64,000 nt of DNA, taken from NCBI RefSeq assembly GCF_000757885.1, contig NZ_JQCR01000003.1:1426001-1490000 (forward strand), in the 5' to 3' direction. The position numbers and the translations under genes were made by a program. The stretch comes from Paenibacillus wynnii (GTDB lineage Bacteria; Bacillota; Bacilli; Paenibacillales; Paenibacillaceae). Below the pieces are notes generated by a model. The model was not told the origin of the DNA. It worked only from the letters and a program-made list of their open reading frames with translations, and did no database searches. Positions 1 to 64,000 of the stretch are shown here, piece by piece (positions within the stretch are counted from its first letter, which is position 1; every line of letters starts with the position of its first letter).

Positions 1-4
1 ATGT

Positions 5-87
5 AACTAAACTGCCCGTTACTTCAATGAAAAAAGCAGACTGCCGTTGCAATCTGCTCACTCAGCTATCGTTTCCCGTTAGTTGAA
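5..87. repeat. Structured dispersed repeat, copy A
   Basis: First of five related 80-90 bp elements in the leftmost 6 kb. It begins with AACTAAACTGCCCGTTA and ends with GCTATCGTTTCCCGTTAGTT. The centre forms a hairpin (AGCAGA...TCTGCT, allowing the inner CTGC/GCAA mispairs). It differs from copy B (1124-1207) at only two positions near the right end. It lies upstream of the hydrolase gene. It shows no open reading frame and no T-run to suggest an ordinary terminator. Confidence 0.8.
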
Positions 88-213
88 CAAGCACGCTTTC
101 TTTTATTACACAATATCGTCGTACTGCGTAATAAATAACCAATTGAATATTTAAAGATTCTATTTTACATGGTAAAATTTGAAAGCAGTTCAATATAGAA
201 AGGAAGTTTATTA

Positions 214-993
214 ATGAAAGAGTTTTTTGTTAAAACAGCGAATTGTATGCTTCGTTATAATGATTTCCCTGGTGAGCAAACACCCATTTTATTTATTCAC
301 GGTCTTGGATGTGCTAGCTCGTTTGATTATCCGCAAGTAGCAACTCAGGAAGTACTAAGAAATCACCGTTGTATTTTAGTTGACCTTTTAGGTGCTGGTT
401 ATAGTGATAAACCAGATAACTCTGACTTCAATTACACAGTCAGCGATCATGCAGAATATCTTGCGGAATTTGTTACATCCATAGGACTGGAATCTTTTGT
501 CTTATTCGGTCACAGTCTAGGAGGAGCCGTAGCACTGTCTTTAGCAACTAAATGCCGAGAACATATCGATAGAATAATTTTGAGTGAAGCAAATTTAGAC
601 AGAAGCAGCATAGGCTCAACCAGCAAGTATATTGCAGATTTTGATATGCACGATTTTCTAGAAAATGAATTTAGCAAATTGGTACAAGATAGCCGGACAA
701 GCGGAAACCAAATGTGGGCAGCAGCCTTATCTTCTTGGTCATCAAAAGCAGCCTATCTCATATCTAAATCAGCGGTAAAAGGAGAAGAACCATCATGGAG
801 AGAGAAACTGTACTCTCTCGATTGTCCTAAAACCTTTATCTTTGGAGAAAACTCATTACCAGATTCAGATATGGAGGTACTTAGCACACACAATATTAAT
901 ATCGAAATTGTAAAAAATGCTGGGCACTCTATGGCTTGGGAGAACCCAAAAGGATTAGCTAAAGCAATTGAAAAAGGCTTACAAACAAAATGA
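214..993 (+). CDS. Alpha/beta hydrolase family protein
   Basis: A 259-residue alpha/beta-hydrolase-fold protein, probably a cytoplasmic esterase, lipase or C-C hydrolase of unknown substrate. The oxyanion-hole segment FIHGLG is near residue 28. The nucleophile elbow GHSLGG (catalytic Ser) is near residue 100. The C-terminal histidine lies in AGHSMAW near residue 240, with an acid supplied between. No signal peptide is seen. An AAAGGAAG ribosome site sits about 8 bases before the ATG. It is a single-gene unit with a hairpin terminator behind it, and it is flanked by two nearly identical copies of the dispersed repeat in the same orientation, so it may have moved with them. Fold assignment is firm; substrate is unknown. 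Confidence 0.9.
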   Translation: MKEFFVKTANCMLRYNDFPGEQTPILFIHGLGCASSFDYPQVATQEVLRNHRCILVDLLGAGYSDKPDNSDFNYTVSDHAEYLAEFVTSIGLESFVLFGHSLGGAVALSLATKCREHIDRIILSEANLDRSSIGSTSKYIADFDMHDFLENEFSKLVQDSRTSGNQMWAAALSSWSSKAAYLISKSAVKGEEPSWREKLYSLDCPKTFIFGENSLPDSDMEVLSTHNINIEIVKNAGHSMAWENPKGLAKAIEKGLQTK

Positions 994-1042
994 ACATACA
1001 TAACAGTTGATTTTGAAACAGCTAATTATAGGCATTGATTAA

Positions 1043-1076
1043 ATCAAAAGCCTAAAGGCTGTTTTTCTCTTTTGAT
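1043..1076 (+). terminator. Hairpin terminator after hydrolase
   Basis: ATCAAAAG (1043-1050) pairs with CTTTTGAT (1069-1076) around an inner AGCC/GGCT hairpin followed by five T residues, 50 bases after the hydrolase stop codon. Confidence 0.6.
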
Positions 1077-1123
1077 GCACAGTTTGTGTCAAATGCGACA
1101 TAAAACCTCCACTTATCTTGTTC

Positions 1124-1207
1124 AACTAAACTGCCCGTTACTTCAATGAAAAAAGCAGACTGCCGTTGCAATCTGCTCACTCAGCTATCGTGTCCCGTTA
1201 GTTTAAT
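1124..1207. repeat. Structured dispersed repeat, copy B
   Basis: Nearly identical to copy A (two differences in about 83 bases) and in the same orientation 1.1 kb away. Its right terminal GTTTAA overlaps and supplies the TAA stop codon of the minus-strand reductase gene that ends at 1203. Confidence 0.8.
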
Positions 1208-2144
1208 GATTATTTGAAATAAACTTGGAAATCGCTTGTTTCTCAAGTTCGTCCCAATGGGGTGTCGCAATGTTTAATTGTTGTTTCAACTTATCGAACG
1301 AATCAAACAAAGCTGCAATTTCGCCGTAAGATCCATTCACCAATTTCATAAACGGTAATTTATGCATTATTTTTAGACCATAGTATACACTCTGTCTGTG
1401 TTTTCGAATAAAGTTAACTTGATTTGCAGGAGTGATAGTATAACCTAATTTTTCTAATATTTGAAACCCCTCGTCCATTACTGATATAGCTTGCTTTAAT
1501 AGCTTCTTGTCCTTAGATACTTTTTTTAAATCACCATCGTAAAGATAACCAACAGAATTCAAAGCTACTATTGAGACGATATGACTTTTGAGCCAAGCAT
1601 CCATATCATCATGATAAGCTAATTTAAACTTAACATGTTTAAACGCATTTTCTAGTAAAGGCTTTATTGTGATCTCGCCGTCAAGACTGCCAAGTAGCAG
1701 TTGTCCACCTCCGCGTAGGCAAATAATGCGGCCGCTCTCTTCTCGGAGTCCTCCGCTAAGCTGAAATCCGAAGATTACATTTTTTGTCATGGCGCTCTTT
1801 TCCTGAAGAATATTTCGCATCCCATGTGCATCGGCATTATTACCGACAAGAACAATATTCTGACTCTGATTCTCAGCTAGAATAGGCAGCACGGATGGGA
1901 AATCATTGTATTTCATTACAACAAAAATGAGATCATAAAGATCATCAGGTTGAAGCTCATGGATGACTTTTACTTCATCGATAGTGTTTTTATGCTGGAA
2001 ATAATGGCGAATGACAAGTCCGTCTTTCTTCAATTGTTCAGCACGCTTCCCTCTGGCAAGTACTGTGACATCATTACCCCCGCGCACTAGAGCATGAGCA
2101 AGATAACTTCCTTGAACTCCGGCGCCAAAAACTAATATCCTCAT
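1203..2144 (-). CDS. Ketopantoate reductase (ApbA/PanE)-like oxidoreductase
   Basis: A 313-residue NADP-binding enzyme of the ketopantoate reductase family. The N-terminal Rossmann motif GAGVQGSYLA fits GxGxxG, followed by helical C-terminal domain sequence. Members reduce 2-dehydropantoate to pantoate in pantothenate synthesis, but paralogues beside TetR genes often have other, undefined 2-ketoacid substrates, and no panB/panC is nearby. The ATG at 2144 is chosen because it follows AGAGGGGATATCAC and the protein then begins MRILVFGAG. An upstream in-frame ATG at 2189 would add 15 non-conserved residues. It is transcribed divergently from the TetR gene, suggesting control by it. The stop codon is supplied by the dispersed repeat. 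Confidence 0.85.
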   Translation of the reverse strand: MRILVFGAGVQGSYLAHALVRGGNDVTVLARGKRAEQLKKDGLVIRHYFQHKNTIDEVKVIHELQPDDLYDLIFVVMKYNDFPSVLPILAENQSQNIVLVGNNADAHGMRNILQEKSAMTKNVIFGFQLSGGLREESGRIICLRGGGQLLLGSLDGEITIKPLLENAFKHVKFKLAYHDDMDAWLKSHIVSIVALNSVGYLYDGDLKKVSKDKKLLKQAISVMDEGFQILEKLGYTITPANQVNFIRKHRQSVYYGLKIMHKLPFMKLVNGSYGEIAALFDSFDKLKQQLNIATPHWDELEKQAISKFISNNH

Positions 2145-2250
2145 TGTGATATCCCCTCTATTTTTTAACGATTGTTGTATTTTGACCATTTGTTTAATAA
2201 AGTAAGATTACCAGCATCTCTAACAAGTATCCATCGCTAGATCTATCGGT

Positions 2251-2270
2251 TTTGTTGGTTTTTCAACAGA
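2251..2270. promoter_or_regulatory. Candidate operator in reductase/TetR intergenic region
   Basis: Inverted repeat TGTTG-N6-CAACA lies between the divergent reductase and TetR genes, just ahead of a TACAAT -10-like sequence (about 2271) for the TetR gene. Autoregulator binding is inferred from position only. Confidence 0.3.
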
Positions 2271-2304
2271 ATACAATGTACTGTTTAAAAAAAGGGGTGT
2301 CTCA

Positions 2305-2871
2305 ATGGATAGAAGAATAAAAAAAAACCAAGTTGCCATTATGAATGCATTAATTCATTTGATCGGAGAAAAAGATTTTGACAAAATAACGATTAATGAA
2401 ATCGCAGAGCGTGCTGATGTAAATCGAGGAACCATTTATTCGCATTACTCTGACAAATACGATCTATTGGATAAGTGCCTAGAGGCTCAACTGTACCATT
2501 TGATCGAAAGTTGTTCCTCAGTGGATGAAACAGAACCTTATCCATCTAAGTCTTCATTGCTCCGTACGCTTGGACAAATGGAGAAGAATGCTCTCTTTTA
2601 TAGGAATTTATTAAGCAACAAAGGCATTCCTTCCTTCAGAAACCACTTACAAAAAATGATGACTAATCAAGTAATGGAACAAATCGTTGAAAGCAATTTA
2701 AGCCTAAATGAGTTGAGTAAAGATATATTAGTACAATTTTTGAGTTCGGCGATTGTCGGAGTGATTGAATGGTGGTTAACCCAACCAATGCCCTGTTCTG
2801 TAGAAGAGATAACTGAACAGTTATGGTCACTGCTCGAACAGAATCAGATGATTCTCCGCTCTGAATCTTAA
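2305..2871 (+). CDS. TetR/AcrR family transcriptional regulator
   Basis: A 188-residue TetR-type repressor. The N-terminal helix-turn-helix spans residues 5-50, with the characteristic ITINEIAERADVNRGTIYSHY recognition region, followed by a mostly helical ligand-binding domain ending near residue 180. The ATG follows AAAAAGGGGTG with 5-6 bases of spacing. It is divergent from the ketopantoate-reductase-like gene with a 160-base intergenic region, the usual arrangement for a local autoregulated repressor. Its effector cannot be predicted. It is followed within 10 bases by repeat copy C, whose hairpin could end the transcript. Confidence 0.92.
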   Translation: MDRRIKKNQVAIMNALIHLIGEKDFDKITINEIAERADVNRGTIYSHYSDKYDLLDKCLEAQLYHLIESCSSVDETEPYPSKSSLLRTLGQMEKNALFYRNLLSNKGIPSFRNHLQKMMTNQVMEQIVESNLSLNELSKDILVQFLSSAIVGVIEWWLTQPMPCSVEEITEQLWSLLEQNQMILRSES

Positions 2872-2877
2872 TTACGC

Positions 2878-2958
2878 TATCCTGCCCGTTAGCGGAACAG
2901 GCTGTCGAATTATCGACAGCCTGTTGTCCATTTCACTATCGTGTCTCGTTAGTTTAAT
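2878..2958. repeat. Structured dispersed repeat, copy C
   Basis: Ends CTATCCTGCCCGTTAG and CTATCGTGTCTCGTTAGTTTAAT match the family. The interior is replaced by a perfect 13-bp stem (AACAGGCTGTCGA / TCGACAGCCTGTT) with an ATTA loop, unlike the stems of copies A and B. It sits between the convergent TetR and beta-lactamase-like genes, where it may act as a bidirectional terminator. Confidence 0.8.
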
Positions 2959-2984
2959 GTTCACATAAAATGCCTATTGTTACG

Positions 2985-5126
2985 TTACTGCGCGGAAATC
3001 TCGAACTTCGTGCCGGCATCTCCGGCGAATACAATCGATCCTCCCGCGGGCAGTTCGACCTGATCCTTGCCTCCGATGACACTAAAGTAGATGCATGTTC
3101 CCTTCGCATCATATACGGCGAAGGAGGCATTCGAGGACATGTTCACCTTCATGATCTTGCCCACGTCTTTGTCGCTTATCGTATACCATTGGGCGTATCC
3201 GCTCGACGGAATCGTAACGATTGACTTCTTAGCGAAATTGATGGGCTTCACAGTGTCCTCGTTCACTAAGATTCTTCCACCTTGATCCAAGTACTCAACA
3301 CCGTCATGCGTAAAGAACGTTAAGCCTGAGAGATCCCGACCATTCATTCCCGGAATTTGCAATTCGGATACTGCTGTATTAGGTCCTGTTATTCGCTTAT
3401 CCAACACGTACCCCGGTAATTGTGTCGACATATTCAATTGGATGGGCGGCAACAACAAATAAACGAGCGACGTATACTTCTCATTCAGCAGATAATACTT
3501 CTTGCCGTCGCGCTGATTCCATGCCTTTATTGTCTTTGTCGGAAGATCTTGGGGCTGGAGCTTCTCGGCATTGTACACTGACACAGCCGTCTGCCCAAGA
3601 CCCGGCAATGAAGCGTATTGACGAATCCATAAGTAGGTGCGGTCATTCTCCTCTTTCACGAAGCTGATCATCACATTCCCATCCGCACTCCGGAACGTGC
3701 CGTCCGCCGAATACACGTAAAACTGGGTTGGATTATTGGGCAACTGCTCAAAAGTGACGGACATGACGCCACCTTCGGTAATATCAATGTTAATCGTTGT
3801 ACTCGTCGCGCCATAGATTCCCGAATACTGCAGCACGGACTCCGGCATATCAGCCTTTACCGGAGTGCCGTACGACTTCTCAGGCTTGAATTCTGCAATT
3901 CTCCCTTTCTCCTTCAGCGCCTGAAGCAGGATTTCGTTCGCCAAAAGCTGGGCGTTCGTGCTGACCCCGCCGGAAGTGACGACAGCTGCCGCCATGTCCT
4001 GCTCGGGAAACACAACGAGCGACGAGTGATAGAGTTGCGTGTCCCCACCTTTGGTCAGCGCCTTCATCCCATATTCACTGAAGGGAAACAGATCGACGCT
4101 GTCCCAGCCGAGACCGTATCCGATTGAGTTGTCCGCATCGTCAGGCCACAAAGGCGTCTTGTACTCGTCTTGCGCCATGGCCGCAGCCGAATTGCCGGAC
4201 AAGACTTCTTCCGCTTCCCCCGTGAAAATTTGCGAGAATCGAGCCAAATCTTCCGCCGTGGAATAAATGCCTCCCGTTCCGATCACGTTGACCGTCTCGT
4301 TGGGAAGTTGTCCTGTGTAGGTAGGATAATAGAGTCCCGCCATCTTCGCTGTGTTCGGAGAATCGAGCGGCGTTTCCGTATTGGCCATACCCAGAGGTTC
4401 CGTTATAAATCGATGGATATAAGAGGTAAAGTCCATCCCGCTGACATGCTCGACCAGAATCTCGGCCAGCGTAAATCCGTCATTGCAGTACACAGAGTAA
4501 GCACCCGGGTCTGCCTTCAAGGTCTGTCCAGCCAGTTGCTTCAGCAGTGTGTCGTGGGCGTAAGTATCGTTATCTTCGAATAAAAAGGCGTCCTTCAGCG
4601 ATGATCCGTTCAGACCGGAAGAATGATTCAGCAGCATGCGCGGCGTAATCTGCTTGTAGCGTTCATCCTTCATCGTAAACTTGGGGATATACTTGAAGAC
4701 CTGCGTATCGAGATCGATTTTCCCTTGGTCGACCAGCTGCATGACGGCAACCGTGGTAAACATTTTACTCGTCGAGCCGATCCCGTACATCGTGTCTTTC
4801 GTGAGCGGCTTCTGTCCCTTCTCATCATTCTTGCCGACTTGGCCGGATACGACGATGCTGCCATGATCGATAATAGCGTACTGCACGCTGTTCGTGCCGT
4901 AAGTTCTCGTGAGGTGATCGGCCTTCTCCTTTGCATCTTTCCGGGTTACTTCGTAGGTGATCAAAGCCTCGTTCGAAGGCGAGTCCATTGCCGCCGTTGG
5001 CACGTTTAACGAATTCAGCGCCACTGCCGTGTTCTGCGTCTCTACCGGTGCATTGTTGTCATTGCAGGAGGTTAGCAGTAGACATGAAGATAGCACAGCT
5101 CCCATTATCCATCGACTTTTTATCAT
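2985..5126 (-). CDS. Serine beta-lactamase/penicillin-binding-like lipoprotein
   Basis: A 713-residue secreted serine hydrolase of the class C beta-lactamase / esterase / D-aminopeptidase superfamily. A lipoprotein signal is present: KSR, then a hydrophobic run, then the lipobox LLTSC (Cys about residue 21). The catalytic domain covers roughly residues 60-405 with STSK (SxxK, about 118), YCN (YxN, about 211) and a KGG box (about 361). About 300 further residues form C-terminal beta-rich domains without a recognised motif. Being lipid-anchored, it probably acts on extracellular esters, D-peptides or cell wall; resistance is not implied. AGGAGAGG precedes the ATG. It looks more GC-rich than its AT-rich neighbours, which hints at separate origin. 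Confidence 0.88.
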   Translation of the reverse strand: MIKSRWIMGAVLSSCLLLTSCNDNNAPVETQNTAVALNSLNVPTAAMDSPSNEALITYEVTRKDAKEKADHLTRTYGTNSVQYAIIDHGSIVVSGQVGKNDEKGQKPLTKDTMYGIGSTSKMFTTVAVMQLVDQGKIDLDTQVFKYIPKFTMKDERYKQITPRMLLNHSSGLNGSSLKDAFLFEDNDTYAHDTLLKQLAGQTLKADPGAYSVYCNDGFTLAEILVEHVSGMDFTSYIHRFITEPLGMANTETPLDSPNTAKMAGLYYPTYTGQLPNETVNVIGTGGIYSTAEDLARFSQIFTGEAEEVLSGNSAAAMAQDEYKTPLWPDDADNSIGYGLGWDSVDLFPFSEYGMKALTKGGDTQLYHSSLVVFPEQDMAAAVVTSGGVSTNAQLLANEILLQALKEKGRIAEFKPEKSYGTPVKADMPESVLQYSGIYGATSTTINIDITEGGVMSVTFEQLPNNPTQFYVYSADGTFRSADGNVMISFVKEENDRTYLWIRQYASLPGLGQTAVSVYNAEKLQPQDLPTKTIKAWNQRDGKKYYLLNEKYTSLVYLLLPPIQLNMSTQLPGYVLDKRITGPNTAVSELQIPGMNGRDLSGLTFFTHDGVEYLDQGGRILVNEDTVKPINFAKKSIVTIPSSGYAQWYTISDKDVGKIMKVNMSSNASFAVYDAKGTCIYFSVIGGKDQVELPAGGSIVFAGDAGTKFEISAQ

Positions 5127-5279
5127 TTGACCTCTCCTTCTTACAGGAACTCATTCATCTCTTGATTCAATCCCACTACTACTCTCGTTATAGTAGACTT
5201 CTACTTTCAAATATTTTCCTCATCCACTTGTTTTTAGGGTTATACGTCATTAAAACGCATTGGTTTCCATTTTATACAA

Positions 5280-5786
5280 TTATACTATCCTGCCCGTTTG
5301 CGCAGAGAAGGCAGCCAATTTTTGTGTCGGCTGCCTCATGTGTTGCTGAGCTATAGTTTCCCGATAGCTTAATAGTTCATTCAAAACCTTAATGATTTTT
5401 TCCTTAGTTGGTGGCAAACGGTTTTCAGCACCATCTGGATGTAACGGTTCACCCCAAGTAAAACCATCGCCTTCGTATCTTGGTATGAGATGCATGTGAT
5501 AATGTGTCAAATCCTTGAATTTCCCACCATCCTGACTCACTCTAATACCATCTGGTTTATATAAGGATTTTAAGACAGTTGACAGCATTTTAGAGGCGTC
5601 CATGATGCTGTAAGCAGTTTCTTGGTCGATTTCATCGACATCCAAGTAGTGTTTTTTAGGAAGGATTAGCGTGTGCCCTTCATTGAATGGAGCAATATCA
5701 AGAACACAAGTAATTAGTTCGTTTTCAAATATTATATTCAAATTAGGTTCAATTCCATTTGCAATCCTACATCCCAAGCATTCCAC
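5280..5786 (-). CDS. HIT family hydrolase with repeat-encoded C-terminus
   Basis: A 168-residue histidine-triad nucleotide-binding protein. The HIT motif HYHMHLIPRY (HxHxH) is near residue 95, preceded by the conserved NEGHTLILPKKH segment near residue 40. Family members hydrolyse nucleoside phosphoramidates or dinucleoside polyphosphates in the cytoplasm. GTG at 5786 is the start, with GGGGTGA four bases upstream. The last 30 or so residues (from SYRETIAQQ onward) are encoded entirely by repeat copy D, so the original C-terminus was replaced or extended by insertion of that element. The catalytic core is complete, so the protein is probably still functional. Confidence 0.88.
   Translation of the reverse strand: MECLGCRIANGIEPNLNIIFENELITCVLDIAPFNEGHTLILPKKHYLDVDEIDQETAYSIMDASKMLSTVLKSLYKPDGIRVSQDGGKFKDLTHYHMHLIPRYEGDGFTWGEPLHPDGAENRLPPTKEKIIKVLNELLSYRETIAQQHMRQPTQKLAAFSAQTGRIV
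5284..5373. repeat. Structured dispersed repeat, copy D (inside HIT gene 3' end)
   Basis: CTATCCTGCCCGTTTG at the left and CTATAGTTTCCCGATAGCTTAAT at the right are diverged versions of the family ends. The hairpin AGGCAGCC / GGCTGCCT (8 bp) has a third stem sequence. It is read through as the C-terminal codons of the HIT protein on the minus strand. Confidence 0.75.
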
Positions 5787-5846
5787 AGCATCACCCCGAT
5801 AAAAAGATTTGGTTGTATTTACAGATAATTCGATTACCCTATTAAT

Positions 5847-5928
5847 TTATCCTGCACTTTACTTCAATATAAAAAGCAGATTGCAATTGCAGTCTGCTCT
5901 TTACGCTATCGTTTCCCGAAAGTTGAAT
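5847..5928. repeat. Structured dispersed repeat, copy E
   Basis: TTATCCTGCACTTTACTTCAAT at the left and GCTATCGTTTCCCGAAAGTTGAAT at the right. The central stem AGCAGATTGC / GCAGTCTGCT pairs through 10 bp with one G-T pair and an AATT loop. Relative to copies A/B the stem has changed on both arms but pairs better. Confidence 0.75.
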
Positions 5929-5962
5929 GGATTCGTTTTAGATAAAAACCGAATCCATTCAA
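5923..5962. repeat. Perfect inverted repeat beside copy E
   Basis: TTGAATGGATTCG (5923-5935) and its exact complement CGAATCCATTCAA (5950-5962) form a 13-bp stem with a 14-base loop. It overlaps the end of repeat copy E. No T-run follows on either strand, so it is not a simple terminator. Confidence 0.6.
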
Positions 5963-6103
5963 TGTCGGTAGCCCTGTATCGTTATATTGTTATTTTACAT
6001 TAACTAAATCTTATGGATTATTACCTGCTGCTACCACAACCGAGAAACACACCACTATCATCGTGCTGATACAAGGTATTAGTTGATTACAATAACAACC
6101 TAG

Positions 6104-6199
6104 ATCGCGGGTGTCCAAGAGGTGGGCAATGATCTACGACAGGACATCCACGTCACAGCATTCCGCAACCAGATATGGATTGTTCCAGAAGCCTCTTGA
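6104..6199 (+). pseudogene. Possible remnant of a lost coding sequence
   Basis: In the 650-base gap between the HIT and immunity genes, a 31-codon open stretch immediately after an in-frame TAG reads IAGVQEVGNDL...QIWIVPEAS and then stops. It looks protein-like but has no start codon or ribosome site, as expected of the 3' end of a deleted gene. The family is not recognised. The rest of 5963-6444 shows no other gene. Confidence 0.2.
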
Positions 6200-6288
6200 A
6201 GTTTACAGCCATATTGTCCTTACATTAGTCAATCATTTTATATCTCTAATTTGTTCTTGCTTGTGTTGATAAAATCAGGATAAATGTA

Positions 6289-6323
6289 AAGCCCCGATGA
6301 TATGTTATCAATCGGGGCTTTAT
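6289..6323. terminator. Bidirectional hairpin terminator
   Basis: AGCCCCGAT and ATCGGGGCT arms surround a short loop, with TTTA/TTTAC on both sides. It lies downstream of the minus-strand immunity gene. Confidence 0.6.
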
Positions 6324-6444
6324 AGTTAATTACTCCGTACACTTTCAATTGGTTTAAGATTTACTTAATGAGCCGAGTTTGCTCGATCCTTGGATAGATC
6401 AGCAACAGAGGCCTTCTCCGCCGCTGATTACCTCACTCTTAAAG

Positions 6445-7026
6445 CTATTTGAAGTTAATATAATCATTAAGAGGAATTAAATTGACGCTGTTTGTTTTAA
6501 ATTTTCTTAACACTTCTTGCACTTGTCTGGAGACAATAACATGTGTCGTATTCTGAAGTGAGAAAATATCACTCCCGTCCCAGGTTTGGGGATCAAATCC
6601 CATACCGATATAGGCTGGTATCATTATTCCTCTTGGATTAGGCATAAGTTTATCCTGGCAAAAGGAATAATCGAATGGCCCCGCTGTTCTTGTTATAAAA
6701 AGCCCCTCATATCCCTCAATGGGAACTCTATCTTTTCCGGTTGCCTCCACTTTGAATGTGTCCCAACCTGTAAAGTTATGCTCCATCAATGCCTGGATTA
6801 ATTGGCTTGAGAGTAAATATACGGCCCCTCCCCCAAGAATTATATCTTTATTTATGCTACCCTGCACATATTCAAAGGTAACAGGCTCCATTGGTTTATT
6901 ACCCTTTATCAAATCATGAAACTCAATGAAGTTCGTTTGTTTCAACAAGAGACTACCTCTTAAGAAAGCGTTTCTAAGATAAAAGAAATTTGCAGGATCA
7001 AATTTAGAAGCGAACTTCGAAGCCAT
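6445..7026 (-). CDS. Probable immunity protein (Imm11/Imm43-like)
   Basis: A 193-residue cytoplasmic protein that resembles the imm11/DUF1629-type polymorphic-toxin immunity proteins, with the typical central pattern LSSQLIQALMEHNFTGWDTF followed by a YEGLFI strand and a T-A-G-P-F-D segment. Such proteins bind and neutralise a nuclease toxin encoded just upstream. The ATG at 7026 lies inside the last codons of the toxin-domain gene (23-base overlap), so translation is probably coupled. It has no signal peptide and no membrane segment. The family call rests on recalled sequence pattern and gene position. Imm43 is an alternative family name. Confidence 0.65.
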   Translation of the reverse strand: MASKFASKFDPANFFYLRNAFLRGSLLLKQTNFIEFHDLIKGNKPMEPVTFEYVQGSINKDIILGGGAVYLLSSQLIQALMEHNFTGWDTFKVEATGKDRVPIEGYEGLFITRTAGPFDYSFCQDKLMPNPRGIMIPAYIGMGFDPQTWDGSDIFSLQNTTHVIVSRQVQEVLRKFKTNSVNLIPLNDYINFK

Positions 7027-7321
7027 ATTCTTGTATCATCTCTTTTCCTTTATTTATGATTTCATCTACTGTCGCTTTTGGATTTTTGTTTAAAAAATCA
7101 GTCCATATTTCGTTATAATTATGTGCATTACTCAGGTGATCGCTACGTTCCCACCATACCATCAACCGGGGATCGTGTATGGAAATCCCAGCATTTTTCA
7201 ATGCTGTACCCAACCCAAGTTTATCAAATATCTCCTGCGGGAATATATGGTGTGCATTAAACAATGTACCATCCGGTAATTTTCCACTAGGATCCCAGCC
7301 ATAAAGCCTTCTGAGATTCAT
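7004..7321 (-). CDS. Orphan HNH/AHH-type nuclease toxin domain (5' truncated)
   Basis: A 105-residue domain with NAHHIFPQE near residue 22, an IHDPRL segment, two further histidines (DHLSNAHNYN) and a helical C-terminus, the layout of HNH/endonuclease-VII-type toxin tips of polymorphic toxins. In bacteria these normally sit at the C-terminus of a long secreted protein. Here the open frame reaches back only to a stop at 7388-7390, giving about 22 extra codons, and no delivery module, linker or signal peptide is present. The ATG at 7321 has no ribosome site. It is therefore probably a toxin fragment left by recombination or a silent cassette, kept beside its immunity gene. Confidence 0.6.
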   Translation of the reverse strand: MNLRRLYGWDPSGKLPDGTLFNAHHIFPQEIFDKLGLGTALKNAGISIHDPRLMVWWERSDHLSNAHNYNEIWTDFLNKNPKATVDEIINKGKEMIQEYGFEVRF

Positions 7322-7411
7322 ATAGAAGGCTACAATATCAATGAAAGACCAAAAATGAATGGACTGCGTCTTATTTACTTTTCCTCTTTACAGTTACTGC
7401 AGATTTAATTT

Positions 7412-7483
7412 TCATGGGAGGCATTTAAGATAATGTTTTACACTCCCATTTACGTTGTTATAAGAATTACTAAACTCATACAT
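7412..7483 (-). CDS. Very small ORF directly behind riboswitch terminator
   Basis: The first start codon after the riboswitch terminator: ATG preceded by AGGAAGGAAAGG opens 23 codons (MYEFSNSYNN...KCLP) and its TGA overlaps the ATG of a 14-codon ORF (MKIKSAVTVKRKSK, 7371-7415) whose start looks like a positively charged secretion-signal N-terminus cut short. Either could be the frame-shifted start of the gene once controlled by the riboswitch. A true short peptide is less likely. Confidence 0.3.
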   Translation of the reverse strand: MYEFSNSYNNVNGSVKHYLKCLP

Positions 7484-7510
7484 ACTGCCTTTCCTTCCTG
7501 CACACATAGC

Positions 7511-7546
7511 AAAAAGACCACAGAAGCGGCAGGGCTCTCCGTGGTC
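7511..7546 (-). terminator. Riboswitch expression-platform terminator
   Basis: Read on the minus strand, GACCACGGAGAG...CTTCTGTGGTC forms a stem followed by five T residues immediately after the aptamer. It is positioned to be the transcription-termination platform of the c-di-AMP riboswitch. Confidence 0.8.
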
Positions 7547-7564
7547 GGTTAATCGATCATGGCG

Positions 7565-7735
7565 CTCATCCTCTCTCTTCGAGGCTTACGGGGTTAGCTG
7601 ACGGATTCGGGCAGCGAGATTGCCCTACCTTGCTATAGAGACTTTTCAGGTCTCAGCAAGGATTCACCCCATGTGAGCGGCAGCATCAGAGCGAAAGCCG
7701 CATTCACCATTGGTTCCCCCGTTCCCATTGTCGGA
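7565..7735 (-). promoter_or_regulatory. c-di-AMP riboswitch (ydaO/yuaA leader)
   Basis: The minus strand carries the ydaO/yuaA aptamer hallmarks in order: CGGGGGAACC, GGGGTGAATCC, a hairpin (TTGCT...AGCAA), GGTAGGGC, GCCCGAATCCGTCAGCTAACC and CGTAAGC, then GAGAGGATGA. The family binds cyclic di-AMP and normally switches off genes for cell-wall hydrolases or potassium/osmolyte transport by terminator formation. The terminator at 7511-7546 fits this. No intact gene of those types follows; the only downstream sequences are a small broken frame and the toxin/immunity pair, so the regulated gene seems to have been lost or exchanged. Confidence 0.92.
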
Positions 7736-7972
7736 ATTCAGCCATTTGAGAAAAGTTATATTACATTCGGTTGTTGATTTGAATCTTACGTCTGTGGGCG
7801 TTTAATGTAAAACGTTATTGATGACAAAAAAAGCCAAAAATGATACTCCTTCACGAATGAAAGCGCACTCTTTGGTTTCGCTCTTAAGCAGTCGATGATT
7901 TGCTTATTCTTGCTCAGTTTTTCACAAGCTGTCCCATTAGGTCAAAATCAAACACAGCATCTGATATTATAT

Positions 7973-8010
7973 AAAAAAAGGATCGATTCAAGAATTGCTC
8001 TTGATCGACC
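7973..8010 (-). terminator. Terminator of beta-xylosidase gene
   Basis: GGTCGATCAAGA and TCTTGAATCGATCC arms with a 5-base loop, followed by seven T residues on the minus strand, directly after the GH52 stop codon. Confidence 0.8.
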
Positions 8011-8017
8011 CGCTTCA

Positions 8018-10132
8018 CTACCCGCGATTCTCTTCCAACCACAAAATCGCCGTAACACCCCGTGGATAATACTTACTACCCGTAATTTCCCCAGAGATAA
8101 TCTGGTCGCTCCAGCTCCATATCGAGAGCTCTGGATGTGTCAGCCAAACCGCATGTGCATGGTCAGCCACCTGCCCTTCCGCTCCCCATTCCAGACCCAG
8201 AATCTCTCTGGCAATGAACTGGCATAGATATACCTTGCTTAGCCAGCTGTTGTTGCTGGTGGAAGAGATTTTCCAACCTCCGTCATCGAACAGGCAGACT
8301 CCTTTACGAAGAACCGCGTGCAGATGCTTGTCGAGTGCACCGATGTAAGCGGAGAATCGACCATTGCGCTCAAGTGCTTCCTTGCAGCCCGTAAAGTACG
8401 GGAATACCAGACCTTCGATGGCTGGAATGATTTTGGAGTCGTTGCCTTCTCCGATTACAGCTGGAATGTAACCATCCTCTGTAACGTTAGCAACAATCGT
8501 TGCTGCACATCGATCTGCCTGAATACCTGCTGTTGCTGCCAAGTCAGCACGGCCGTTGTCGTTAAAGATTTTCTCCATGGCCAGATAAGCTGCCCAGCAT
8601 TTACCCGCCAAATAGATATTGTTCCGCGCTTGACCCAGGGAGACATCCAGACTGTCATAGGTTGTAATTTCTGCTCCACCCATGGTCCGGGAGCTGTCGA
8701 GTCCCATTACACCGTTTCTTTGTGCCGGATCGGGATGATCCCGGTTCACCATACTTTCGAGACAACGCTCCATAACACTAAGGTTGCTCTTCATCCAAGC
8801 GCTGTCACCGGTATGTTCAACATAAGTTGCTGCGGTTAACAACCAATTGACCAATTGCTCATGCGTCATGTGTGAAAAACAACCATCAATTCCGTAAAGC
8901 TCATAAGAAGAATAACCTGGACGGGAAACCGCATTGGCCACACCCATGTCATGTGTAAAGCTGATGCCGCCCGGATATTCAGTCTTATCTCCCGGGAAGC
9001 GGACCGTATCCTCATAGCTGAATCTTTCTACAAACATATCCAGCTCATTACGAACAGCCCACGGATTCATCCGTAATTCATAGAAGAGCTGATCGACTGT
9101 AAGATCGAAGGTATTCATCATCCGGTATTCGCCTTCATTGACGATCCAGAACGGCTTACCCTTATAATCCAAAAGCTGTGTTGAGCCATAATAGCTGCGA
9201 ATAGCATGGGCTAGCATGAAGGACTGATCCTCAGAGAGACCTTTGCCCACGAACATTTGGTTTGCCTTCTCTGCTTCCTCGGCCAAAGCATCGAATTTGG
9301 ACAAAGCATACTCCGCTACAGACTCCACATTGCTGAAATAACGATTGTAATAATAGGAGGCATCCATACCGGAGGTAACAAAGCCGGAACGGTGGAAGCA
9401 CACCGCAAAACGATACGTCTTCCGCTCACCCGCCGGCACATCCATAATCAAAGCTCCGACCTGACCGAGCCCGAAAGTCCAGTTCTCTTTTAGCTCAGCG
9501 GTTAATATATCTTCCATCGTGAAGTGCAAAGCAGATTCTACAGTACCCTGTTCAGCAGCAATAGCCAAAAATCTTCCTTGACCCACACCTGTTAGTTTTG
9601 GAGAGGTGTCTAAGCTTCTCATTGCACTATATGCATCTGTTCCCTGAAATCCGAAAAAAGCACGCCGTGCTGAAGTCGAAGACAAGTTGTCCACTTCAAT
9701 CTCTACAAGAACCGCCGGAAGCAGTACATCCTTCAGTTCTTCTTCGGTGGCAAGTTCAGGATCTGGTACCGGACGAACTGGTGACAGAATGCGGAAGGTC
9801 AGATCGCCTGCACTCCATGTATCTGAAGCTAGCTGAAAGTTTCTAGTGATTTGCTCCTTGGAAAAAGGATGCAGAATATGCGGTTTATTAGGATTAGGAT
9901 CAGGATTCTCGATATCGTAGCGCTTGCTCTCATCATCCCCACCTTGCTCATGGAACGGCAGTGTATCAAAGCCCTTTCCATCCTTACGTTCCAGACCTAT
10001 GAATATATTTTGTTTAGGTGATTTGCCCAACTCGAGATCAAATCCACCACCTGCACCGGGAAATCCTAAGGTAAAACTTGCAAAAGCGCCGATCGGCGAA
10101 TGATGCGCATTGAAAAATTGATTGTGAGACAT
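8018..10132 (-). CDS. xynB: Beta-xylosidase, glycoside hydrolase family 52
   Basis: A 704-residue retaining beta-xylosidase that releases xylose from xylo-oligosaccharides in the cytoplasm (no signal peptide). The N-terminus NAHHSPIGAFASFTLGFPG is the GH52 signature and the length matches the family (about 700). The proposed nucleophile Glu is in WIVNEGEYRMMN near residue 335, and the acid/base Asp is in YDSLDVSLGQARNN near residue 500, by analogy with Geobacillus XynB2. GGGAGTG precedes the ATG. It is divergent from an AraC regulator whose sensing cupin domain suits sugar-responsive control. No xylan transporter is adjacent. Confidence 0.95.
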   Translation of the reverse strand: MSHNQFFNAHHSPIGAFASFTLGFPGAGGGFDLELGKSPKQNIFIGLERKDGKGFDTLPFHEQGGDDESKRYDIENPDPNPNKPHILHPFSKEQITRNFQLASDTWSAGDLTFRILSPVRPVPDPELATEEELKDVLLPAVLVEIEVDNLSSTSARRAFFGFQGTDAYSAMRSLDTSPKLTGVGQGRFLAIAAEQGTVESALHFTMEDILTAELKENWTFGLGQVGALIMDVPAGERKTYRFAVCFHRSGFVTSGMDASYYYNRYFSNVESVAEYALSKFDALAEEAEKANQMFVGKGLSEDQSFMLAHAIRSYYGSTQLLDYKGKPFWIVNEGEYRMMNTFDLTVDQLFYELRMNPWAVRNELDMFVERFSYEDTVRFPGDKTEYPGGISFTHDMGVANAVSRPGYSSYELYGIDGCFSHMTHEQLVNWLLTAATYVEHTGDSAWMKSNLSVMERCLESMVNRDHPDPAQRNGVMGLDSSRTMGGAEITTYDSLDVSLGQARNNIYLAGKCWAAYLAMEKIFNDNGRADLAATAGIQADRCAATIVANVTEDGYIPAVIGEGNDSKIIPAIEGLVFPYFTGCKEALERNGRFSAYIGALDKHLHAVLRKGVCLFDDGGWKISSTSNNSWLSKVYLCQFIAREILGLEWGAEGQVADHAHAVWLTHPELSIWSWSDQIISGEITGSKYYPRGVTAILWLEENRG

Positions 10133-10245
10133 ATTGTAAATGCACTCCCTCCAGCATGGTTCCCGGCATTGCCGGGCTATGTCTCCATGTTATCGGCTTT
10201 GCATCACATTCAACAGGGTTAAAGCTGTCTATTATTTGGGCAAAT

Positions 10246-10274
10246 CAAACGTAACTGAAGAGCTATGATATAAT
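10246..10274 (+). promoter_or_regulatory. Promoter of AraC regulator (extended -10)
   Basis: TGATATAAT at 10266-10274 is a perfect extended -10 (TGnTATAAT). The -35 17 bp upstream (CAAACG) is weak, consistent with dependence on the extended -10 or an activator. Confidence 0.6.
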
Positions 10275-10307
10275 GGAGCCAAATTCTAGTGTAAAAGAGG
10301 ATTGCGG

Positions 10308-11231
10308 ATGAACCCGACCGAACCCGGCATACATAATTCCATCGACGGCCAGATGTCACCAGACATTCAGGCTGCTTTTCATATCTTTGCCGCCCACTGG
10401 CGAAAAGTTAATGCAGAATGGCAATATCCTGTGCATACCCACCCCATGTTCGAGATCAATGTTGTACTACAGGGCCAGCAGCAAATGTCTGTAAATGGTC
10501 AGTCCTATACACAGCAAAGCGGTGATATTCTGTTTATTCGTCCCGGGGCTCCTCATGCCAGTTTCGGTTCGGGCACAGGACTTGAAATGACCTATTACTG
10601 CTTGCATTTCGATATAGATGATCTAACCTTACGCCGTGCTTTGTTAACGGTTGATTCTGTCAGCCTGAGCGGGAATACCCCTGAGCTTCGAGGAATTCGT
10701 TCAGCACTGGACGTGATTATCAGTTCTACTATTTTATCCGAATCGGATGATTCACATAGAAACCGGCTGGTTACACTGCATGCTTCCCTGCAGCTTTTTA
10801 CCGCACTAAGCGGTTGGGTGCTGGCAGAAATGCCGCAGACGGTCCGAGGAACAAATACCGAAGCTACTGAAAATACTGTCGCTCTTGCAAATGCTATCGA
10901 ACGATTGCTTCAGGAATCCGTTTCAAACGCCGCACTTAAAGGTGAACGGGGCGGGAGTATTGAAGGTATAGCCGCTCGTCTAGGGTACAGTCCTACCCAC
11001 TGCAATCGGGCTTTTCGTCAAATTTATGGGATATCGCCGAGACAATATTTATCCGGCCTTATCATCCGCCACGCTAAGCTGTTGTTAATGGACAATACGC
11101 TGTCTGTAGACACGATTGCCCATCGCCTGGGATATCGTGACGTCTCCCATTTCAGCAAGCAATTCAAACGTTGGACGGGCCTTCCTCCTATGGGTTACCG
11201 ACGGTTGAGCCATCAAGGAGCTATACATTAA
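10308..11231 (+). CDS. AraC family transcriptional regulator, probable xynB control
   Basis: A 307-residue AraC-type regulator. An N-terminal cupin-like sensing domain carries HTHPMFEINVVLQG and a HAS segment (roughly residues 35-110), a helical linker follows, and a C-terminal double helix-turn-helix spans roughly residues 205-300 (IAARLGYSPTHCNRAFRQIYGISPRQY, then VDTIAHRLGYRDVSHFSKQFKRW). The ATG at 10308 is preferred over the TTG at 10302 because AGAGG lies 7 bases before it. It is divergent from the GH52 xylosidase gene, so it is inferred to be its activator. Confidence 0.9.
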   Translation: MNPTEPGIHNSIDGQMSPDIQAAFHIFAAHWRKVNAEWQYPVHTHPMFEINVVLQGQQQMSVNGQSYTQQSGDILFIRPGAPHASFGSGTGLEMTYYCLHFDIDDLTLRRALLTVDSVSLSGNTPELRGIRSALDVIISSTILSESDDSHRNRLVTLHASLQLFTALSGWVLAEMPQTVRGTNTEATENTVALANAIERLLQESVSNAALKGERGGSIEGIAARLGYSPTHCNRAFRQIYGISPRQYLSGLIIRHAKLLLMDNTLSVDTIAHRLGYRDVSHFSKQFKRWTGLPPMGYRRLSHQGAIH

Positions 11232-11293
11232 CCTAGCTTTTTTCCTCATAAGTAGAACTCCTTTGAGGCTCATTTCCGTGCTATAGTTGATCT

Positions 11294-14092
11294 ATGAATA
11301 TGCCAATTTTAGCCACCAAACTATATATCCCACCGCCTCGTCCTAAAGTAGTCCTGCGCCCACGACTGATGGATCGTCTGAACGAGGGTCTGCACAGCAA
11401 ACTGACCCTAGTCTCTGCCTCTGCCGGCTTTGGTAAAACCACGCTCGTCAGCGAATGGCTCGCCGTTTGCGGACGACCAGCGACTTGGCTGTCACTGGAC
11501 GAAGGGGATAATGACCACACACGATTTCTGACTCACCTCTTCACAGCTTTGAAGACGATTGGGGTGAACATTGGAGATGGCGTATTTAGTGCGCTTGAGT
11601 CCCCTCAGCCACCGTCAATCGAATCGATAATGACGGTTGTACTTAATGAAATTAGTATCCTTCCGGACGACTTTATCCTTGTCCTTGATGACTACCACGT
11701 GATAGATATCAAAACAATTGACCACGCTCTCACCTTTCTTCTCGAGCATCTCCCGCCACAAATGCATCTGATTATCATTACTCGTGAGGATCCGCATTTG
11801 CCTCTGGCCCGGTTACGTGTTCGGGACCAATTAACCGAGTTGCGTGTGGCCGACTTGCGTTTCACCTCACTCGAAGCTGCCGAGTTTCTCAACCAGGTAA
11901 TGGGTCTAAACCTTTCATTGGACAACATTACTTCCTTAGAAACCCGCACCGAAGGCTGGATTGCAGGACTGCAATTAGCCGCTATCTCCATGCAAGGACA
12001 TAAGGATGCTACTAGCTTCATCCAATCTTTTAATGGCAGCCACCATTTCGTGCTGGACTATCTACTAGAAGAAGTTCTGCAACAACAACCCGAAAACATT
12101 CAGAATTTCTTACTACATACCTCTATCCTCGACCGCCTGTATGGACCACTTTGTGATGCCCTTATGCTCGACTCATCTGTTTCAGCGCAAGAAACCCTTA
12201 AGTATCTCGAACGTTCCAACCTGTTTCTCATCCCCCTGGACAATGATAGGCGTTGGTATCGTTATCACCATCTCTTTCTTGATTTACTGCGACAACGAGT
12301 GAACCAGAGCATAACCTCATCTAGTGGAGATAAGGATAAGGTGTCGGTGGCCGAATTACACAAACGGGCTAGTGTATGGTATGAGAATAATGGCTTAGAA
12401 ATTGAAGCCTTTCACCATGCTGCTGCGGCCAATGATGTGGAGCGCGCCGCGCGCCTAATGGAAGGAAATGGGTTTCCCCTACACTTACGCGGTGCGGTAG
12501 TCCCTGTCCTGAACTGGTTGAAATCACTGCCGGCGGTGGTACTGAATGACAGACCCTCGATGTGGGTGATGTACGCCTCGGCGTTAATTATTGCCGGCCA
12601 ACCAACCGGCATCGAACAGAAATTGCAAGCTGCTGAAGCAGCCCTGCAAGGCACCCCATTAGACGACAAGACCAAAGACCTTATAGGACTCATCGCCTCA
12701 GGACGTGCCACGTTGGCTTTGTTAGTTATTAACGGCCAACCGACTACAGCCGTAGAACAGATCCTCCATGCTACCGAAGTAGTCCTGCAAGGCACAGAAC
12801 CAGATGATAAGACCAACGACCTCGTAGGACTTATCGCCCCCATGCAGTCTACGTTGGCAATTAATCAGCATCAGGTAGAAACCATCATTACTCAATCTCT
12901 TCGCGCTCTAGAGTATTTGCACCCTGATAATCTGCCTGTCCGTACTGCATCTACTTGGATGCTGGGGCATGCTTACCAGTTAAAGGGTGACCGTGCCGCA
13001 GCTATACAAGCCTTTACCGATGCTATTTCTAGTAGCCAAAAACTTGTGTATAACATCATTACCATAGCGGCTTCAATTGGACTTGGGAATGTACAAGAAG
13101 GTGAAAATCAACTCTATTTAGCCGCCCAAACCTACGGCCGTGTCCTTCAACTGGCTGGTGATCCGCCACAACCTGTTGCCTGCGAAGCACATCTTGGATT
13201 AGCCCGTATATCCTATGAATGGAATGACTTGAAATCTGCGGAGCAGCACGTGCAAGAGGCACTCCAACTAGCGAAGCAGCTAGAAAACTTGGATAGATTC
13301 GTTTCCTGTGAGGTGCTTCACGCCCGTCTGAAATTTGCTCAGGGAGATCTGGACGGAGCAATTGCTATTATAGATAAGGCTGGTCATTTCTTGCATCAGC
13401 ATAATTATACTCATCGGACGCCTGAGGTTACTGTCGTGCAAGTGCTTACTCTGCTTGATCAGAGTAAGCTGACGGAAGCCGCTCATCTTGCTCAGACACA
13501 CGATCTCCCTCTTAGTCTGGCAAGGGTAGAACTTGCTCGAGGAGACACATCCACAGCATTGGCAATACTGGGGTCTTATCAAGTTAAGGTGGAAGCAAAG
13601 GATTGGAAAGATGAACAGCTCAAGGTTAGCGCTCTACAGACGGTTGCTCTATATAGGCATGGAGAAAAGGACAAGGCACTGCAACTGTTGGCGGCAACTC
13701 TCCCTCAGGTAGAGAATGAAGGCTTCATCCGAATCTTTGTCGATGAAGGTATTCTGATGGCTGATCTATTGTCTGAAATATCTAGTAACGGAATTATGCC
13801 AGATTATATAGATAAGTTGTTGGCTGTGTTTGAAGCTGAGGCTCTGAAGCGGGAAGACAAACCTTATCTGCGCCCAGTGTCTTCTGCTCAGTCCCTCATC
13901 GAACCCCTAAGCGGGCGCGAGATAAAAGTATTGCTATTAATTGCCCAAGGACTCTCGAATCATGAGATTAGCGAGCGGCTTTTCCTCGCCTTGAGTACGG
14001 TTAAGGGCTACAATCGGAATATCTTTGGCAAGCTGGGGGTCAAAAGGCGCACCGAAGCCGTTGCTCGTGCCCGAGAGTTGGGCCTATTGTAG
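11294..14092 (+). CDS. MalT-like LuxR family ATP-dependent transcriptional activator
   Basis: A 932-residue STAND-type regulator. The N-terminal Walker A ASAGFGKTTL is near residue 42 and the Walker B-like ILVLDDYH near residue 130. A long TPR-rich region (about 350-830) follows, ending in a LuxR helix-turn-helix (LSGREIKVLLLIAQGLSNHEI, residues about 868-932). Relatives such as MalT bind ATP and an inducer, then oligomerise to activate promoters. An in-frame tandem duplication of 46 residues lies within the TPR region (about 434-525). The ribosome site before the ATG is poor (no clear AGGAGG). Its targets are unknown; no adjacent gene is an obvious partner. Confidence 0.9.
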   Translation: MNMPILATKLYIPPPRPKVVLRPRLMDRLNEGLHSKLTLVSASAGFGKTTLVSEWLAVCGRPATWLSLDEGDNDHTRFLTHLFTALKTIGVNIGDGVFSALESPQPPSIESIMTVVLNEISILPDDFILVLDDYHVIDIKTIDHALTFLLEHLPPQMHLIIITREDPHLPLARLRVRDQLTELRVADLRFTSLEAAEFLNQVMGLNLSLDNITSLETRTEGWIAGLQLAAISMQGHKDATSFIQSFNGSHHFVLDYLLEEVLQQQPENIQNFLLHTSILDRLYGPLCDALMLDSSVSAQETLKYLERSNLFLIPLDNDRRWYRYHHLFLDLLRQRVNQSITSSSGDKDKVSVAELHKRASVWYENNGLEIEAFHHAAAANDVERAARLMEGNGFPLHLRGAVVPVLNWLKSLPAVVLNDRPSMWVMYASALIIAGQPTGIEQKLQAAEAALQGTPLDDKTKDLIGLIASGRATLALLVINGQPTTAVEQILHATEVVLQGTEPDDKTNDLVGLIAPMQSTLAINQHQVETIITQSLRALEYLHPDNLPVRTASTWMLGHAYQLKGDRAAAIQAFTDAISSSQKLVYNIITIAASIGLGNVQEGENQLYLAAQTYGRVLQLAGDPPQPVACEAHLGLARISYEWNDLKSAEQHVQEALQLAKQLENLDRFVSCEVLHARLKFAQGDLDGAIAIIDKAGHFLHQHNYTHRTPEVTVVQVLTLLDQSKLTEAAHLAQTHDLPLSLARVELARGDTSTALAILGSYQVKVEAKDWKDEQLKVSALQTVALYRHGEKDKALQLLAATLPQVENEGFIRIFVDEGILMADLLSEISSNGIMPDYIDKLLAVFEAEALKREDKPYLRPVSSAQSLIEPLSGREIKVLLLIAQGLSNHEISERLFLALSTVKGYNRNIFGKLGVKRRTEAVARARELGLL
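12596..12871 (+). repeat. Intragenic 138-bp tandem duplication in MalT-like gene
   Basis: Two consecutive 138-bp units start with GGCCAACC at 12596 and 12734. Both encode GQPT...EQ-L-A-E--LQGT--DDKT-DL-GLIA, i.e. 46 residues each, with diverged codons and a conserved frame. Confidence 0.75.
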
Positions 14093-14206
14093 CCAAATCA
14101 CCCCTATAAAAAACAAAAACAATACCTAAACAAATACTTTAGTATCTATCCGGCAGCACCTTTTTTTATATACACTAAATGTAAATCGAACGACAAAGGA
14201 GAGAAT

Positions 14207-14878
14207 ATGGACAAAAACAGAACGACTGCAATAACTGTGGGAGTATTCATGCTTATGGCGACCGTTTCATTTATGATAGGAAGTGGGCTTATAGAATCTG
14301 TTCTAAACCATCCAGAGTATCTTAACCATGTCTATCCAAACAGAACAAAACTAGTATTAGGAATATTCCTTGTGTTTATGGACGCAGCATTTGTTTTTGG
14401 TATTGGAATGTTGATGTTTCCAGTCCTTAAAAAGCATAATGAAGCTATAGCACTCGGGTATTTTGGTACAAGGGTTATGGAGTCCGTAACTCTTATCGTA
14501 AGTATAATAAGCCTATTGATACTAATACCACTAAGTCAAGAATACACAGCCGCGGGAACAACAGGTGGTTCATATCAAACTATAGGGACTCTAGCTATAA
14601 AAGGATATGATACAGCCTTTCAATTGGCGATGTTAGTTCTTGGCCTGGGTAGTCTGATGTTCTGTTGTTTGTTATACACTTCTAAGCTTATTCCGCGATT
14701 AATATCAGTCATTGGTTTTATCGGATACGTAGCACTAATAGCAAGCAGCTGTTTAGAGATTTTTGGTTTTGAGGTAAGCATGATCCTGTATCTTCCTGGG
14801 GCATTATTTGAGATTATTTTTCCAATATGGCTTATCATAAAAGGCTTTCATTCACCTCAAAAGATTCTGATTCAGTAG
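14207..14878 (+). CDS. DUF4386 family membrane protein
   Basis: A 223-residue integral membrane protein with about six hydrophobic segments (near residues 10-30, 45-75, 88-110, 135-155, 160-180 and 185-215). It resembles the DUF4386 family, whose function is not established. AAAGGAGAG precedes the ATG by 5 bases. It lies between the MalT-like regulator and a quinone-oxidoreductase-type gene on the same strand, only 33 bases before the latter, so the two are probably co-transcribed. Confidence 0.75.
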   Translation: MDKNRTTAITVGVFMLMATVSFMIGSGLIESVLNHPEYLNHVYPNRTKLVLGIFLVFMDAAFVFGIGMLMFPVLKKHNEAIALGYFGTRVMESVTLIVSIISLLILIPLSQEYTAAGTTGGSYQTIGTLAIKGYDTAFQLAMLVLGLGSLMFCCLLYTSKLIPRLISVIGFIGYVALIASSCLEIFGFEVSMILYLPGALFEIIFPIWLIIKGFHSPQKILIQ

Positions 14879-14911
14879 TAATCAGACGTAACCCATTAGG
14901 AGGCCACGCAC

Positions 14912-15892
14912 ATGAAAGCAGTTGTATATACAACATACGGATCGCCGGATGTTCTCCAACTGAAAGAGGTCAAAAAACCTACCCCCAAAGATAATGAAGT
15001 CTTGGTAAAAGTACATGCGGTGTCCGCCAATGCAGCTGACTTGCATCTCCTCCGAGCAGATCCGTTCTTGACCCGTCTAATGTCCGGACTTCTAAAACCT
15101 AAAAACACCATACTCGGATCTGACATCGCAGGACGAATTGAAGCGGTTGGCAGAAACGTAAAGGAATTTCAGGCAGGTGATGAGGTATTTGGGGATATAT
15201 CCGGATGTGGTTGGGGTGGTTTCGCAGAGTATGTATCGGTTCCTGAGCATGTATTGGTGTTGAAGCCGGCTAACAGAACATTCGAGCAAGCAGCGGCAGT
15301 ACCGATGGCGGCAGTCACCGCCCTGCAGGGTATTCGCGATAAAGGGCAGATACAGGCAGGGCAAAAGGTTCTGATTAATGGTGCGTCCGGTGGTGTGGGT
15401 ACCTTTGCCGTCCAGATTGCCAAATCGTTCGGGGCTGAAGTCACTGCCGTGTGCAGTACGGGGAAAATAAATATGGTGCGTGCACTTGGCGCAGACCATG
15501 TCATTGATTACACGCAAGAAGACTTCACCAAAAATGGGCAACAGTATGACTTGATAATTGCCGCTAACGGGTATCACTCGATTCTAGAGTACAAGAAATC
15601 ATTAAACCCCACAGGGATATATGTCATGACCGGTGGTTCCATGGCTCAAATGTTCCAAGCTATGCTCCTAGGACCATGGATTTCAATGACCGGAAGCAAG
15701 AAGATGCATAATGCGATGGCTAAACCAAACCAAAAGGATTTAACTTTTATAAAAGAACTTCTTGAAGCCGGTACAATCGTCCCTGTGATAGATCGAAAGT
15801 ATCCGTTATGTAAAGTCCCTGAAGCGCTCCGGTATCTGGAGGAAGGGCATGCCATAGGAAAAGTTATCATCACTGTAGAGGGAAATTGTTAA
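14912..15892 (+). CDS. NAD(P)-dependent medium-chain alcohol dehydrogenase / quinone oxidoreductase
   Basis: A 326-residue MDR-superfamily oxidoreductase. An N-terminal GroES-like domain (about 1-125, with GSDIAGRIEAVG) is followed by a Rossmann domain carrying the quinone-reductase-type motif INGASGGVGTFAVQIAK near residue 153. It lacks the structural-zinc cysteine cluster of classical alcohol dehydrogenases, so a zinc-independent NADPH reductase of quinones or enones is likely. GGAGGCC precedes the ATG. It follows the DUF4386 gene closely and converges with the YbaK gene, with only 7 bases between stop codons. Confidence 0.88.
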   Translation: MKAVVYTTYGSPDVLQLKEVKKPTPKDNEVLVKVHAVSANAADLHLLRADPFLTRLMSGLLKPKNTILGSDIAGRIEAVGRNVKEFQAGDEVFGDISGCGWGGFAEYVSVPEHVLVLKPANRTFEQAAAVPMAAVTALQGIRDKGQIQAGQKVLINGASGGVGTFAVQIAKSFGAEVTAVCSTGKINMVRALGADHVIDYTQEDFTKNGQQYDLIIAANGYHSILEYKKSLNPTGIYVMTGGSMAQMFQAMLLGPWISMTGSKKMHNAMAKPNQKDLTFIKELLEAGTIVPVIDRKYPLCKVPEALRYLEEGHAIGKVIITVEGNC

Positions 15893-15899
15893 TCTCCGT

Positions 15900-16373
15900 T
15901 TATTTAATCAACTCTGTAAATTTAGCAGTAACCGTATCCGCCAGCAACAACGGAGCCAATTCCATCTGCAAGCCGATCCTGCCAGCGCTGACAGCTATTT
16001 TGTCCAAGGGCTCTGCACTGCTGTCAATAAAGGTTGGATACAGCTTCTTCATACCCAACGGTGAACATCCTCCGCGAATATATCCTGTCCATTTTAACAG
16101 ATCCTTAACAGGCAGCATTTCGATCTTCTTTTCACCGGCTGCTCTGGCGGCCTTTTTGAGATCGAGCTCTTCAGCAACCGGAATCACAAATACGTATAGA
16201 TTAGGTCCGCTGTGGGAGACCAATGTCTTAAAAACTGACTCCGGTTCTCTCCCAATCTTCTCAGCTACCGCTGTCCCGTGGATTTTTCCATCCTCATTGT
16301 CATAAGAAAGGATTTCATAGCTGATTTTCTTCGTATCCAGAATTCGCATGGCATTCGTTTTGCTAACTTGCAT
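15900..16373 (-). CDS. ybaK: YbaK/EbsC-type aminoacyl-tRNA deacylase
   Basis: A 157-residue editing protein that hydrolyses mischarged tRNA, classically Cys-tRNA(Pro), in the cytoplasm. The YbaK/prolyl-tRNA-synthetase-associated domain is complete: KTLVSHSG and VFVIPVAEELDLKKAARAAG (catalytic Lys region) near 48-80, then YIRGGCSPLGMKK near 103. The start ATG follows an AAAGG ten bases upstream. It sits alone between convergent and divergent neighbours. Substrate is inferred from the family; related free-standing domains can have other specificities. Confidence 0.9.
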   Translation of the reverse strand: MQVSKTNAMRILDTKKISYEILSYDNEDGKIHGTAVAEKIGREPESVFKTLVSHSGPNLYVFVIPVAEELDLKKAARAAGEKKIEMLPVKDLLKWTGYIRGGCSPLGMKKLYPTFIDSSAEPLDKIAVSAGRIGLQMELAPLLLADTVTAKFTELIK

Positions 16374-16495
16374 GATTATTCAACCTTTCTGGCTGTAAAT
16401 ATCCCTAGAATGAAACAGCAAGATAACGACAACACAAAACGTCGGTTTGTGATACAACTAAGAGTGTATGCAGAGTCTAATCTTGGAGGCTGGTT

Positions 16496-17434
16496 ATGAA
16501 TTATTTTATACGGACTCAATCCGATTGGGAAGACCATGGACATGTAATTACAATGGCTGTTCCGAAAGAATTCAGCTTTGCAGAGAACTTGAACTATTTC
16601 TATAATGCTCCTAATGAGTGCCTGTATCGTCTGCAAGATCAAAAAATCTATAAAGCTATCACGGTTGGAGAAGAAACTCCCGTCATTGAGTTAAGCGGTG
16701 ATGACCCCGGTATGATTACGCTCCGATTTCTGGGAGATACTACCCCCACTCTAACCTCTACTAAAGAAGCCGTTGTCAATTACGTCAGAGATTGGTTTGA
16801 TCTAGATAGGGACCTCCTTCCCTTTTATGAGATGGCGAAGGCTGATCCTCTGCTGAACAGGGCTGTTGAATCCTTTTACGGCCTGCGATGTATCGGCATT
16901 CCTAATTTGTTCGAGGCGATCTGTTGGGGGATTATCGGTCAACAAATCAATCTTACTTTTGCCTATACTTTAAAAAGAGAGCTCGTAGAAAACTTCGGTC
17001 GTCATGTAGTATGTGAAGGTGCGGATTACTGGATTTTCCCAAGAGCTGAAGATATCGCGTGTATGACAGTTCAGGACCTAGCTCCTGTACGAATGACTGT
17101 CAAAAAATGTGAGTATCTAATCGCTGTTGCCCAGTTGATTACAGATGGAAGGCTAACGAAGGAGCTGCTGCTGGAGACAGGCGATTTTAAAAAAGCAGAA
17201 AAAATGTTACTTAGCATACGCGGGATCGGTCCTTGGACGGCCAACTATGTGCTGATGCGCTGTCTGAGGATGACTTCGGCTTTTCCTATAGATGATGTGG
17301 GACTCCATAATTCCATTAAATATCTGCTACAATCGGACCGCAAGCCAACGAAAGAAGAGATCCTCCAGCTGTCTGCGACTTGGACCGATTGGGAGTCTTA
17401 TGCCACCTTTTATTTGTGGAGATTTCTGTATTAA
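16496..17434 (+). CDS. alkA: DNA-3-methyladenine glycosylase II (AlkA-type)
   Basis: A 312-residue base-excision-repair enzyme that removes alkylated purines. An N-terminal alpha/beta domain precedes a HhH-GPD domain. The helix-hairpin-helix RGIGPWTANYVLMRC near residue 240 is followed by FPIDDVGL, which supplies the catalytic Asp. GGAGG precedes the ATG. It belongs to an alkylation-repair neighbourhood with adaA/adaB 0.4-1.5 kb away on the other strand. In several Firmicutes the same genes are induced by methylation through AdaA, which could act here too. Confidence 0.93.
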   Translation: MNYFIRTQSDWEDHGHVITMAVPKEFSFAENLNYFYNAPNECLYRLQDQKIYKAITVGEETPVIELSGDDPGMITLRFLGDTTPTLTSTKEAVVNYVRDWFDLDRDLLPFYEMAKADPLLNRAVESFYGLRCIGIPNLFEAICWGIIGQQINLTFAYTLKRELVENFGRHVVCEGADYWIFPRAEDIACMTVQDLAPVRMTVKKCEYLIAVAQLITDGRLTKELLLETGDFKKAEKMLLSIRGIGPWTANYVLMRCLRMTSAFPIDDVGLHNSIKYLLQSDRKPTKEEILQLSATWTDWESYATFYLWRFLY

Positions 17435-17441
17435 ATAAAAT

Positions 17442-17474
17442 ATAAACCCCACTTCAGATTGAAATGGGGTTTTC
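17442..17474. terminator. Terminator between alkA and YolD-like gene
   Basis: AAACCCC (17444-17450) pairs with GGGGTTTT; T and A runs on both sides make it usable for both convergent transcripts. Confidence 0.75.
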
Positions 17475-17485
17475 AGTCATGCTTA

Positions 17486-17737
17486 TTAGTCTCTGGGATA
17501 ATCCACCCGCATGATATCCATGAAAGGAACCTTATTGATCTCTTCATTCAAGCTGACATGCACCCTGCCGGTTCGCGGATCCATTTCTACTATACGTCCA
17601 CGCACCTGCTCTTCTTTTCCCCATACGGTCAATAAAATCTCGGAATCTTCCTGCTTTGCCTCTGTCAATTGATTACCTATTTCCTCCAGAACAAATTCAT
17701 CCCGGGTCGGACGTTTTGCTACCTTTGCCTTTGCCAC
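17486..17737 (-). CDS. YolD-like family protein
   Basis: An 83-residue protein matching the YolD-like family, with the pattern QLTEAKQEDSEILLTVW...GRIVEMDPRTGRVHV..KVPFMDIMRV. YolD genes usually accompany a Y-family polymerase (UvrX type) and are often damage-inducible; no polymerase is adjacent here. GTG at 17737 is taken as the start because GGAGG lies 7 bases upstream; an ATG 21 bases earlier overlaps nothing but lacks a ribosome site. The promoter region holds TGCTATAAT and a dyad GAATGAAGCATTC. It lies between the alkylation repair genes alkA and adaB. The molecular role is unknown. Confidence 0.75.
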   Translation of the reverse strand: MAKAKVAKRPTRDEFVLEEIGNQLTEAKQEDSEILLTVWGKEEQVRGRIVEMDPRTGRVHVSLNEEINKVPFMDIMRVDYPRD

Positions 17738-17784
17738 GCTATTCCTCCAATAAGTCATTACAAGATTAAGAGAATACTAAAGTA

Positions 17785-17808
17785 CGAATGCTTCATTCTA
17801 TTATAGCA
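17785..17808 (-). promoter_or_regulatory. Extended -10 promoter and dyad before YolD-like gene
   Basis: The minus strand reads TGCTATAAT (17808-17800) followed by the dyad GAATGAAGCATTCG. The dyad loosely resembles a LexA box (CGAAC-N4-GTTCG) but has mismatches in both half-sites. Confidence 0.4.
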
Positions 17809-17813
17809 TGTCT

Positions 17814-18353
17814 TTACGGAGCAATAACTAGCGAACTTGTCCGTTCCAGATCAAGGAGCTGCATTTTCATATTCAAGCCTCCCCGGTAGCCGGTGAGTGT
17901 GCCATTCTTGCCGATAACCCGGTGGCAGGGCACTGTGATTAAAATAGGATTAGCCCCGATCGCCGTTCCCACAGCACGCACAGATGTTGGCTTTTGGATA
18001 TGCGCAGCAACGTCTGAATAAGACCAGGTTTGTCCATAAGGAATCTCGCATAACGCATTCCATACCGCCAACTGAAACGGGGTGCCACGGAAGTCCATAG
18101 GAAAGGTGAAGCTCTTGCGTACGCCTTTTAAAAAATCAATCAATTCTACAGCATACGGTTGCAATTCCCCATCCTCTTGTCCAAGTGTACCTCCGGGATA
18201 ACGTGCAGAACCCCAAGCCGCCAATTCTTCAAAGGGTTTATCCTGCGAGCCTACATAACAGAGACCTTTGGAGGTTGCAGCGATATATATTTTCCAAGCC
18301 TCATGCTTCAATAAAGTCCAATAAATGACTTCATTTGTTAACTTTCGCATCAT
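17814..18353 (-). CDS. adaB: Methylated-DNA--protein-cysteine S-methyltransferase (AdaB/Ogt)
   Basis: A 179-residue suicide alkyltransferase that removes O6-methylguanine from DNA by transfer to its own cysteine. The active-site motif PCHRVIG and the preceding helix-turn-helix (IPYGQTWSYSDVAAHI..VRAVGTAIGANP) are intact. The start ATG at 18353 follows GGAGGTGC by 3-5 bases; the frame remains open 42 bases upstream without a ribosome site. It overlaps the 3' end of adaA by 23 bases, so the pair is translationally coupled, as in the B. subtilis ada operon. Confidence 0.95.
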   Translation of the reverse strand: MMRKLTNEVIYWTLLKHEAWKIYIAATSKGLCYVGSQDKPFEELAAWGSARYPGGTLGQEDGELQPYAVELIDFLKGVRKSFTFPMDFRGTPFQLAVWNALCEIPYGQTWSYSDVAAHIQKPTSVRAVGTAIGANPILITVPCHRVIGKNGTLTGYRGGLNMKMQLLDLERTSSLVIAP

Positions 18354-18909
18354 GTAGCACCTCCAAATTATGTTTATATAAAAGACGGAACTCACTAGGG
18401 GTATGCGCCGTCTTTTTCTTATATAAGGTTATAAAATAAGGCACATTGGACATCCCGACACTCATGGCAATGTTCGCAATGGCTCGATCTGTATGAATCA
18501 ACTGCTCTTTCGCCTTCATGATTCGCACCTGCTGAACGTATTCTACCGGAGCAATGCCCAAGACTTTTTTAAAAGTTCGTTGTAAATGATAGGGGCTACC
18601 ATGGCAGGCTTCCGCCAATACATCCAAAGGGATAGGTTCAGCGTAGTGGTTGTCGATGTACTGTGTAATTACGGATACCCACTCGCTATCTGGCAACCGC
18701 TCACCGGTAGGCTTGCATCTTTTGCAGGGGCGAAATCCAGCAGATGAGGCTTGATCCTTAGTGGAGTAAATACGCACATTCTCTTTATTGGGTGCTTTGG
18801 ACTTACAGGACGGCCTGCAATAAATCCCTGTCGTTCTCACTGCGTAGAAAAAATGATCATCAAAGCCAGCATCATTCTGTAAAATAGCTTGCCACTGTTC
18901 CTCCGTCAC
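18331..18909 (-). CDS. adaA: Bifunctional methylphosphotriester transferase / AraC-type activator AdaA
   Basis: A 192-residue regulator. The N-terminal Ada metal-binding domain carries four cysteines (YCRPSC near residue 34 and CKRC near residue 68), where methylphosphotriester repair methylates a cysteine and converts the protein to an activator. The C-terminal AraC helix-turn-helix spans residues about 85-180. GTG at 18909 is chosen because GGAGGTGA lies 5-6 bases upstream. It is expected to activate its own adaA-adaB operon and perhaps alkA after alkylation. The separation of AdaA and AdaB is the Bacillus arrangement, unlike the fused E. coli Ada. Confidence 0.93.
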   Translation of the reverse strand: MTEEQWQAILQNDAGFDDHFFYAVRTTGIYCRPSCKSKAPNKENVRIYSTKDQASSAGFRPCKRCKPTGERLPDSEWVSVITQYIDNHYAEPIPLDVLAEACHGSPYHLQRTFKKVLGIAPVEYVQQVRIMKAKEQLIHTDRAIANIAMSVGMSNVPYFITLYKKKTAHTPSEFRLLYKHNLEVLHDAKVNK

Positions 18910-19018
18910 TAGGGTCACCTCCAAACACAGTATACCCTTTGTCAGGCGGTATTGGAGCAATTTCCGAATGGAAAAGCAAGATAACGAAACTATATAACTA
19001 TATTTACTAGGTCATGCA

Positions 19019-19052
19019 GCAAAAAAAAAGCCAACCGGATTCCGGTCAGCTC
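19019..19052 (-). terminator. Terminator after the 559-residue gene
   Basis: GCTGACCGGAATCCGGTTGGC hairpin with nine T residues following on the minus strand, just past the stop codon at 19060. Confidence 0.75.
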
Positions 19053-19059
19053 GTACGAA

Positions 19060-20739
19060 TTATACTCTATATCCTTCAAATGATACCGGGGAACTGTTAA
19101 TAATCGCTTTCGCTCCTTTGTCGCCTTCGGCTAGCAGTTGCAAGCAATCACCCGCAGTGCTGGTATAATCCACTTGTAAAGAGTCAGAATCACTAACGCT
19201 GAAGAAAGGCGCCTTCGATGTCATTGCAGCTGCGAATTCATCCAGTCCGCTTATCCCAAGTTCGACTGCTTTTTCTACACTTACAGCCTCAACAGTAACT
19301 CCACCCGGCATACCATCAACAGTTACTTCAAGATATCTAGCCTGTTGTTTTAGAGAATAGGAATGAGACAAGAAGATTGCAAAATAAACTTGATCCACTA
19401 ATCCATATAAAGCGGATGGCTGCTGCAGCCATTGCCCTTTAGGTAAAACACCTATTATCGTATTGACTTCTCCTGCCGGGACGGGGTATAAGGTCAAGAT
19501 TACATTTTGATGGTACAGCACTTCGGCATGTCGGCTCTGGTGACGGGGATCGCCTTCCTTATACCCGGGTCCAGGATGGAAAAAATACAACTGGTTGGTA
19601 AATTCACCTCCGCGAAGAGGCAATGAATAAGCCCAGCGCAGTTGTTCATTGTCGAATTCCTCTACTCGCTCCCACATGCCGCCTGCTGCATATTCCTTAG
19701 TAATATAAACATAGGAGTGTAAAGGTGGCTGACGATTCGGATCACCTGCTGCAACTTTTTCAGTAATCTTGGTTATTTCTACGGGCAGGCTACGGTTAAG
19801 TGCAGCTGCACGAATCTGCTCTGGCGCTTCATAGAACAAGAATCCGGCATATTCAGTACGCGGTATACCTTCAGGTAGCTGGAAATCACCAAACTGCACA
19901 TAATCATGCAATACATTCGCATCACCCGGCACATCATGCGGCCATCCTCGGGAACGGGCTCCCACCCAAGCTCCCTGTAGATAAAATTGAGCCCGCTCAT
20001 TCCACAAATAATTTAGCATTTCTCTAAGCAAGTTTCGCAAATCTATATCCTCACCGGCACCCAGCTCCAAAGCACAAGTAAAGGCTTGTACCCAGTGCCA
20101 AAACCAAGGAAGGCAGCCGTACTCAGGCATTCCTTTGGACTTGATATGTAACAAGGTATCCTTCAGGCTCTGACGGCCATCCTCCACTAACTCATCATCC
20201 TCGAACATTTTTCCGAAAATTAGCTTAGCAGCAGTATGTTTAGCTTCATGGTGACCAAATGTCACTACCGGCTTGAGATAGAATTTACTTCGGTAGATAT
20301 GTCCTAATGCTGTGTTGAAAGCTACCCGCAGCCGGGCACTCATCATTCCTCCATACTCCCTGTTAAAATAGGCGATGAGACTGCCCATAATCTCTACCGG
20401 AAGCTCATGCGGCGCAGCCTCTCTTGGAATCGGATGGAGTCCCAGCGGCCAATGACCGTATAATACGGTGCCCGGTTTCCGGTTTTGCAGCATAAGCGTC
20501 TCCATCAGCACATGTTCTGCTTTCTGCTTTGCATCCTCGCGGTCAAAGGGAAGTTGAAGGGATGCGTTAGCTGTGGCGGCGAATAAATATGAAGCATAAT
20601 AAAAGTTGTTGCGAACATCATCGTGGAACCACAAACCACTATCTAGTAAAGGCATGCGTTCCGCTTCCAAGGCTATTTTATTAATAATTTCGATTTGCCT
20701 TTCCTTATAAGGACTATTAGAACTATTCAAGTTAATCAC
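19060..20739 (-). CDS. Unidentified 559-residue protein next to kdu genes
   Basis: I do not recognise the family. The protein has no signal peptide or membrane segment, so it is probably cytoplasmic. The first about 330 residues look helical, with conserved-looking aromatic/His/Glu clusters (TFGHHEAKHTAAKL near 162, PWFWHWVQAF near 212, GARSRGWPHDVPGD near 260), and the C-terminal third looks beta-rich. This is the general shape of (alpha/alpha) toroid plus beta-sandwich polysaccharide lyases or unsaturated glucuronyl hydrolases. The GTG start follows AAAGGGTGG. It is divergent from kduI-DeoR-kduD, so a role in degrading or processing a uronate-containing glycan is inferred. Confidence 0.6.
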   Translation of the reverse strand: MINLNSSNSPYKERQIEIINKIALEAERMPLLDSGLWFHDDVRNNFYYASYLFAATANASLQLPFDREDAKQKAEHVLMETLMLQNRKPGTVLYGHWPLGLHPIPREAAPHELPVEIMGSLIAYFNREYGGMMSARLRVAFNTALGHIYRSKFYLKPVVTFGHHEAKHTAAKLIFGKMFEDDELVEDGRQSLKDTLLHIKSKGMPEYGCLPWFWHWVQAFTCALELGAGEDIDLRNLLREMLNYLWNERAQFYLQGAWVGARSRGWPHDVPGDANVLHDYVQFGDFQLPEGIPRTEYAGFLFYEAPEQIRAAALNRSLPVEITKITEKVAAGDPNRQPPLHSYVYITKEYAAGGMWERVEEFDNEQLRWAYSLPLRGGEFTNQLYFFHPGPGYKEGDPRHQSRHAEVLYHQNVILTLYPVPAGEVNTIIGVLPKGQWLQQPSALYGLVDQVYFAIFLSHSYSLKQQARYLEVTVDGMPGGVTVEAVSVEKAVELGISGLDEFAAAMTSKAPFFSVSDSDSLQVDYTSTAGDCLQLLAEGDKGAKAIINSSPVSFEGYRV

Positions 20740-21009
20740 CGTAAGACCACCCTTTCATTCGTTCAATATATACATTGCGAGTTGTTACTACATTTATACA
20801 ATGCGTTTGATACTGGATGTGATTATGTCATCTGGTTAATATATAATAGTTCAATTCTGCACCTTTCCCGTTCACATAGCAATTGTATAAACCACCAAAT
20901 AAACTAAAACAAACCTACTAAAAAAGATTACCACTTGTAATATGAACCTAAATGGAGTAAATTGTACATATACAAACCATTTCTCACTGAGAAGGAGATT
21001 GAATAACCC
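20740..21009. promoter_or_regulatory. Divergent promoter region of kdu cluster
   Basis: A 270-base intergenic region between the 559-residue gene and kduI. It holds two similar segments ACATTGCG and ACAATGCG about 25 bases apart and a TATAAT at about 20842 oriented to kduI. It is a likely operator region for the DeoR-type regulator; no exact operator could be defined. Confidence 0.35.
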
Positions 21010-21843
21010 ATGGAAAGACGCTTTGCTTCCCACCCAAATGAAGTTAAACAATTTGATACTGAGCGTTTGCGCAAGGAATTCCACATCCCTGTAATTTTTG
21101 CTCCAGATGAGCTCAAGCTTGTTCTAACTCACGAAGACCGCATGATTGTTGGCGGTGCTAACCCAGTAACTAAGGATGTTGTTCTGACAACGGACCTTAA
21201 AGAGCTGGGTGTTACTTATTTCCTGGAACGCCGCGAACTCGGTATTATTAATGTAGGCGGTAAAGGTACAGTAGTCGTTGACGGAACAGAATATGAAGTA
21301 GACACCAAAGAATGTTTGTACGTGGGTCAAGGCTCTAAGGATGTAATATTCAAGAGCGTAGATGCTGCAAAACCAGCTAAATTCTACCTGAATTCCGCTC
21401 CTGCACACCAATCCTACCCTACTACAAAAACTAACTTGGCTGAATCCGAATCCGGAGCAATGGGCGGAATGGAAAATGCTAACGAGCGCACCATTCACCG
21501 CTTCATCCATACCAACGGAGTTCAAAGTGCACAACTCGTTATGGGTATGACGCAGCTTAAAGCAGGCAGCATGTGGAATACAATGCCTTCCCATACACAT
21601 CCACGCCGTATGGAAGCGTATTTCTATTTCGATCTTCCTGAGGATCAAGCGGTGTTCCACCTTATGGGTGAGCCAACTGAAACCCGTCATATCGTAATGC
21701 ATAACGAACAAGCTGTAATTTCTCCAAGCTGGTCCATCCACAGCGGTGTGGGTACCCACAACTATACATTCATTTGGAGTATGGCTGGCGACAACAAACG
21801 TTATGATGATATGGACGCCGTCTCCATAAAAGAATTACAATAG
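21010..21843 (+). CDS. kduI: 5-dehydro-4-deoxy-D-glucuronate isomerase KduI
   Basis: A 277-residue cupin-fold isomerase that converts 5-keto-4-deoxyuronate (from pectin or glycosaminoglycan lyase products) to 2,5-diketo-3-deoxygluconate. Length and N-terminus (MERRFASHPNEVKQFDTERLR) match KduI. The metal-binding cluster TMPSHTHPRRMEAYFYFDL near residue 195 and the later HSGVGTHNYTFIW are intact. GAGAAGGAG lies upstream of the ATG. It is the first gene of kduI-DeoR-kduD and its product is the substrate of KduD. Confidence 0.97.
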   Translation: MERRFASHPNEVKQFDTERLRKEFHIPVIFAPDELKLVLTHEDRMIVGGANPVTKDVVLTTDLKELGVTYFLERRELGIINVGGKGTVVVDGTEYEVDTKECLYVGQGSKDVIFKSVDAAKPAKFYLNSAPAHQSYPTTKTNLAESESGAMGGMENANERTIHRFIHTNGVQSAQLVMGMTQLKAGSMWNTMPSHTHPRRMEAYFYFDLPEDQAVFHLMGEPTETRHIVMHNEQAVISPSWSIHSGVGTHNYTFIWSMAGDNKRYDDMDAVSIKELQ

Positions 21844-21878
21844 AGGGAAACTTCTCTTACGGAAAGATGAGGACGGTT

Positions 21879-22661
21879 ATGAACCCGATACGACGACACG
21901 AAATGATTATGGAAGTTATGCTGAACCAAAAAGATGTAACTGTTAATGAGCTTAGCGATAAGCTCCAGGTGACCGGAAAAACAATCCGCGAAGATTTAAG
22001 CAAACTCGAGGAACAAGGATTGCTCGTTCGTGTACATGGTGGAGCTGTGTTGGCACAAAGCGATCAATTCGGTATTCTGCCCTCCAAGGCGCCGCTGGAT
22101 AAGTATTCCGAAGAAAAAACGGAGATTGCACTGAGCGCGCTTCGTCATATTAAACAGGACGATATCATAGCTCTGGACGGCGGAAGTACGACGCTCGAAA
22201 TAGCGCGGCGTCTGAATAATATGTCCCTGACCGTCATTACCAATGATGTATACATCATCAGCGAACTTGTTCTTAAAGATAACATTCGTCTCGTTGTACC
22301 CGGGGGCTACCGTGTTCGTAACATGCTTGCTGGTCAGGAAGCTGTTAATTATGTAAAAAGCTTAAACATACAAAAAGCATTTTTGTCGGCTACAGCGGTT
22401 AATATAGAGCAAGGACTCTCCATTTACACGGGGGATTTCATAGAGTATAAACAAGCACTTGTATCTACAGCCCACCAGGTTTACGCCGTTGTTGATCATC
22501 ATAAGTTCGGCAACACCGCACTGCGTACCTTCGCTTCTTTACAAGAAGTGGACGTACTTCTGACAGACAAAGGGCTCGCCCCGGAAACAGCGGAACTGTT
22601 CCGTAGCGCAGGCGTTACCATCGAATGTGGGCACAATCCACTCACACATCTAAACTATTAA
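21879..22661 (+). CDS. DeoR family transcriptional regulator
   Basis: A 260-residue sugar-phosphate-type repressor: N-terminal DeoR helix-turn-helix (VTVNELSDKLQVTGKTIREDLSKLEEQGLLVRVHGGA, about residues 20-55) and a C-terminal ligand domain with the DGGSTTLEIARRL motif near residue 97. The ATG at 21879 is preferred over that at 21867 because GAGG lies 6-7 bases upstream. It sits between kduI and kduD on one transcript, so it probably represses this operon in response to a uronate intermediate. A DeoR protein here, rather than an IclR-type KdgR, is a variation on the usual regulation. Confidence 0.92.
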   Translation: MNPIRRHEMIMEVMLNQKDVTVNELSDKLQVTGKTIREDLSKLEEQGLLVRVHGGAVLAQSDQFGILPSKAPLDKYSEEKTEIALSALRHIKQDDIIALDGGSTTLEIARRLNNMSLTVITNDVYIISELVLKDNIRLVVPGGYRVRNMLAGQEAVNYVKSLNIQKAFLSATAVNIEQGLSIYTGDFIEYKQALVSTAHQVYAVVDHHKFGNTALRTFASLQEVDVLLTDKGLAPETAELFRSAGVTIECGHNPLTHLNY

Positions 22662-22679
22662 AGGAGAGAAAATATTATT

Positions 22680-23432
22680 ATGTCATTATTTAGCCTAGCA
22701 GGAAAAACAGCAATTGTAACAGGCGCAGCCCAAGGTCTTGGACAAGGCATTGCACTTGCTTTCGCAGAAGCGGGCGCAGATGTTATCTCTGCTTCCCTTA
22801 ACTCGAGTGAAGAAACAGTAGCAGCAGCTGAAGCCTTTGGCGTTAAGGCTCTTAGCCTGGAGTGCGACCTGAGTAACCACACTACCCTTCAAGGTATGTT
22901 TGATAAAGCCCTTGAATTTACTGGCCACGTTGACATCCTCGTGAACTGCGCAGGAATGATCCGTCGTGCACCGGCTAAAGACCACAGCGAAAAAGACTGG
23001 TTCGATGTAATCAACCTGAATCAGAATACCGTTTTCTTGCTGTCACAAATTGTGGGTAGACACATGTTGGAAAGAGGAAATGGTAAAATCATCAACATCT
23101 GCTCTATGCTCTCCTACCAAGGCGGCATTAACGTACCGGGATACACAGCTAGTAAGCATGCTGTAGCTGGTCTTACTAAAGCATTTGCTAACGAATGGGC
23201 AGGTTCCGGTCTGAACATCAACGCAATTGCACCGGGTTACATGGCTACTGAAAACACTGCACCTATCCGCGCGGATCAAAAGCGTTCCGATTCAATTTTG
23301 GATCGTATCCCTGCAGCACGTTGGGGAACACCTGAAGATCTTAAAGGACCAGCTGTCTTCTTGGCATCTGCTGCTTCCGATTACCTAAACGGTCACATTT
23401 TGAACGTAGACGGTGGATGGTTGGCTAGATAA
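22680..23432 (+). CDS. kduD: 2-dehydro-3-deoxy-D-gluconate 5-dehydrogenase KduD
   Basis: A 250-residue short-chain dehydrogenase that reduces 2,5-diketo-3-deoxygluconate to 2-keto-3-deoxygluconate with NADH. The cofactor motif TGAAQGLGQGIA is near residue 13 and the catalytic Ser-Tyr-Lys set (SML..., YTASKH) lies near 140-160; the C-terminal NVDGGWLAR is typical of KduD. AAGGAGAG precedes the ATG 18 bases after the DeoR stop. The next steps (KDG kinase and aldolase) are not encoded nearby. Confidence 0.95.
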   Translation: MSLFSLAGKTAIVTGAAQGLGQGIALAFAEAGADVISASLNSSEETVAAAEAFGVKALSLECDLSNHTTLQGMFDKALEFTGHVDILVNCAGMIRRAPAKDHSEKDWFDVINLNQNTVFLLSQIVGRHMLERGNGKIINICSMLSYQGGINVPGYTASKHAVAGLTKAFANEWAGSGLNINAIAPGYMATENTAPIRADQKRSDSILDRIPAARWGTPEDLKGPAVFLASAASDYLNGHILNVDGGWLAR

Positions 23433-23450
23433 TCCGACTATAATAATCTT

Positions 23451-23480
23451 AAAGGGTGCCCGATGGGCACCCTTTTTTTT
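23451..23480 (+). terminator. Terminator of kdu operon
   Basis: AAAGGGTGCCC and GGGCACCCTTT arms with a 4-base loop and an eight-T tail, 20 bases after the kduD stop. Confidence 0.9.
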
Positions 23481-23508
23481 ATAAGTAAGTCAATTTCCTT
23501 TGACACCC

Positions 23509-23690
23509 TTTGCGCCTGAATTCCTGCACATAGTACAACAATTCCGCTCCTGAAGCACCCTTCGCACTCGAAATCCTGCACAAAATACAACAATTTCGCT
23601 CCTAAAGCATCATTTACGCTCGAATTCCTGCACAATTTACAACATTCTGCTCCTGAGGCACCGTCTGCGCTTGAAATCTGCATTAAGGAG
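23509..23690. repeat. 52-bp degenerate tandem repeat, about 3.5 units
   Basis: CCTGCAC recurs at 23523, 23575 and 23627, and a partial CTGCA occurs near 23678. Each unit reads CTGCACa--a-TACAAC...GCTCCT-A-GCA...GC-C--GAA. Exact 52-base spacing with substitutions between units shows an old tandem amplification. No credible ORF covers it. Confidence 0.8.
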
Positions 23691-23705
23691 TCATTTTCAT
23701 AATGC

Positions 23706-23774
23706 GAAAATCTGCTGATTCCTCATCAAAATTGTAGTCAACAACGGATAATATTCTGAATTCAGCAGGTTTTC
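23706..23774. repeat. Spaced inverted repeat
   Basis: GAAAATCTGCTGATTC (23706-23721) and GAATTCAGCAGGTTTTC (23758-23774) are near-perfect complements separated by 36 bases. Confidence 0.6.
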
Positions 23775-23844
23775 AGACTTACCACCCACATGCACAGATG
23801 TTTATATGGTTTATATCTTGTAAAAACATTTATGAAACTGACTC

Positions 23845-23870
23845 AAGTAGAATCTATATAGATTCTACTT
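23845..23870. repeat. Perfect 26-bp palindrome
   Basis: Arm AAGTAGAATCTAT is immediately followed by its exact complement, giving uninterrupted two-fold symmetry. T-rich sequence follows on the plus strand. It could be a protein-binding site or a loop-less cruciform; no adjacent gene start explains it. The remaining part of 23433-24126 shows nothing else convincing. Confidence 0.8.
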
Positions 23871-24070
23871 ATATTTTCTCTTTGGGATTGTGTAGTAAAA
23901 GAGGTGAATATTAAAACTTCGTCTGGGAGCAGGCATACGAAAATAATCCGTTGTTCAACCGTGGGAAGAAATTTAAAGAGAAATATAAATAAATACCTCG
24001 CTAAGTGGTTTAATCCCTAAAATTAGTAGGAAAAATTCCTTCTAAATTTATACTGAACTAATGAAACACC

Positions 24071-24106
24071 AAAAAAAGGGCAGGACTATTCACCAGGTCC
24101 TGCCCC
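24071..24106 (-). terminator. Terminator of beta-galactosidase gene
   Basis: GGGGCAGGAC / GTCCTGCCC hairpin with a seven-T tail on the minus strand, 20 bases beyond the GH42 stop. Confidence 0.85.
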
Positions 24107-24126
24107 AATTAATTAAATTAAGCCTA

Positions 24127-26196
24127 TTAATGTTTGCGCTTCAACATCACCAGTCCATTGACCGGCAGATTCAATACATGCGGAGCCTTAGTGCCGGTTC
24201 TCAAAACGCTGTAATCTTTGTCGTCCAGCTCCACAACCTGTTCCATATCACTGAAGTTCTGCACGAACAGATAATCATGCTCTCCGTCCGTCCGAAGCTG
24301 TACGGTTACGCCCGTTGGAAGACTCGTATCCAGTGTCCGGCGAATGCCAGCCTTTCTCGTAATCTCGGAGTACAACTCCACATAGAAAGAAGTATCCTTC
24401 ACCCGAGTGGCCAGATGGTACGCACGTCCCTCACCCAAGCGGTTCATGGTTAGCGCTGGACGCCCCGCATAGAAATCACTGCGGTAATGTGCAAGAGCCT
24501 CCGCACCTTCCAGATGAATCAGCTCCGCGATCTCATGAGCATCATAATCTCCGGTCAATTTAAGTGCATTACCGTCCTTCATCACCAGTCCGTTCAAATC
24601 ACGGCTGTGTAAGCCCTCTGTCTCCTCAGCCCAAATGCCAAGTGTTCTCCGCAACGGTCCCGGAAACCCGCCCAAATGACATAGATCCGTCTCACCGACA
24701 ACGCCAGACCAGTACGTCGCCAGGAAAGTTCCGCCCTGCTCGACATATTTCTCGATTCGTTTACCATTCTCTTCACTGATCAGATAAAGCATCGGAGCAA
24801 TAACCAGCTTGTAGGCGGATAGATCATCCTCAATCCCGATCATATCTACTGCAATCCCTTGCTCCCATAGTGCACGGTAATGCTGTAATACGGTCTCCTC
24901 ATAATGCAATCCGGAATTACGGATTCCTTGAGCATCCTTGATCGCCCAGCGATTATCCCAATCATAGATAATGGCTGTTTGTACCGGTGTAGAGGTTCCA
25001 ACGACTTCTGACAGCCCCGCCAGAGTCTTCCCTACCTCTGCGACATCCTTAAACACACGAGTCTCCTGGTGTCCGCTGTGGTCCACGACAGCGCCGTGGA
25101 ACTTCTCACTGGAGCCGCGGCTTTTACGCCACTGGAAATATTGCACCGAATCCGAGCCGTGCGCTACAGCCTGAATAGAGGACAGCATATGCATTCCGGG
25201 CCGCTTCAGCTTACTGACCGATTGCCAGTTCGTAAGTGAAGGAGTACTCTCCATGAGCAGGAAAGGTTTCTGCTTCAAGGTACGGAACAAATCATGATGC
25301 ATCGCAGTCCATGCCGCTAACCGGGCATTATCTCCATCGTCGGTATATCCCCATTCCGGGTAGGCATCCCAAGAAATCACATCTAGAATCTCTGCCAGCT
25401 TGCGGTAATCTATACCGTCTATGTTATGCATGTTAGTAGTCACAGGTAGTTCAGGATTGAAGCTGCGAACCGAATCAATTTCATGCTGACAGAAATTAAT
25501 GGTTCGTTCGCTGACAAATCTCCGCCAATCGAGATTCAAGCCGTGTACCTGATTCTCCCCATGGGGGGCCGGTGATTCAACCTGCTCCCATGAGGTGTAG
25601 GTGTGACTCCAGAACGTGGCCCACCAAGCATGGTTTAACTCGTCCAGGCTGTCATTATACTTATTCTTCAGCCAACCTCGGAATTCAGCCTGACATAGGT
25701 CACAGTGACAATCCCCGCCGAACTCATTAGAGATATGCCAGCCGATGACAGCAGGATGATGCGCGTAACGCTCAGCCAGCTTCCCATTAAGAATTGCTGT
25801 TTTTTCCCGGTATACGGGGGATGTGTAGCAGTGGTTATGACGAACCCCGTGCAGATTACGGACACGGTTGCGTTCAACTCTCAGCACCTCAGGATATCTC
25901 TCTGACATCCAGGCTGGACGCGCTCCGCTAGGAGTCGCCAAAAAGGCATAAATACCGTTCAATGCAAAAGAATCCAGTAATTGATCTAACCAACCAAAGG
26001 TAAAGACTCCCTCTTCCGGCTCAAGCGATACCCATGAAAAAATACCGACTGACATCACATTGCAGCCTGCAAGCTTCATCAGCCGCAGGTCCTCCTGAAG
26101 AACTTCAGGGTATCGAAACCATTGCTCGGGGTTATAATCAGCACCATGCAGCATAACTGGAGCCTTGCTGCTAATCGGTGGGAATTTAATACTCAT
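24127..26196 (-). CDS. Beta-galactosidase, glycoside hydrolase family 42
   Basis: A 689-residue retaining beta-galactosidase of GH42, cytoplasmic, length typical of the family. The (beta/alpha)8 domain begins with GADYNPEQW near residue 19. The acid/base Glu is in WHISNEFGG near residue 153 and the nucleophile Glu in LLMESTPS near residue 316. The zinc cysteine cluster CHCDLC near 163 is present. A glutamine-amidotransferase-like trimerisation domain (about 400-600) and a small C-terminal beta domain follow. Substrate is probably a plant galactan or arabinogalactan oligosaccharide rather than lactose, by family habit. It is divergent from an AraC regulator. Confidence 0.95.
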   Translation of the reverse strand: MSIKFPPISSKAPVMLHGADYNPEQWFRYPEVLQEDLRLMKLAGCNVMSVGIFSWVSLEPEEGVFTFGWLDQLLDSFALNGIYAFLATPSGARPAWMSERYPEVLRVERNRVRNLHGVRHNHCYTSPVYREKTAILNGKLAERYAHHPAVIGWHISNEFGGDCHCDLCQAEFRGWLKNKYNDSLDELNHAWWATFWSHTYTSWEQVESPAPHGENQVHGLNLDWRRFVSERTINFCQHEIDSVRSFNPELPVTTNMHNIDGIDYRKLAEILDVISWDAYPEWGYTDDGDNARLAAWTAMHHDLFRTLKQKPFLLMESTPSLTNWQSVSKLKRPGMHMLSSIQAVAHGSDSVQYFQWRKSRGSSEKFHGAVVDHSGHQETRVFKDVAEVGKTLAGLSEVVGTSTPVQTAIIYDWDNRWAIKDAQGIRNSGLHYEETVLQHYRALWEQGIAVDMIGIEDDLSAYKLVIAPMLYLISEENGKRIEKYVEQGGTFLATYWSGVVGETDLCHLGGFPGPLRRTLGIWAEETEGLHSRDLNGLVMKDGNALKLTGDYDAHEIAELIHLEGAEALAHYRSDFYAGRPALTMNRLGEGRAYHLATRVKDTSFYVELYSEITRKAGIRRTLDTSLPTGVTVQLRTDGEHDYLFVQNFSDMEQVVELDDKDYSVLRTGTKAPHVLNLPVNGLVMLKRKH

Positions 26197-26372
26197 ATCT
26201 CATTCATCCTCTCATATCGTGACCATGTGAGAATGGGATTATTCTCTGATGAATACACAGAGAGCTCCCTGTCCATTTCATGAATCATCATTTATACTAT
26301 TTATAATATAAGATTTTTCATGTAATGAAGTAGGATGATATTAGCAACTGAATAGTACAAAATGAATATGAG

Positions 26373-27263
26373 GTGATAAACATTCTTCCCTTCTCCTTAA
26401 TTGAAATGCCTCGCAACCTTGATCGCTTTCCCTTATTCCCTTATTCCGTGGGGAGACATATCCAATATCATCACGTACGTCCAACCGGCTTTCCCTCGAA
26501 CCAGATTTTTCTGATTCGTAGTGGAATAGGTTTGTTCCGTGATCTGGAGAGCGGTACCGAAATAACGTTGGAACCGGGAATGGCCTTTGCTTTCCCACAG
26601 GACCGGGGTCATGAATACCATCCCCTCTCCCATGAACCCTGGCATGTGGCTTTTATTGGCTACCATGGAAGTCAGGCTCACCACTTTTTGGGAGACATCG
26701 GAAGGCAAACTTCTATCCCATTCCGTCCCGACCGTTTCGAAGAATGCTGGAAGGCCATCGGACAGATCTGGCAAACAGTGAACACGCAAACTGCCAATCG
26801 TCAGGATGAGCAATCCATGCAGGAGCTCTCAGTGACGCTGTACAGGCTGCTGTTAATGCTGCGCCAATCCGAATCCCATCATGGAGTTGTAGGCCGTCAA
26901 GAGTTCGAGACTGTTCGTAACGATGCCCTGCAAAAAGCTATCGGCCTCATTAATGAGCACTTTACCGAGCCGCTGCTAATCTCCAATCTTGCAGGTGCTG
27001 TCGGTTATTCCGTCCAGCACTTCCAGCGCCTGTTCCTGCAGGAATACGGTGTAACTCCACACCAATATCTACAGAATCTGCGCTTGCAGCGTGCGGTGCA
27101 AATGATTATGGAGGATGCAGAAATCCCCGTTCAGGACATTGCTCTTCATCTGGGGATGGAGACTAATTATTTCATACGGGTCTTCCGTAAGACTTACGGC
27201 TGTACGCCCGGTGTAATGAGAAGGCGGCTCCACCCATCTGAGGGCGGAACTCCGCAGGCTTAG
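26373..27263 (+). CDS. AraC family transcriptional regulator, probable galactosidase control
   Basis: A regulator of about 296 residues: N-terminal AraC-type ligand-binding beta-barrel (PTGFPSNQIFLIRSG..EPGMAFAFPQDRGHEYHP) and a C-terminal double helix-turn-helix (about residues 190-290; AVGYSVQHFQRLFLQEYGVTPHQYL and ALHLGMETNYFIRVFRKTYGCTPG). The start is uncertain. GTG at 26373 lies inside the GAGGTGAT ribosome site; ATT at 26382 is correctly spaced 6 bases after it; the next ATG (26406) has no ribosome site. It is divergent from the GH42 gene across a 176-base AT-rich region, so it is inferred to be its activator. Confidence 0.88.
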   Translation: MINILPFSLIEMPRNLDRFPLFPYSVGRHIQYHHVRPTGFPSNQIFLIRSGIGLFRDLESGTEITLEPGMAFAFPQDRGHEYHPLSHEPWHVAFIGYHGSQAHHFLGDIGRQTSIPFRPDRFEECWKAIGQIWQTVNTQTANRQDEQSMQELSVTLYRLLLMLRQSESHHGVVGRQEFETVRNDALQKAIGLINEHFTEPLLISNLAGAVGYSVQHFQRLFLQEYGVTPHQYLQNLRLQRAVQMIMEDAEIPVQDIALHLGMETNYFIRVFRKTYGCTPGVMRRRLHPSEGGTPQA

Positions 27264-27279
27264 GCTCAATACCTGCCCT

Positions 27280-28182
27280 TTAGCTACTTGCAGCCTCTGC
27301 TTCGGTTTTGGCTTCCGACATCAGCATCTGGATGAAATGCTGCAAGGGTTGGGAGATCCATTTCTTTGGATGGAGAAGAAGCTGCAGATCAAAGTGGATT
27401 TCGGGATGAACAAAGGGCAGCTCTATGAGATATCCCCGTGCAATCTCTTCTTGTGCAACAATTTTGGGCAGCAGCGCAATTCCAAGGCCATTCATCACGC
27501 AACGCTTGATCGCTTCCAAATTCGAGAGCTCAAAGCCAATACGGAAGATGATCCCATTCTCTTTTAACAAATTCTCAAATAAACTTCGATAAATGCAACT
27601 CTCCTCGGAAACAATGAACTCATAGTTATTAAGATCCTGCATAGTCACCATGTCCAACTTGGATAACGCGTGGTTCGCAGGAGCGATTAACACTAGCGGT
27701 TCCTCACGAATGATCCTCCGGTGCAGGAAAGAATCAGCGGTATTGCGGTCTAACATTAATCCGATATCTACTTCGCCCTCTTTTATTTTGGCAACTAGAT
27801 TAGCTTCCTTATCCGTCTGCAAATGTATATTCAGCCCCGGAAAACGAGTCCTCAACTGCTGTAAAAAAGGCGGCAAGTAAAAAGCAGCCAAAGAATCAAT
27901 CGTACCTATGGTTAAAGTACCCCCTATTTGCTGTGCGATCGTCTCCTTGGAACGGTCATATAAATCGAGTATCTCAACAAACAGCTTCAGAAGCTCTTCA
28001 CCAGGCGGTGTAAGGCGTAACTGGCGTCCATGCCTTTCAATTAACTTTACACCGTATTCCTTCTCTATTTTTTGGATCTGCATCGTTACACTGGACTGAG
28101 CATATCCCAGCTCTTCGGCTGCACGTGTAAAGCTCTGGCGTTTCGCAACCTCGCGGAAAGTTCGTAAGTAGGTTAAATCCAT
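27280..28182 (-). CDS. LysR family transcriptional regulator
   Basis: A 300-residue LysR-type regulator. The N-terminal winged helix-turn-helix (MDLTYLRTFREVAKRQSFTRAAEELGYAQSSVTMQI) covers residues 1-60 and a periplasmic-binding-like effector domain spans about 88-290. GGGGTGAG precedes the ATG. It is transcribed divergently from a dapA-like gene 118 bases away, the classical LysR arrangement, so it probably controls that gene. The ligand is unknown. The closest known groups by pattern are CbbR/CysL-like regulators. Confidence 0.92.
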   Translation of the reverse strand: MDLTYLRTFREVAKRQSFTRAAEELGYAQSSVTMQIQKIEKEYGVKLIERHGRQLRLTPPGEELLKLFVEILDLYDRSKETIAQQIGGTLTIGTIDSLAAFYLPPFLQQLRTRFPGLNIHLQTDKEANLVAKIKEGEVDIGLMLDRNTADSFLHRRIIREEPLVLIAPANHALSKLDMVTMQDLNNYEFIVSEESCIYRSLFENLLKENGIIFRIGFELSNLEAIKRCVMNGLGIALLPKIVAQEEIARGYLIELPFVHPEIHFDLQLLLHPKKWISQPLQHFIQMLMSEAKTEAEAASS

Positions 28183-28205
28183 ATTCTCACCCCAACATCA
28201 ATAAT

Positions 28206-28224
28206 AATGATGATACATATCATT
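28206..28224. promoter_or_regulatory. Candidate LysR-type operator
   Basis: AATGAT-N7-ATCATT dyad lies in the LysR/dapA-like intergenic region, about 25-45 bases from the LysR start, fitting a T-N11-A-like site. Assigned by position only. Confidence 0.35.
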
Positions 28225-28300
28225 TATTATAGATAACACCGATGCAATAATCCATGCTAAAGTAGCATTAAAGGAATTAAATACGTTGGAGGCCGATATT

Positions 28301-29197
28301 ATGCTTACAGAAAAACAGATTTGTGGAGTGTACGTCCCTGTGGTAACCCCGTTTAATGCTGCCGGTGAAGTTGACTTGGATTCGTATCAGCGATATGTCA
28401 AAAGCATTCTTAACAACAGCATTCAAGGTTTGGTCGTAAACGGAACAACTGGAGAATCACCAACTGTAAACATAAATGAGCTGCAGCTGCTGGTTAATGC
28501 TTCTCGTGAACTTCTACAATCATCCTCGGTTCCCCTGATAGTCGGCACAGGAACGAATGATACAAGATCGACTGTAACACGCACCGAGCTTGCCGCAAAC
28601 TTGGGGGCTGATGCCGTTCTTGTAGTGGTTCCCTATTACAGCCGCCCTTCACAAGAAGGTATCATTGCTCACTTCCGCAAGGCTGCAGAGGTAGGAATCC
28701 CCGTTATAGCTTATGATATCCCAGGTCGAACCGGTGTTGGCTTGACGGTGGATACAGCCCGTACCATTCTGGAAATGAATAACGTCGTAGGTTTAAAAGA
28801 CTGCTCCGGCAGCCCTAAACTAGTAACTGAGCTTACCCGTTATGGATCAAAACCCGTATTGTGCGGGGACGATATCAATTTTTTCGATATGCTGGGTCAC
28901 GGTGCCGCAGGAGGCATGCTCGCTTCGGCTAATGTTAAACCTGCTGAGTTCATCCAAATTTATGAGTACTTCAGATCAGGCCAATTGGATTTGGCTAAGC
29001 AAGCATTTGATAATCTCGTTCCACTAATCCGCCTATTGTTCAAGGAATCTAATCCTGCACCTATTAAATGGTTCCTCAGCCAAAGCGGCTCCATTACATC
29101 GGATACGCTGCGACTTCCCTTGACCTCCATAAGTCAATCCCTTCAGGAAGAGTTAGGATTACATTTACATCAGAATCCCTTGGCTTTAGAAGCCTAA
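28301..29197 (+). CDS. Dihydrodipicolinate synthase-like aldolase (second dapA-type gene)
   Basis: A 298-residue class I aldolase of the DapA/N-acetylneuraminate lyase family. It carries VNGTTGESPTV (substrate binding) near residue 43, the Tyr in YDIPGRTG near 135, the Schiff-base Lys in GLKDCSGS near 162 and GDDINFFDML near 190. The Arg of PGRTG favours a DHDPS-like substrate, but paralogues act on other keto acids. ATG at 28301 follows TTGGAGG by 8 bases. It is controlled separately from the asd-dapG-dapA operon (dapA at 54967-55845) through the divergent LysR gene, suggesting a distinct physiological role. Confidence 0.85.
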   Translation: MLTEKQICGVYVPVVTPFNAAGEVDLDSYQRYVKSILNNSIQGLVVNGTTGESPTVNINELQLLVNASRELLQSSSVPLIVGTGTNDTRSTVTRTELAANLGADAVLVVVPYYSRPSQEGIIAHFRKAAEVGIPVIAYDIPGRTGVGLTVDTARTILEMNNVVGLKDCSGSPKLVTELTRYGSKPVLCGDDINFFDMLGHGAAGGMLASANVKPAEFIQIYEYFRSGQLDLAKQAFDNLVPLIRLLFKESNPAPIKWFLSQSGSITSDTLRLPLTSISQSLQEELGLHLHQNPLALEA

Positions 29198-29256
29198 TCA
29201 TACAAGAAGAATCGGCTTTGCCGTCCTTACTGAAAACTTATACTTTCTGATATTTT

Positions 29257-29303
29257 AAAAAAGCCGCCGTACGCAGTCGAGGACTGTATACAGGCGGCTT
29301 TTG
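29257..29303. terminator. Bidirectional terminator
   Basis: AAAAAAGCCGCC and GGCGGCTTTT arms with an inner GTACGCAGTC / GACTGTATAC stem, between convergent dapA-like and NifU-N genes. Confidence 0.85.
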
Positions 29304-29332
29304 ATGTTTAAAGGGAAGTTCATGAATCTTTT

Positions 29333-29602
29333 TTAGGCGTAGACGGATTGAAAAGCAGCTTCCACTTGGGGTAGAATCGTATCCCACTCCGCATCCTCTA
29401 TTTTACTGACCGTCACGAAATCTTTGATCCCAAAAATATTATCAATACCCTCAATACCCAAAAGCGCGCTGGCTAAGGGATGCTCTGTGGCATCACCCTT
29501 CTTCAAAGAAGTACTTCTAGGACCCTCAAATATAGTCTGATTGGTACTGATCTTGATGGAGTTCGGATTGGGTGTCTCTTGAACGTTAATTTCTATAGCC
29601 AT
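29333..29602 (-). CDS. NifU N-terminal (Nfu-N) domain protein
   Basis: An 89-residue protein made only of the Nfu/NifU N-terminal-type domain, with VQETPNPNSIKI at the start and a central ASALLGIEGIDNIFGIKDFVTV. In larger proteins this domain precedes the iron-sulfur scaffold domain; the stand-alone form in Bacillales has no cysteine cluster and no proven function. Here no cysteine is present at all, so it cannot hold a cluster itself. AAGGAGTGA precedes the ATG. It forms a single-gene unit. Confidence 0.8.
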   Translation of the reverse strand: MAIEINVQETPNPNSIKISTNQTIFEGPRSTSLKKGDATEHPLASALLGIEGIDNIFGIKDFVTVSKIEDAEWDTILPQVEAAFQSVYA

Positions 29603-29690
29603 TACTTAATCACTCCTTTTGAGTGCTATTGTAGCACGGGGAAGCCCAGCCTTCCAAATCCACCCTCATACCTACTCCTACTGGGTAACG

Positions 29691-30155
29691 TTACTTTTGT
29701 ATCTTTTTCAATTGCATTTCATAAGTCCGTATGTAATCCTCCGGTGTTATCTTCCTGCACAATTCTGCTATTAGATCATATGGAATGTTATTCATATTCT
29801 TGAACCGCACACAACTCTTGCCCATATCAAGCTTTGTTGTCACATGCTTAGGATATTCTTCCTGAAACCATGTCAGGACCTCAGGGATCGAATACAACCC
29901 CATATGGTAAAGCGCTATAAAGTTCTTTTGGGAGGCTATGCTTAGAAAAGGGAGAGGGACCTTGGGATCCACATGATATCCTGAAGGATAAATTCGATGA
30001 GGAACGACATAACAAATCATTCCGTATTCTATGGTTTCCTCAAAACCGATAGGAAGGTTATCCTGAATAGTCTGCCTTAATTTCTCCAGTACTTCTCTTC
30101 TTTCTTGCGGTACTTGGCTCAAATATTCTTCAGGACTGTTACTCTCGTATTTCAC
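29691..30155 (-). CDS. DUF1801 family protein
   Basis: A 154-residue protein of the YdhG/DUF1801 type: N-terminal YLSQVPQERREVLEKLRQTI helix, central EETIEYGMICY and a C-terminal KSCVRFKNMNNIPYDLIAEL region. It is cytoplasmic; the biochemical function is not established for the family. GTG at 30155 follows GGAGGG by 6 bases. It is 22 bases downstream of the DUF3888 gene on the same strand, so co-transcription is possible. Confidence 0.8.
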   Translation of the reverse strand: MKYESNSPEEYLSQVPQERREVLEKLRQTIQDNLPIGFEETIEYGMICYVVPHRIYPSGYHVDPKVPLPFLSIASQKNFIALYHMGLYSIPEVLTWFQEEYPKHVTTKLDMGKSCVRFKNMNNIPYDLIAELCRKITPEDYIRTYEMQLKKIQK

Positions 30156-30177
30156 TCTTATCCCTCCATCATCTCTA

Positions 30178-30933
30178 CTATAAGGCCTGCATATACCATA
30201 GCAGCTCCGGCTTCATTTGCACACCCTGTTTTGAGACCTCACCCATTATCGACCATACCCCTGCTATTTTGACCACACGGATCACTACGTTCATACCGTC
30301 AGTTTTTTTATATACAATATACCCCTCATTGTTTCTAAGGAAAACCCAGGGGGCGGTTACATTCACATAGGCCCCTTTGACTCTAAGGCTATTGTTCATA
30401 ATGTTATCGCTAATGTCTAAAAGAGGTTTCATTTCCGCATTATGCTGCGCTTCTTGAAACAATAAACCATAATCATATTTACGGTAGTGCGTGAAGTCCA
30501 GCGCAAATGTCTTTTCTATATCCTGAAGGACCGTCTTTTTAAAAATCTTAATTTTCTCTTCCCACGCATCACCTTTATGATCATATGCAACCAATGTTGC
30601 TTTCCCTAGTTTAACCTCAAAGGTTAACAAATCTTGACCATAAGGAGGGTTATGAGCATGTTCGAATGTATCCAGCTTCACGTCTACGAAGTAGTGATAT
30701 TTGGTTTGATTCCCCCCTACGTGACGAACCTTCGTAATTTCCTCATTCATGTACTGCTTAGGCCGGCCATAGTATTCAGTAATCGCAGCATTCACATAAG
30801 GGTATAAGAGGGCAAAGAGGCTGCTTTTATGATCAGACTTGTCCGTGCTCACTGCACTGCAATAACCCGGCTGCTGAAATCCCCCAATTAGAAGGACTAA
30901 TGTTAAAAAGAGCTGTTTTCGAATAATCCCCAC
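30178..30933 (-). CDS. Secreted DUF3888 domain protein
   Basis: A protein of about 251 residues with an N-terminal signal peptide (IIRKQLFLTLVLLIGGF..CSA) and a DUF3888-like domain (LLYPYVNAAITEYYGRPKQY near residue 43, then a beta-rich half). DUF3888 proteins are exported Bacillales proteins of unknown function. The start is uncertain: the GTG at 30933 overlaps the AAGGAGGTG ribosome site itself, while two in-frame ATT codons lie 5 and 8 bases after AAGGAGG. The three-codon difference does not affect the signal peptide. Confidence 0.75.
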   Translation of the reverse strand: MGIIRKQLFLTLVLLIGGFQQPGYCSAVSTDKSDHKSSLFALLYPYVNAAITEYYGRPKQYMNEEITKVRHVGGNQTKYHYFVDVKLDTFEHAHNPPYGQDLLTFEVKLGKATLVAYDHKGDAWEEKIKIFKKTVLQDIEKTFALDFTHYRKYDYGLLFQEAQHNAEMKPLLDISDNIMNNSLRVKGAYVNVTAPWVFLRNNEGYIVYKKTDGMNVVIRVVKIAGVWSIMGEVSKQGVQMKPELLWYMQAL

Positions 30934-31000
30934 CTCCTTGTCCTATTCTCCCTCCCTCATGTATTAATATCCGCACCGCATGTCTAATTCTAGGAACGAC

Positions 31001-31030
31001 AAAAAAGAAGGAACTGTATCAGTCCTTCCC
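31001..31030 (-). terminator. Terminator of 104-residue gene
   Basis: GGAAGGACTGATACAGTTCCTTC hairpin with six T residues on the minus strand, 45 bases beyond the stop at 31074. Confidence 0.75.
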
Positions 31031-31073
31031 ATCCTGTATCTCTCTAGGTTAGTTACTGCCCCTGTAAAGGGAC

Positions 31074-31388
31074 TTATTCTTGCACAGTAACAATTTTAAA
31101 TACGTTGTCTAAGTTTCCACCGGCAAGTCTCTTCTTCAAAGGAACTTTAACATCACGGCCTAACTCTCTAAAAAAGATATCCACATCACATTTAACATTA
31201 CTTAATATGACTTTCAATGAGCCGTCAGCCACAATACCTTGGTTCGCATCCGCAGGCACAGCGACATCAACACTATACTTCTTAGTTAATGTGTTGGAGT
31301 ATCTGGTGAAGATTTCAATTAATTCCTCGTTCGAAAAATTCTCAATAGCTACTTTACCTTTTGGCGTAAAATTTAAGTTAATTTCCAA
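31074..31388 (-). CDS. Conserved-looking hypothetical protein, 104 residues
   Basis: Not recognised. It is a small soluble protein beginning EINLNFTPKGKVAIENFSNEELIEIFTRY, with alternating beta-strand patterns and a charged C-terminus (DNVFKIVTVQE). No cysteines in a metal-binding arrangement, signal or membrane segment are seen. TTG at 31388 is the start, with AAAAGGGG about 10 bases upstream. Its own terminator and clean codon pattern support a real gene. It stands alone; upstream (31389-31805) is AT-rich. Confidence 0.6.
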   Translation of the reverse strand: MEINLNFTPKGKVAIENFSNEELIEIFTRYSNTLTKKYSVDVAVPADANQGIVADGSLKVILSNVKCDVDIFFRELGRDVKVPLKKRLAGGNLDNVFKIVTVQE

Positions 31389-31648
31389 TGTCTTTATTCC
31401 CCTTTTCTTTTTTTAACCATTAATATGAGCGGATTGATTTGAATATGGTTCTCTAAACGAAAAGGTCCTTATTCTCTACCTTCTCTTATCATACTATAAT
31501 TGAAGGCTTAGTTACACCCGAAAGTCCAAATTAACAATAAAAGGAGTCCAATTTGCGCATTTATGCATAAAAAGGTATGGATATTTATTCCATCGCTTGT
31601 TATTTGTAGATTATTATAAGGAAATATGCCATGAGCCGTTCTATATAT

Positions 31649-31683
31649 AAGTATTATTAACCTCGACGGGACTGATAATACTT
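31649..31683. other. Gene-poor stretch with inverted repeat
   Basis: The 417 bases between the 104-residue gene and pduL (31389-31805) hold no convincing gene. The only structure seen is the inverted repeat AAGTATTAT / ATAATACTT (31649-31657 and 31675-31683). An 81-codon open frame across it lacks a ribosome site. Confidence 0.4.
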
Positions 31684-31805
31684 CTAGAGTTTTAAGAATA
31701 AAATCCCATCCGAATTGTAAAAAAAATGAAGCAACACAAAGCGAGGTTTTCACTTTGCATTGCCCATTTTTTCCTAAAACATCATTTATGGAGTTAAGTA
31801 AGTAA

Positions 31806-32378
31806 TTAGTCTAGAATCTCAGCGCTATCGCCATTGTTGGCACCTGCAGCATTAGCCTCATCGGTGTCAATATGCATATCCAGCGCAAAGCTGTCGGATA
31901 CACGTGCTAGGACGTTCTCCAATACGAGGCCGCGTTCGCCTCCAAGACGTACTTTAAGCATTTGCTTGTCGGAAATTCCCCAAGCCTCAGCTTCAGATGT
32001 ATGAAAGTGAATATGGCGGGCTGCAACAATAACACCTTTGTCCAATTCAACCTCACCTGCAGGACCCTTAAGCGTAATGCCTGGAGTTCCTTCTATGCTG
32101 CCGGATTCGCGAACGGGTGCTTTCACACCAAGACTGAATGCATCTGTGCGAGATACTTCCAGTTGTGATGCCGGGCGGGCAGGCCCAAGAATTCTTACTT
32201 TGTCGAATTTACCTTTGGTTCCGATTACTGCTACTTGCTCATTTGCTGCAAATTGTCCTGGTTGGGAAAGCGGTTTGAATTCAGTTAATTGGTAACCTGC
32301 TCCAAACAACACTTCCACATGCTCCTGCGTTAGGTGAATATGTCGGGCCGACACACCTACGGGTACAGTCTTGCTCAT
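31806..32378 (-). CDS. pduL: PduL-like phosphate propanoyltransferase
   Basis: A 190-residue phosphotransacylase that exchanges CoA for phosphate on propanoyl- or acetyl-CoA. Two PduL repeats are visible, each with the zinc-binding histidine motif: SARHIHLT near residue 9 and AARHIHFH near residue 118; the C-terminal MHIDTDEANAAG is typical. ATG at 32378 follows AAGGAGTGA by 7 bases; the frame stays open 45 bases upstream without support. No microcompartment shell genes and no acetate kinase are nearby, so it probably works in cytosolic acetyl-phosphate metabolism. Confidence 0.92.
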   Translation of the reverse strand: MSKTVPVGVSARHIHLTQEHVEVLFGAGYQLTEFKPLSQPGQFAANEQVAVIGTKGKFDKVRILGPARPASQLEVSRTDAFSLGVKAPVRESGSIEGTPGITLKGPAGEVELDKGVIVAARHIHFHTSEAEAWGISDKQMLKVRLGGERGLVLENVLARVSDSFALDMHIDTDEANAAGANNGDSAEILD

Positions 32379-32452
32379 TGTAAAGTCACTCCTTGTATTT
32401 TCTCTATTATCTGTACAAGCCACTGTACATTATACAACTTATTCCTTGAAAT

Positions 32453-32488
32453 TAAAAAGGAGCCTCATCACTTTAAGGCTCTTTTTTG
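32453..32488 (-). terminator. Terminator after M19 dipeptidase
   Basis: GAGCC...GGCTC hairpin with TTTTT on the minus strand and TTTTTT on the plus strand, between dipeptidase and pduL. Confidence 0.7.
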
Positions 32489-32517
32489 TGACATTTCGTA
32501 ATTTCGGAACCGATTTG

Positions 32518-33483
32518 TCACGATTGAACCGGTTTAGAGGGTAAATGACACTTCAAATATGTAATAGCATTATCAAAGAGCCAACCCTTCACAAAAGCCT
32601 CAGGAAAATGGCGAAGCAACTGCTCTGCAAAATCCGAATATTTCCCTGAGTGCTCCAAACCCTTTACCCAAGCATCGATCCCATCGAAGTCCGAACCAAA
32701 CATAATCTGCTTTTCACCGCCAAGACTACATATATGCTCAATATGTCCAAATAATTCTTCTGAGGTAGCCTCCCCTCCCTCGCGTACAAACCAAGGAACA
32801 AAGGTCAACCCTATTCTTCCGTCCATAGCTATCAGGGCAGAAATCTGCTCGTCTGTTAAATTTCGTGGATGGTTGCAGATCGCCGCAGCATTAGAGTGGG
32901 AAGCTATAAAAGGACGTTTACTAAGCTCAGTCAATTCCCAGAACCCTGCCGATGACAAATGCGACACGTCTAACAGCATTCCGCTTTCATTGCACCACTC
33001 CACTAGTTTACGTCCTTTTTCGGTAAAACCGCCATTCCGCTGCTCCAGAACACCGTCCGCCGCCCAATTCGCATAGTTCCAGGTCACTCCCATAAACCGC
33101 ACCCCAAGCTCGAAGCAGAGCTGCGCATAAAACAAGTTACCCTCCAGACCGTCTACACCCTCCAAGGAGAGCATCCCCCAACTCAAGGCGTCTTTACCTA
33201 TGTTTGTCGTTTCTTCTCTCCAACGGAGCCACTGAAGGCCTCCTAAACCCAATACACCACTTCTGTAGTGATCGATTTGTCCCAGCACATCCTCAAAGCG
33301 TGGCCGGCCTCTTTTTGAAGACAGATATATGGCGAAACATTGAAGCGCGACTTTCCCCTCAGCCATGCGTTCGGCAGTAACATCTAAGCGATGATCATCC
33401 TTGAAGACAATATCCGGCATTTCCTGCATTTTACTTAAAGCGTCACAGTGAAAATCGACTATTTTTCGTTCTCCGACTCCCAT
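32518..33483 (-). CDS. Membrane dipeptidase-like metallopeptidase (family M19)
   Basis: A 321-residue zinc dipeptidase of the renal dipeptidase family. The metal ligands are visible: FHCDAL near residue 11 (HxD), a Glu in SLEGVDGL near 108, DVSHLS near 172, ASHSN near 194 and SDFDG near 265. Bacterial members cleave dipeptides, some with D-residues, in the cytoplasm; no signal peptide is present here. In Paenibacillus-like genomes such a gene often lies next to spoVS. It is 170 bases downstream of spoVS with a terminator in between, so it is likely a separate unit. Confidence 0.92.
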   Translation of the reverse strand: MGVGERKIVDFHCDALSKMQEMPDIVFKDDHRLDVTAERMAEGKVALQCFAIYLSSKRGRPRFEDVLGQIDHYRSGVLGLGGLQWLRWREETTNIGKDALSWGMLSLEGVDGLEGNLFYAQLCFELGVRFMGVTWNYANWAADGVLEQRNGGFTEKGRKLVEWCNESGMLLDVSHLSSAGFWELTELSKRPFIASHSNAAAICNHPRNLTDEQISALIAMDGRIGLTFVPWFVREGGEATSEELFGHIEHICSLGGEKQIMFGSDFDGIDAWVKGLEHSGKYSDFAEQLLRHFPEAFVKGWLFDNAITYLKCHLPSKPVQS

Positions 33484-33510
33484 TAGCTTGGCCTCACTTT
33501 CTCTGAATGC

Positions 33511-33558
33511 AAAAAGAAACGGCTGCGCCGCCCCTTAGGACAACCCCCGTTTCTTTTC
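33511..33558. terminator. Hairpin terminator upstream of dipeptidase
   Basis: AAAGAAACGG and CCGTTTCTTTT arms around a GGCG/CCCC-rich loop; usable in both directions. Confidence 0.65.
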
Positions 33559-33608
33559 AGAAATATAAAAAAGGATAAGACTAAACTTATTCTTACTTAT
33601 ATTTCAAG

Positions 33609-33636
33609 AAATCTGCCTGATGTATAGGGCAGATTT
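33609..33636 (-). terminator. Hairpin after spoVS
   Basis: AAATCTGCC / GGCAGATTT nine-bp stem starting 17 bases beyond the spoVS stop codon. The T-run is short on the minus strand. Confidence 0.5.
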
Positions 33637-33653
33637 AATCTTTAAAATTATAT

Positions 33654-33914
33654 TTATCTAGGCTCGACAATCAGTTTAATAGCAGTACGGTCTTCTCCAT
33701 CAATGACAATATCGGTAAAGGCTGGGATACAGATCAAATCGACACCGCTTGGTGCGACAAACCCACGGGCAATAGCGACAGCTTTAACTGCTTGGTTCAG
33801 TGCTCCCGCTCCAATCGCTTGAAGCTCGGCCGTACCACGTTCACGAAGAACACCTGCTAATGCACCGGCGACGGAATTCGGATTGGATTTAGCTGATACT
33901 TTTAATACATCCAT
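33654..33914 (-). CDS. spoVS: Stage V sporulation protein S
   Basis: An 86-residue SpoVS, nearly invariant in spore formers (MDVLKVSAKSNPNSVAGALAGVLRERG; Alba-like fold). It affects septation and spore-coat assembly through an unknown mechanism. GGGGAGG precedes the ATG by 8 bases. A near-perfect sigma-H promoter lies 53-81 bases upstream. It follows ymdB on the same strand, as in B. subtilis, but with 200 bases between and its own promoter. Confidence 0.97.
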   Translation of the reverse strand: MDVLKVSAKSNPNSVAGALAGVLRERGTAELQAIGAGALNQAVKAVAIARGFVAPSGVDLICIPAFTDIVIDGEDRTAIKLIVEPR

Positions 33915-33966
33915 TGTAAGTACCTCCCCTGGGAAAAATGATGGTGTTCTTCCACTACTGTAGATG

Positions 33967-33995
33967 TTATTCGAGAGCGAAGAAATAATTCCTTC
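33967..33995 (-). promoter_or_regulatory. Sigma-H type promoter of spoVS
   Basis: The minus strand reads GAAGGAATT, 11 bases, then CTCGAATAA. This fits RnAGGAwWW-N11/12-RnnGAATWW except for the first -10 base. B. subtilis spoVS is known to use sigma-H. Confidence 0.7.
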
Positions 33996-34115
33996 TTTTT
34001 TCGAAGCATTCTGCAGAAATTAATTCAAAAGATACTCTTTTTCGATATAATAAATATCACAATTTACCCAGGTTTGTCCGATTTTCCCGATTTGTCCACT
34101 TATTGTTCAGCCTTA

Positions 34116-34910
34116 TTAGTCCATAATCCATTCATCTTCACGCAAACGGATCTTCTCCATGCGCTTTGCCGATCCGGTTGACTCATCTAATTCTACAAAT
34201 AAACCGTTTAGCTGCCATTTACCTTCATCCACGACAAATCTAGCGGGAAGCTGGGTTGTGAATTTATATAGAACTGCATCCTTCTCCATACCCAATACGC
34301 CTTCTCTTGAACCAACCATTCCTGCATCGGTCAGATAAGCGGTTCCCCCAGGGAGAATCACATCGTCATTACTTTGCACATGAGTATGTGTACCAACCAC
34401 GATCGAAGCTCGTCCATCCATGAAATAACCCATAGCAATTTTCTCAGAGGTCGCCTCCGCATGAAAATCTACGAGAATACATTTATGCTTAGTTAACAGT
34501 TCTTCCATAATATCGTCTCCTACCCGGAAAGGGCAGTCAATCGCCGGTAAAAAGGTACGTCCCTGTAAGTTAACTATCGCTAGCTCTTTGCCGTTAGCTT
34601 TGATAACTGTATACCCCCGTCCCGGAGTATCCGGAGGGAAATTGGCTGGGCGAATCATACGCGGCTCGTCATCGATAAATTCGAAGATGTCTCTATTATC
34701 CCATGTGTGGTTTCCCATCGTTATACCATGTACGCCCCAATTAAAAAATTCATTCGCAATAGAGGCAGTAATCCCTCTTCCGGCTGCTGAATTCTCTCCG
34801 TTGACAATAATTATATGTGGCTGATATTTACTTTTTAGGGATGGAAGCATTTCACGCAATGCTTTTCTTCCGGTGTTGCCACAAATATCACCAATAAACA
34901 AAACTTTAAT
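34116..34910 (-). CDS. ymdB: YmdB family metallophosphoesterase
   Basis: A 264-residue calcineurin-like phosphodiesterase (TIGR00282 type; B. subtilis YmdB affects biofilm and late adaptive gene expression). Motifs FIGDICG, NGENSA, GNHTWD, DFHAEATSE and GTHTHVQ are intact. By alignment with YmdB (M-R-I-L-F-I-G-D) the first residues should be xKVLFIGD, where x is an ATT codon at 34910. GAGGAGGAG lies 6 bases before it, whereas the only conventional start (TTG, 34901) would be 15 bases away and would remove the first strand residues. An AUU start is therefore proposed. It is downstream of rny, separated by a terminator. Confidence 0.93.
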   Translation of the reverse strand: MKVLFIGDICGNTGRKALREMLPSLKSKYQPHIIIVNGENSAAGRGITASIANEFFNWGVHGITMGNHTWDNRDIFEFIDDEPRMIRPANFPPDTPGRGYTVIKANGKELAIVNLQGRTFLPAIDCPFRVGDDIMEELLTKHKCILVDFHAEATSEKIAMGYFMDGRASIVVGTHTHVQSNDDVILPGGTAYLTDAGMVGSREGVLGMEKDAVLYKFTTQLPARFVVDEGKWQLNGLFVELDESTGSAKRMEKIRLREDEWIMD

Positions 34911-34958
34911 AATGTTCTCCTCCTCATAGGTAATAGGTATTTATAAGCAATACATAAT

Positions 34959-34990
34959 GAAAAGTGGCACCAATTAAGGCGCCACTTTTC
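34959..34990 (-). terminator. Terminator after rny
   Basis: AAAAGTGGCGCC / GGTGCCACTTTT hairpin just beyond the rny stop; the T-run partly belongs to the stem. Confidence 0.65.
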
Positions 34991-34998
34991 ATTATTGC

Positions 34999-36540
34999 CT
35001 ATTTAGCGTATTCAACCGCCCGTGTCTCGCGAATAACGGTAACTTTGATATGACCTGGATAATCCAGTTCATTCTCAATCATCTTAGTAATGTCTCGAGC
35101 CAGACGGAAAGCTTCAGCATCATCGATCTTCTCAGGTTGAACCATCACGCGTACCTCGCGGCCTGCTTGAATGGCATACGATTTCTCGACACCTTCGAAT
35201 GATTCGGAGATTTCCTCCAGCTTTTCCAAACGCTTGATATAGGTTTCCAGTGTTTCTCGGCGAGCGCCAGGTCTTGCTGCCGACAATGCGTCAGCTGCTC
35301 CAACCAGCATAGCAATAACCGAGGTAGCTTCGCAGTCACCATGGTGAGAAGCGATACTGTTAAGAACAACCGGATGCTCCTTGTATTTCCTTGCTAGTTC
35401 GGCACCAATCTCTACGTGTGAACCTTCTACTTCATGATCCAGCGCTTTGCCGATATCATGCAGTAATCCGGCACGTTTTGCAAGCACGATGTCTTCCCCA
35501 AGCTCACCGGCCATAAGTCCAGTCAAATAAGCAACCTCCATGGAGTGCTTCAACACATTTTGACCGTAGCTCGTACGGAATTTCAGACGTCCCAGAATTT
35601 TGATCAAATCCGGATGCAATCCGTGAACACCTACCTCGAAGGTAGCCTGCTCGCCGTATTCCCGAATTCTCTCATCTACTTCTTTACGGGATTTCTCGAC
35701 CATTTCTTCAATGCGTGCTGGGTGAATTCGTCCATCAGCTACCAGTTTCTCCAGTGCTGTACGGGCAACTTCACGACGGATAGGATCAAATCCCGACAAA
35801 ATAACCGCTTCAGGCGTATCATCAATAATAAGGTCAATACCTGTGAGAGTCTCCAGTGCCCGGATGTTGCGGCCTTCACGACCGATAATCCGACCCTTCA
35901 TCTCTTCATTCGGCAACGTTACAACAGATACCGTTGTTTCTGCTACATGATCAGCCGCACAGCGTTGAATAGCGAGAGTTATGATTTCACGGGCTTTCTT
36001 GTCCGCTTCTTCCTTCGCCTGCTGCTCGATTTCCTTAATCATCTGTGCAGTTTCATGGCGAACTTCCTGCTCCACGTTACTTAAAATAATACTTCTTGCA
36101 TCTTCAATACTTAAATTAGAGATGCGTTCCAGTTCAGTCACTTGATTCTTGTAAATGACGTCAATTTGCTGTTGGGTTTCATCAATTCGTTTCTCTTTGT
36201 TAGCCACTTGTTCTTCTTTTCGTTCAAGCGATTCCATTTTTTTATCCAGAGATTCTTCCTTTTGCAGTAAACGTCTTTCTTGTCGTTGAATTTCATTACG
36301 ACGTTCACGCGTTTCTTTCTCAGCTTCGCTACGGATTCTATGGACTTCGTCCTTAGCCTCCAATACCGTTTCCTTCTTCTGCGCTTCTGCCTCTTTCTTC
36401 GCGTTTTCCACGATGACTACGGCTTCTTGCTCTGCGCTGGAAATTTTAGCCTCTGCAATGGATTTCCGAATAATATAACCGAACCCAAAGAATGCTGTCG
36501 CTACAACGAGAACGATAATGACCCAGATCCAATCTTGCAT
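34999..36540 (-). CDS. rny: Ribonuclease Y
   Basis: A 513-residue membrane-anchored endoribonuclease that starts mRNA decay. N-terminal membrane helix ([21 protein letters not shown], residues 4-24), long coiled coil (about 30-200), KH domain with [15 protein letters not shown] near 215, and HD domain with [12 protein letters not shown] near 360 and ASHHGD near 397. Length equals the Bacillus enzyme. GAGGAGGTG precedes the ATG. It has its own promoter just downstream of recX. Confidence 0.97.
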
Positions 36541-36784
36541 CTGTTCACCTCCTCGTTGATTTAGTTACTCCAAGGTATTCCCTGGGAATTGTGCAGTTGT
36601 CAAACTACCGTTCATCACCATACAAAAAACCGGTAATCTCACCAATTGTTTTCCTGCACATGCTCTACATGCACACTGCCCGCCTTATCTGGCGATTACA
36701 TTTCATATGAGTGGATACGTGAATCGGAGTAGGAACCTTTTTGGGAAGGTAAAAGGATTCAAACTTTATGCCGATTCATGTTAT

Positions 36785-36814
36785 ATTTTATTATTTATAA
36801 AAAGACCTTGTCAA
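36785..36814 (-). promoter_or_regulatory. Sigma-A promoter of rny
   Basis: A perfect TTGACA (36814-36809, minus strand) and TAAAAT (36790-36785) are 18 bases apart, about 245 bases upstream of rny in the 306-base recX-rny gap. A long 5' untranslated region follows with no riboswitch recognised. Confidence 0.6.
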
Positions 36815-36846
36815 GAGAGTCGATATAGACAGGAAAGTCAAGAGAC

Positions 36847-37590
36847 TTACTCAGGGTAGTATATTTCATCATCTTCGCCCTGAAAATTCTCTTCCTGCAC
36901 CAAAATCTGCAGCACTTGACGCACCATTTCGCCCGAAAATCCGCGTCTCATTAAATAAGCACCGGTTTTCCGTCTCTTATCCGGAACTTCACCACGAATT
37001 AAATTCCACTTTTTGCGGGCTGATAGGAGTGCACTCTGCTGCTCTTGTTCCGGGGTGATATCATCCAGCGCTTCCGCGATGAGGGATTTATCAATCCCCT
37101 TCTCCCGCAGTTCCTGCCGGATCCACATCTTACCTTTACGCTGATTGGTAATCCGCTGTTCAGCCCACTGCTTGGCGTATAAGGGATCATCAATATATTG
37201 TTCACGCTGCAGCCGCTGCAAAGTTTCTGCTATAATAGTCTCCCCGATTTCCTTCTGCCGTAAACGGCGGGCCATTTCCTGAGCGGTTCGGGGTTTGTGA
37301 CCCAAATAGCGAAGCCCTTCCACATAAGCCCGCTGGCGCTCATCCGCCAGAACAATTTCCTCCAGATCAGACTTCATAAACTGGCTGCCGGTTATCATTC
37401 GATATTTAATCATGACATCTTCATGAACAGTCATGTTATAGGCTCCAAAATGGATGATATAACGGTGATCGGATTTCTTCTTCCGTTCTACCCTTGTAAT
37501 CTCAAGAAGTTCATTGTCCGGAAAGTCCGAAAGAATATGTTCCTCTTTATCCTGCTTTTCCTCAAATTCAGGATCAAGTTGTATAACCAT
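36847..37590 (-). CDS. recX: Regulatory protein RecX
   Basis: A 247-residue RecX, a helical-repeat protein that binds RecA filaments and modulates their growth. The repeated three-helix pattern is visible (ALRYLGHKPRTAQEMARRLRQKEI; QWAEQRITNQRKGKMWIRQELREKGI; KKWNLIRGE..YLMRRGFSGEMVRQVL), after a longer N-terminal segment than in E. coli, as usual in Firmicutes. It is 100 bases downstream of recA, behind a terminator-like hairpin. Confidence 0.93.
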   Translation of the reverse strand: MVIQLDPEFEEKQDKEEHILSDFPDNELLEITRVERKKKSDHRYIIHFGAYNMTVHEDVMIKYRMITGSQFMKSDLEEIVLADERQRAYVEGLRYLGHKPRTAQEMARRLRQKEIGETIIAETLQRLQREQYIDDPLYAKQWAEQRITNQRKGKMWIRQELREKGIDKSLIAEALDDITPEQEQQSALLSARKKWNLIRGEVPDKRRKTGAYLMRRGFSGEMVRQVLQILVQEENFQGEDDEIYYPE

Positions 37591-37642
37591 TTATGTTATT
37601 CACCCCGCCATCTGATGATAAGTACAGCTATGACACCCTATT

Positions 37643-37676
37643 AAAAGACGCCCTGTTACAGTCTTCACAGGGCGCC
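37643..37676 (-). terminator. Terminator after recA
   Basis: GGCGCCCTGTGAAGAC...AACAGGGCGTC hairpin followed by TTTT on the minus strand, 15 bases past the recA stop. Confidence 0.8.
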
Positions 37677-37689
37677 CAATGGTTAGAAT

Positions 37690-38751
37690 TTATTCAATTT
37701 CAAGTAATGCTTTTTCTTCTTGTTGCTCCGCTTCCACTTCTTTTTCACTTGGTGGAGCTACTAGGGTGGTTAGATTACTTGCTGCACGAATTTTGTTCTC
37801 AATTACAAGGGCAATATCCTTATGTTCTTTCAGGAACAGCTTCGCGTTCTCACGGCCTTGACCCAGACGCTCGCCTTCATAGGAATACCATGCACCACTC
37901 TTGTTCACAATATCCATCTCGGTACCAATATCAACAAGACTTCCTTCTTTGGAAATCCCTTCACCGTACATGATATCTACATCTGCCTGCTTAAACGGAG
38001 GAGCTACCTTGTTCTTAACAACTTTTATCTTGGTGCGGTTACCCACCACATCGTTACCCATCTTAATACTCTCTACACGACGCACATCCAAGCGTACTGA
38101 GGAGTAGAATTTCAGTGCCCGTCCACCCGGAGTAGTCTCAGGGTTACCAAACATCACACCAATCTTCTCACGAAGCTGGTTAATGAAGATAGCAATGGTA
38201 TTGGATTTGCTAATCGCACCAGATAATTTACGCAAAGCCTGTGACATCAAACGTGCCTGCAGACCCACGTGGGAATCTCCCATATCACCTTCAATTTCCG
38301 CTTTCGGAACCAACGCTGCCACAGAGTCGATAACAATAATGTCTACAGCACCACTGCGAACGAGTGCTTCTGCAATTTCAAGCGCTTGCTCACCGGTATC
38401 AGGCTGTGAAAGCAGCAGCTCATCAATATTTACGCCTAGGGCATTTGCATATTTAGGATCTAATGCATGCTCGGCATCAATAAATGCAGCTTGTCCGCCA
38501 GCCTTTTGCACTTCTGCAATCGCATGAAGAGCAACCGTTGTTTTACCGGAAGATTCCGGGCCATACACTTCAATAATACGACCTTTTGGGAGTCCGCCAA
38601 TGCCTAATGCTATATCTAATGCGATAGATCCACTAGGTACAACTTCCACTTGCATATGAGCGGATTCTCCCAGTTTCATGATAGAACCTTTACCATATTG
38701 TTTCTCTATTTGACGAAGCGCCATCTCCAGCGCTGCACGACGATCTGACAA
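37690..38751 (-). CDS. recA: Recombinase RecA
   Basis: A 353-residue recombinase that forms filaments on single-stranded DNA, promotes strand exchange and stimulates LexA self-cleavage. Walker [10 protein letters not shown] near residue 65, the loop L1/L2 regions (QALRKLSG..; [20 protein letters not shown]) and the acidic C-terminus are complete. TTG at 38751 is the start, preceded by GAAGGAAGTGG. A LexA box and a sigma-A promoter precede it, and a strong terminator separates it from cinA. Confidence 0.98.
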
Positions 38752-38782
38752 TCAGACCACTTCCTTCACTGTTTATAGTATT

Positions 38783-38834
38783 ATAATAACGTGTTTTTGA
38801 GGTCTTGCCAAGACTTTTTTCGAACATACATTCG
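38783..38834 (-). promoter_or_regulatory. recA promoter with LexA/SOS box
   Basis: On the minus strand, CGAATGTATGTTCG (38834-38821) matches the Bacillus LexA box CGAAC-N4-GTTCG with one half-site change. It is followed by TTGGCA (38811-38806), a 17-base spacer and TATTAT (38788-38783). Confidence 0.85.
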
Positions 38835-38935
38835 TTTTTTTTGTTTTCTCCCTTCTGTATCCCTTTTATTGTAAGCCTCTTTACACTTAACTTAATTAAC
38901 AAAAACCTGTACAGAGATAGCTATTTATTACTACG

Positions 38936-38988
38936 AAAAAAAACGGAAGAACCGTGGCAAAGAATACTCAATGCCACGGTTCTTCCGT
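38936..38988 (-). terminator. Strong terminator between cinA and recA
   Basis: Perfect 17-bp stem ACGGAAGAACCGTGGCA / TGCCACGGTTCTTCCGT with a 12-base loop, followed by eight T residues on the minus strand. Confidence 0.92.
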
Positions 38989-39065
38989 GTGTCCTGATTA
39001 TATACCCCTAATGGGAACTATTACAAGTGTGATCCTCTATATAATTTATTCTCTCTTTTCCTGTG

Positions 39066-40319
39066 TTAACGTTGTTCGAGTCTTCTCCAGAGCCGATAAA
39101 GCAGCGCCTTCACAGTCCGCAGCCTTATATTGTCTCTTGTACCCCTAAGATTAAGCTCGAACACTTCAGTTTCTTGGCCGCGCTCTGCTATTCCGATATA
39201 TACAAGCCCCACAGGTTTACGTTCAGACGAGCCCGGCCCAGCCACTCCTGTAACCGATAAACCGAAATCACTGTCCGCTATTAATCTGGCCTGTTCCGCC
39301 AGAACTTCAGCTACTTCACGGCTTACAGCGCCTGGTGCGTCTTTGCCCTCTAATAATGCTTCCGGTACATTCAGCAGCTTCATCTTCATTTCATTGGAGT
39401 AACATACAATGCCTCCCAAGAACATGCTTGAACTTCCCGGGATACTGGTTAGGGTCTCCATCAACAGCCCGCCTGTGCAGCTCTCAGCAGCACTCAGAGT
39501 CAAACTGGCATTTACCATCCGGTCAACTAGTAGCTTTTCCAGCGGGATGTCTATGTTCGCATACATATGCTCAGGAAGAATTTCCCGTATCTGCTCCTCC
39601 AAAGCGTTCAGCTTCTCAGCAGCTTCCTGCTCGGAAGGGGCTTTAGTGGAGATACGAACGGTTACTTCCCCTTCCTTGGCATAAGGTGCAATGGTCGGAT
39701 CGGTTTGATTGCGGATCAAATCAATTAACTTATCCTCGAGAAGAGACTCTCCAATACCGGCAAATTTAAGCATTCTAGAGTAGATTGGCATCTCATGCGT
39801 CAACGCGTGCTGCAAAAGCCACGGCTTGGCCTTGTCCGTGAACATCGGCTTCATCTCCCGGGGAGGCCCGGGAAGAACGATATAAAATTTACCTTCATGT
39901 GCATGAGCAAGTCCGACGGCAAGACCCACCTCATTCGGAAGCGGCGTAGTTCCGTCTACCATGAGCGCTTGTTTGCGGTTATTCTCCGTCATAAAAATTT
40001 TGCGTTCATCAAAAAAACGTTGAACATGCTCCATTGCAGGGGTGTCAATATGTAAGTTGCGGCCAAGGGCAGCAGCCAATCCATCTTTGGTAAGATCATC
40101 TTCGGTTGGACCTATGCCGCCTGTGAACAAAATTACATCGGCACGGCTCTGAGCGATCTCAATAGCCTGCTGCAGACGATTGAGATTATCCCCGACCACA
40201 GTTTGAAAATACACATCAATTCCTAGCGCGGCAAGTTCTACCGATAAAAATTGGGCATTGCTGTTGACTATTTGTCCTAATAATAGTTCTGTACCGACGG
40301 CTATAATTTCCGCTTTCAT
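39066..40319 (-). CDS. cinA: Competence/damage-inducible protein CinA
   Basis: A 417-residue two-domain protein. The N-terminal MoaB/COG1058 domain (about 1-170; GTELLLGQIVNSNAQFLS, TGGIGPTEDDLTKDG) and the C-terminal CinA/PncC nicotinamide-nucleotide amidase domain (about 255-410; ESCTGGLL, TGVAGPG) are both intact. It probably hydrolyses ADP-ribose-type molecules and recycles NMN; in B. subtilis it is part of the competence regulon. CAGGAGG precedes the ATG. It lies between pgsA and recA as in Bacillus. Confidence 0.96.
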   Translation of the reverse strand: MKAEIIAVGTELLLGQIVNSNAQFLSVELAALGIDVYFQTVVGDNLNRLQQAIEIAQSRADVILFTGGIGPTEDDLTKDGLAAALGRNLHIDTPAMEHVQRFFDERKIFMTENNRKQALMVDGTTPLPNEVGLAVGLAHAHEGKFYIVLPGPPREMKPMFTDKAKPWLLQHALTHEMPIYSRMLKFAGIGESLLEDKLIDLIRNQTDPTIAPYAKEGEVTVRISTKAPSEQEAAEKLNALEEQIREILPEHMYANIDIPLEKLLVDRMVNASLTLSAAESCTGGLLMETLTSIPGSSSMFLGGIVCYSNEMKMKLLNVPEALLEGKDAPGAVSREVAEVLAEQARLIADSDFGLSVTGVAGPGSSERKPVGLVYIGIAERGQETEVFELNLRGTRDNIRLRTVKALLYRLWRRLEQR

Positions 40320-40361
40320 AGCTGGTTCTAGCCTCCTGTAATTGAGTATTTGAAATCCTGC

Positions 40362-40949
40362 CTATGCCTTATGAAGCTGTAGCAAATCCTTATTTTTCAC
40401 GAAGTAATCCACACCTGAATAAATAGTGATTAGAGCTGCGGCCCATATAGCAATATCATCCACAGGAATCTGGACAAACTGGAACGGGAAATTATTCAGC
40501 AGCAACAGTGAGATGGCTACAATCTGAATAACGGTTTTAATCTTGCCCCATTTACTGGCGGCAACAACCTTTCCTTCAAGCAAAGCAACTTGGCGAAGTC
40601 CGGTTACGGCAAACTCACGGCTAATGATAACAACGGCAATCCATGAATCACATCTTCCCATTTCCACCAATGAAATCAATACAGCCGACACTAGGAGCTT
40701 ATCTGCAAGAGGATCTAGCAGTTTGCCCAGGTTAGTAACCATATTGTATTTACGTGCAATGTAACCGTCTATCCCATCCGTACTGGCTGCGAGCAGAAAG
40801 ATAACCGCCGCAAATAAATGATTAACAGAAAGCTGGAAAGAACCCCAATGGATAGGCTCAGGGTAAAAGTCGAAATTCCCCAGCAGGAAAAACATCATGA
40901 TCGGTATAAGACAAATACGGGCAAGAGTGATACGGTTAGGCAAATTCAC
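40362..40949 (-). CDS. pgsA: CDP-diacylglycerol--glycerol-3-phosphate 3-phosphatidyltransferase
   Basis: A 195-residue membrane enzyme that makes phosphatidylglycerol phosphate from CDP-diacylglycerol, essential for phosphatidylglycerol and cardiolipin. N-terminal NLPNRITLARI and the CDP-alcohol phosphotransferase motif ASTDGIDGYIARKYNMVTNLGKLLDPLADK (D-G-...-A-R-...-G-...-D-...-D) near residues 56-86 are present, with about five membrane helices. GTG at 40949 follows GGGAGGAA. It is 42 bases ahead of cinA. Confidence 0.97.
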   Translation of the reverse strand: MNLPNRITLARICLIPIMMFFLLGNFDFYPEPIHWGSFQLSVNHLFAAVIFLLAASTDGIDGYIARKYNMVTNLGKLLDPLADKLLVSAVLISLVEMGRCDSWIAVVIISREFAVTGLRQVALLEGKVVAASKWGKIKTVIQIVAISLLLLNNFPFQFVQIPVDDIAIWAAALITIYSGVDYFVKNKDLLQLHKA

Positions 40950-40983
40950 AGAAGTTCCTCCCTGGAAAAATTATTCAGAACAG

Positions 40984-41027
40984 AAAGCACCCCGCAAGTG
41001 ATTGTGCTCTAAGCACCGCGGGGCACG
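40984..41027 (-). terminator. Terminator after yajQ
   Basis: GTGCCCCGC and GCGGGGTGC arms, with TTTCTG following on the minus strand, between yajQ and pgsA. Confidence 0.65.
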
Positions 41028-41037
41028 AATTCTTACT

Positions 41038-41526
41038 TTACTTTAAATTGTTAAACTGTAGATCCAGCGGTAAATCGGCATTTCGCAAAAGTTGAATGAT
41101 TTGTTGCAGATCATCTCTGTTTTTACCGGTCACGCGTATTTGATCACCCTGTATTTGGCTTTTCACTTTCAACTTGGAATCACGAATGAGAATATTGATT
41201 TTCTTAGCATTCTCCTGATCGACTCCTTGTTTCAAGCCTAATCGCTGGCGTACACCTACTGAAGCCGGTTCTATTTTGCCATAATCTAAATTTTTGAGGG
41301 TTATCCCTCTCTTAACCATCTTAGTTTGCAGAATATCAATCACTGCATTTAACTTATATTCATCCTCGGAAGCAATAATAAGCGCGTCTTTTTCCAACTT
41401 CAGACTACTTTTACTTCCTTTAAAATCAAACCGGTTCTCTAATTCCCTCTCGGTTTGATGAACCGCATTGGTCAACTCCTGCATATCCATTTTGGATACG
41501 ATGTCGAATGAACTTTCCGAACTCAT
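41038..41526 (-). CDS. yajQ: YajQ family nucleotide-binding protein
   Basis: A 162-residue protein of the YajQ (DUF520) family: FDIVSKMDMQELTNAVHQ at the N-terminus, ENRFDFKGSKS near 34, and the duplicated ferredoxin-like fold ending LPLDLQFNN. Homologues bind nucleotides (c-di-GMP in Xanthomonas), but the function in Firmicutes is unknown. ATG at 41526 follows GTGGAG and matches the family N-terminus. The open frame upstream (to 41730) is spurious: it overlaps a terminator and the small membrane gene in another frame. Confidence 0.93.
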   Translation of the reverse strand: MSSESSFDIVSKMDMQELTNAVHQTERELENRFDFKGSKSSLKLEKDALIIASEDEYKLNAVIDILQTKMVKRGITLKNLDYGKIEPASVGVRQRLGLKQGVDQENAKKINILIRDSKLKVKSQIQGDQIRVTGKNRDDLQQIIQLLRNADLPLDLQFNNLK

Positions 41527-41633
41527 TACTCCACGTCCTTTACCAACATTTATTCTTTTCCTATTATATGAGAAACCAGCCCGCAAGTCTAATAATGCAA
41601 GAAATTCCAGCGTTCCAAAGGTAAAAAGAGCAC

Positions 41634-41674
41634 AAAAAGACGCCTCCTGAGCTTCCAGGAGACGCTTTTTCTTT
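41634..41674 (-). terminator. Terminator between small membrane gene and yajQ
   Basis: GCGTCTCCTGGAAGC / GCTCAGGAGGCGTC hairpin with five T residues, directly after the 53-codon gene. Confidence 0.88.
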
Positions 41675-41686
41675 TGCTGAAGCTGC

Positions 41687-41848
41687 TTATCTGCTGCGGG
41701 CAGGGTTCCTGAACATATCCAAGAGCCCAAGCACGATGTGTGCTAGTCCGAAGCCTAGAATTCCATAGCCCCAAGCGTTTGGAGTTAAATAATAACCTAG
41801 CAAACTGACGATAACACCTAGGCCTGTTACGATCCAACTGACGGTCAT
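41687..41848 (-). CDS. Small membrane protein, 53 residues
   Basis: A short gene: ATG at 41848 preceded by AGGTG (8-9 bases). The product MTVSWIVTGLGVIVSLLGYY...GYGILGFGLAHIVLGLLDMFRNPARSR has two hydrophobic helices joined by a short polar turn and a basic C-terminus. A strong terminator lies directly behind the stop. It stands between the rodZ-like gene and yajQ. The family is not recognised; a two-helix membrane protein of unknown role. Confidence 0.7.
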   Translation of the reverse strand: MTVSWIVTGLGVIVSLLGYYLTPNAWGYGILGFGLAHIVLGLLDMFRNPARSR

Positions 41849-41926
41849 GGGAATACACCTCACTTTGGCTGTAAGAACTGTAAGTCATTCTTAGGTTATC
41901 CATAAAGTGAAAGCCTATTCCACGTT

Positions 41927-42919
41927 TTACTCACTTGTGATGCTTTCTTCCGTAGCAGTGGGCTCAGAACCCTCAGATCCTTGAGTTCCCTCGGTTGTAC
42001 CGGCTCCATCTGTTGTACCATCTACACCATCTGCCAATTCAAAAAGAATTCGGGAAGTGGATTTGCCGTCCGTCACTGTCTGTCCGTTAACGGTAATTAC
42101 AGTAGCTCGTGAATTGCCGGATTTAATATAAATCCCTTCACTACCCAGTGTAAAGACCATATTGTCTCCTGCAGCCGTATTGCCATATGAAAGCTTCTCC
42201 CCCGTGGAGTTCCCGCCTTTATACACCTCAAGCCAGCTTATCCCCGTAGCGTTGATGACAACCTCGACCGGACTTCCTGCCGGAGCGGATACATCAAAGA
42301 TGGTGGTTTTGCCTGATTTACGGCCTTCACTTAAAGTAATTGATTGTGGAGAAGGCGACAGGCTCGGTGACGGTTCTGGTGTAGTCTGTACGGAATCCCC
42401 ATTATTCCCGGTTGTTGGAGAGGCAGTCGGTTGCGCTACCCCTCCACCGGGCGCTGGAGAGGATGTCTGGGCTGTTTTGGGATCCTGCGTCGCATCTGTT
42501 ACCTTAGTTGGATCCACGGTCTGATTTCCATCGGATCCAGACTTAATAGCATACATATAAATGACAACAATAATGAGGACTGGAAAAGTCCACATAAGCA
42601 AAGTGGGCAGCCACTTGGCATTCCGTTCCGTTTCAGGCCTACGGCTGCGTTTTTGTATTACACTTTCCATGGTAGGCTCTTTAGGTGTCACAGCAACATT
42701 GCCGTGCTCCTGCATTAATTCGTCAGGGTTCACACCCACAGCTTCCGCATAGGTTTTGATAAACGCCCTTACATAAAAATCCCCCGGGAGAACTTTATAA
42801 TCCCCTGTTTCGATGGCTTCCAAATATTTTTTGCGTATCTTCGTTACTTCCTGGACATCGTCAAGACTCATCCCTTTTTGCAGACGCGCCTCCTTCAAAT
42901 GCCGGCCCAGTTCCGACAT
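41927..42919 (-). CDS. RodZ-like helix-turn-helix membrane protein (YmfM type)
   Basis: A 330-residue cell-shape-associated protein. An N-terminal cytoplasmic XRE-type helix-turn-helix (LGRHLKEARLQKGMSLDDVQEVTKI, residues 1-70) is followed by a basic segment, one membrane helix (LLMWTFPVLIIVVIYMYAI, about 107-125), a Thr/Pro/Ser-rich linker (about 140-190) and a C-terminal extracytoplasmic DUF4115-type domain (about 190-290), ending in an acidic Glu/Thr/Ser-rich tail. RodZ links MreB to the wall machinery. GAGGAGGTGATGG precedes the ATG. Confidence 0.9.
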   Translation of the reverse strand: MSELGRHLKEARLQKGMSLDDVQEVTKIRKKYLEAIETGDYKVLPGDFYVRAFIKTYAEAVGVNPDELMQEHGNVAVTPKEPTMESVIQKRSRRPETERNAKWLPTLLMWTFPVLIIVVIYMYAIKSGSDGNQTVDPTKVTDATQDPKTAQTSSPAPGGGVAQPTASPTTGNNGDSVQTTPEPSPSLSPSPQSITLSEGRKSGKTTIFDVSAPAGSPVEVVINATGISWLEVYKGGNSTGEKLSYGNTAAGDNMVFTLGSEGIYIKSGNSRATVITVNGQTVTDGKSTSRILFELADGVDGTTDGAGTTEGTQGSEGSEPTATEESITSE

Positions 42920-42944
42920 ACCATCACCTCCTCGTTAGTTTGTT

Positions 42945-43712
42945 TTATAGATCATCACTGTAGCTCGTTGTAAACGATTCATACAAAATCTCTTCATTGG
43001 GAGTGTTTCGCAGCTCAATAATGATATTAAAATCATCATAAGTGTACTCGGATTCCCGCACAAAAATATCAGGATGCTCAATAACCTTCGTGCTTGGCAT
43101 AGCCATAATCGTTTGCAACAGGTTATAGTGTTTCTCATTTGAACGTATTGTGCTTACAATTCCGTCAATAATAAACACATTGTTTGGGTTTAGCTCATCC
43201 TCGGCAAGCTGGCTGCGCACCGTTTGACGAAGCAACGTAGAGGATACAAAAGTCCATCGCTTCATGGCGCACACGCTGCCGGCAATAATAGATTCCGTCT
43301 TCCCGACACGAGGCATGCCCCTCAATCCGATAACCTGATTCCCTTCCTTCTTAAACACTTCTCCCAGAAAATCTACCAGAAGACCTAGTTCATCCCTGGT
43401 AAATCTAAATGTCTTGCGGTCATCCGAATCCCTGTCGATATAACGGCCGTGACGCACCGCCAGCTTGTCTACAAGTCGGGGTGTCCGTAGAGCCGTCACT
43501 GTAATATTATCAACTTTCTTGAGCATTTCGCCCATAAGCATAATTTTCTGATCATCATTTGTTTCCAGTAGCATACCTCGGGTTTTGCCTTCTACACCGT
43601 TAATAGTCAAAATATTGACCTCTAACATACCTAGCATGGAAGCAATATCACCCAACAGACCTGGTCTGTTTTTATGTATCTTATATTCCATATACCATTG
43701 TTTATATTCCAC
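42945..43712 (-). CDS. ymfK: YmfK family protein (DUF3388) with ACT-like N-terminus
   Basis: A 255-residue cytoplasmic protein. The N-terminal about 75 residues look like an ACT-type ligand-binding domain (HKNRPGLLGDIASMLGMLEVNILTINGVEGK). The rest is the DUF3388 region and contains a P-loop-like GMPRVGKTES near residue 132 and an acidic strand VFIIDGIVS near 180, hinting at nucleotide binding. GTG at 43712 follows GAGGTG. Bacillus YmfK occupies the same place between ymfJ and ymfM; its function is unknown. Confidence 0.88.
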   Translation of the reverse strand: MEYKQWYMEYKIHKNRPGLLGDIASMLGMLEVNILTINGVEGKTRGMLLETNDDQKIMLMGEMLKKVDNITVTALRTPRLVDKLAVRHGRYIDRDSDDRKTFRFTRDELGLLVDFLGEVFKKEGNQVIGLRGMPRVGKTESIIAGSVCAMKRWTFVSSTLLRQTVRSQLAEDELNPNNVFIIDGIVSTIRSNEKHYNLLQTIMAMPSTKVIEHPDIFVRESEYTYDDFNIIIELRNTPNEEILYESFTTSYSDDL

Positions 43713-43852
43713 TTGTACACCTCATAGATTCCTTTTCCCTGCATTTGTCACCTGTCAAAAAAAATGATAAATCGACAAAGCACTTTATTGCACGGGTCAT
43801 GTTAATGATATATAAAAAAAATTTGAAAGGCAAGGTCAGACTGTATAATTGC

Positions 43853-43880
43853 AGAAAAGCTCCCGGAAAGGGAGCTTATT
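43853..43880 (-). terminator. Terminator after ymfJ
   Basis: AAGCTCCC / GGGAGCTT hairpin with a four-base loop and TTTTC on the minus strand, right after the ymfJ stop. Confidence 0.75.
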
Positions 43881-43886
43881 CCACAG

Positions 43887-44159
43887 CTATGCGTTGTTTT
43901 TCGCCAGTTTGACCATCAGAGTAGCAATCGTATGCTTCTCTGCTGCATTACCGACATCCCACAGCTCTTTGATCGCCCGGTTTGAAGAGTTTTGCGGATC
44001 GACTTTTTTATCGAGGAATTCCCCGATTTCAAAAGCCAGCTTTGAGATTGTCTCATCGCTCATTCCGATTCTCTCCGCCTGTACGACACGTTCACCCAGA
44101 AACTTTTTCCAAGTGTCGAAATTTTTGATAACCGTTGGCCCATTCGATCCTGTTGACAT
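43887..44159 (-). CDS. ymfJ: DUF3243 family protein (YmfJ)
   Basis: A 90-residue helical protein of the DUF3243 family: NFDTWKKFLGERVVQAERIGMSDETISKLAFEIGEFLDKKVDPQN is characteristic. Function is unknown. ATG at 44159 follows AGGAGG by 7 bases; the frame extends 39 bases further without a ribosome site. It keeps the Bacillus position between ymfI and ymfK, though here ymfI is 96 bases upstream. Confidence 0.92.
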   Translation of the reverse strand: MSTGSNGPTVIKNFDTWKKFLGERVVQAERIGMSDETISKLAFEIGEFLDKKVDPQNSSNRAIKELWDVGNAAEKHTIATLMVKLAKNNA

Positions 44160-44254
44160 CTTAAATCCTCCTTCATATTTACTGAGATTTAAAAGCAACA
44201 GTTATAATATGTCCCGGGTCAAAGGTCGTTATGCTGGAGCATTTCTCCAAACGG

Positions 44255-45022
44255 TTAGGTGATCCAGCCGCCATTCGGACTGATAATCTGACCGGTAATA
44301 TATCCAGACTCAGGCAAAGCCAGAAAATAAACCAGTGATGAAATTTCTTCAGGAGACCCTAGCCGCCCTGCTGGAATTTCTTCCTCCAGCATGCGCAGCT
44401 CATCCTCCTGCAAAGTGGACAGCATTGATGTATTTACCGCTCCAGGAGCAACAGCATTAACCGTTATACCTGAAGGAGCTAATTCTTTGGCCAGGGCCTT
44501 GGTGAAGGCGTTAACGCCACCTTTGCTAGCGGAATAAGCCACTTCACAGGATGCTCCTGAAATCCCCCAGACGGAAGAAACATTTATAATTCGACCATAG
44601 CGCCCAGAAACCATATAAGGCATGAAAATTTGACTGCAAAGGAAGCTGCCTTTCAAGTTCACAGCCATGATATCATCCCATTCCTCTTCACTCAGATCGG
44701 CTAACATGCCGTAATGAGCTTTCCCTGCATTGTTAACAAGAATATCAGGCATCATTCCACTACTCTCGAGCCTCTCGGCCATACGCAGCAGCTGACTGCG
44801 GTCTCTAATATCAGCCCTTACAGTCATGACCTTAGCCCCTAGCGCCATACAGCGTCTGGCAACGTCATTAGCTGCCTCATGTGAGGTCATGTAGTGTATG
44901 ATTACATTCATTCCCACGGATGCAAAACGTTCAGCAATAGCCCCACCGATACCGCCACCACCACCGGTAACGAGCACAGTCATTTCCCCTAATGGTTTGC
45001 TGTTCTCTCCCACACCAGCCAT
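44255..45022 (-). CDS. ymfI: Short-chain dehydrogenase YmfI, EF-P 5-aminopentanone reductase
   Basis: A 255-residue SDR enzyme. The NAD(P) motif TGGGGGIGGAIA is near residue 20, NNAG near 98, catalytic Ser in INVSSVWG near 147 and YSASKGG (Tyr/Lys) near 160. In B. subtilis YmfI reduces the 5-aminopentanone group on EF-P to 5-aminopentanol, needed for swarming. ATG at 45022 is chosen: its A overlaps the ymfH stop (TAATG), with GGTGAG upstream. The last gene of the coupled ymfF-ymfH-ymfI set. Confidence 0.9.
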   Translation of the reverse strand: MAGVGENSKPLGEMTVLVTGGGGGIGGAIAERFASVGMNVIIHYMTSHEAANDVARRCMALGAKVMTVRADIRDRSQLLRMAERLESSGMMPDILVNNAGKAHYGMLADLSEEEWDDIMAVNLKGSFLCSQIFMPYMVSGRYGRIINVSSVWGISGASCEVAYSASKGGVNAFTKALAKELAPSGITVNAVAPGAVNTSMLSTLQEDELRMLEEEIPAGRLGSPEEISSLVYFLALPESGYITGQIISPNGGWIT

Positions 45023-46302
45023 TAAGGACTCACCACCAAAGATACCGCCAGCTGTTCCCAATCCACATGACTACGCAGACGTTCATTAACCTCATCAAGT
45101 GTGAGGGATTCATATACAGGAAGTACCTCGAATAAATTGCCGCCGCGGAACTGATAGCGAGTAAACTCATGAGCGATACTTTCTGGTGAATTCAGCATTC
45201 GCAGGTAGCCGCCAATTTTCTTTTTGCGGGCACGTTCGAAATCACTCTCTGCAAAACCGGACTCGAGAATAGCATCTACCTCTTCCCGGATACGCTTCAG
45301 GAGCAGATCAGGATCTTTGGTGTCCCCGCCTATTGCCGAGAATGCATATTCGGGTGAACTATTGAATTCATGACCAAAACTATCTGAAATCAGTCCCTCG
45401 TCATAAAGCTTTTGATACAAAGTAGTACTACTGCCAAATAACAGATCCAGCATCAGCTTGGTTGTTAGGTCACGACGAATAGCTGCTTCGCCTGAAATTC
45501 CCTCCACCCTTTCCTTGAAGCCGAACAAGCATTTAGGCATGGATACGGCCAGCTTGCACTCACGAACTTTTTGATCCACTGCTTGTGGTTCTTCTTCAAA
45601 TATGCGTTCAATATCGCCTTGGATCCCGTAAGACTTCGCACTTTGGTTGCTGCGAATAAGCGAAATGACTTTCTCCGGTTCTACCCCTCCGACCACAAAG
45701 AGAAGCATATTGCTCGGATGATAAAACGCGTTGTAACAGGAATACAGTGTCTCCTTTGTAATTGTCCCGATGGATTCAATCGTTCCGGCGATATCAATGT
45801 GAACTGGGTGCTTGGAATACATCGCTTCAATTAGGCCGAAATAGACACGCCAGTCAGGATTATCCGCATACATGTTGATCTCTTGGCCAATTATCCCCTT
45901 TTCCTTTTCTACATTCTCATCGGTGAAATAGGGACGCTGCACAAAGTCAACCAACGTCTCCAGATTGGTCTCAATATTCTCCGTAGCAGAGAATAAATAG
46001 ACCGTCTGGTCAAAGCTTGTAAAAGCATTTGCAGACGCACCATTGGAAGCAAAGGTAGCGAAAATATCGCCTTCCGGCTCTTCAAACATTTTATGCTCCA
46101 GAAAATGGGCGATTCCGTCAGGAACCTTTGTCTCTTCCCCTCCTGCCACATGAAAATGATTGTCTACAGAACCGTATTTCGTTGCAAAAGTCGCATATGT
46201 TTTACGGAATCCCGGCTTTGGCAATACATATACCCGCAGACCGTTCTCCATCACTTCGTGATAAATGGTTTCTTGGAGTCTTTCGTAATACATCTGTTCC
46301 AC
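45022..46302 (-). CDS. ymfH: M16 zinc peptidase-like protein YmfH (EF-P modification-associated)
   Basis: A 426-residue insulinase/M16-family protein. The inverted zinc motif HFLEH is present at about residues 66-70 with the distal Glu in the KGIIGQEINMY region near 140, so it is probably catalytically active. In B. subtilis ymfH with ymfF and ymfI is linked to maturation of the EF-P modification. Only 2 bases separate ymfF from this ATG, and its stop overlaps the ymfI start, so the three are one translational unit. Confidence 0.92.
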   Translation of the reverse strand: MEQMYYERLQETIYHEVMENGLRVYVLPKPGFRKTYATFATKYGSVDNHFHVAGGEETKVPDGIAHFLEHKMFEEPEGDIFATFASNGASANAFTSFDQTVYLFSATENIETNLETLVDFVQRPYFTDENVEKEKGIIGQEINMYADNPDWRVYFGLIEAMYSKHPVHIDIAGTIESIGTITKETLYSCYNAFYHPSNMLLFVVGGVEPEKVISLIRSNQSAKSYGIQGDIERIFEEEPQAVDQKVRECKLAVSMPKCLFGFKERVEGISGEAAIRRDLTTKLMLDLLFGSSTTLYQKLYDEGLISDSFGHEFNSSPEYAFSAIGGDTKDPDLLLKRIREEVDAILESGFAESDFERARKKKIGGYLRMLNSPESIAHEFTRYQFRGGNLFEVLPVYESLTLDEVNERLRSHVDWEQLAVSLVVSP

Positions 46303-46304
46303 CG

Positions 46305-47585
46305 CTATTCCTCCTTCTGCCCTGTCAGGAAATAAATCGTGTCCAGCCGAAAAGTGTCAGCGGCTGCCTTCACATCCTCTGCTCCGGTTCCTTCAACCTG
46401 ATCCATTAGCTCCTGAGTAGACCGATCTTTTCCGGAAAGCTGGCGGTTGAAATCAAACGAAATCATTTCAAATGCGGAATCCTGAATTTCAGACAGCAGA
46501 TTACGAATCATCGCTTTGGTCTGACTGAGTTCTAAATCACTGATACGGCCGGCTTTCATTTCTTCCAATTGTTTGGTAATAATATCGACCGCTTTACCGT
46601 AATTTTGAACTTCAATACCGGATTGAATCGTTCCGATCCCTTTATGACCGTCGTAGCGGGAGGAAGCATAGTAAGCAAGGCTCTCCTTCTCACGAACATT
46701 CACAAATAGCTTGGAATGAGGATAGCCACCCAAAATTCCGTTATACATCAATGCAGTGGCATACGAATCATCTTTGTATGTGATAGAGGTACGCAACCCC
46801 ATATTCAGCTTACCTTGGCTTACATCCAGTTTTTCTTCCACGGTTCGAACTTCTGTTACCGTTACTGGAGAGAATCGGGAAGTATAGTCTTTGGTTTCTG
46901 AAGTATTACGGCCGAAGTGGCGTTTCACCAGCTTCTCCACTTCCTCCGGAGTAGTGTCCCCGACCACATACAGATCCAGAATGGCACCATCCAACCAAGA
47001 ATTGTAAGATTGATACAGCTTCTCAGGTGTCAATGCATCCAAATCCGCTCTCTGCCCCAAGGGGTGGAGTCTATAAGGCTCATTCTTACACATCTCTTCG
47101 ATACATCGTTCGGCAGCATACCGGATCTTATCGTTCACAATAGACTCCAGTTTCTTACGGACCGTTTCACGTTCTGTAGCGACGTAGGACGAACGGAAAA
47201 TTCCATTCTCCAGAGCAGGGCGGGTTAATACTTCTCCCAGAAAAGCGAACGATTCACCCAGCAGACTTTCTTTGCTCTGCACAAAAGAATCATTAATCGT
47301 ATCCATCCGAAACTGAACGATTTGGTGGTCACCGCGTTTATAGACATCAAAACCAAATCCGGCTCCGTAGAGCTCCTCCAGCCTTTCGCGAAACTGAGTA
47401 GTCTCAGGATAAGAGGCAGTCCCTCTGCGAAGTACAAAAGGAACTAGCGCGGTTGAGGTTACAGTCTCCTCTGCAAGCGGAACACCGGCATAAAGTGAGA
47501 TGGCGAAGGTTTTGAACGCTTTAGTTGGCAATACGTGAATACGCATGCCTGCAGCGTTACCATGCTGAAAACCATTATTATTCAA
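46305..47585 (-). CDS. ymfF: M16 peptidase-like protein YmfF (non-catalytic partner)
   Basis: A 426-residue M16-family protein lacking the HxxEH zinc motif (the corresponding place reads VPFVLRRGT), so it is expected to act as the non-catalytic partner of YmfH, as in other two-subunit M16 enzymes. A C-terminal R/Y-type region (REKESLAYYASSRYDGHKG) is kept. TTG at 47585 is chosen because AAAGGAG lies 8 bases upstream. It is the first gene of the ymfF-ymfH-ymfI unit. Confidence 0.9.
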   Translation of the reverse strand: MNNNGFQHGNAAGMRIHVLPTKAFKTFAISLYAGVPLAEETVTSTALVPFVLRRGTASYPETTQFRERLEELYGAGFGFDVYKRGDHQIVQFRMDTINDSFVQSKESLLGESFAFLGEVLTRPALENGIFRSSYVATERETVRKKLESIVNDKIRYAAERCIEEMCKNEPYRLHPLGQRADLDALTPEKLYQSYNSWLDGAILDLYVVGDTTPEEVEKLVKRHFGRNTSETKDYTSRFSPVTVTEVRTVEEKLDVSQGKLNMGLRTSITYKDDSYATALMYNGILGGYPHSKLFVNVREKESLAYYASSRYDGHKGIGTIQSGIEVQNYGKAVDIITKQLEEMKAGRISDLELSQTKAMIRNLLSEIQDSAFEMISFDFNRQLSGKDRSTQELMDQVEGTGAEDVKAAADTFRLDTIYFLTGQKEE

Positions 47586-47669
47586 GTCCAAAACTCCTTT
47601 ACGGCGTGAATAGGTGCTATAGATCATTTTATGAAGTAATATCCATTCTAAACCATTCCAAAGTAAGGA

Positions 47670-47697
47670 AGCAACCGGAAGTCCAGTTCCGATTGCT
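47670..47697 (-). terminator. Possible terminator after sleB
   Basis: GCAATCGGAA / TTCCGGTTGC hairpin with a six-base loop, then TTCCTT; located 18 bases beyond the sleB stop. Confidence 0.5.
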
Positions 47698-47714
47698 CCT
47701 TTGAAGGTGATATT

Positions 47715-48572
47715 TTACATACAGAAAATATGCTCACCAATTGTCTTGACCTGCGGGCGGCTCCAAATCCACTTGGATGTTGCTGTACGGGGATTAAAAT
47801 AATAGATGCATCCTCCTGACGGATCCCAGCCGCTTAATGCCTGCTGTACCGCCTTACGTGCCTGTACGTTAGGTTCCAGGTAAATTTGGCCGTCAGCCAC
47901 AGCTGTGAAAGCTCCTGGCTGGAATATAACCCCTGAAGGTGTTTTAGGAAAACTCGGGGATTTCACCCGATTAAGGATAACCGCAGCAACAGCAACTTGT
48001 CCTTCAAATGGCTCCCCTCTAGCCTCACCATACACGGCATTCGCCATAATCTTCAGATCATTTTCAGATAGTCCCATTGCATTACCTGAAGATAATTTGG
48101 CTGTACTTGTTGTAGTGGTTTTTTTAGCCGTAGCGGCCTTCTTTCCTGCACCACCCGCAGCCGTTTTTGGCTCGGTAGGTCTCCAGTTCTTAGTGGCGTT
48201 ATATAGCTTCAGTTTTGTTTTGGCTCCTACGACTCCATCTGCCTTTATGCCAAACTTCCATTGAAACCATTTGACGGATTTCAGTGTTATAGGACCGTAT
48301 TGACTGTCTATTTTTCCGGCATAGAATCCTAAATGCTTCAGCCTTCCCTGAAGTTCATATACATCTTGACCTTTGGCTCCGTATTTAACCAGAGTAGTAC
48401 TAAAAGCTGGAAGCGCCTCTTCAAAAGCGGCTTGTGGTGAGCCGTTAGACTCTGACATAGTTTGGTTCTTATTCTTAATTCCGTCTTGTTCCCCATACCA
48501 TTGAACAGTAAGCGGTCCTGCAGTTAATGCAAGGGTCAATATGGTAAGTATCCACATCTTTTGTTTCTTCAT
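47715..48572 (-). CDS. sleB: Spore cortex-lytic enzyme SleB-type
   Basis: A 285-residue exported lytic transglycosylase that degrades cortex peptidoglycan during germination. Signal/anchor sequence at residues 1-25, a peptidoglycan-binding domain (about 62-125; LQGRLKHLGFYAGKIDSQYGPITLKSVKWFQ), a Lys/Thr/Ala-rich linker, and a SleB/Hydrolase_2 catalytic domain (about 170-285; MANAVYGEARGEPFEGQVAVAAVILNRV, catalytic Glu). No YpeB gene is adjacent. A sigma-G/F-type promoter lies upstream, so it is made in the forespore. Confidence 0.93.
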   Translation of the reverse strand: MKKQKMWILTILTLALTAGPLTVQWYGEQDGIKNKNQTMSESNGSPQAAFEEALPAFSTTLVKYGAKGQDVYELQGRLKHLGFYAGKIDSQYGPITLKSVKWFQWKFGIKADGVVGAKTKLKLYNATKNWRPTEPKTAAGGAGKKAATAKKTTTTSTAKLSSGNAMGLSENDLKIMANAVYGEARGEPFEGQVAVAAVILNRVKSPSFPKTPSGVIFQPGAFTAVADGQIYLEPNVQARKAVQQALSGWDPSGGCIYYFNPRTATSKWIWSRPQVKTIGEHIFCM

Positions 48573-48622
48573 AGGGGTTCGCTCTACCTTTCTCTTGTAG
48601 ATTCTGCATGAATGGCTAAAGT

Positions 48623-48652
48623 TATTATGACGACTGTCAACACATCCTATGC
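48623..48652 (-). promoter_or_regulatory. Forespore (sigma-G/F) promoter of sleB
   Basis: The minus strand reads GCATA, exactly 18 bases, then CATAATA, about 50 bases before the start codon. This fits the sigma-G consensus GnATR-N18-CATnnTA. Confidence 0.7.
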
Positions 48653-48685
48653 ACTACCTATCTAGAAAGGAGAGTTCAACAAAAA

Positions 48686-48733
48686 GAAGAAGGCTATCCC
48701 AAGCCACTTATATATTGGCTTGGGATGCCTTCT
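48686..48733 (-). terminator. Terminator after spoIIIE
   Basis: AGAAGGC..TCCCAAGCC and GGCTTGGGA..GCCTTCT long stem with a T-rich tail on the minus strand. Confidence 0.85.
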
Positions 48734-48748
48734 CCACTTATCCATGTG

Positions 48749-51400
48749 TTATGAACTGATTCGATTGTGCTGATACTGTTCCAACGAAATGAGTACCTCT
48801 CGCGGCTTACTGCCTTCATAGGAGCCGATGACTCCTCTGGCCTCCATGGAATCAATCAATCGGGCAGCACGGGTATAACCTACACGCATGCGACGCTGCA
48901 GCAGCGATACAGAGGCCTGCTTCGCCTCCAGTACTATTTGTACGGCTTGCTCATATAGCTCGTCCTGAGGCTCCTGATCCACCGTATTGGAATCATCCAC
49001 TTCCGGAACAATAGAGTCATCATAATTAGCCTCAGCTTGTCCGCTTACATACTGAACAATAGTCTCAACTTCCTGATCACTTAGGAACGCCCCTTGTACA
49101 CGAATCGGCTTGGATGATCCCATAGGCAGGAACAGCATATCTCCGCGACCCAACAGCTTCTCTGCCCCTCCCATATCCAGGATGGTACGTGAATCGACCA
49201 TAGAGGATACGCCAAAGGCTATCCGCGAAGGAATGTTAGCCTTGATAACCCCAGTAATAACATCTACTGAAGGACGTTGTGTCGCAATAATCAAGTGAAT
49301 CCCTGCAGCACGCGCCATTTGTGCAAGTCGGCAAATGGCATCTTCTACATCATTTGCGGCTACCATCATTAAGTCTGCAAGCTCGTCCACAATAACAACG
49401 ATATAAGGAAGCACAGCATCCGGGTTATCCTTCATGAGTGTATTATAGCCTTCAACATTCCGTGTCCCTGATTTGGAGAACAGCTCGTATCTCTTCTCCA
49501 TTTCTACAACGATTTTCTTGAGCGCCAGACTGGCACGCTTGGGATCCGTAACTACAGGTGCTAGCAAATGAGGAATTCCGTTATAGACGTTAAGTTCTAC
49601 CATCTTAGGATCGACCATCAGAAACTTCACTTCGTTAGGCTTAGCCTTATATAAAATACTGGCAATAATTCCGTTAATACAAACAGATTTCCCTGATCCT
49701 GTAGCACCCGCTACCAAAAGATGGGGCATTTTCGCCAGATTACCAATGATCGTCTGCCCAGAAATATCGCGTCCGAAAGCGATAGTCAGCTTCGATTCAG
49801 CCTCCTGAAAGGTCTGTGTTTCCATAACTTCGCGCATAGTTACAATAGATACCTCAGGATTTGGCACCTCAATACCAATGGCAGACTTGCCGGGAATTGG
49901 GGCCTCCATACGAATGTCTTTGGCAGCCAGTGCGAGGGCGATATCATCTGTGAGATTAACAATACGACTCACTTTCACACCGATATCCGGCTGAATTTCG
50001 TACCGGGTAACAGCAGGTCCCCTTACTACTTCAAGTACTTTGGCCCTTACACCGAAGCTCTCAAGCGTTGCCTCCAGCTTCCTAGCGGTTTGCATATAAT
50101 CATTCTGATCACCGGCTTTACCCGCATTACTCGGCTTGGTCAACAGACGGAAAGGCGGAAGCTTGTAAGGTTTAGGTGGCGGCGGAAGCGGAGGTGAAAT
50201 AACTAATTCCTCCTCAACTGCAGAACTACCTAATGGATCAATTACATTCTTGTCTCCAAAATCCTCTAAGTGATTAAGAGCTGCTAATTCCTCTGGAGAG
50301 ATCTCCGGTTCATGAGCCACTGCTCCACTTCGTGCAGTCGGTGAGAACTCACTCCATTCTTCGCGGTCCTCCTGACTTAACCCTTCTGAACGTATATGCT
50401 CGAAGAAATCCCGGATGATTGGCGTTACCGGTTCCAGATCATCGTCAATAAGCTCATTCTCGTTGTCCAAAGGTCCGATAGTCGGAGCTGCCCCACCGGT
50501 TAATCCTGTGATAATAGGACCCGTCTGACCCGATAGCTCCTGTTCAGATTCATCATCCTCTAAATGGTCCGTCTCACTTCTTGTATTAAGCGAACCGGAT
50601 GTCCACTGTGCCAACCTTTTGAAGAAAAGGGGCTGTCTGCGATTCGGCAAAGGTTGTCCACCTTCATTGTAATCCTCATCATCATCCAGATCGTCATCCT
50701 GAATAACAGGTTCTTTCTTGCCTTTCCCCGCTCGTGTGCTGGTTACAGGAACGGCTTGTGGTCGATTAGCTGCTCGAAGCCGAATGCTTTCAATCAGCTT
50801 AACCGTACGTTGGCGAAACAGCCCAAATAGTTCAACGTAAGAAAGGTTCGTAATCAGCATAAAGCTGATGGCCAGCATTACAATCATCAATAGCTTTGCA
50901 CCCAGGTTCCCGAACAGCCAGAGGAGGGCTGCATACTCAAGAGCTCCAAGATATCCTCCGCTGATATCTTTGCCCAGCATAAACACTTCGCTGCTGTTAG
51001 AGGTTGGTGACAGTGCCCCGTTAAGATCATTATGTATTTGTGAAAGGACATTATTCGGATGGAGCATGGATAACGGTCCCAGCTTCTGCTCCATGGAAGA
51101 GATGCTGCTCATAAGACACATAGACAGCACAAGAAGAACCACACCGGATTGGCGGCTGTTCCAAGAGGAAGGCCACTTGCGGTGAATCATGACCATAAGA
51201 CCGTAGAATATACCTATAAGAGGCAGGATGAAATAAAATCGGCCCAATAAATATCCGGCCATACTTGAAAGAGAACGGCCCACCGCCGCTTCCCCTGATA
51301 ATGCTATGACAGAAATGGTGATTAATAATATCCCATATATTTCATATTTTAAAACGCTACCAAGCAGCACTTTTTTCTTTTTCTTTTTTCTTTTTGCCAC
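48749..51400 (-). CDS. spoIIIE: DNA translocase SpoIIIE/FtsK
   Basis: An 883-residue septal DNA pump that moves chromosomes into the forespore or clears DNA from division septa. Basic N-terminus (AKRKKKKKK), four membrane helices (about residues 20-190), a long acidic linker (about 220-420), then the FtsK motor: Walker A GATGSGKS near 560, Walker [13 protein letters not shown] near 645, and a C-terminal gamma winged helix ([21 protein letters not shown]). GTG at 51400 is chosen over upstream ATGs because GGGGGTG lies 6-7 bases before it. Confidence 0.95.
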
Positions 51401-51517
51401 AAAAGCCACCCCCAAGAACAACATTATACCATATAATGGGGTGGCGCACCTATGTTCTCTTTTGTCACAAAATGCGTTATTGTGCACTTCCCAATATCGG
51501 GTCCATATCATCCATTA

Positions 51518-51736
51518 TTAGCTTGATATATAAGGGATTATTGCCCCCGGAGAGAGTGCAGGATTCAAATAACAATTCAAGGGGCAATTTATTAGCCGCA
51601 CAATACGGGCTCTCCCGTGCTCAAGAGGTTCTACCTGCATTAGCATTCCTCCCTGTTGCAGTTCCAGCAGCTGAGGTGATACATTCCACGCTCCTTCCCA
51701 GACCTGTTCCATGGGCATTACCGTATACAGTGTCAT
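51518..51736 (-). CDS. ylzJ: YlzJ-like protein
   Basis: A 72-residue protein of the YlzJ-like family ([36 protein letters not shown]). Function is unknown. Its ATG overlaps the tepA stop codon by the ATGA arrangement, so it is translationally coupled; tepA-ylzJ-spoIIIE is the Bacillus order. Confidence 0.88.
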
Positions 51737-52509
51737 TGGGTTAACCCTCCATTGATGGACTGGGTTGGAGTTGTATTGCCTATCATGCTGTTCAGATGTG
51801 AAAGCGCAGCTCCAATTCCCCCTACCTCATCCATAAGACCGTACTTAACCGCATCATGTCCTCCGACAGCAGTCCCGATATCACGGTTTAGTTCACCTGT
51901 TTTGAACATAAGATGCTTGAAGGCTTCCTCAGTAATCCTTGAATGACTCGTAACAAAATTTACTACGCGATCCTGCATTTTTTCCATATATTCAAAGGTC
52001 TGAGGAACACCTATCACAAGACCGTTCATACGGATGGGATGAATAGTCATCGTAGCACTCTCAGCAATAATGGAATAGTTGGACGATACAGCTATCGGCA
52101 CTCCAATACTATGTCCCCCTCCGATAACTACCGTTACAGTCGGTTTCGACAGGGATGCGATCATCTCGGCTATTGCGAGACCCGCTTCCACATCTCCGCC
52201 CACCGTATTCAAAATAATTAGCAGTCCTTTGATGTTTTTACTCTGCTCTGCAGCCACCAACTGAGGGATAATATGTTCATATTTCGTTGTTTTGTTATGA
52301 GGAGGGAGAACAAGATGCCCTTCTATTTGTCCTATTATGGTCATACAAAAAATATCGGGTTCTCCATTTGGAACTACGTTCTGTCCAAGCTCTTTGACTG
52401 CACCCAGTGTTGCAATTTCCCCATTCGGGATGTTCTCCGTTCTTACCGGAACAGGTATAGTTTCTCCACCCATTTGCTCATTAGATTGGGATCCCACATT
52501 ATTGTTCAT
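51733..52509 (-). CDS. tepA: ClpP-like translocation-enhancing protease TepA
   Basis: A 258-residue serine protease of the ClpP/crotonase fold. IIGQIEGH and [16 protein letters not shown] near 110, the active-site region [14 protein letters not shown] near 138 (GxSxG position reads GHSIG) and TIHPIRMNG near 165 match TepA/YmfB. It is implicated in degrading leftover signal peptides in Bacillus. ATG at 52509 follows GGGAGAG by 8-10 bases; the open frame upstream (189 bases) has no support. Confidence 0.93.
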
Positions 52510-52719
52510 TGTTAAAAGCTCTCCCTTCCGCTTACAGCCATACCGCTGCAGCCTGCTGACTTTCCTTAGTATGACATCAGAGGGCGCAGCATTATTCAAG
52601 GTACGCAGAATATGTTGCCAGAGCTCAACACAAAAAGCCCCTTCACCGTCGGAAACCGTCCAATATTTCCGGGAGAAGAGACTTATTTGAGTAAACATAT
52701 AATTTAGGAGGAGTTCTCC

Positions 52720-54399
52720 TTATACTTCCATAATAATCGGCAAAATCATCGGTCTGCGACGAGTTTGTTCATACAAGAATCGGCCCAGTGAATCTTTCAC
52801 ACTTGTTTTGAGGGATGCCCATTCGTTCACTTTCTCGCTCATAAGACGTTGAAGTGTACCGGAGACAATACGGTTCGCTTCGTCCAGAAGTCCTTCGGAC
52901 TCACGTACATATACAAATCCACGAGAAATAATGTCTGGTCCTGAAACGATGGCTCCGTTCTGCTTGCTTAAGGTTACCACGACAACGAGAATACCATCTT
53001 GGGACAAAAGTTTACGGTCACGCAGTACGATGTTACCCACATCACCAACACCCAAGCCGTCAATAAGTACATTACCTGCAGTAACCTTACCAGCTCTGCG
53101 TGCAGCACCATTCGAAATTTCAATGACTTCGCCAAGCTCAGTAATGAATATGTTGCTTGGTTCCACACCAACGGATTCCGCCAATAATGCATGCTTGCGC
53201 TGCATCCGGTATTCACCGTGAATTGGAATGAAATATTTAGGTTTCATCAGGTTAAGCATCAGCTTCAATTCTTCCTGGCTACCATGACCGGAGACGTGAA
53301 CGCCGGAATTGGATCCACTATAGATAACGTTGGCGCCCAAACGGAACAATTCATCAATCGTACGGCCTACATATTTCTCATTACCCGGTACTGGAGTTGC
53401 TGCAATAATAACAGTGTCTCCCGGCATAATATCAACTTTACGGTGGCTGGAGCGTGCCATACGTGTCAATGCAGACATTGGCTCGCCTTGACTGCCTGTG
53501 CAAAGAACGACTACACGGTTTGCCGCCATTCTGTTCATTTCTTCTGGCTCAATCAACATACCTTCCGGTACATTCAGATAGCCTAGCTCGGAAGCAATGG
53601 ACACAACATTAACCATGCTGCGGCCGATAACTGTAATCTTGCGGCCTGTTGATTCAGCAGCATTTACTACTTGCTGAATACGGTGCACGTTGGATGCGAA
53701 GGTCGCTACAACGACACGTTGTTCAGCCTTGCGGAATATATCCTCGAGGACAATTCCTACATTTTTTTCTGATGGTGTGAAGCCTGGCTTCTCAGCGTTG
53801 GTGCTGTCAGACAAAAGTGCGAGTACACCTTTTGTGCCGATTTCAGCCATACGGTGCAGGTTTGCAAATTGGCCATTAACTGGGGTATGGTCAAATTTGA
53901 AGTCGCCCGTATGGACTACGTTGCCTTCAGGAGTTTCGATACATACTCCGACAGAGTCAGGAATACTGTGATTCGTTCTGAAGAACGTAGCTTTTAGAGA
54001 AGTTCCCAGTTGAATTTCCGAATCCTCATGAATCAAAATCCGTTTGGTATCTCCAAGCAAATTCGCTTCCTTCAGCTTGTTTTCCACAAGACCTAAAGTT
54101 AATCTTGTTCCGTATACTGGAACATTCAAATTCTTCAAGACGTAAGGCAGACCGCCAATGTGGTCTTCATGTCCATGCGTAAGCACGATGCCTCTTACCT
54201 TATCGCGATTTTCCGTCAAATACGAAATGTCAGGAATAACGATATCAATACCGAGCATATCCTCTTCAGGGAATTTAAGTCCTGAATCCACGACTACAAT
54301 ATCCGCTCCATATTGAATAACGTACATGTTCTTCCCGATTTCGCCGACTCCGCCCAAAGCGAATATCGTCAGTTTATCGTTGTTTGTTTTTTTGGACAA
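52720..54399 (-). CDS. Ribonuclease J
   Basis: A 559-residue metallo-beta-lactamase-family exo/endoribonuclease. The catalytic zinc motif HGHEDHIGG near residue 75, the beta-CASP region (SDSTNAEKPGFT; TFASNVHRIQQ) and the C-terminal IIMEV end are intact. Position between dapA and tepA is that of B. subtilis rnjB (RNase J2), but the intact motif is like the active J1 type, whereas Bacillus J2 is degenerate there. TTG at 54399 is the start (AGGAGGG 11 bases upstream; an in-frame TAG lies three codons before). Confidence 0.95.
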   Translation of the reverse strand: MSKKTNNDKLTIFALGGVGEIGKNMYVIQYGADIVVVDSGLKFPEEDMLGIDIVIPDISYLTENRDKVRGIVLTHGHEDHIGGLPYVLKNLNVPVYGTRLTLGLVENKLKEANLLGDTKRILIHEDSEIQLGTSLKATFFRTNHSIPDSVGVCIETPEGNVVHTGDFKFDHTPVNGQFANLHRMAEIGTKGVLALLSDSTNAEKPGFTPSEKNVGIVLEDIFRKAEQRVVVATFASNVHRIQQVVNAAESTGRKITVIGRSMVNVVSIASELGYLNVPEGMLIEPEEMNRMAANRVVVLCTGSQGEPMSALTRMARSSHRKVDIMPGDTVIIAATPVPGNEKYVGRTIDELFRLGANVIYSGSNSGVHVSGHGSQEELKLMLNLMKPKYFIPIHGEYRMQRKHALLAESVGVEPSNIFITELGEVIEISNGAARRAGKVTAGNVLIDGLGVGDVGNIVLRDRKLLSQDGILVVVVTLSKQNGAIVSGPDIISRGFVYVRESEGLLDEANRIVSGTLQRLMSEKVNEWASLKTSVKDSLGRFLYEQTRRRPMILPIIMEV

Positions 54400-54610
54400 A
54401 TGAATCTAACCCTCCTATGATGTTGGACGTCATACTATTATTTAAAACATTGAACTTCGTTATTTCAGCGGCGCTGAACACATTCTTCAAACTGCTTAAA
54501 GCTTCCGGAAGCAACGAGGAAATTCCGAAAGTCTGCATATTGGGCAATTCTAAAGCTCCCGATTTCGGGCAGTAATATCTTCTCAAGCCATAAATGCCGT
54601 CAAATTTCAC
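54374..54610 (-). CDS. Possible small leader ORF overlapping rnj start
   Basis: A 78-codon frame starting GTG at 54610 with GAGGGG seven bases upstream; it ends 26 bases inside rnj. The product (MKFDGIYGLRRYYC..., no signal or membrane helix) is not recognised. Its position and overlap could couple it to rnj translation, but coding evidence beyond length and ribosome site is lacking, so it may be a fortuitous open frame in the 5' untranslated region. Confidence 0.3.
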   Translation of the reverse strand: MKFDGIYGLRRYYCPKSGALELPNMQTFGISSLLPEALSSLKNVFSAAEITKFNVLNNSMTSNIIGGLDSFVQKNKQR

Positions 54611-54631
54611 CGCCGCGCCCCTCGCGCGAAA

Positions 54632-54709
54632 CTATAGCATATAGTAGGCAGACTTATCCAGGGACCTATCCTGTCTCACAATGTAACACATTGACGGAAG
54701 ATTATAGCA
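54632..54709 (-). promoter_or_regulatory. Tandem extended -10 promoters for rnj
   Basis: Two minus-strand extended -10 sequences, TGCTATAAT (54709-54701) and TGCTATAGT (54640-54632), 69 bases apart, lie upstream of rnj in the 567-base dapA-rnj gap. Neither has a good -35. The rest of 54710-54903 shows only AT-rich sequence. Confidence 0.45.
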
Positions 54710-54903
54710 TATTTAATTTTAACCGCACCCAGTCACTTATCCATATTATACATGATTTTTTTGTCAAAAGACAAGTCGTCCACTCCATATCATTATTATT
54801 CCCCCAAAAGCTGATCGTTATTTAAACAATTTATCTGCGTTATTACTTTTATTCAGGAACAACTACTTATGTAAATTATGACTCTGATTAAGGTAAAGAT
54901 TCA

Positions 54904-54943
54904 CAAAAAAAACCGATTCTCCTTAAAAAGAGATACCGGTTTT
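54904..54943 (-). terminator. Terminator after dapA
   Basis: ACCGGTATCTC / GAGAATCGGT hairpin (TTTTTAAG loop) followed by eight T residues on the minus strand, ending the dpaA-to-dapA block. Confidence 0.85.
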
Positions 54944-54966
54944 TATGGTGGATATTCCACTCAATC

Positions 54967-55845
54967 CTATGATTTCAAAAGTGCTTCTATAAACGCTGCT
55001 TCATCTTCAGTTGGGGAAATTAAGGGAAGTCTTACGGAACCAACCTTCAAGCCGCGCATCTCTAAGGCGTATTTAACAGCTGAGGGGTTCGGCAGCGGTT
55101 GCGGACATTCGAACAACCCTTTGAAAATAGGGAACAGCTTGCGGTGAATTTCCCCGGCTTTCCGAACATCACCGGAAATATAGGAACTGATCATCTCCGC
55201 CATCTGAGCTCCGACAATATGACTGGCTACACTGATAATCCCGTGGCCTCCCACAGCCAATGTTGGCAATGCAGCAGCATCGTCACCTGAGTAGACATGA
55301 AAATCCTGGGGACTGCCGGCAGCTATAAGGGTAACCTGATCCACCGACACACATTCCTTTGTTGCAACGATATTAGGAATTTGCGCCAAGCGTATCGTTG
55401 TAGCGGCACTCATGCACACACTGGTACGGCCCGGGACATTGTATAGAATGAGCGGGAGACGAGTCTCCGCCGCTATACCTGCAAAGTGCTGGTACAGTCC
55501 TTCCTGATTCGGCTTGTTGTAATAAGGAACAACCAGCAACGCTCCGTCCACTCCCAGCTTCTCTGCTTCTTTGGTGAGATGAATAGAGTGCCTTGTGCTG
55601 TTACTGCCCGTTCCTGCGATAACTTTACAACGTCCCCGTGCTTCTTCTTTTACATAAGCGAATAATTTAAGTTTCTCATCATCCGTCAAGGTTGGAGATT
55701 CCCCAGTCGTACCGCAGACGACCAGACCCTCTGTTTTCTGTTCCTCAACTAAATAATCTACAAGCCGAGAAGTTTCCTCCCAGTTGATTTCTCCTGCCTT
55801 GTCAAAAGGGGTGACCATGGCCGTAATTAATCTTCCGAAATCCAC
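54967..55845 (-). CDS. dapA: 4-hydroxy-tetrahydrodipicolinate synthase
   Basis: A 292-residue class I aldolase that condenses pyruvate with aspartate semialdehyde. VCGTTGESPTL near 43, Tyr in LYNVPGRTS near 134, Schiff-base Lys in VATKECVS near 162 and GDDAAALPTLAVGGHG near 187 are all present. It lies 14 bases after dapG in the asd-dapG-dapA operon, which feeds lysine, peptidoglycan and dipicolinate. A second dapA-like gene exists at 28301. Confidence 0.95.
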   Translation of the reverse strand: MDFGRLITAMVTPFDKAGEINWEETSRLVDYLVEEQKTEGLVVCGTTGESPTLTDDEKLKLFAYVKEEARGRCKVIAGTGSNSTRHSIHLTKEAEKLGVDGALLVVPYYNKPNQEGLYQHFAGIAAETRLPLILYNVPGRTSVCMSAATTIRLAQIPNIVATKECVSVDQVTLIAAGSPQDFHVYSGDDAAALPTLAVGGHGIISVASHIVGAQMAEMISSYISGDVRKAGEIHRKLFPIFKGLFECPQPLPNPSAVKYALEMRGLKVGSVRLPLISPTEDEAAFIEALLKS

Positions 55846-55859
55846 TTGAATTCCTCCTC

Positions 55860-57083
55860 CTAACGGTGAAGTTCAAACTTGGCATGCAGCGAACGCAGAG
55901 ATTGCACCATATCCTCTTTTTTTACGAGTACCCAAATCGTGGTATTGGAATCTGCAGACTGCAAGATCTGGATGTTCTGAGAGCTTAGTGCCTCTACGAC
56001 ATGAGCCATGATCCCCGGAACCCCGTTAATCCCACCGCCAATTACAGATACCTTTGCACATCCCGATAAGCTCTTTGGACGAAGTCCAAGCTCTTGAAGT
56101 GCAGAGATTGCTTTTTCCGAGTTGTTATCGAATACCGTATACACTGCTCCTGTAGGAGTTACATTAATAAAATCAACACTGATGCCATTATCCGCCATAC
56201 TTTTGAAAATTTGCAGTTGAACGCCATCCACATTTCCATCGGGGCAATCCACGGCGATTTGTGTAATATTGCTTACATAAGCTATGCCTGTAACAAAACG
56301 GTCTACAATTCCGCCGTTCTGCATATCATTAAATCCTTCCTGCAGGGTAACGAGCGTTCCTTCCCCTTCAGAGAACGTCGATCGTACACGCACCGGAATT
56401 TGTGCCTGCATCGCGATCTCAACCGCACGGGGATGGATTACCTTCGCTCCCTGATAAGCCATATTACAAATTTCGGTATAAGTCATATAAGCCAAAGGCT
56501 TCGCATCTTCTACAATACGGGGATCTGCTGTTAATATGCCATCCACATCCGTATAAATATCAACCATATCTGCGCGGAGTGCTGCACCTAATGCTGTCGC
56601 CGAGGTGTCGCTGCCTCCCCGACCGAGGGTTGTAAAGTCGCCCGCTTCAGTTTGACCCTGAAACCCTGTTACTATAACTACCTTATGCTCTCTCAGCTCA
56701 CGCAAAATACGCTCAGGGCGCACATCAAGGATTCTTGCATTGCCATAGCTGCTATCCGTTAAAAATCCAGCCTGCGCGCCTGTAAGCACTGTAGAAGGGA
56801 TATTCTCCATCTGAAGTAAACTGCAGAGCGTTGTGGCTGAAATAATTTCACCGCAGCACAGCAGCAGGTCTTTCTCCCGATCCGGCAGCGCATTGCCGTT
56901 CTGTACAGCCCAATCCAACAAAGTATCGGTGGCATAAGGCTCCCCTCTGCGTCCCATTGCTGAGACTACAATAACCAGACTATATCCATTAGCCAGCTCG
57001 CGCTTAACATGCCCTATGACATGTTCTCTGGCTTGCGGGGTGGAAAGTGAGGTTCCACCGAACTTTTGCACTAAAATACCCAT
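55860..57083 (-). CDS. dapG: Aspartokinase I
   Basis: A 407-residue monofunctional aspartate kinase. N-terminal kinase motif VQKFGGTSL, FQGQTEAGDFTTLGRGGSDTSATALGAAL near 150-175, and two C-terminal ACT domains (about 265-400). B. subtilis DapG is inhibited by meso-diaminopimelate; the same is likely here by synteny. ATG at 57083 follows GGAGG by 8 bases. It lies 147 bases after asd, with a weak hairpin between. Confidence 0.95.
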   Translation of the reverse strand: MGILVQKFGGTSLSTPQAREHVIGHVKRELANGYSLVIVVSAMGRRGEPYATDTLLDWAVQNGNALPDREKDLLLCCGEIISATTLCSLLQMENIPSTVLTGAQAGFLTDSSYGNARILDVRPERILRELREHKVVIVTGFQGQTEAGDFTTLGRGGSDTSATALGAALRADMVDIYTDVDGILTADPRIVEDAKPLAYMTYTEICNMAYQGAKVIHPRAVEIAMQAQIPVRVRSTFSEGEGTLVTLQEGFNDMQNGGIVDRFVTGIAYVSNITQIAVDCPDGNVDGVQLQIFKSMADNGISVDFINVTPTGAVYTVFDNNSEKAISALQELGLRPKSLSGCAKVSVIGGGINGVPGIMAHVVEALSSQNIQILQSADSNTTIWVLVKKEDMVQSLRSLHAKFELHR

Positions 57084-57193
57084 GTATAATTCCTCCATTA
57101 CTATGCAAACACATCAACAAACACGCAGGAGTTAACCCGTAAAGTGAGCTAGAACCTGCGCATTTCAATACGATTATGAAGTCAAATAATTGA

Positions 57194-57219
57194 ACCGCCC
57201 TCGAAAGGAAGAGGACGGT
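57194..57219 (-). terminator. Weak hairpin between asd and dapG
   Basis: ACCGTCCTC / GAGGGCGGT stem with an 8-base loop just after the asd stop, without a strong T-run; possibly a partial terminator or processing site inside the operon. Confidence 0.4.
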
Positions 57220-57230
57220 GGATAGTGAGA

Positions 57231-58268
57231 TTATGATCTTTGTGAAGCGATGATCTCGGCAATCTGCACAGCATTCCAAGCCGCGCCTTTCATCAAATTA
57301 TCGGAGACCACCCACATATTAAGACCACGCTTGGCCCCAAGATCCCGGCGTAGCCGTCCGACGAATACATCGGGTTTGCCGGCAGCATGAGTTGCCAGTG
57401 GATAAGATTGAGAAGACGGATCATCTTGTAACGTAATTCCCGGTGCATTTAACAGAAGTTCACGAACCTCGTCTAGCTCATAATCAGACTTCAATTCAAC
57501 GTAGATCGATTCAGAGTGACCGTAGACTACCGGAATACGAACACAAGTAGCTGTCACCTCAATAGAATCATCACCCATAATCTTCTTCGTTTCATTGACC
57601 ATTTTCATTTCTTCAAGCGTATAGCCGTTCTCATTAAATTTATCAATTTGCGGAATGGCATTGAAAGCGATTTGATGTTTCACCGGAAGTGAACCTACCG
57701 GCAGAATATCCGGATTAATCTCGCCGCCATCCAGCACTTCCTTGCTCTGGCGTAAAAGTTCATCAATAGCACGAGCACCTGCACCAGATACCGCTTGATA
57801 GGTGGATACGATAATACGAGCGATGCCGTATTTGTCCTGCAGTGGCTTGAGTGCAGCTACCATTTGAATGGTTGAACAGTTAGGATTGGCAATAATACCC
57901 TTATGGTTATCAATTTGCTCCGGGTTAACCTCAGGTACAACAAGCGGAGTGCCCGGATCCATACGGAACGCATTTGTATTATCAATACAAACAGCACCAT
58001 GGCGTACTGCGTGAGGCGCAAGAGCTTTACTCACATCTCCGCCGGCGCTGAACAAAGCAATATCAATGCCTTCAAAACTTTCGGGGGTAGCTACTTCTAC
58101 TACTATATCTTGGCCCTTAAAGTTTATGACTGTCCCTGCCGACCGCGGAGAAGACAACAACTTCAACTTGGCAATCGGGAAATCCCGCTTCTCCAAGAGA
58201 CCTATAATTTGTTCTCCTACCGCTCCTGTTGCTCCGACAACGGCTACATTAAACTTTACATTGCTCAT
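57231..58268 (-). CDS. asd: Aspartate-semialdehyde dehydrogenase
   Basis: A 345-residue NADP enzyme that reduces aspartyl phosphate to aspartate semialdehyde. NADP loop VVGATGAVGEQI near residue 9, catalytic Cys in NPNCSTIQM near 130, Q in VSTYQAVSGAG near 157 and the late His in CVRIPVVYGHSES near 245 are intact. ATG at 58268 is chosen since AAGGGGAG lies 9 bases before it, whereas the ATG at 58277 touches the ribosome site. It is 56 bases after dpaB. Confidence 0.96.
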   Translation of the reverse strand: MSNVKFNVAVVGATGAVGEQIIGLLEKRDFPIAKLKLLSSPRSAGTVINFKGQDIVVEVATPESFEGIDIALFSAGGDVSKALAPHAVRHGAVCIDNTNAFRMDPGTPLVVPEVNPEQIDNHKGIIANPNCSTIQMVAALKPLQDKYGIARIIVSTYQAVSGAGARAIDELLRQSKEVLDGGEINPDILPVGSLPVKHQIAFNAIPQIDKFNENGYTLEEMKMVNETKKIMGDDSIEVTATCVRIPVVYGHSESIYVELKSDYELDEVRELLLNAPGITLQDDPSSQSYPLATHAAGKPDVFVGRLRRDLGAKRGLNMWVVSDNLMKGAAWNAVQIAEIIASQRS

Positions 58269-58324
58269 TTGGTGCATCTCCCCTTCTATTAGTTACAGCT
58301 GGATCTACTGTGTCATCAAAATTA

Positions 58325-58921
58325 CTACGCTGAATGAAACCGCTCGACGATCATCGGTTGCAGCTGGCTTCCCTGAAGTGCAGCATAGCAGGCCTCCGGA
58401 ATGAGTTCCATCCGTGCCACCAAAGAATTTGGCTTCCCTTGAGGATTATCCTGACCAAACGGTACAAAATAAATATTCTTAGCCACCAGCAACTTTGCAA
58501 TATTCGCAGCATTCAGACCCAAGCCATCGTTTGTTGATATTGCTAAAACAAGCGGCCGACCATTACGCATTTGCGACTTTGCCGCCATGAGTACCGGACT
58601 GTCCGTCATTGCATTAGCCAGCTTGCTCAGGCTATTTCCAGTACAGGGTGCTATCGTAAGCACATCCAGCAGCTTGGAAGGACCTAACGGTTCTGCTTCA
58701 ACAATTGTAGAAATGATATCATTCCCTGTTATATCTTTCAACTGTTTTAGCCAATTTTCCGATGTACCGAACCTGGTATTCGTTGTTAATACGGATCCTG
58801 AGACAATAGGAACGACGTTCGCACCCCCATCGATGAAGCGCTGAATCTGCGGCATCACCTCAGCAAATGTACAGTGGGAGCCCGTAATGGCGTACCCAAC
58901 TGTTATACCTTTCCAGTCCAT
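58325..58921 (-). CDS. dpaB: Dipicolinate synthase subunit B
   Basis: A 198-residue flavoprotein-like subunit (SpoVFB) that with DpaA makes dipicolinate in the mother cell. It begins MDWKGITVGYAITGSHCTFAEVMPQI and carries TIAPCTGNSLSKLANAMTDSPV near residue 95, as in the family. ATG at 58921 is preferred to the ATG at 58927, which abuts the GGGGGG ribosome site and overlaps the dpaA stop (ATGA). The two subunits are translationally coupled. Confidence 0.96.
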   Translation of the reverse strand: MDWKGITVGYAITGSHCTFAEVMPQIQRFIDGGANVVPIVSGSVLTTNTRFGTSENWLKQLKDITGNDIISTIVEAEPLGPSKLLDVLTIAPCTGNSLSKLANAMTDSPVLMAAKSQMRNGRPLVLAISTNDGLGLNAANIAKLLVAKNIYFVPFGQDNPQGKPNSLVARMELIPEACYAALQGSQLQPMIVERFHSA

Positions 58922-58923
58922 AT

Positions 58924-59817
58924 TCATCCCCCCTGATTAAAAGTCTCGTCCGAAATCGACTGTACCAGCGCATTCGCCATAATGATTCCAGCACTCTTGG
59001 GAGCTACTATTCCAGGAAGACCCGGAGCCAGTATCGCCTTTATTCCCCTTTTTTCCGCAAAACGAAAATCGCACCCACCCGGTGCAGAGGCAAGATCGAT
59101 AATGACGCAGTGTCGGGGAATGCGTGAGAGAATCTGTGCGGTTATGATCATGCTGGGAATCGTATTGAATATTAAATCGGTATCCGACACCTGTGAAAGC
59201 AAATTTTCAGTCAAAAAAGCCTTCCAGCCCATTTCCTCTGCTCGGGCATAATGCTCTTGCCGCCGAACTCCCACCTTAACGTTCGAACCCAATCCCTGAA
59301 GGCTTCTAGCCATCGTGAACCCCGTTCTTCCCATCCCGAGTACCATCGAAGTGGACCCATGTACGGTAAAATCGGTATTCTGAATAGCCAGTACCAGTGC
59401 ACCTTCTGCCGTCGGGATAGAATTGTAAATAGCAACATCGTCACGATCCAATAGTTCTACCAGCTTCAGCTTATACTTGGAGCATAGCTGGCGTAAGTAT
59501 TCTTTTGCCATACCGGTATAAATCTTACAGTTGGCCGGCAAGGCCGCTGCATGTTCATCCAGTAATTGAAGTTGCTGAGCGGAGAACATGGTCTTGATAT
59601 TCCCTTCATCATCGCAGCCTACCGTAGGGAGCACTAACACATCAGCATTACTCAATAACTCTGCAGTCATCAGTTCCAAGCTAACCCCTTCAAATGGGGT
59701 TACCCATTTATCGAACCCGGCAGCGCTTACTGTGGCATCCAATTCCACACACTTTCGAATGATTTCAAACTGTCTTGCGTCCCCACCCAGGAAGACGATC
59801 CTGACGCCAGTAAGCAT
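58924..59817 (-). CDS. dpaA: Dipicolinate synthase subunit A
   Basis: A 297-residue Rossmann-fold oxidoreductase subunit (SpoVFA). The N-terminal strand RIVFLGGDARQFEIIRKC and the NAD motif VLGMGRTGFTMARSLQGLG near residue 160 are clear. With DpaB it converts dihydrodipicolinate-type intermediates to dipicolinic acid for the spore core. ATG at 59817 is used (AAAGGAG 11 bases upstream); TTG at 59838 overlaps the ribosome site. A likely sigma-K promoter is just upstream. Confidence 0.95.
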   Translation of the reverse strand: MLTGVRIVFLGGDARQFEIIRKCVELDATVSAAGFDKWVTPFEGVSLELMTAELLSNADVLVLPTVGCDDEGNIKTMFSAQQLQLLDEHAAALPANCKIYTGMAKEYLRQLCSKYKLKLVELLDRDDVAIYNSIPTAEGALVLAIQNTDFTVHGSTSMVLGMGRTGFTMARSLQGLGSNVKVGVRRQEHYARAEEMGWKAFLTENLLSQVSDTDLIFNTIPSMIITAQILSRIPRHCVIIDLASAPGGCDFRFAEKRGIKAILAPGLPGIVAPKSAGIIMANALVQSISDETFNQGG

Positions 59818-59857
59818 AAGGGATGACGCTCCTTTCAACTACACTCTCGACTATAAA

Positions 59858-59888
59858 GCATCTTATGCCACGGGCTGCCAATGGGTGA
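59858..59888 (-). promoter_or_regulatory. Probable sigma-K promoter of dpaAB operon
   Basis: The minus strand reads CACC, then GCATAAGATG, with 17 bases between AC and CATA. It fits the sigma-K pattern AC-N16/17-CATAnnnTA except for the last base. B. subtilis spoVF is known to be sigma-K dependent. Confidence 0.5.
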
Positions 59889-59932
59889 AAGAGGATCGCG
59901 AGCGCCAACAGCCGGTTCAGCACAGTTAAAAA

Positions 59933-59980
59933 CAAAAAAAAGCTTGCGGTTCATACCTGATTGGCATGTTCCGCAAGCAT
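59933..59980 (-). terminator. Terminator after dut
   Basis: ATGCTTGCGGAACATGCC...GGTATGAACCGCAAGC hairpin followed by a long T run on the minus strand. Confidence 0.9.
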
Positions 59981-59994
59981 AATATCTTAAAAAA

Positions 59995-60441
59995 TTATTT
60001 CCCGGTATGTCCGAACCCTCCGGCGCCACGCTCCGTATCTGAAAGCTGCTCCACCTCTACCAATGTTATAGAAGGTACAGCCTGAAATACCATCTGAGCA
60101 ATCCGCTCATTACGGCAAATAACAAAAGGCTCCTGACCCAGATTGATTAATAATACCTTAATTTCACCCCGGTAGTCGGCATCGATGGTTCCCGGTGTAT
60201 TCAGACATGTAATACCATGCTTCAGTGCCAATCCACTGCGTGGGCGTATCTGTGCTTCTAGTCCATCCGGCATAGCCAAGGCTATGCCCGTCGGAATTAG
60301 TGCACGTTGCCCAGGAGCAAGTGTAAACTCCCCATCCACTGCTGCGAACAGGTCATACCCCGATGCCTGCTCAGACATTTTACGAGGCAGAAAGACCTCT
60401 TCATTTCCCGGAAGTTTATTAATTTGAACGTAATAAGACAA
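59995..60441 (-). CDS. dut: dUTP diphosphatase
   Basis: A 148-residue homotrimeric dUTPase that hydrolyses dUTP to dUMP. The five motifs are present: SGYDLFAA (1), RPRSGLA (3, PRSG), [13 protein letters not shown] (3, Tyr), ERIAQMVF (4) and [11 protein letters not shown] (5, P-loop-like). TTG at 60441 is preferred: AGGAG lies 8 bases before it, while the ATG at 60447 touches the ribosome site. It overlaps the 3' end of mlpA by about 23 bases. B. subtilis has ymxH at this place instead. Confidence 0.95.
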
Positions 60442-61684
60442 GATCATCTCTCCTAACTTTATTCATAACTTTATCTGATGAGCCTACCATTGCAATAGCC
60501 AAAGGCTCAGCAAACATAAGGTTCAATACCATGTTTATATCCTCCATGGTTACTTCCCCAATTTTGGCAATCATATCATCTAGTGAATGATGTCTACCCA
60601 GCATCAGCTCATTCTTACCGATCCGGTTCATGCGGCTGCTTGTGCTCTCCAAACTGAGAATAAGGCTGCCTTTAAGCTGTTCCTTCCCTTTTCTCAATTC
60701 ATCCTCGCTTAAGCCCTTCTCCGCAAGCTCTTGCATCATCTCTTTGGTTAGTTCCATGACATCCTTCGTCTGCTTAGGAGCAGTACCCGCATACACCGTA
60801 AACAGGCCGCTATCCGCTTGGGAGCTGTGATAAGAGAAGACCGAATAGGCCAACCCGCGCTTTTCACGTATTTCTTGGAACATCCGCGAGCTCATTCCAC
60901 CACCGACAGCATTGTTAATTAAGACCATCGCATATTGTAAAGGATCTCCCGTACGAACCCCTGGAAGAGAAAGACATATGTGATTCTGTTCGGTTTTTTT
61001 GCGGTGGAATCTTAAATCACCATGGAAATCCGGAGGAGTCAAAGAAGCCGATGAACCATGATTGTCAAAAGTGCCAAAATGCTTCTCCAGCAGCTCGATA
61101 AGTCCGTCATTGATATTACCCGCCACACTAATTACTGTGTTCTCAATGGTATATTGATCCTTCATGTAGGCCCTAAGATCGTCTGGAGTCATGTCCATTA
61201 GCCGTTCCTTCAAACCTAAAATGGTATATGCCAACGGATGATCACCATAGGCAGCAGCACACATCAGGTCATGCACTAAATCATCAGGCGTATCCTCGCA
61301 CATCGCGATTTCTTCGAGAATAACGTTCTTTTCTTTCTTAAGCTCCTCAGCATCCATCTGTGAACGAAAAAACATATCCGAAAGCATATCGATGGCAATT
61401 GGCAAATGCTCGTCCAGAACTTTAGCATAATAGCAAGTATATTCCTTAGAGGTGAACGCATTAACATTTCCGCCAATCGCATCAAACTGCTCCGCAATAT
61501 CCTTTGCACTGAAGCGGTCCGTTCCCTTAAACAGCATATGTTCTACAAAATGGGAGATCCCATTATTCTCAAGACGTTCGTTTCTCGACCCTGTTCTGAC
61601 CCAAATTCCGAAGGATACGGACCGTCCAGTTGGGATCTTCTCCATTACTACTCGCAACCCGTTAGAAAGCACTATTTTCTCCAC
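60419..61684 (-). CDS. mlpA: M16 zinc peptidase MlpA/YmxG
   Basis: A 421-residue insulinase/mitochondrial-processing-peptidase-type enzyme. The inverted zinc motif HFVEH at about residues 45-49 and the distal Glu in [10 protein letters not shown] near 120 are intact, with a C-terminal partner domain (about 220-415; [12 protein letters not shown]). In B. subtilis MlpA affects expression of protease genes. It keeps the pnp-ylxY-mlpA order; 59 bases separate it from ylxY. Confidence 0.95.
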
Positions 61685-61743
61685 TTCAAAATCCTCCTGG
61701 CATAGCCCTGTTTCTTCCTACATTTATAACAGAATTAAACCTC

Positions 61744-62730
61744 TCACTCAACCTCAGAGGGTATTATACGATCTGCTGACAGCGTCTGGCTAACCGTTCC
61801 CAGTTTCAGTCCCTTTGCCTTTATCCCGTGAATCATACCCCTTAGCGCTTGGGATGAGGATGAGGTGGGGTGCATTAATATCAGAAAACCAGGTTCGACC
61901 TTTGCCGTAATTTTGGCTATTACAGATTCAGGAGTCGGATTCCGCCAATCTACCGTATCCAGTGTCCATAGCACCGTTTTTAATCCGAGACCTCTCGCAA
62001 TGTCGACCGTTTCCTGGTCAAAATCACCCGAAGGCGGAGCAAACCATTTATTAGTTATACCCATATTCTCCAATAGCTTTTGCGTTTTATCGATTTCAAG
62101 TGTTGCTCTGGCTCTGCTCAGGTTACTCATTTGCGGGTGGGTATACGCGTGGTTCTCCAGTTCATGCCCTCGTTTAAACATTTCTGCGGCAAGCTCCTGA
62201 TTATGACTTAACCAGCTGCCATCCAGAAAAAAAGTCACTTTAACCTTTTCCTCGTCCAAAATATCAAGCATAGGCAAAATATATTCGTTTCCCCACGCAA
62301 CATTAATCATCAAGGATACCATGGGCTTGCCCGGATTTCCCCGATATATCGGGTGGGCTCCCAAATCATCTAAAGTAACTTCAGGTTTGATCTGCTTGTA
62401 TACGTACTTAATTGCTGCATTTGATGACACTAAAAGTGATTTCTGGTATGTAGCATCAACATCTACTTCCAATCCGTTATAGCCTGGAATTGCCTTCCAA
62501 ACCTTGTCTACGACAGCGTTCACCGGCGGTGCTTTGAGCTCTAGTGCCTTGGCCTTGATAACCCTGCGCATTTTTTCGCTTGGAGTTTCTGAATTAATGT
62601 TCAATACAGCGACATTTCCATGCTGTGGTGATATTTCCTCCAGCATTGTCTTAACCGGCCCCGTACTGCTTCCAATCCCGATTACGATAGCTATGCAGGC
62701 CAGCACTACCGCCGTTTTTTCCAACTTCAT
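61744..62730 (-). CDS. ylxY: Polysaccharide deacetylase family protein YlxY
   Basis: A 328-residue NodB-domain protein with an N-terminal membrane anchor (AVVLACIAIVIGIGSSTGPV, residues 8-27) and an extracytoplasmic deacetylase fold (about 130-320): SLMINVAWGNEYI, FLDGSWLSHN, HELENHAYTHPQM, APPSGDFD, TLDTVDW, LILMHPT. The first motif lacks the usual catalytic Asp-Asp pair (NVAWG instead of TFDDG), so activity may be altered or lost, as reported for the YlxY group. It lies between pnp and mlpA as in Bacillus. Confidence 0.92.
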   Translation of the reverse strand: MKLEKTAVVLACIAIVIGIGSSTGPVKTMLEEISPQHGNVAVLNINSETPSEKMRRVIKAKALELKAPPVNAVVDKVWKAIPGYNGLEVDVDATYQKSLLVSSNAAIKYVYKQIKPEVTLDDLGAHPIYRGNPGKPMVSLMINVAWGNEYILPMLDILDEEKVKVTFFLDGSWLSHNQELAAEMFKRGHELENHAYTHPQMSNLSRARATLEIDKTQKLLENMGITNKWFAPPSGDFDQETVDIARGLGLKTVLWTLDTVDWRNPTPESVIAKITAKVEPGFLILMHPTSSSSQALRGMIHGIKAKGLKLGTVSQTLSADRIIPSEVE

Positions 62731-62890
62731 CGTGCGACATCCTCCCCAACAGAAACGGTATACCGTCCCTTTTTGGTTGAGGGGACGCTTTGTCCCAACC
62801 TATGATACAAATGGATGATTTATGCATGCATACAGCTAAACCCGACCCGCATACTTTATCCATACAAGACTTATAGTTCCCTTATATTTT

Positions 62891-62929
62891 AAAAAAAGAG
62901 CCAGAGCGTAATCGCTTCTGTCTCTTTTG
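62891..62929 (-). terminator. Terminator after pnp
   Basis: AAAAGAGACAGAAGCG / CGCTCTGGCTCTTTT hairpin with a seven-T tail on the minus strand. Confidence 0.88.
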
Positions 62930-62965
62930 ATAACTAAAACCCTAATCTGTTCTTTAATAGGAGTT

Positions 62966-64000
62966 TTACGCTTTTGCTCCGCTTTCGGAGGTCAGCACAG
63001 CTTTGCGGGACAGGTTGACGCGGCCCTGTGGGTCGATTTCGGTTACTTTTACAGTAATGGTATCGCCAATAGCAACTACATCTTCAACTTTTGCTACGCG
63101 CTCTGTGGAGAGCTGAGAGATATGCACCAATCCGTCTTTACCTGGGATCAATTCGACAAAAGCACCGAATTTCTCAATTCGTCTTACAGTACCTACGTAA
63201 ATTTCGCCGACTTGTACTTCACGTACAATGCCTTCAATAATAGTACGGGCTTTTTGGATCATTTCTTCGTTGGAGGATCCAATGAAGACACGGCCATCCT
63301 GCTCGATATCAATTTTTACGCCGGTTTCTTCAATGATTTTATTGATAATCTTACCGCCAGCACCGATAACATCACGGATCTTGTCGGGATTAATATTAAT
63401 AATAATAATCTTTGGAGCATATTTGGACAAAGTAGGTCTTGGCTCAGAGATAGACTCCAGCATTTTACCCAAGATGAACATACGTCCCTCTTTTGCCTGC
63501 TGTAATGCATTCTGCAGGATTTGACGGTCGATACCGGCAATCTTGATGTCCATTTGAATGGCAGTTACACCTGCTGCTGTACCTGCTACCTTAAAGTCCA
63601 TATCACCCAGGTGATCTTCCATGCCTTGAATATCTGTCAAGATGGATACATGCTCCCCATCCTTGATGAGACCCATAGCCACACCGGCAACAGGTGCTTT
63701 AATAGGCACCCCGGCATCCATCATAGCCAAGATGCTGGCACAGATACTTGCTTGGGAAGTCGACCCGTTAGACTCAATAGCCTCGGAAACGAGACGGATG
63801 GTATACGGGAATTCAGTTTCACTAGGAATAACCTTGGACAAAGCACGTTCACCCAATGCTCCATGACCGATTTCACGACGACCCGGAGGACGAAGCGGAC
63901 GGGCTTCACCTACGCTGAATGGAGGGAAATTATAATGGTGCATGAATCGTTTGGTTTCGGCAAGATCAATACCGTCAAGAATTTGCACATCACCAAGAGC
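62966..64000 (-). CDS. pnp: Polynucleotide phosphorylase, C-terminal part (runs off window)
   Basis: The last 344 or so codons of PNPase, a phosphorolytic 3'-5' exoribonuclease trimer; the 5' half lies beyond the right edge and the frame is open to base 64000. Visible are the second RNase PH core ([30 protein letters not shown], then [13 protein letters not shown]), the KH domain ([20 protein letters not shown]) and the S1 domain ([21 protein letters not shown]). It is followed by its own terminator and then ylxY. Confidence 0.97.

Follow-up and report, generated by a model that had tools for sequence, protein, structure and literature searches.

In a 64,000-nucleotide window of the 5.99 Mb genome of Paenibacillus wynnii (G000:C3:1426001-1490000), five copies of a structured repeat lie between successive genes, and one of them supplies the last 28 residues of a protein with a HIT domain. 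These repeats are very probably the recombination sites of an integron-like gene cassette system, in which case the additional residues would stem from the loss of a stop codon at a cassette joint. Here, we describe the HIT gene and its tail, the architecture of the sites and of the arrays that they form in related bacteria, the recombinase that resides in such arrays, and the signs of module movement, and we compare the system with several known ones. The features of the window are collected in Table 1.

Table 1. Repeats, cassettes and HIT gene features in the window
Feature	Position	Strand	Basis
Repeat A	5..87	+	covariance model R1
Repeat B	1124..1206	+	covariance model R1
Repeat C	2875..2957	+	covariance model R1
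Repeat D, core - hairpin GGCAGCC..GGCTGCC - core	5283..5372	+	covariance model R1
Repeat E, bounding the HIT cassette upstream	5845..5927	+	covariance model R1, identity with G070/G111
Cassette A-B; alpha/beta hydrolase ORF 214-993 on +, opposite to the usual gene strand	77..1140	.	second copy in genome
Ketopantoate-reductase-like gene (PF02558), cassette B-C; stop codon in the edge of repeat B	1203..2189	-	
TetR gene, near the ketopantoate-reductase-like gene	2305..2871	+	
Beta-lactamase-fold serine hydrolase (PF00144), cassette C-D	2985..5126	-	
ORF of the HIT-domain protein in cassette D-E (168 aa, GTG start)	5280..5786	-	ORF list, Pfam
Last 28 codons and stop of the HIT ORF, from the repeat D hairpin module and the next cassette's start arm	5280..5366	-	codon-by-codon reading, homologue comparison
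Joint codon TAT, HIT residue 141	5364..5366	-	orthologue DNA, core counts

The HIT protein and its repeat-encoded tail

The original prediction held that the HIT gene reads through repeat D, that about 30 C-terminal residues derive from the element, and that the HIT motif upstream is intact, and all of this is borne out. The ORF crosses repeat D with the codons CTA TTA AGC TAT CGG GAA at the repeat edge, so that 28 residues (141-168; 29 if S140 is counted) are element-encoded, and its stop codon (5280-5282) lies just beyond the far edge of the repeat. The Pfam family PF01230 matches residues 17-105 (E 3.8e-15), and the three histidines of the triad (H95, H97, H99) are invariant in an alignment of 19 HIT sequences.

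Some HIT-family match is found in 143 of 150 relatives. Residues 1-139 of the window protein align at 92-93% identity with 140-aa orthologues that end in ..LNQLFN* or ..LNELFN*; the closest of these, from the genomes designated G070 (..LNELFN*) and G111 (..LNQLFN*), both terminate after residue 140. Identity at the DNA level (95% over 484 bp with G070 and 88% over 499 bp with G111) reaches ..GAACTATT and then ends, at the edge of repeat D. The repeat boundary is thus where the native HIT C-terminus diverges, as had been anticipated. On the side of repeat E, identity with G070 starts within ~9 bp of the edge and that with G111 some 15 bp deeper.

None of the 29 homologous loci fetched (the window's own excluded) carries the tail, and the same set holds no orthologue that has this C-terminus without the repeat. 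Twenty-one of these homologues are 131-147 residues long, another seven are extended in other ways, to between 164 and 225 residues, and in the remaining one (L038) the frame is broken and the end also lacks the tail. A protein search matched the tail residues to repeat copies outside HIT genes, at two places in genome G018 and one in G012. Because of these matches and the absence of the tail from all 29 loci, we do not regard the tail as a product of chance.

Two further observations concern the HIT family. The window's genome contains a second HIT gene (G000:C3:1129985-1130395), 84% identical over residues 1-137 and with an open frame of 138 aa. At six HIT loci of relatives (L023-L025, L027-L029), the HIT protein is fused to a tail of ~80 residues resembling the C-terminal part of PD-(D/E)XK transposases; the L023 tail, the only one tested, scores 24.7 bits against PF12784, below the cut-off of 27.4.

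Architecture of the sites and their arrays

The covariance model R1 was built on the five repeat copies. In the window's own genome, 17 hits have E values of at most 0.5, opposite-strand echoes counted in, and all ten other genomes tested have hits at E up to 0.1, some of them in long runs of a single orientation (for example, G070:C1:3969562-4001776 and G058:C1:3535773-3632157). Rfam has no match at the window repeats. In gene orientation, a complete site consists of a core (TTNAACTAACGGG-AAACGWTAG), a hairpin and a second core (TTNAACTAACGGG-CAGKWTAG). The two cores are direct repeats of one quasi-palindrome, and the hairpin between them differs among sites; of 157 spacers, 60% fold at z below -2 against mononucleotide shuffles. 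Arm covariation and hairpin tests were run on 161 of 228 complete sites, those scoring under 15 being excluded. We considered the hairpin as a transcription terminator and rejected this role, which was weakly supported (A-runs at 41 and T-runs at 13 of the 161 sites).

A weight matrix derived from array sites found 126 sites in the forward orientation and 15 in the reverse, the reverse ones all incomplete, in ten stretches of six genomes that had been picked for their arrays, and none in one shuffle of each stretch. The sites are ~1 kb apart in the arrays of relatives (median interval 1,009 bp, n=88), and 78 of these 88 intervals have their longest ORF on the gene strand. The same holds for 207 of a larger set of 230 intervals, limited to those with a longest ORF of at least 80 aa, the other 23 having theirs on the opposite strand. 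When modules were delimited by cores with three substitutions allowed, a procedure in which missed cores merge modules, 122 of 262 modules that begin with the AAACG arm were shorter than 200 bp, all 122 then running into the other core, compared with 22 of 380 modules that begin with the CAG arm. One locus (L215) is the same as G018 and was dropped, as were L175 and L179 in some counts.

One G070 array stretch encodes acetyltransferases, APH-like and chloramphenicol-phosphotransferase-like kinases and a methyltransferase, to which the window cassettes add hydrolases. At HIT loci elsewhere, the matrix detects sites at 1 of 29, and there a half site only; divergent repeat copies are visible by eye beside the HIT gene of G111. 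The G070 array (G070:C1:3959217-4042041) lies between stretches that can be aligned to the window at 8.0-11.2 kb and 16-26.8 kb, and the arrays may therefore share a chromosomal neighbourhood in both species.

A Xer-like recombinase inside the arrays

Tyrosine recombinases of 281 residues are located inside arrays. The one that we tested has NF040815 XerA as its best profile (188.5 against a cut-off of 220), scores 98.8 bits against the IntI profile TIGR02249 (cut-off 265), and has XerD as its closest solved relative. At E<=1e-40, 42 of 150 relatives have matches, including many broken copies and some distant enzymes; the genome of the window has none at this threshold. Across the class, matches at E<=1e-60 were found in 31 of 398 sampled genomes and 19 of 145 genera, with arrays hardly covered for those that are 44-51% identical.

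In the named collection, 181 recombinase relatives were found, mostly from Paenibacillus; 80 were retained, and 68 of these 80 loci, some overlapping or from a single genome, were used to look for sites. Around these loci, which were chosen by recombinase and not by sites, 201 sites have one orientation and 2 the other (137 upstream, 64 downstream). In 40 of the 68 loci, a right-half core precedes the recombinase by 57-133 bp, and in 36 a left-half core follows it, so that the recombinase is often found where the short repeats have their hairpin. Sites are found in 33 of 42 recombinase-positive genomes versus 59 of 108 negative ones (p 0.009, by a hand count from two lists); the mismatches are these 59 genomes and the 9 of 42 positive ones that have no sites. 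By eye, the start of the serine hydrolase gene in the window has a look-alike downstream of the recombinase in L133 and L150.

Similar enzymes extend beyond the genus. On the Sporosarcina psychrophila plasmid pSP10-266k (L234), a 48%-identical recombinase, encoded on the strand opposite its neighbour genes, is found amid direct repeats of the same kind together with merA, merR, NUDIX and GNAT genes; a fuzzy core pattern occurs there at 5 places (8 hits, both strands) versus 3 hits in one shuffle. Of eight further loci (L238-L245), most of which have a distant recombinase, two contain the core pattern. PMC8138268 links simple tyrosine recombinases outside the Xer subgroup to mobile elements.

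We infer that the Xer-like recombinase, which in some arrays lies between two cores and replaces the hairpin, catalyses the exchange of modules, with a crossover within the shared ACGGG. Gene modules would usually hold a single gene or a pair of genes; the next core would often directly follow a gene's 3' end and could then supply its stop codon.

Resemblance to the dif/pdif modules of Acinetobacter (XerCD) is evident in that genes are shuffled as discrete modules between Xer-type sites and two types of module exist. In dif modules, which are recombined by the chromosomal XerCD, neighbouring dif sites alternate in orientation. The sites around the recombinase do not alternate (201:2), their cores are direct, and a dedicated recombinase is nearby.

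Signs of module movement between arrays and genomes

The window's genome carries cassette A-B a second time, at G000:C3:1196729-1197792; the copies show a single mismatch over 1,064 bp, and their homology breaks at the cores on both sides. Two arrays of this genome have a further module in common, with 22 mismatches over 1,050 bp. Across genomes, four arrays (G001, G012, G070, L218) contain versions of one module that share 96-98.6% identity and have different hairpins to either side. We further compared 438 homologous blocks, leaving out those under 250 bp or outside 85-99.3% identity. Although sites make up 2% of the bases in this comparison, 47 blocks end in a site in both partners on the left, 100 on the right, and 11 at both ends. 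Nine of these 11 pairs, representing four distinct modules, have different hairpins and different flanking DNA around a gene that is 86-99% identical; the right-hand site is kept in 2.

A separate comparison of hairpins included 19 homologous pairs, for 5 of which both hairpins were known; one of the 5 is a duplicate record, three are the module shared by G001, G012, G070 and L218, and the G058-G070 pair keeps its right hairpin (0.89). Hairpins are more than 85% alike in 4 of 15 cases on the right and 2 of 6 on the left, one each coming from the duplicate record. The hairpin does not always part from its gene.

Where the 19.9 kb of neighbouring window DNA can be aligned, it is 68-80% identical to G070 (8 segments) and 66-69% to G111 (4 segments), compared with 95% and 88% for the HIT gene, which therefore appears to have moved horizontally. 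Judging by sequence comparison, cassettes appear to move as single site-bounded units, presumably by recombination.

Among the alternatives, the one that fares best, albeit an unlikely one, is that the repeats are MITE-like transposable elements between genes, repeat D having been inserted at the HIT stop codon and translated. MITEs carry terminal inverted repeats, come with a target-site duplication and are mobilised by a transposase. The repeat ends are indeed quasi-palindromic, a recombinase-bearing form of the repeat exists, with the short repeat resembling the recombinase-less form of a core-recombinase-hairpin-core unit, and TAATTG directly follows repeat D as it follows the HIT joint in G070 (by eye, and over 6 bp only). 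In-frame fusions of MITEs to host genes are also known (PMC10969869). However, simple insertion predicts host DNA that continues across an empty site, and 9 of the 11 module pairs instead differ in hairpins and in the DNA on both sides. The duplication of a 1,064-bp gene module from joint to joint and the uniform orientation of the sites likewise argue against insertion.

Comparison with integrons

The arrays share with integrons and CALIN a tyrosine recombinase, mobile single-gene cassettes, each with a structured site at the gene 3' end, and the single orientation of these cassettes, with modules of ~1 kb. Nevertheless, it is improbable, even more so than the insertion of MITEs, that they represent integrons proper or classical attC clusters that lack an integrase. 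IntI (TIGR02249) does not exceed the curated cut-off in any of 150 relatives, where matches below the cut-off were seen, as in all 14 control genomes; the array recombinase also falls far short of this cut-off and is housed in an array module. In integrons, attI and a promoter lie next to the integrase, and cassettes are inserted at attI; here, a right-half core precedes the recombinase in 40 of 68 loci, but sites flank the enzyme on both sides. The hairpin here can part from the gene, and both flanking hairpins differ in several module pairs, although not in all. At L039-L042 and other loci, integrase frames of about 260-400 aa match IntI in pieces (about 2-179 and 234-315) with the middle missing; no core sites were present near the L039-L042 integrases at the four loci fetched.

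In integrons, the start of a cassette is complementary to its own R'', and the complementary arms of attC fold in single-stranded form. By eye, the 5' arm of the site in the window looked strikingly complementary to the start of its cassette (9 of 9 from A to B). This vanished over 55 pairs, with 3.85 versus 3.74 for shuffled pairs and thus no excess over shuffles, the only controls used. Covariation between the site arms was absent from all tests, again with shuffles as the only controls, and attC-like single-strand folding is therefore unsupported. We do not class the system among the integrons, since no match reaches the IntI cut-off and attC complementarity gives no signal. PMC9024848 describes complete classical integrons as extremely rare in Firmicutes, IntegronFinder 2.0 having found one complete integron and a few CALIN in this phylum, and PMC8618304 names Firmicutes among the phyla with integrons.

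Probable loss of a stop codon at the cassette joint

Among 207 gene-strand ORFs, 46 stop between -30 and +12 nt from a core, the commonest offsets being +1 (16) and -4 (9), and 2 run more than 30 nt past it, namely, HIT and one doubtful low-complexity ORF. The HIT frame corresponds to offset -4: G111, with a core that looks degenerate by eye, reads TTC AAT TAA CTGGGA, and the window reads TTA AGC TAT CGGGAA. In this frame, the usual joint CTAACGGG gives TAA, and the window joint CTATCGGG gives TAT; right-half cores (n=161) have CTAAC in 122 cases and CTATC in 9. One base at the joint (CTATC for CTAAC) thus accounts for the HIT case and can separate a 140- from a 168-residue protein.

Under the cassette reading, the HIT gene would be one module, with T instead of A after CTA at its 3' joint, arising either from a point mutation or from a crossover with a variant module. 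With TAA changed to TAT, ribosomes would read on across the 90-bp site until they meet a TAA of the following module, and the protein would gain 28 residues that lie outside its HIT domain. The HIT tail, by this account, is an accident of a cassette joint at which the stop codon was lost, and it is presumably neutral. The proposal that the gene shows coding capture of a structured repeat accordingly needs to be qualified: the repeat does encode the C-terminus, but capture is only the surface reading of what is a junction between gene cassettes, at or in whose cores 46 of the 207 cassette ORFs stop.

Rickettsia palindromic elements and other in-frame repeats, which are reviewed in PMC10969869, similarly place translated repeat DNA within host proteins. 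The case at hand differs in being a stop codon loss at a cassette joint rather than repeated in-frame insertion; no recurrence of the Rickettsia kind was seen, HIT being one clear case.

The least probable reading, that the tail is a selected extension giving the HIT protein a new function, can point to the continuous helix that AlphaFold2 (19 sequences) predicts over residues 121-164, but mean pLDDT drops to about 59-62 over residues 151-168, no fetched homologue has the tail, and its presence follows from one joint base.

A candidate gene-capture system of Bacillales

We lean towards viewing these arrays as a previously undescribed gene-capture system of Bacillales, in which a dedicated Xer-like recombinase is itself an array module, two module types, genes on the one hand and hairpins or the recombinase on the other, share one universal joint within ACGGG, hairpins and genes can shuffle independently, arrays reach integron size and also occur on plasmids (Sporosarcina pSP10-266k, with merA/merR), and protein C-termini are occasionally rewritten. 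Among the matches listed in our search, which covered titles and the starts of abstracts and outside of which most subscription papers and preprints lie, nothing of this kind is described for Paenibacillus or Bacillales. If true, this would explain the repeats and would mean that Paenibacillus, and perhaps other Bacillales, own an integron-like platform, making adaptive-gene shuffling in Gram-positive soil bacteria a directly testable question.

Two minor observations were made in the course of this analysis. The window contains a c-di-AMP riboswitch (ydaO/yuaA leader) at 7568-7753 on the minus strand (99.6 bits). In the G058 arrays, for example in sites with GTTAGCCAT..CATG of the stretches G058a and G058b, an insert of at least some 60 bp seems by eye to recur at the same place inside several sites, perhaps a second element that targets them.
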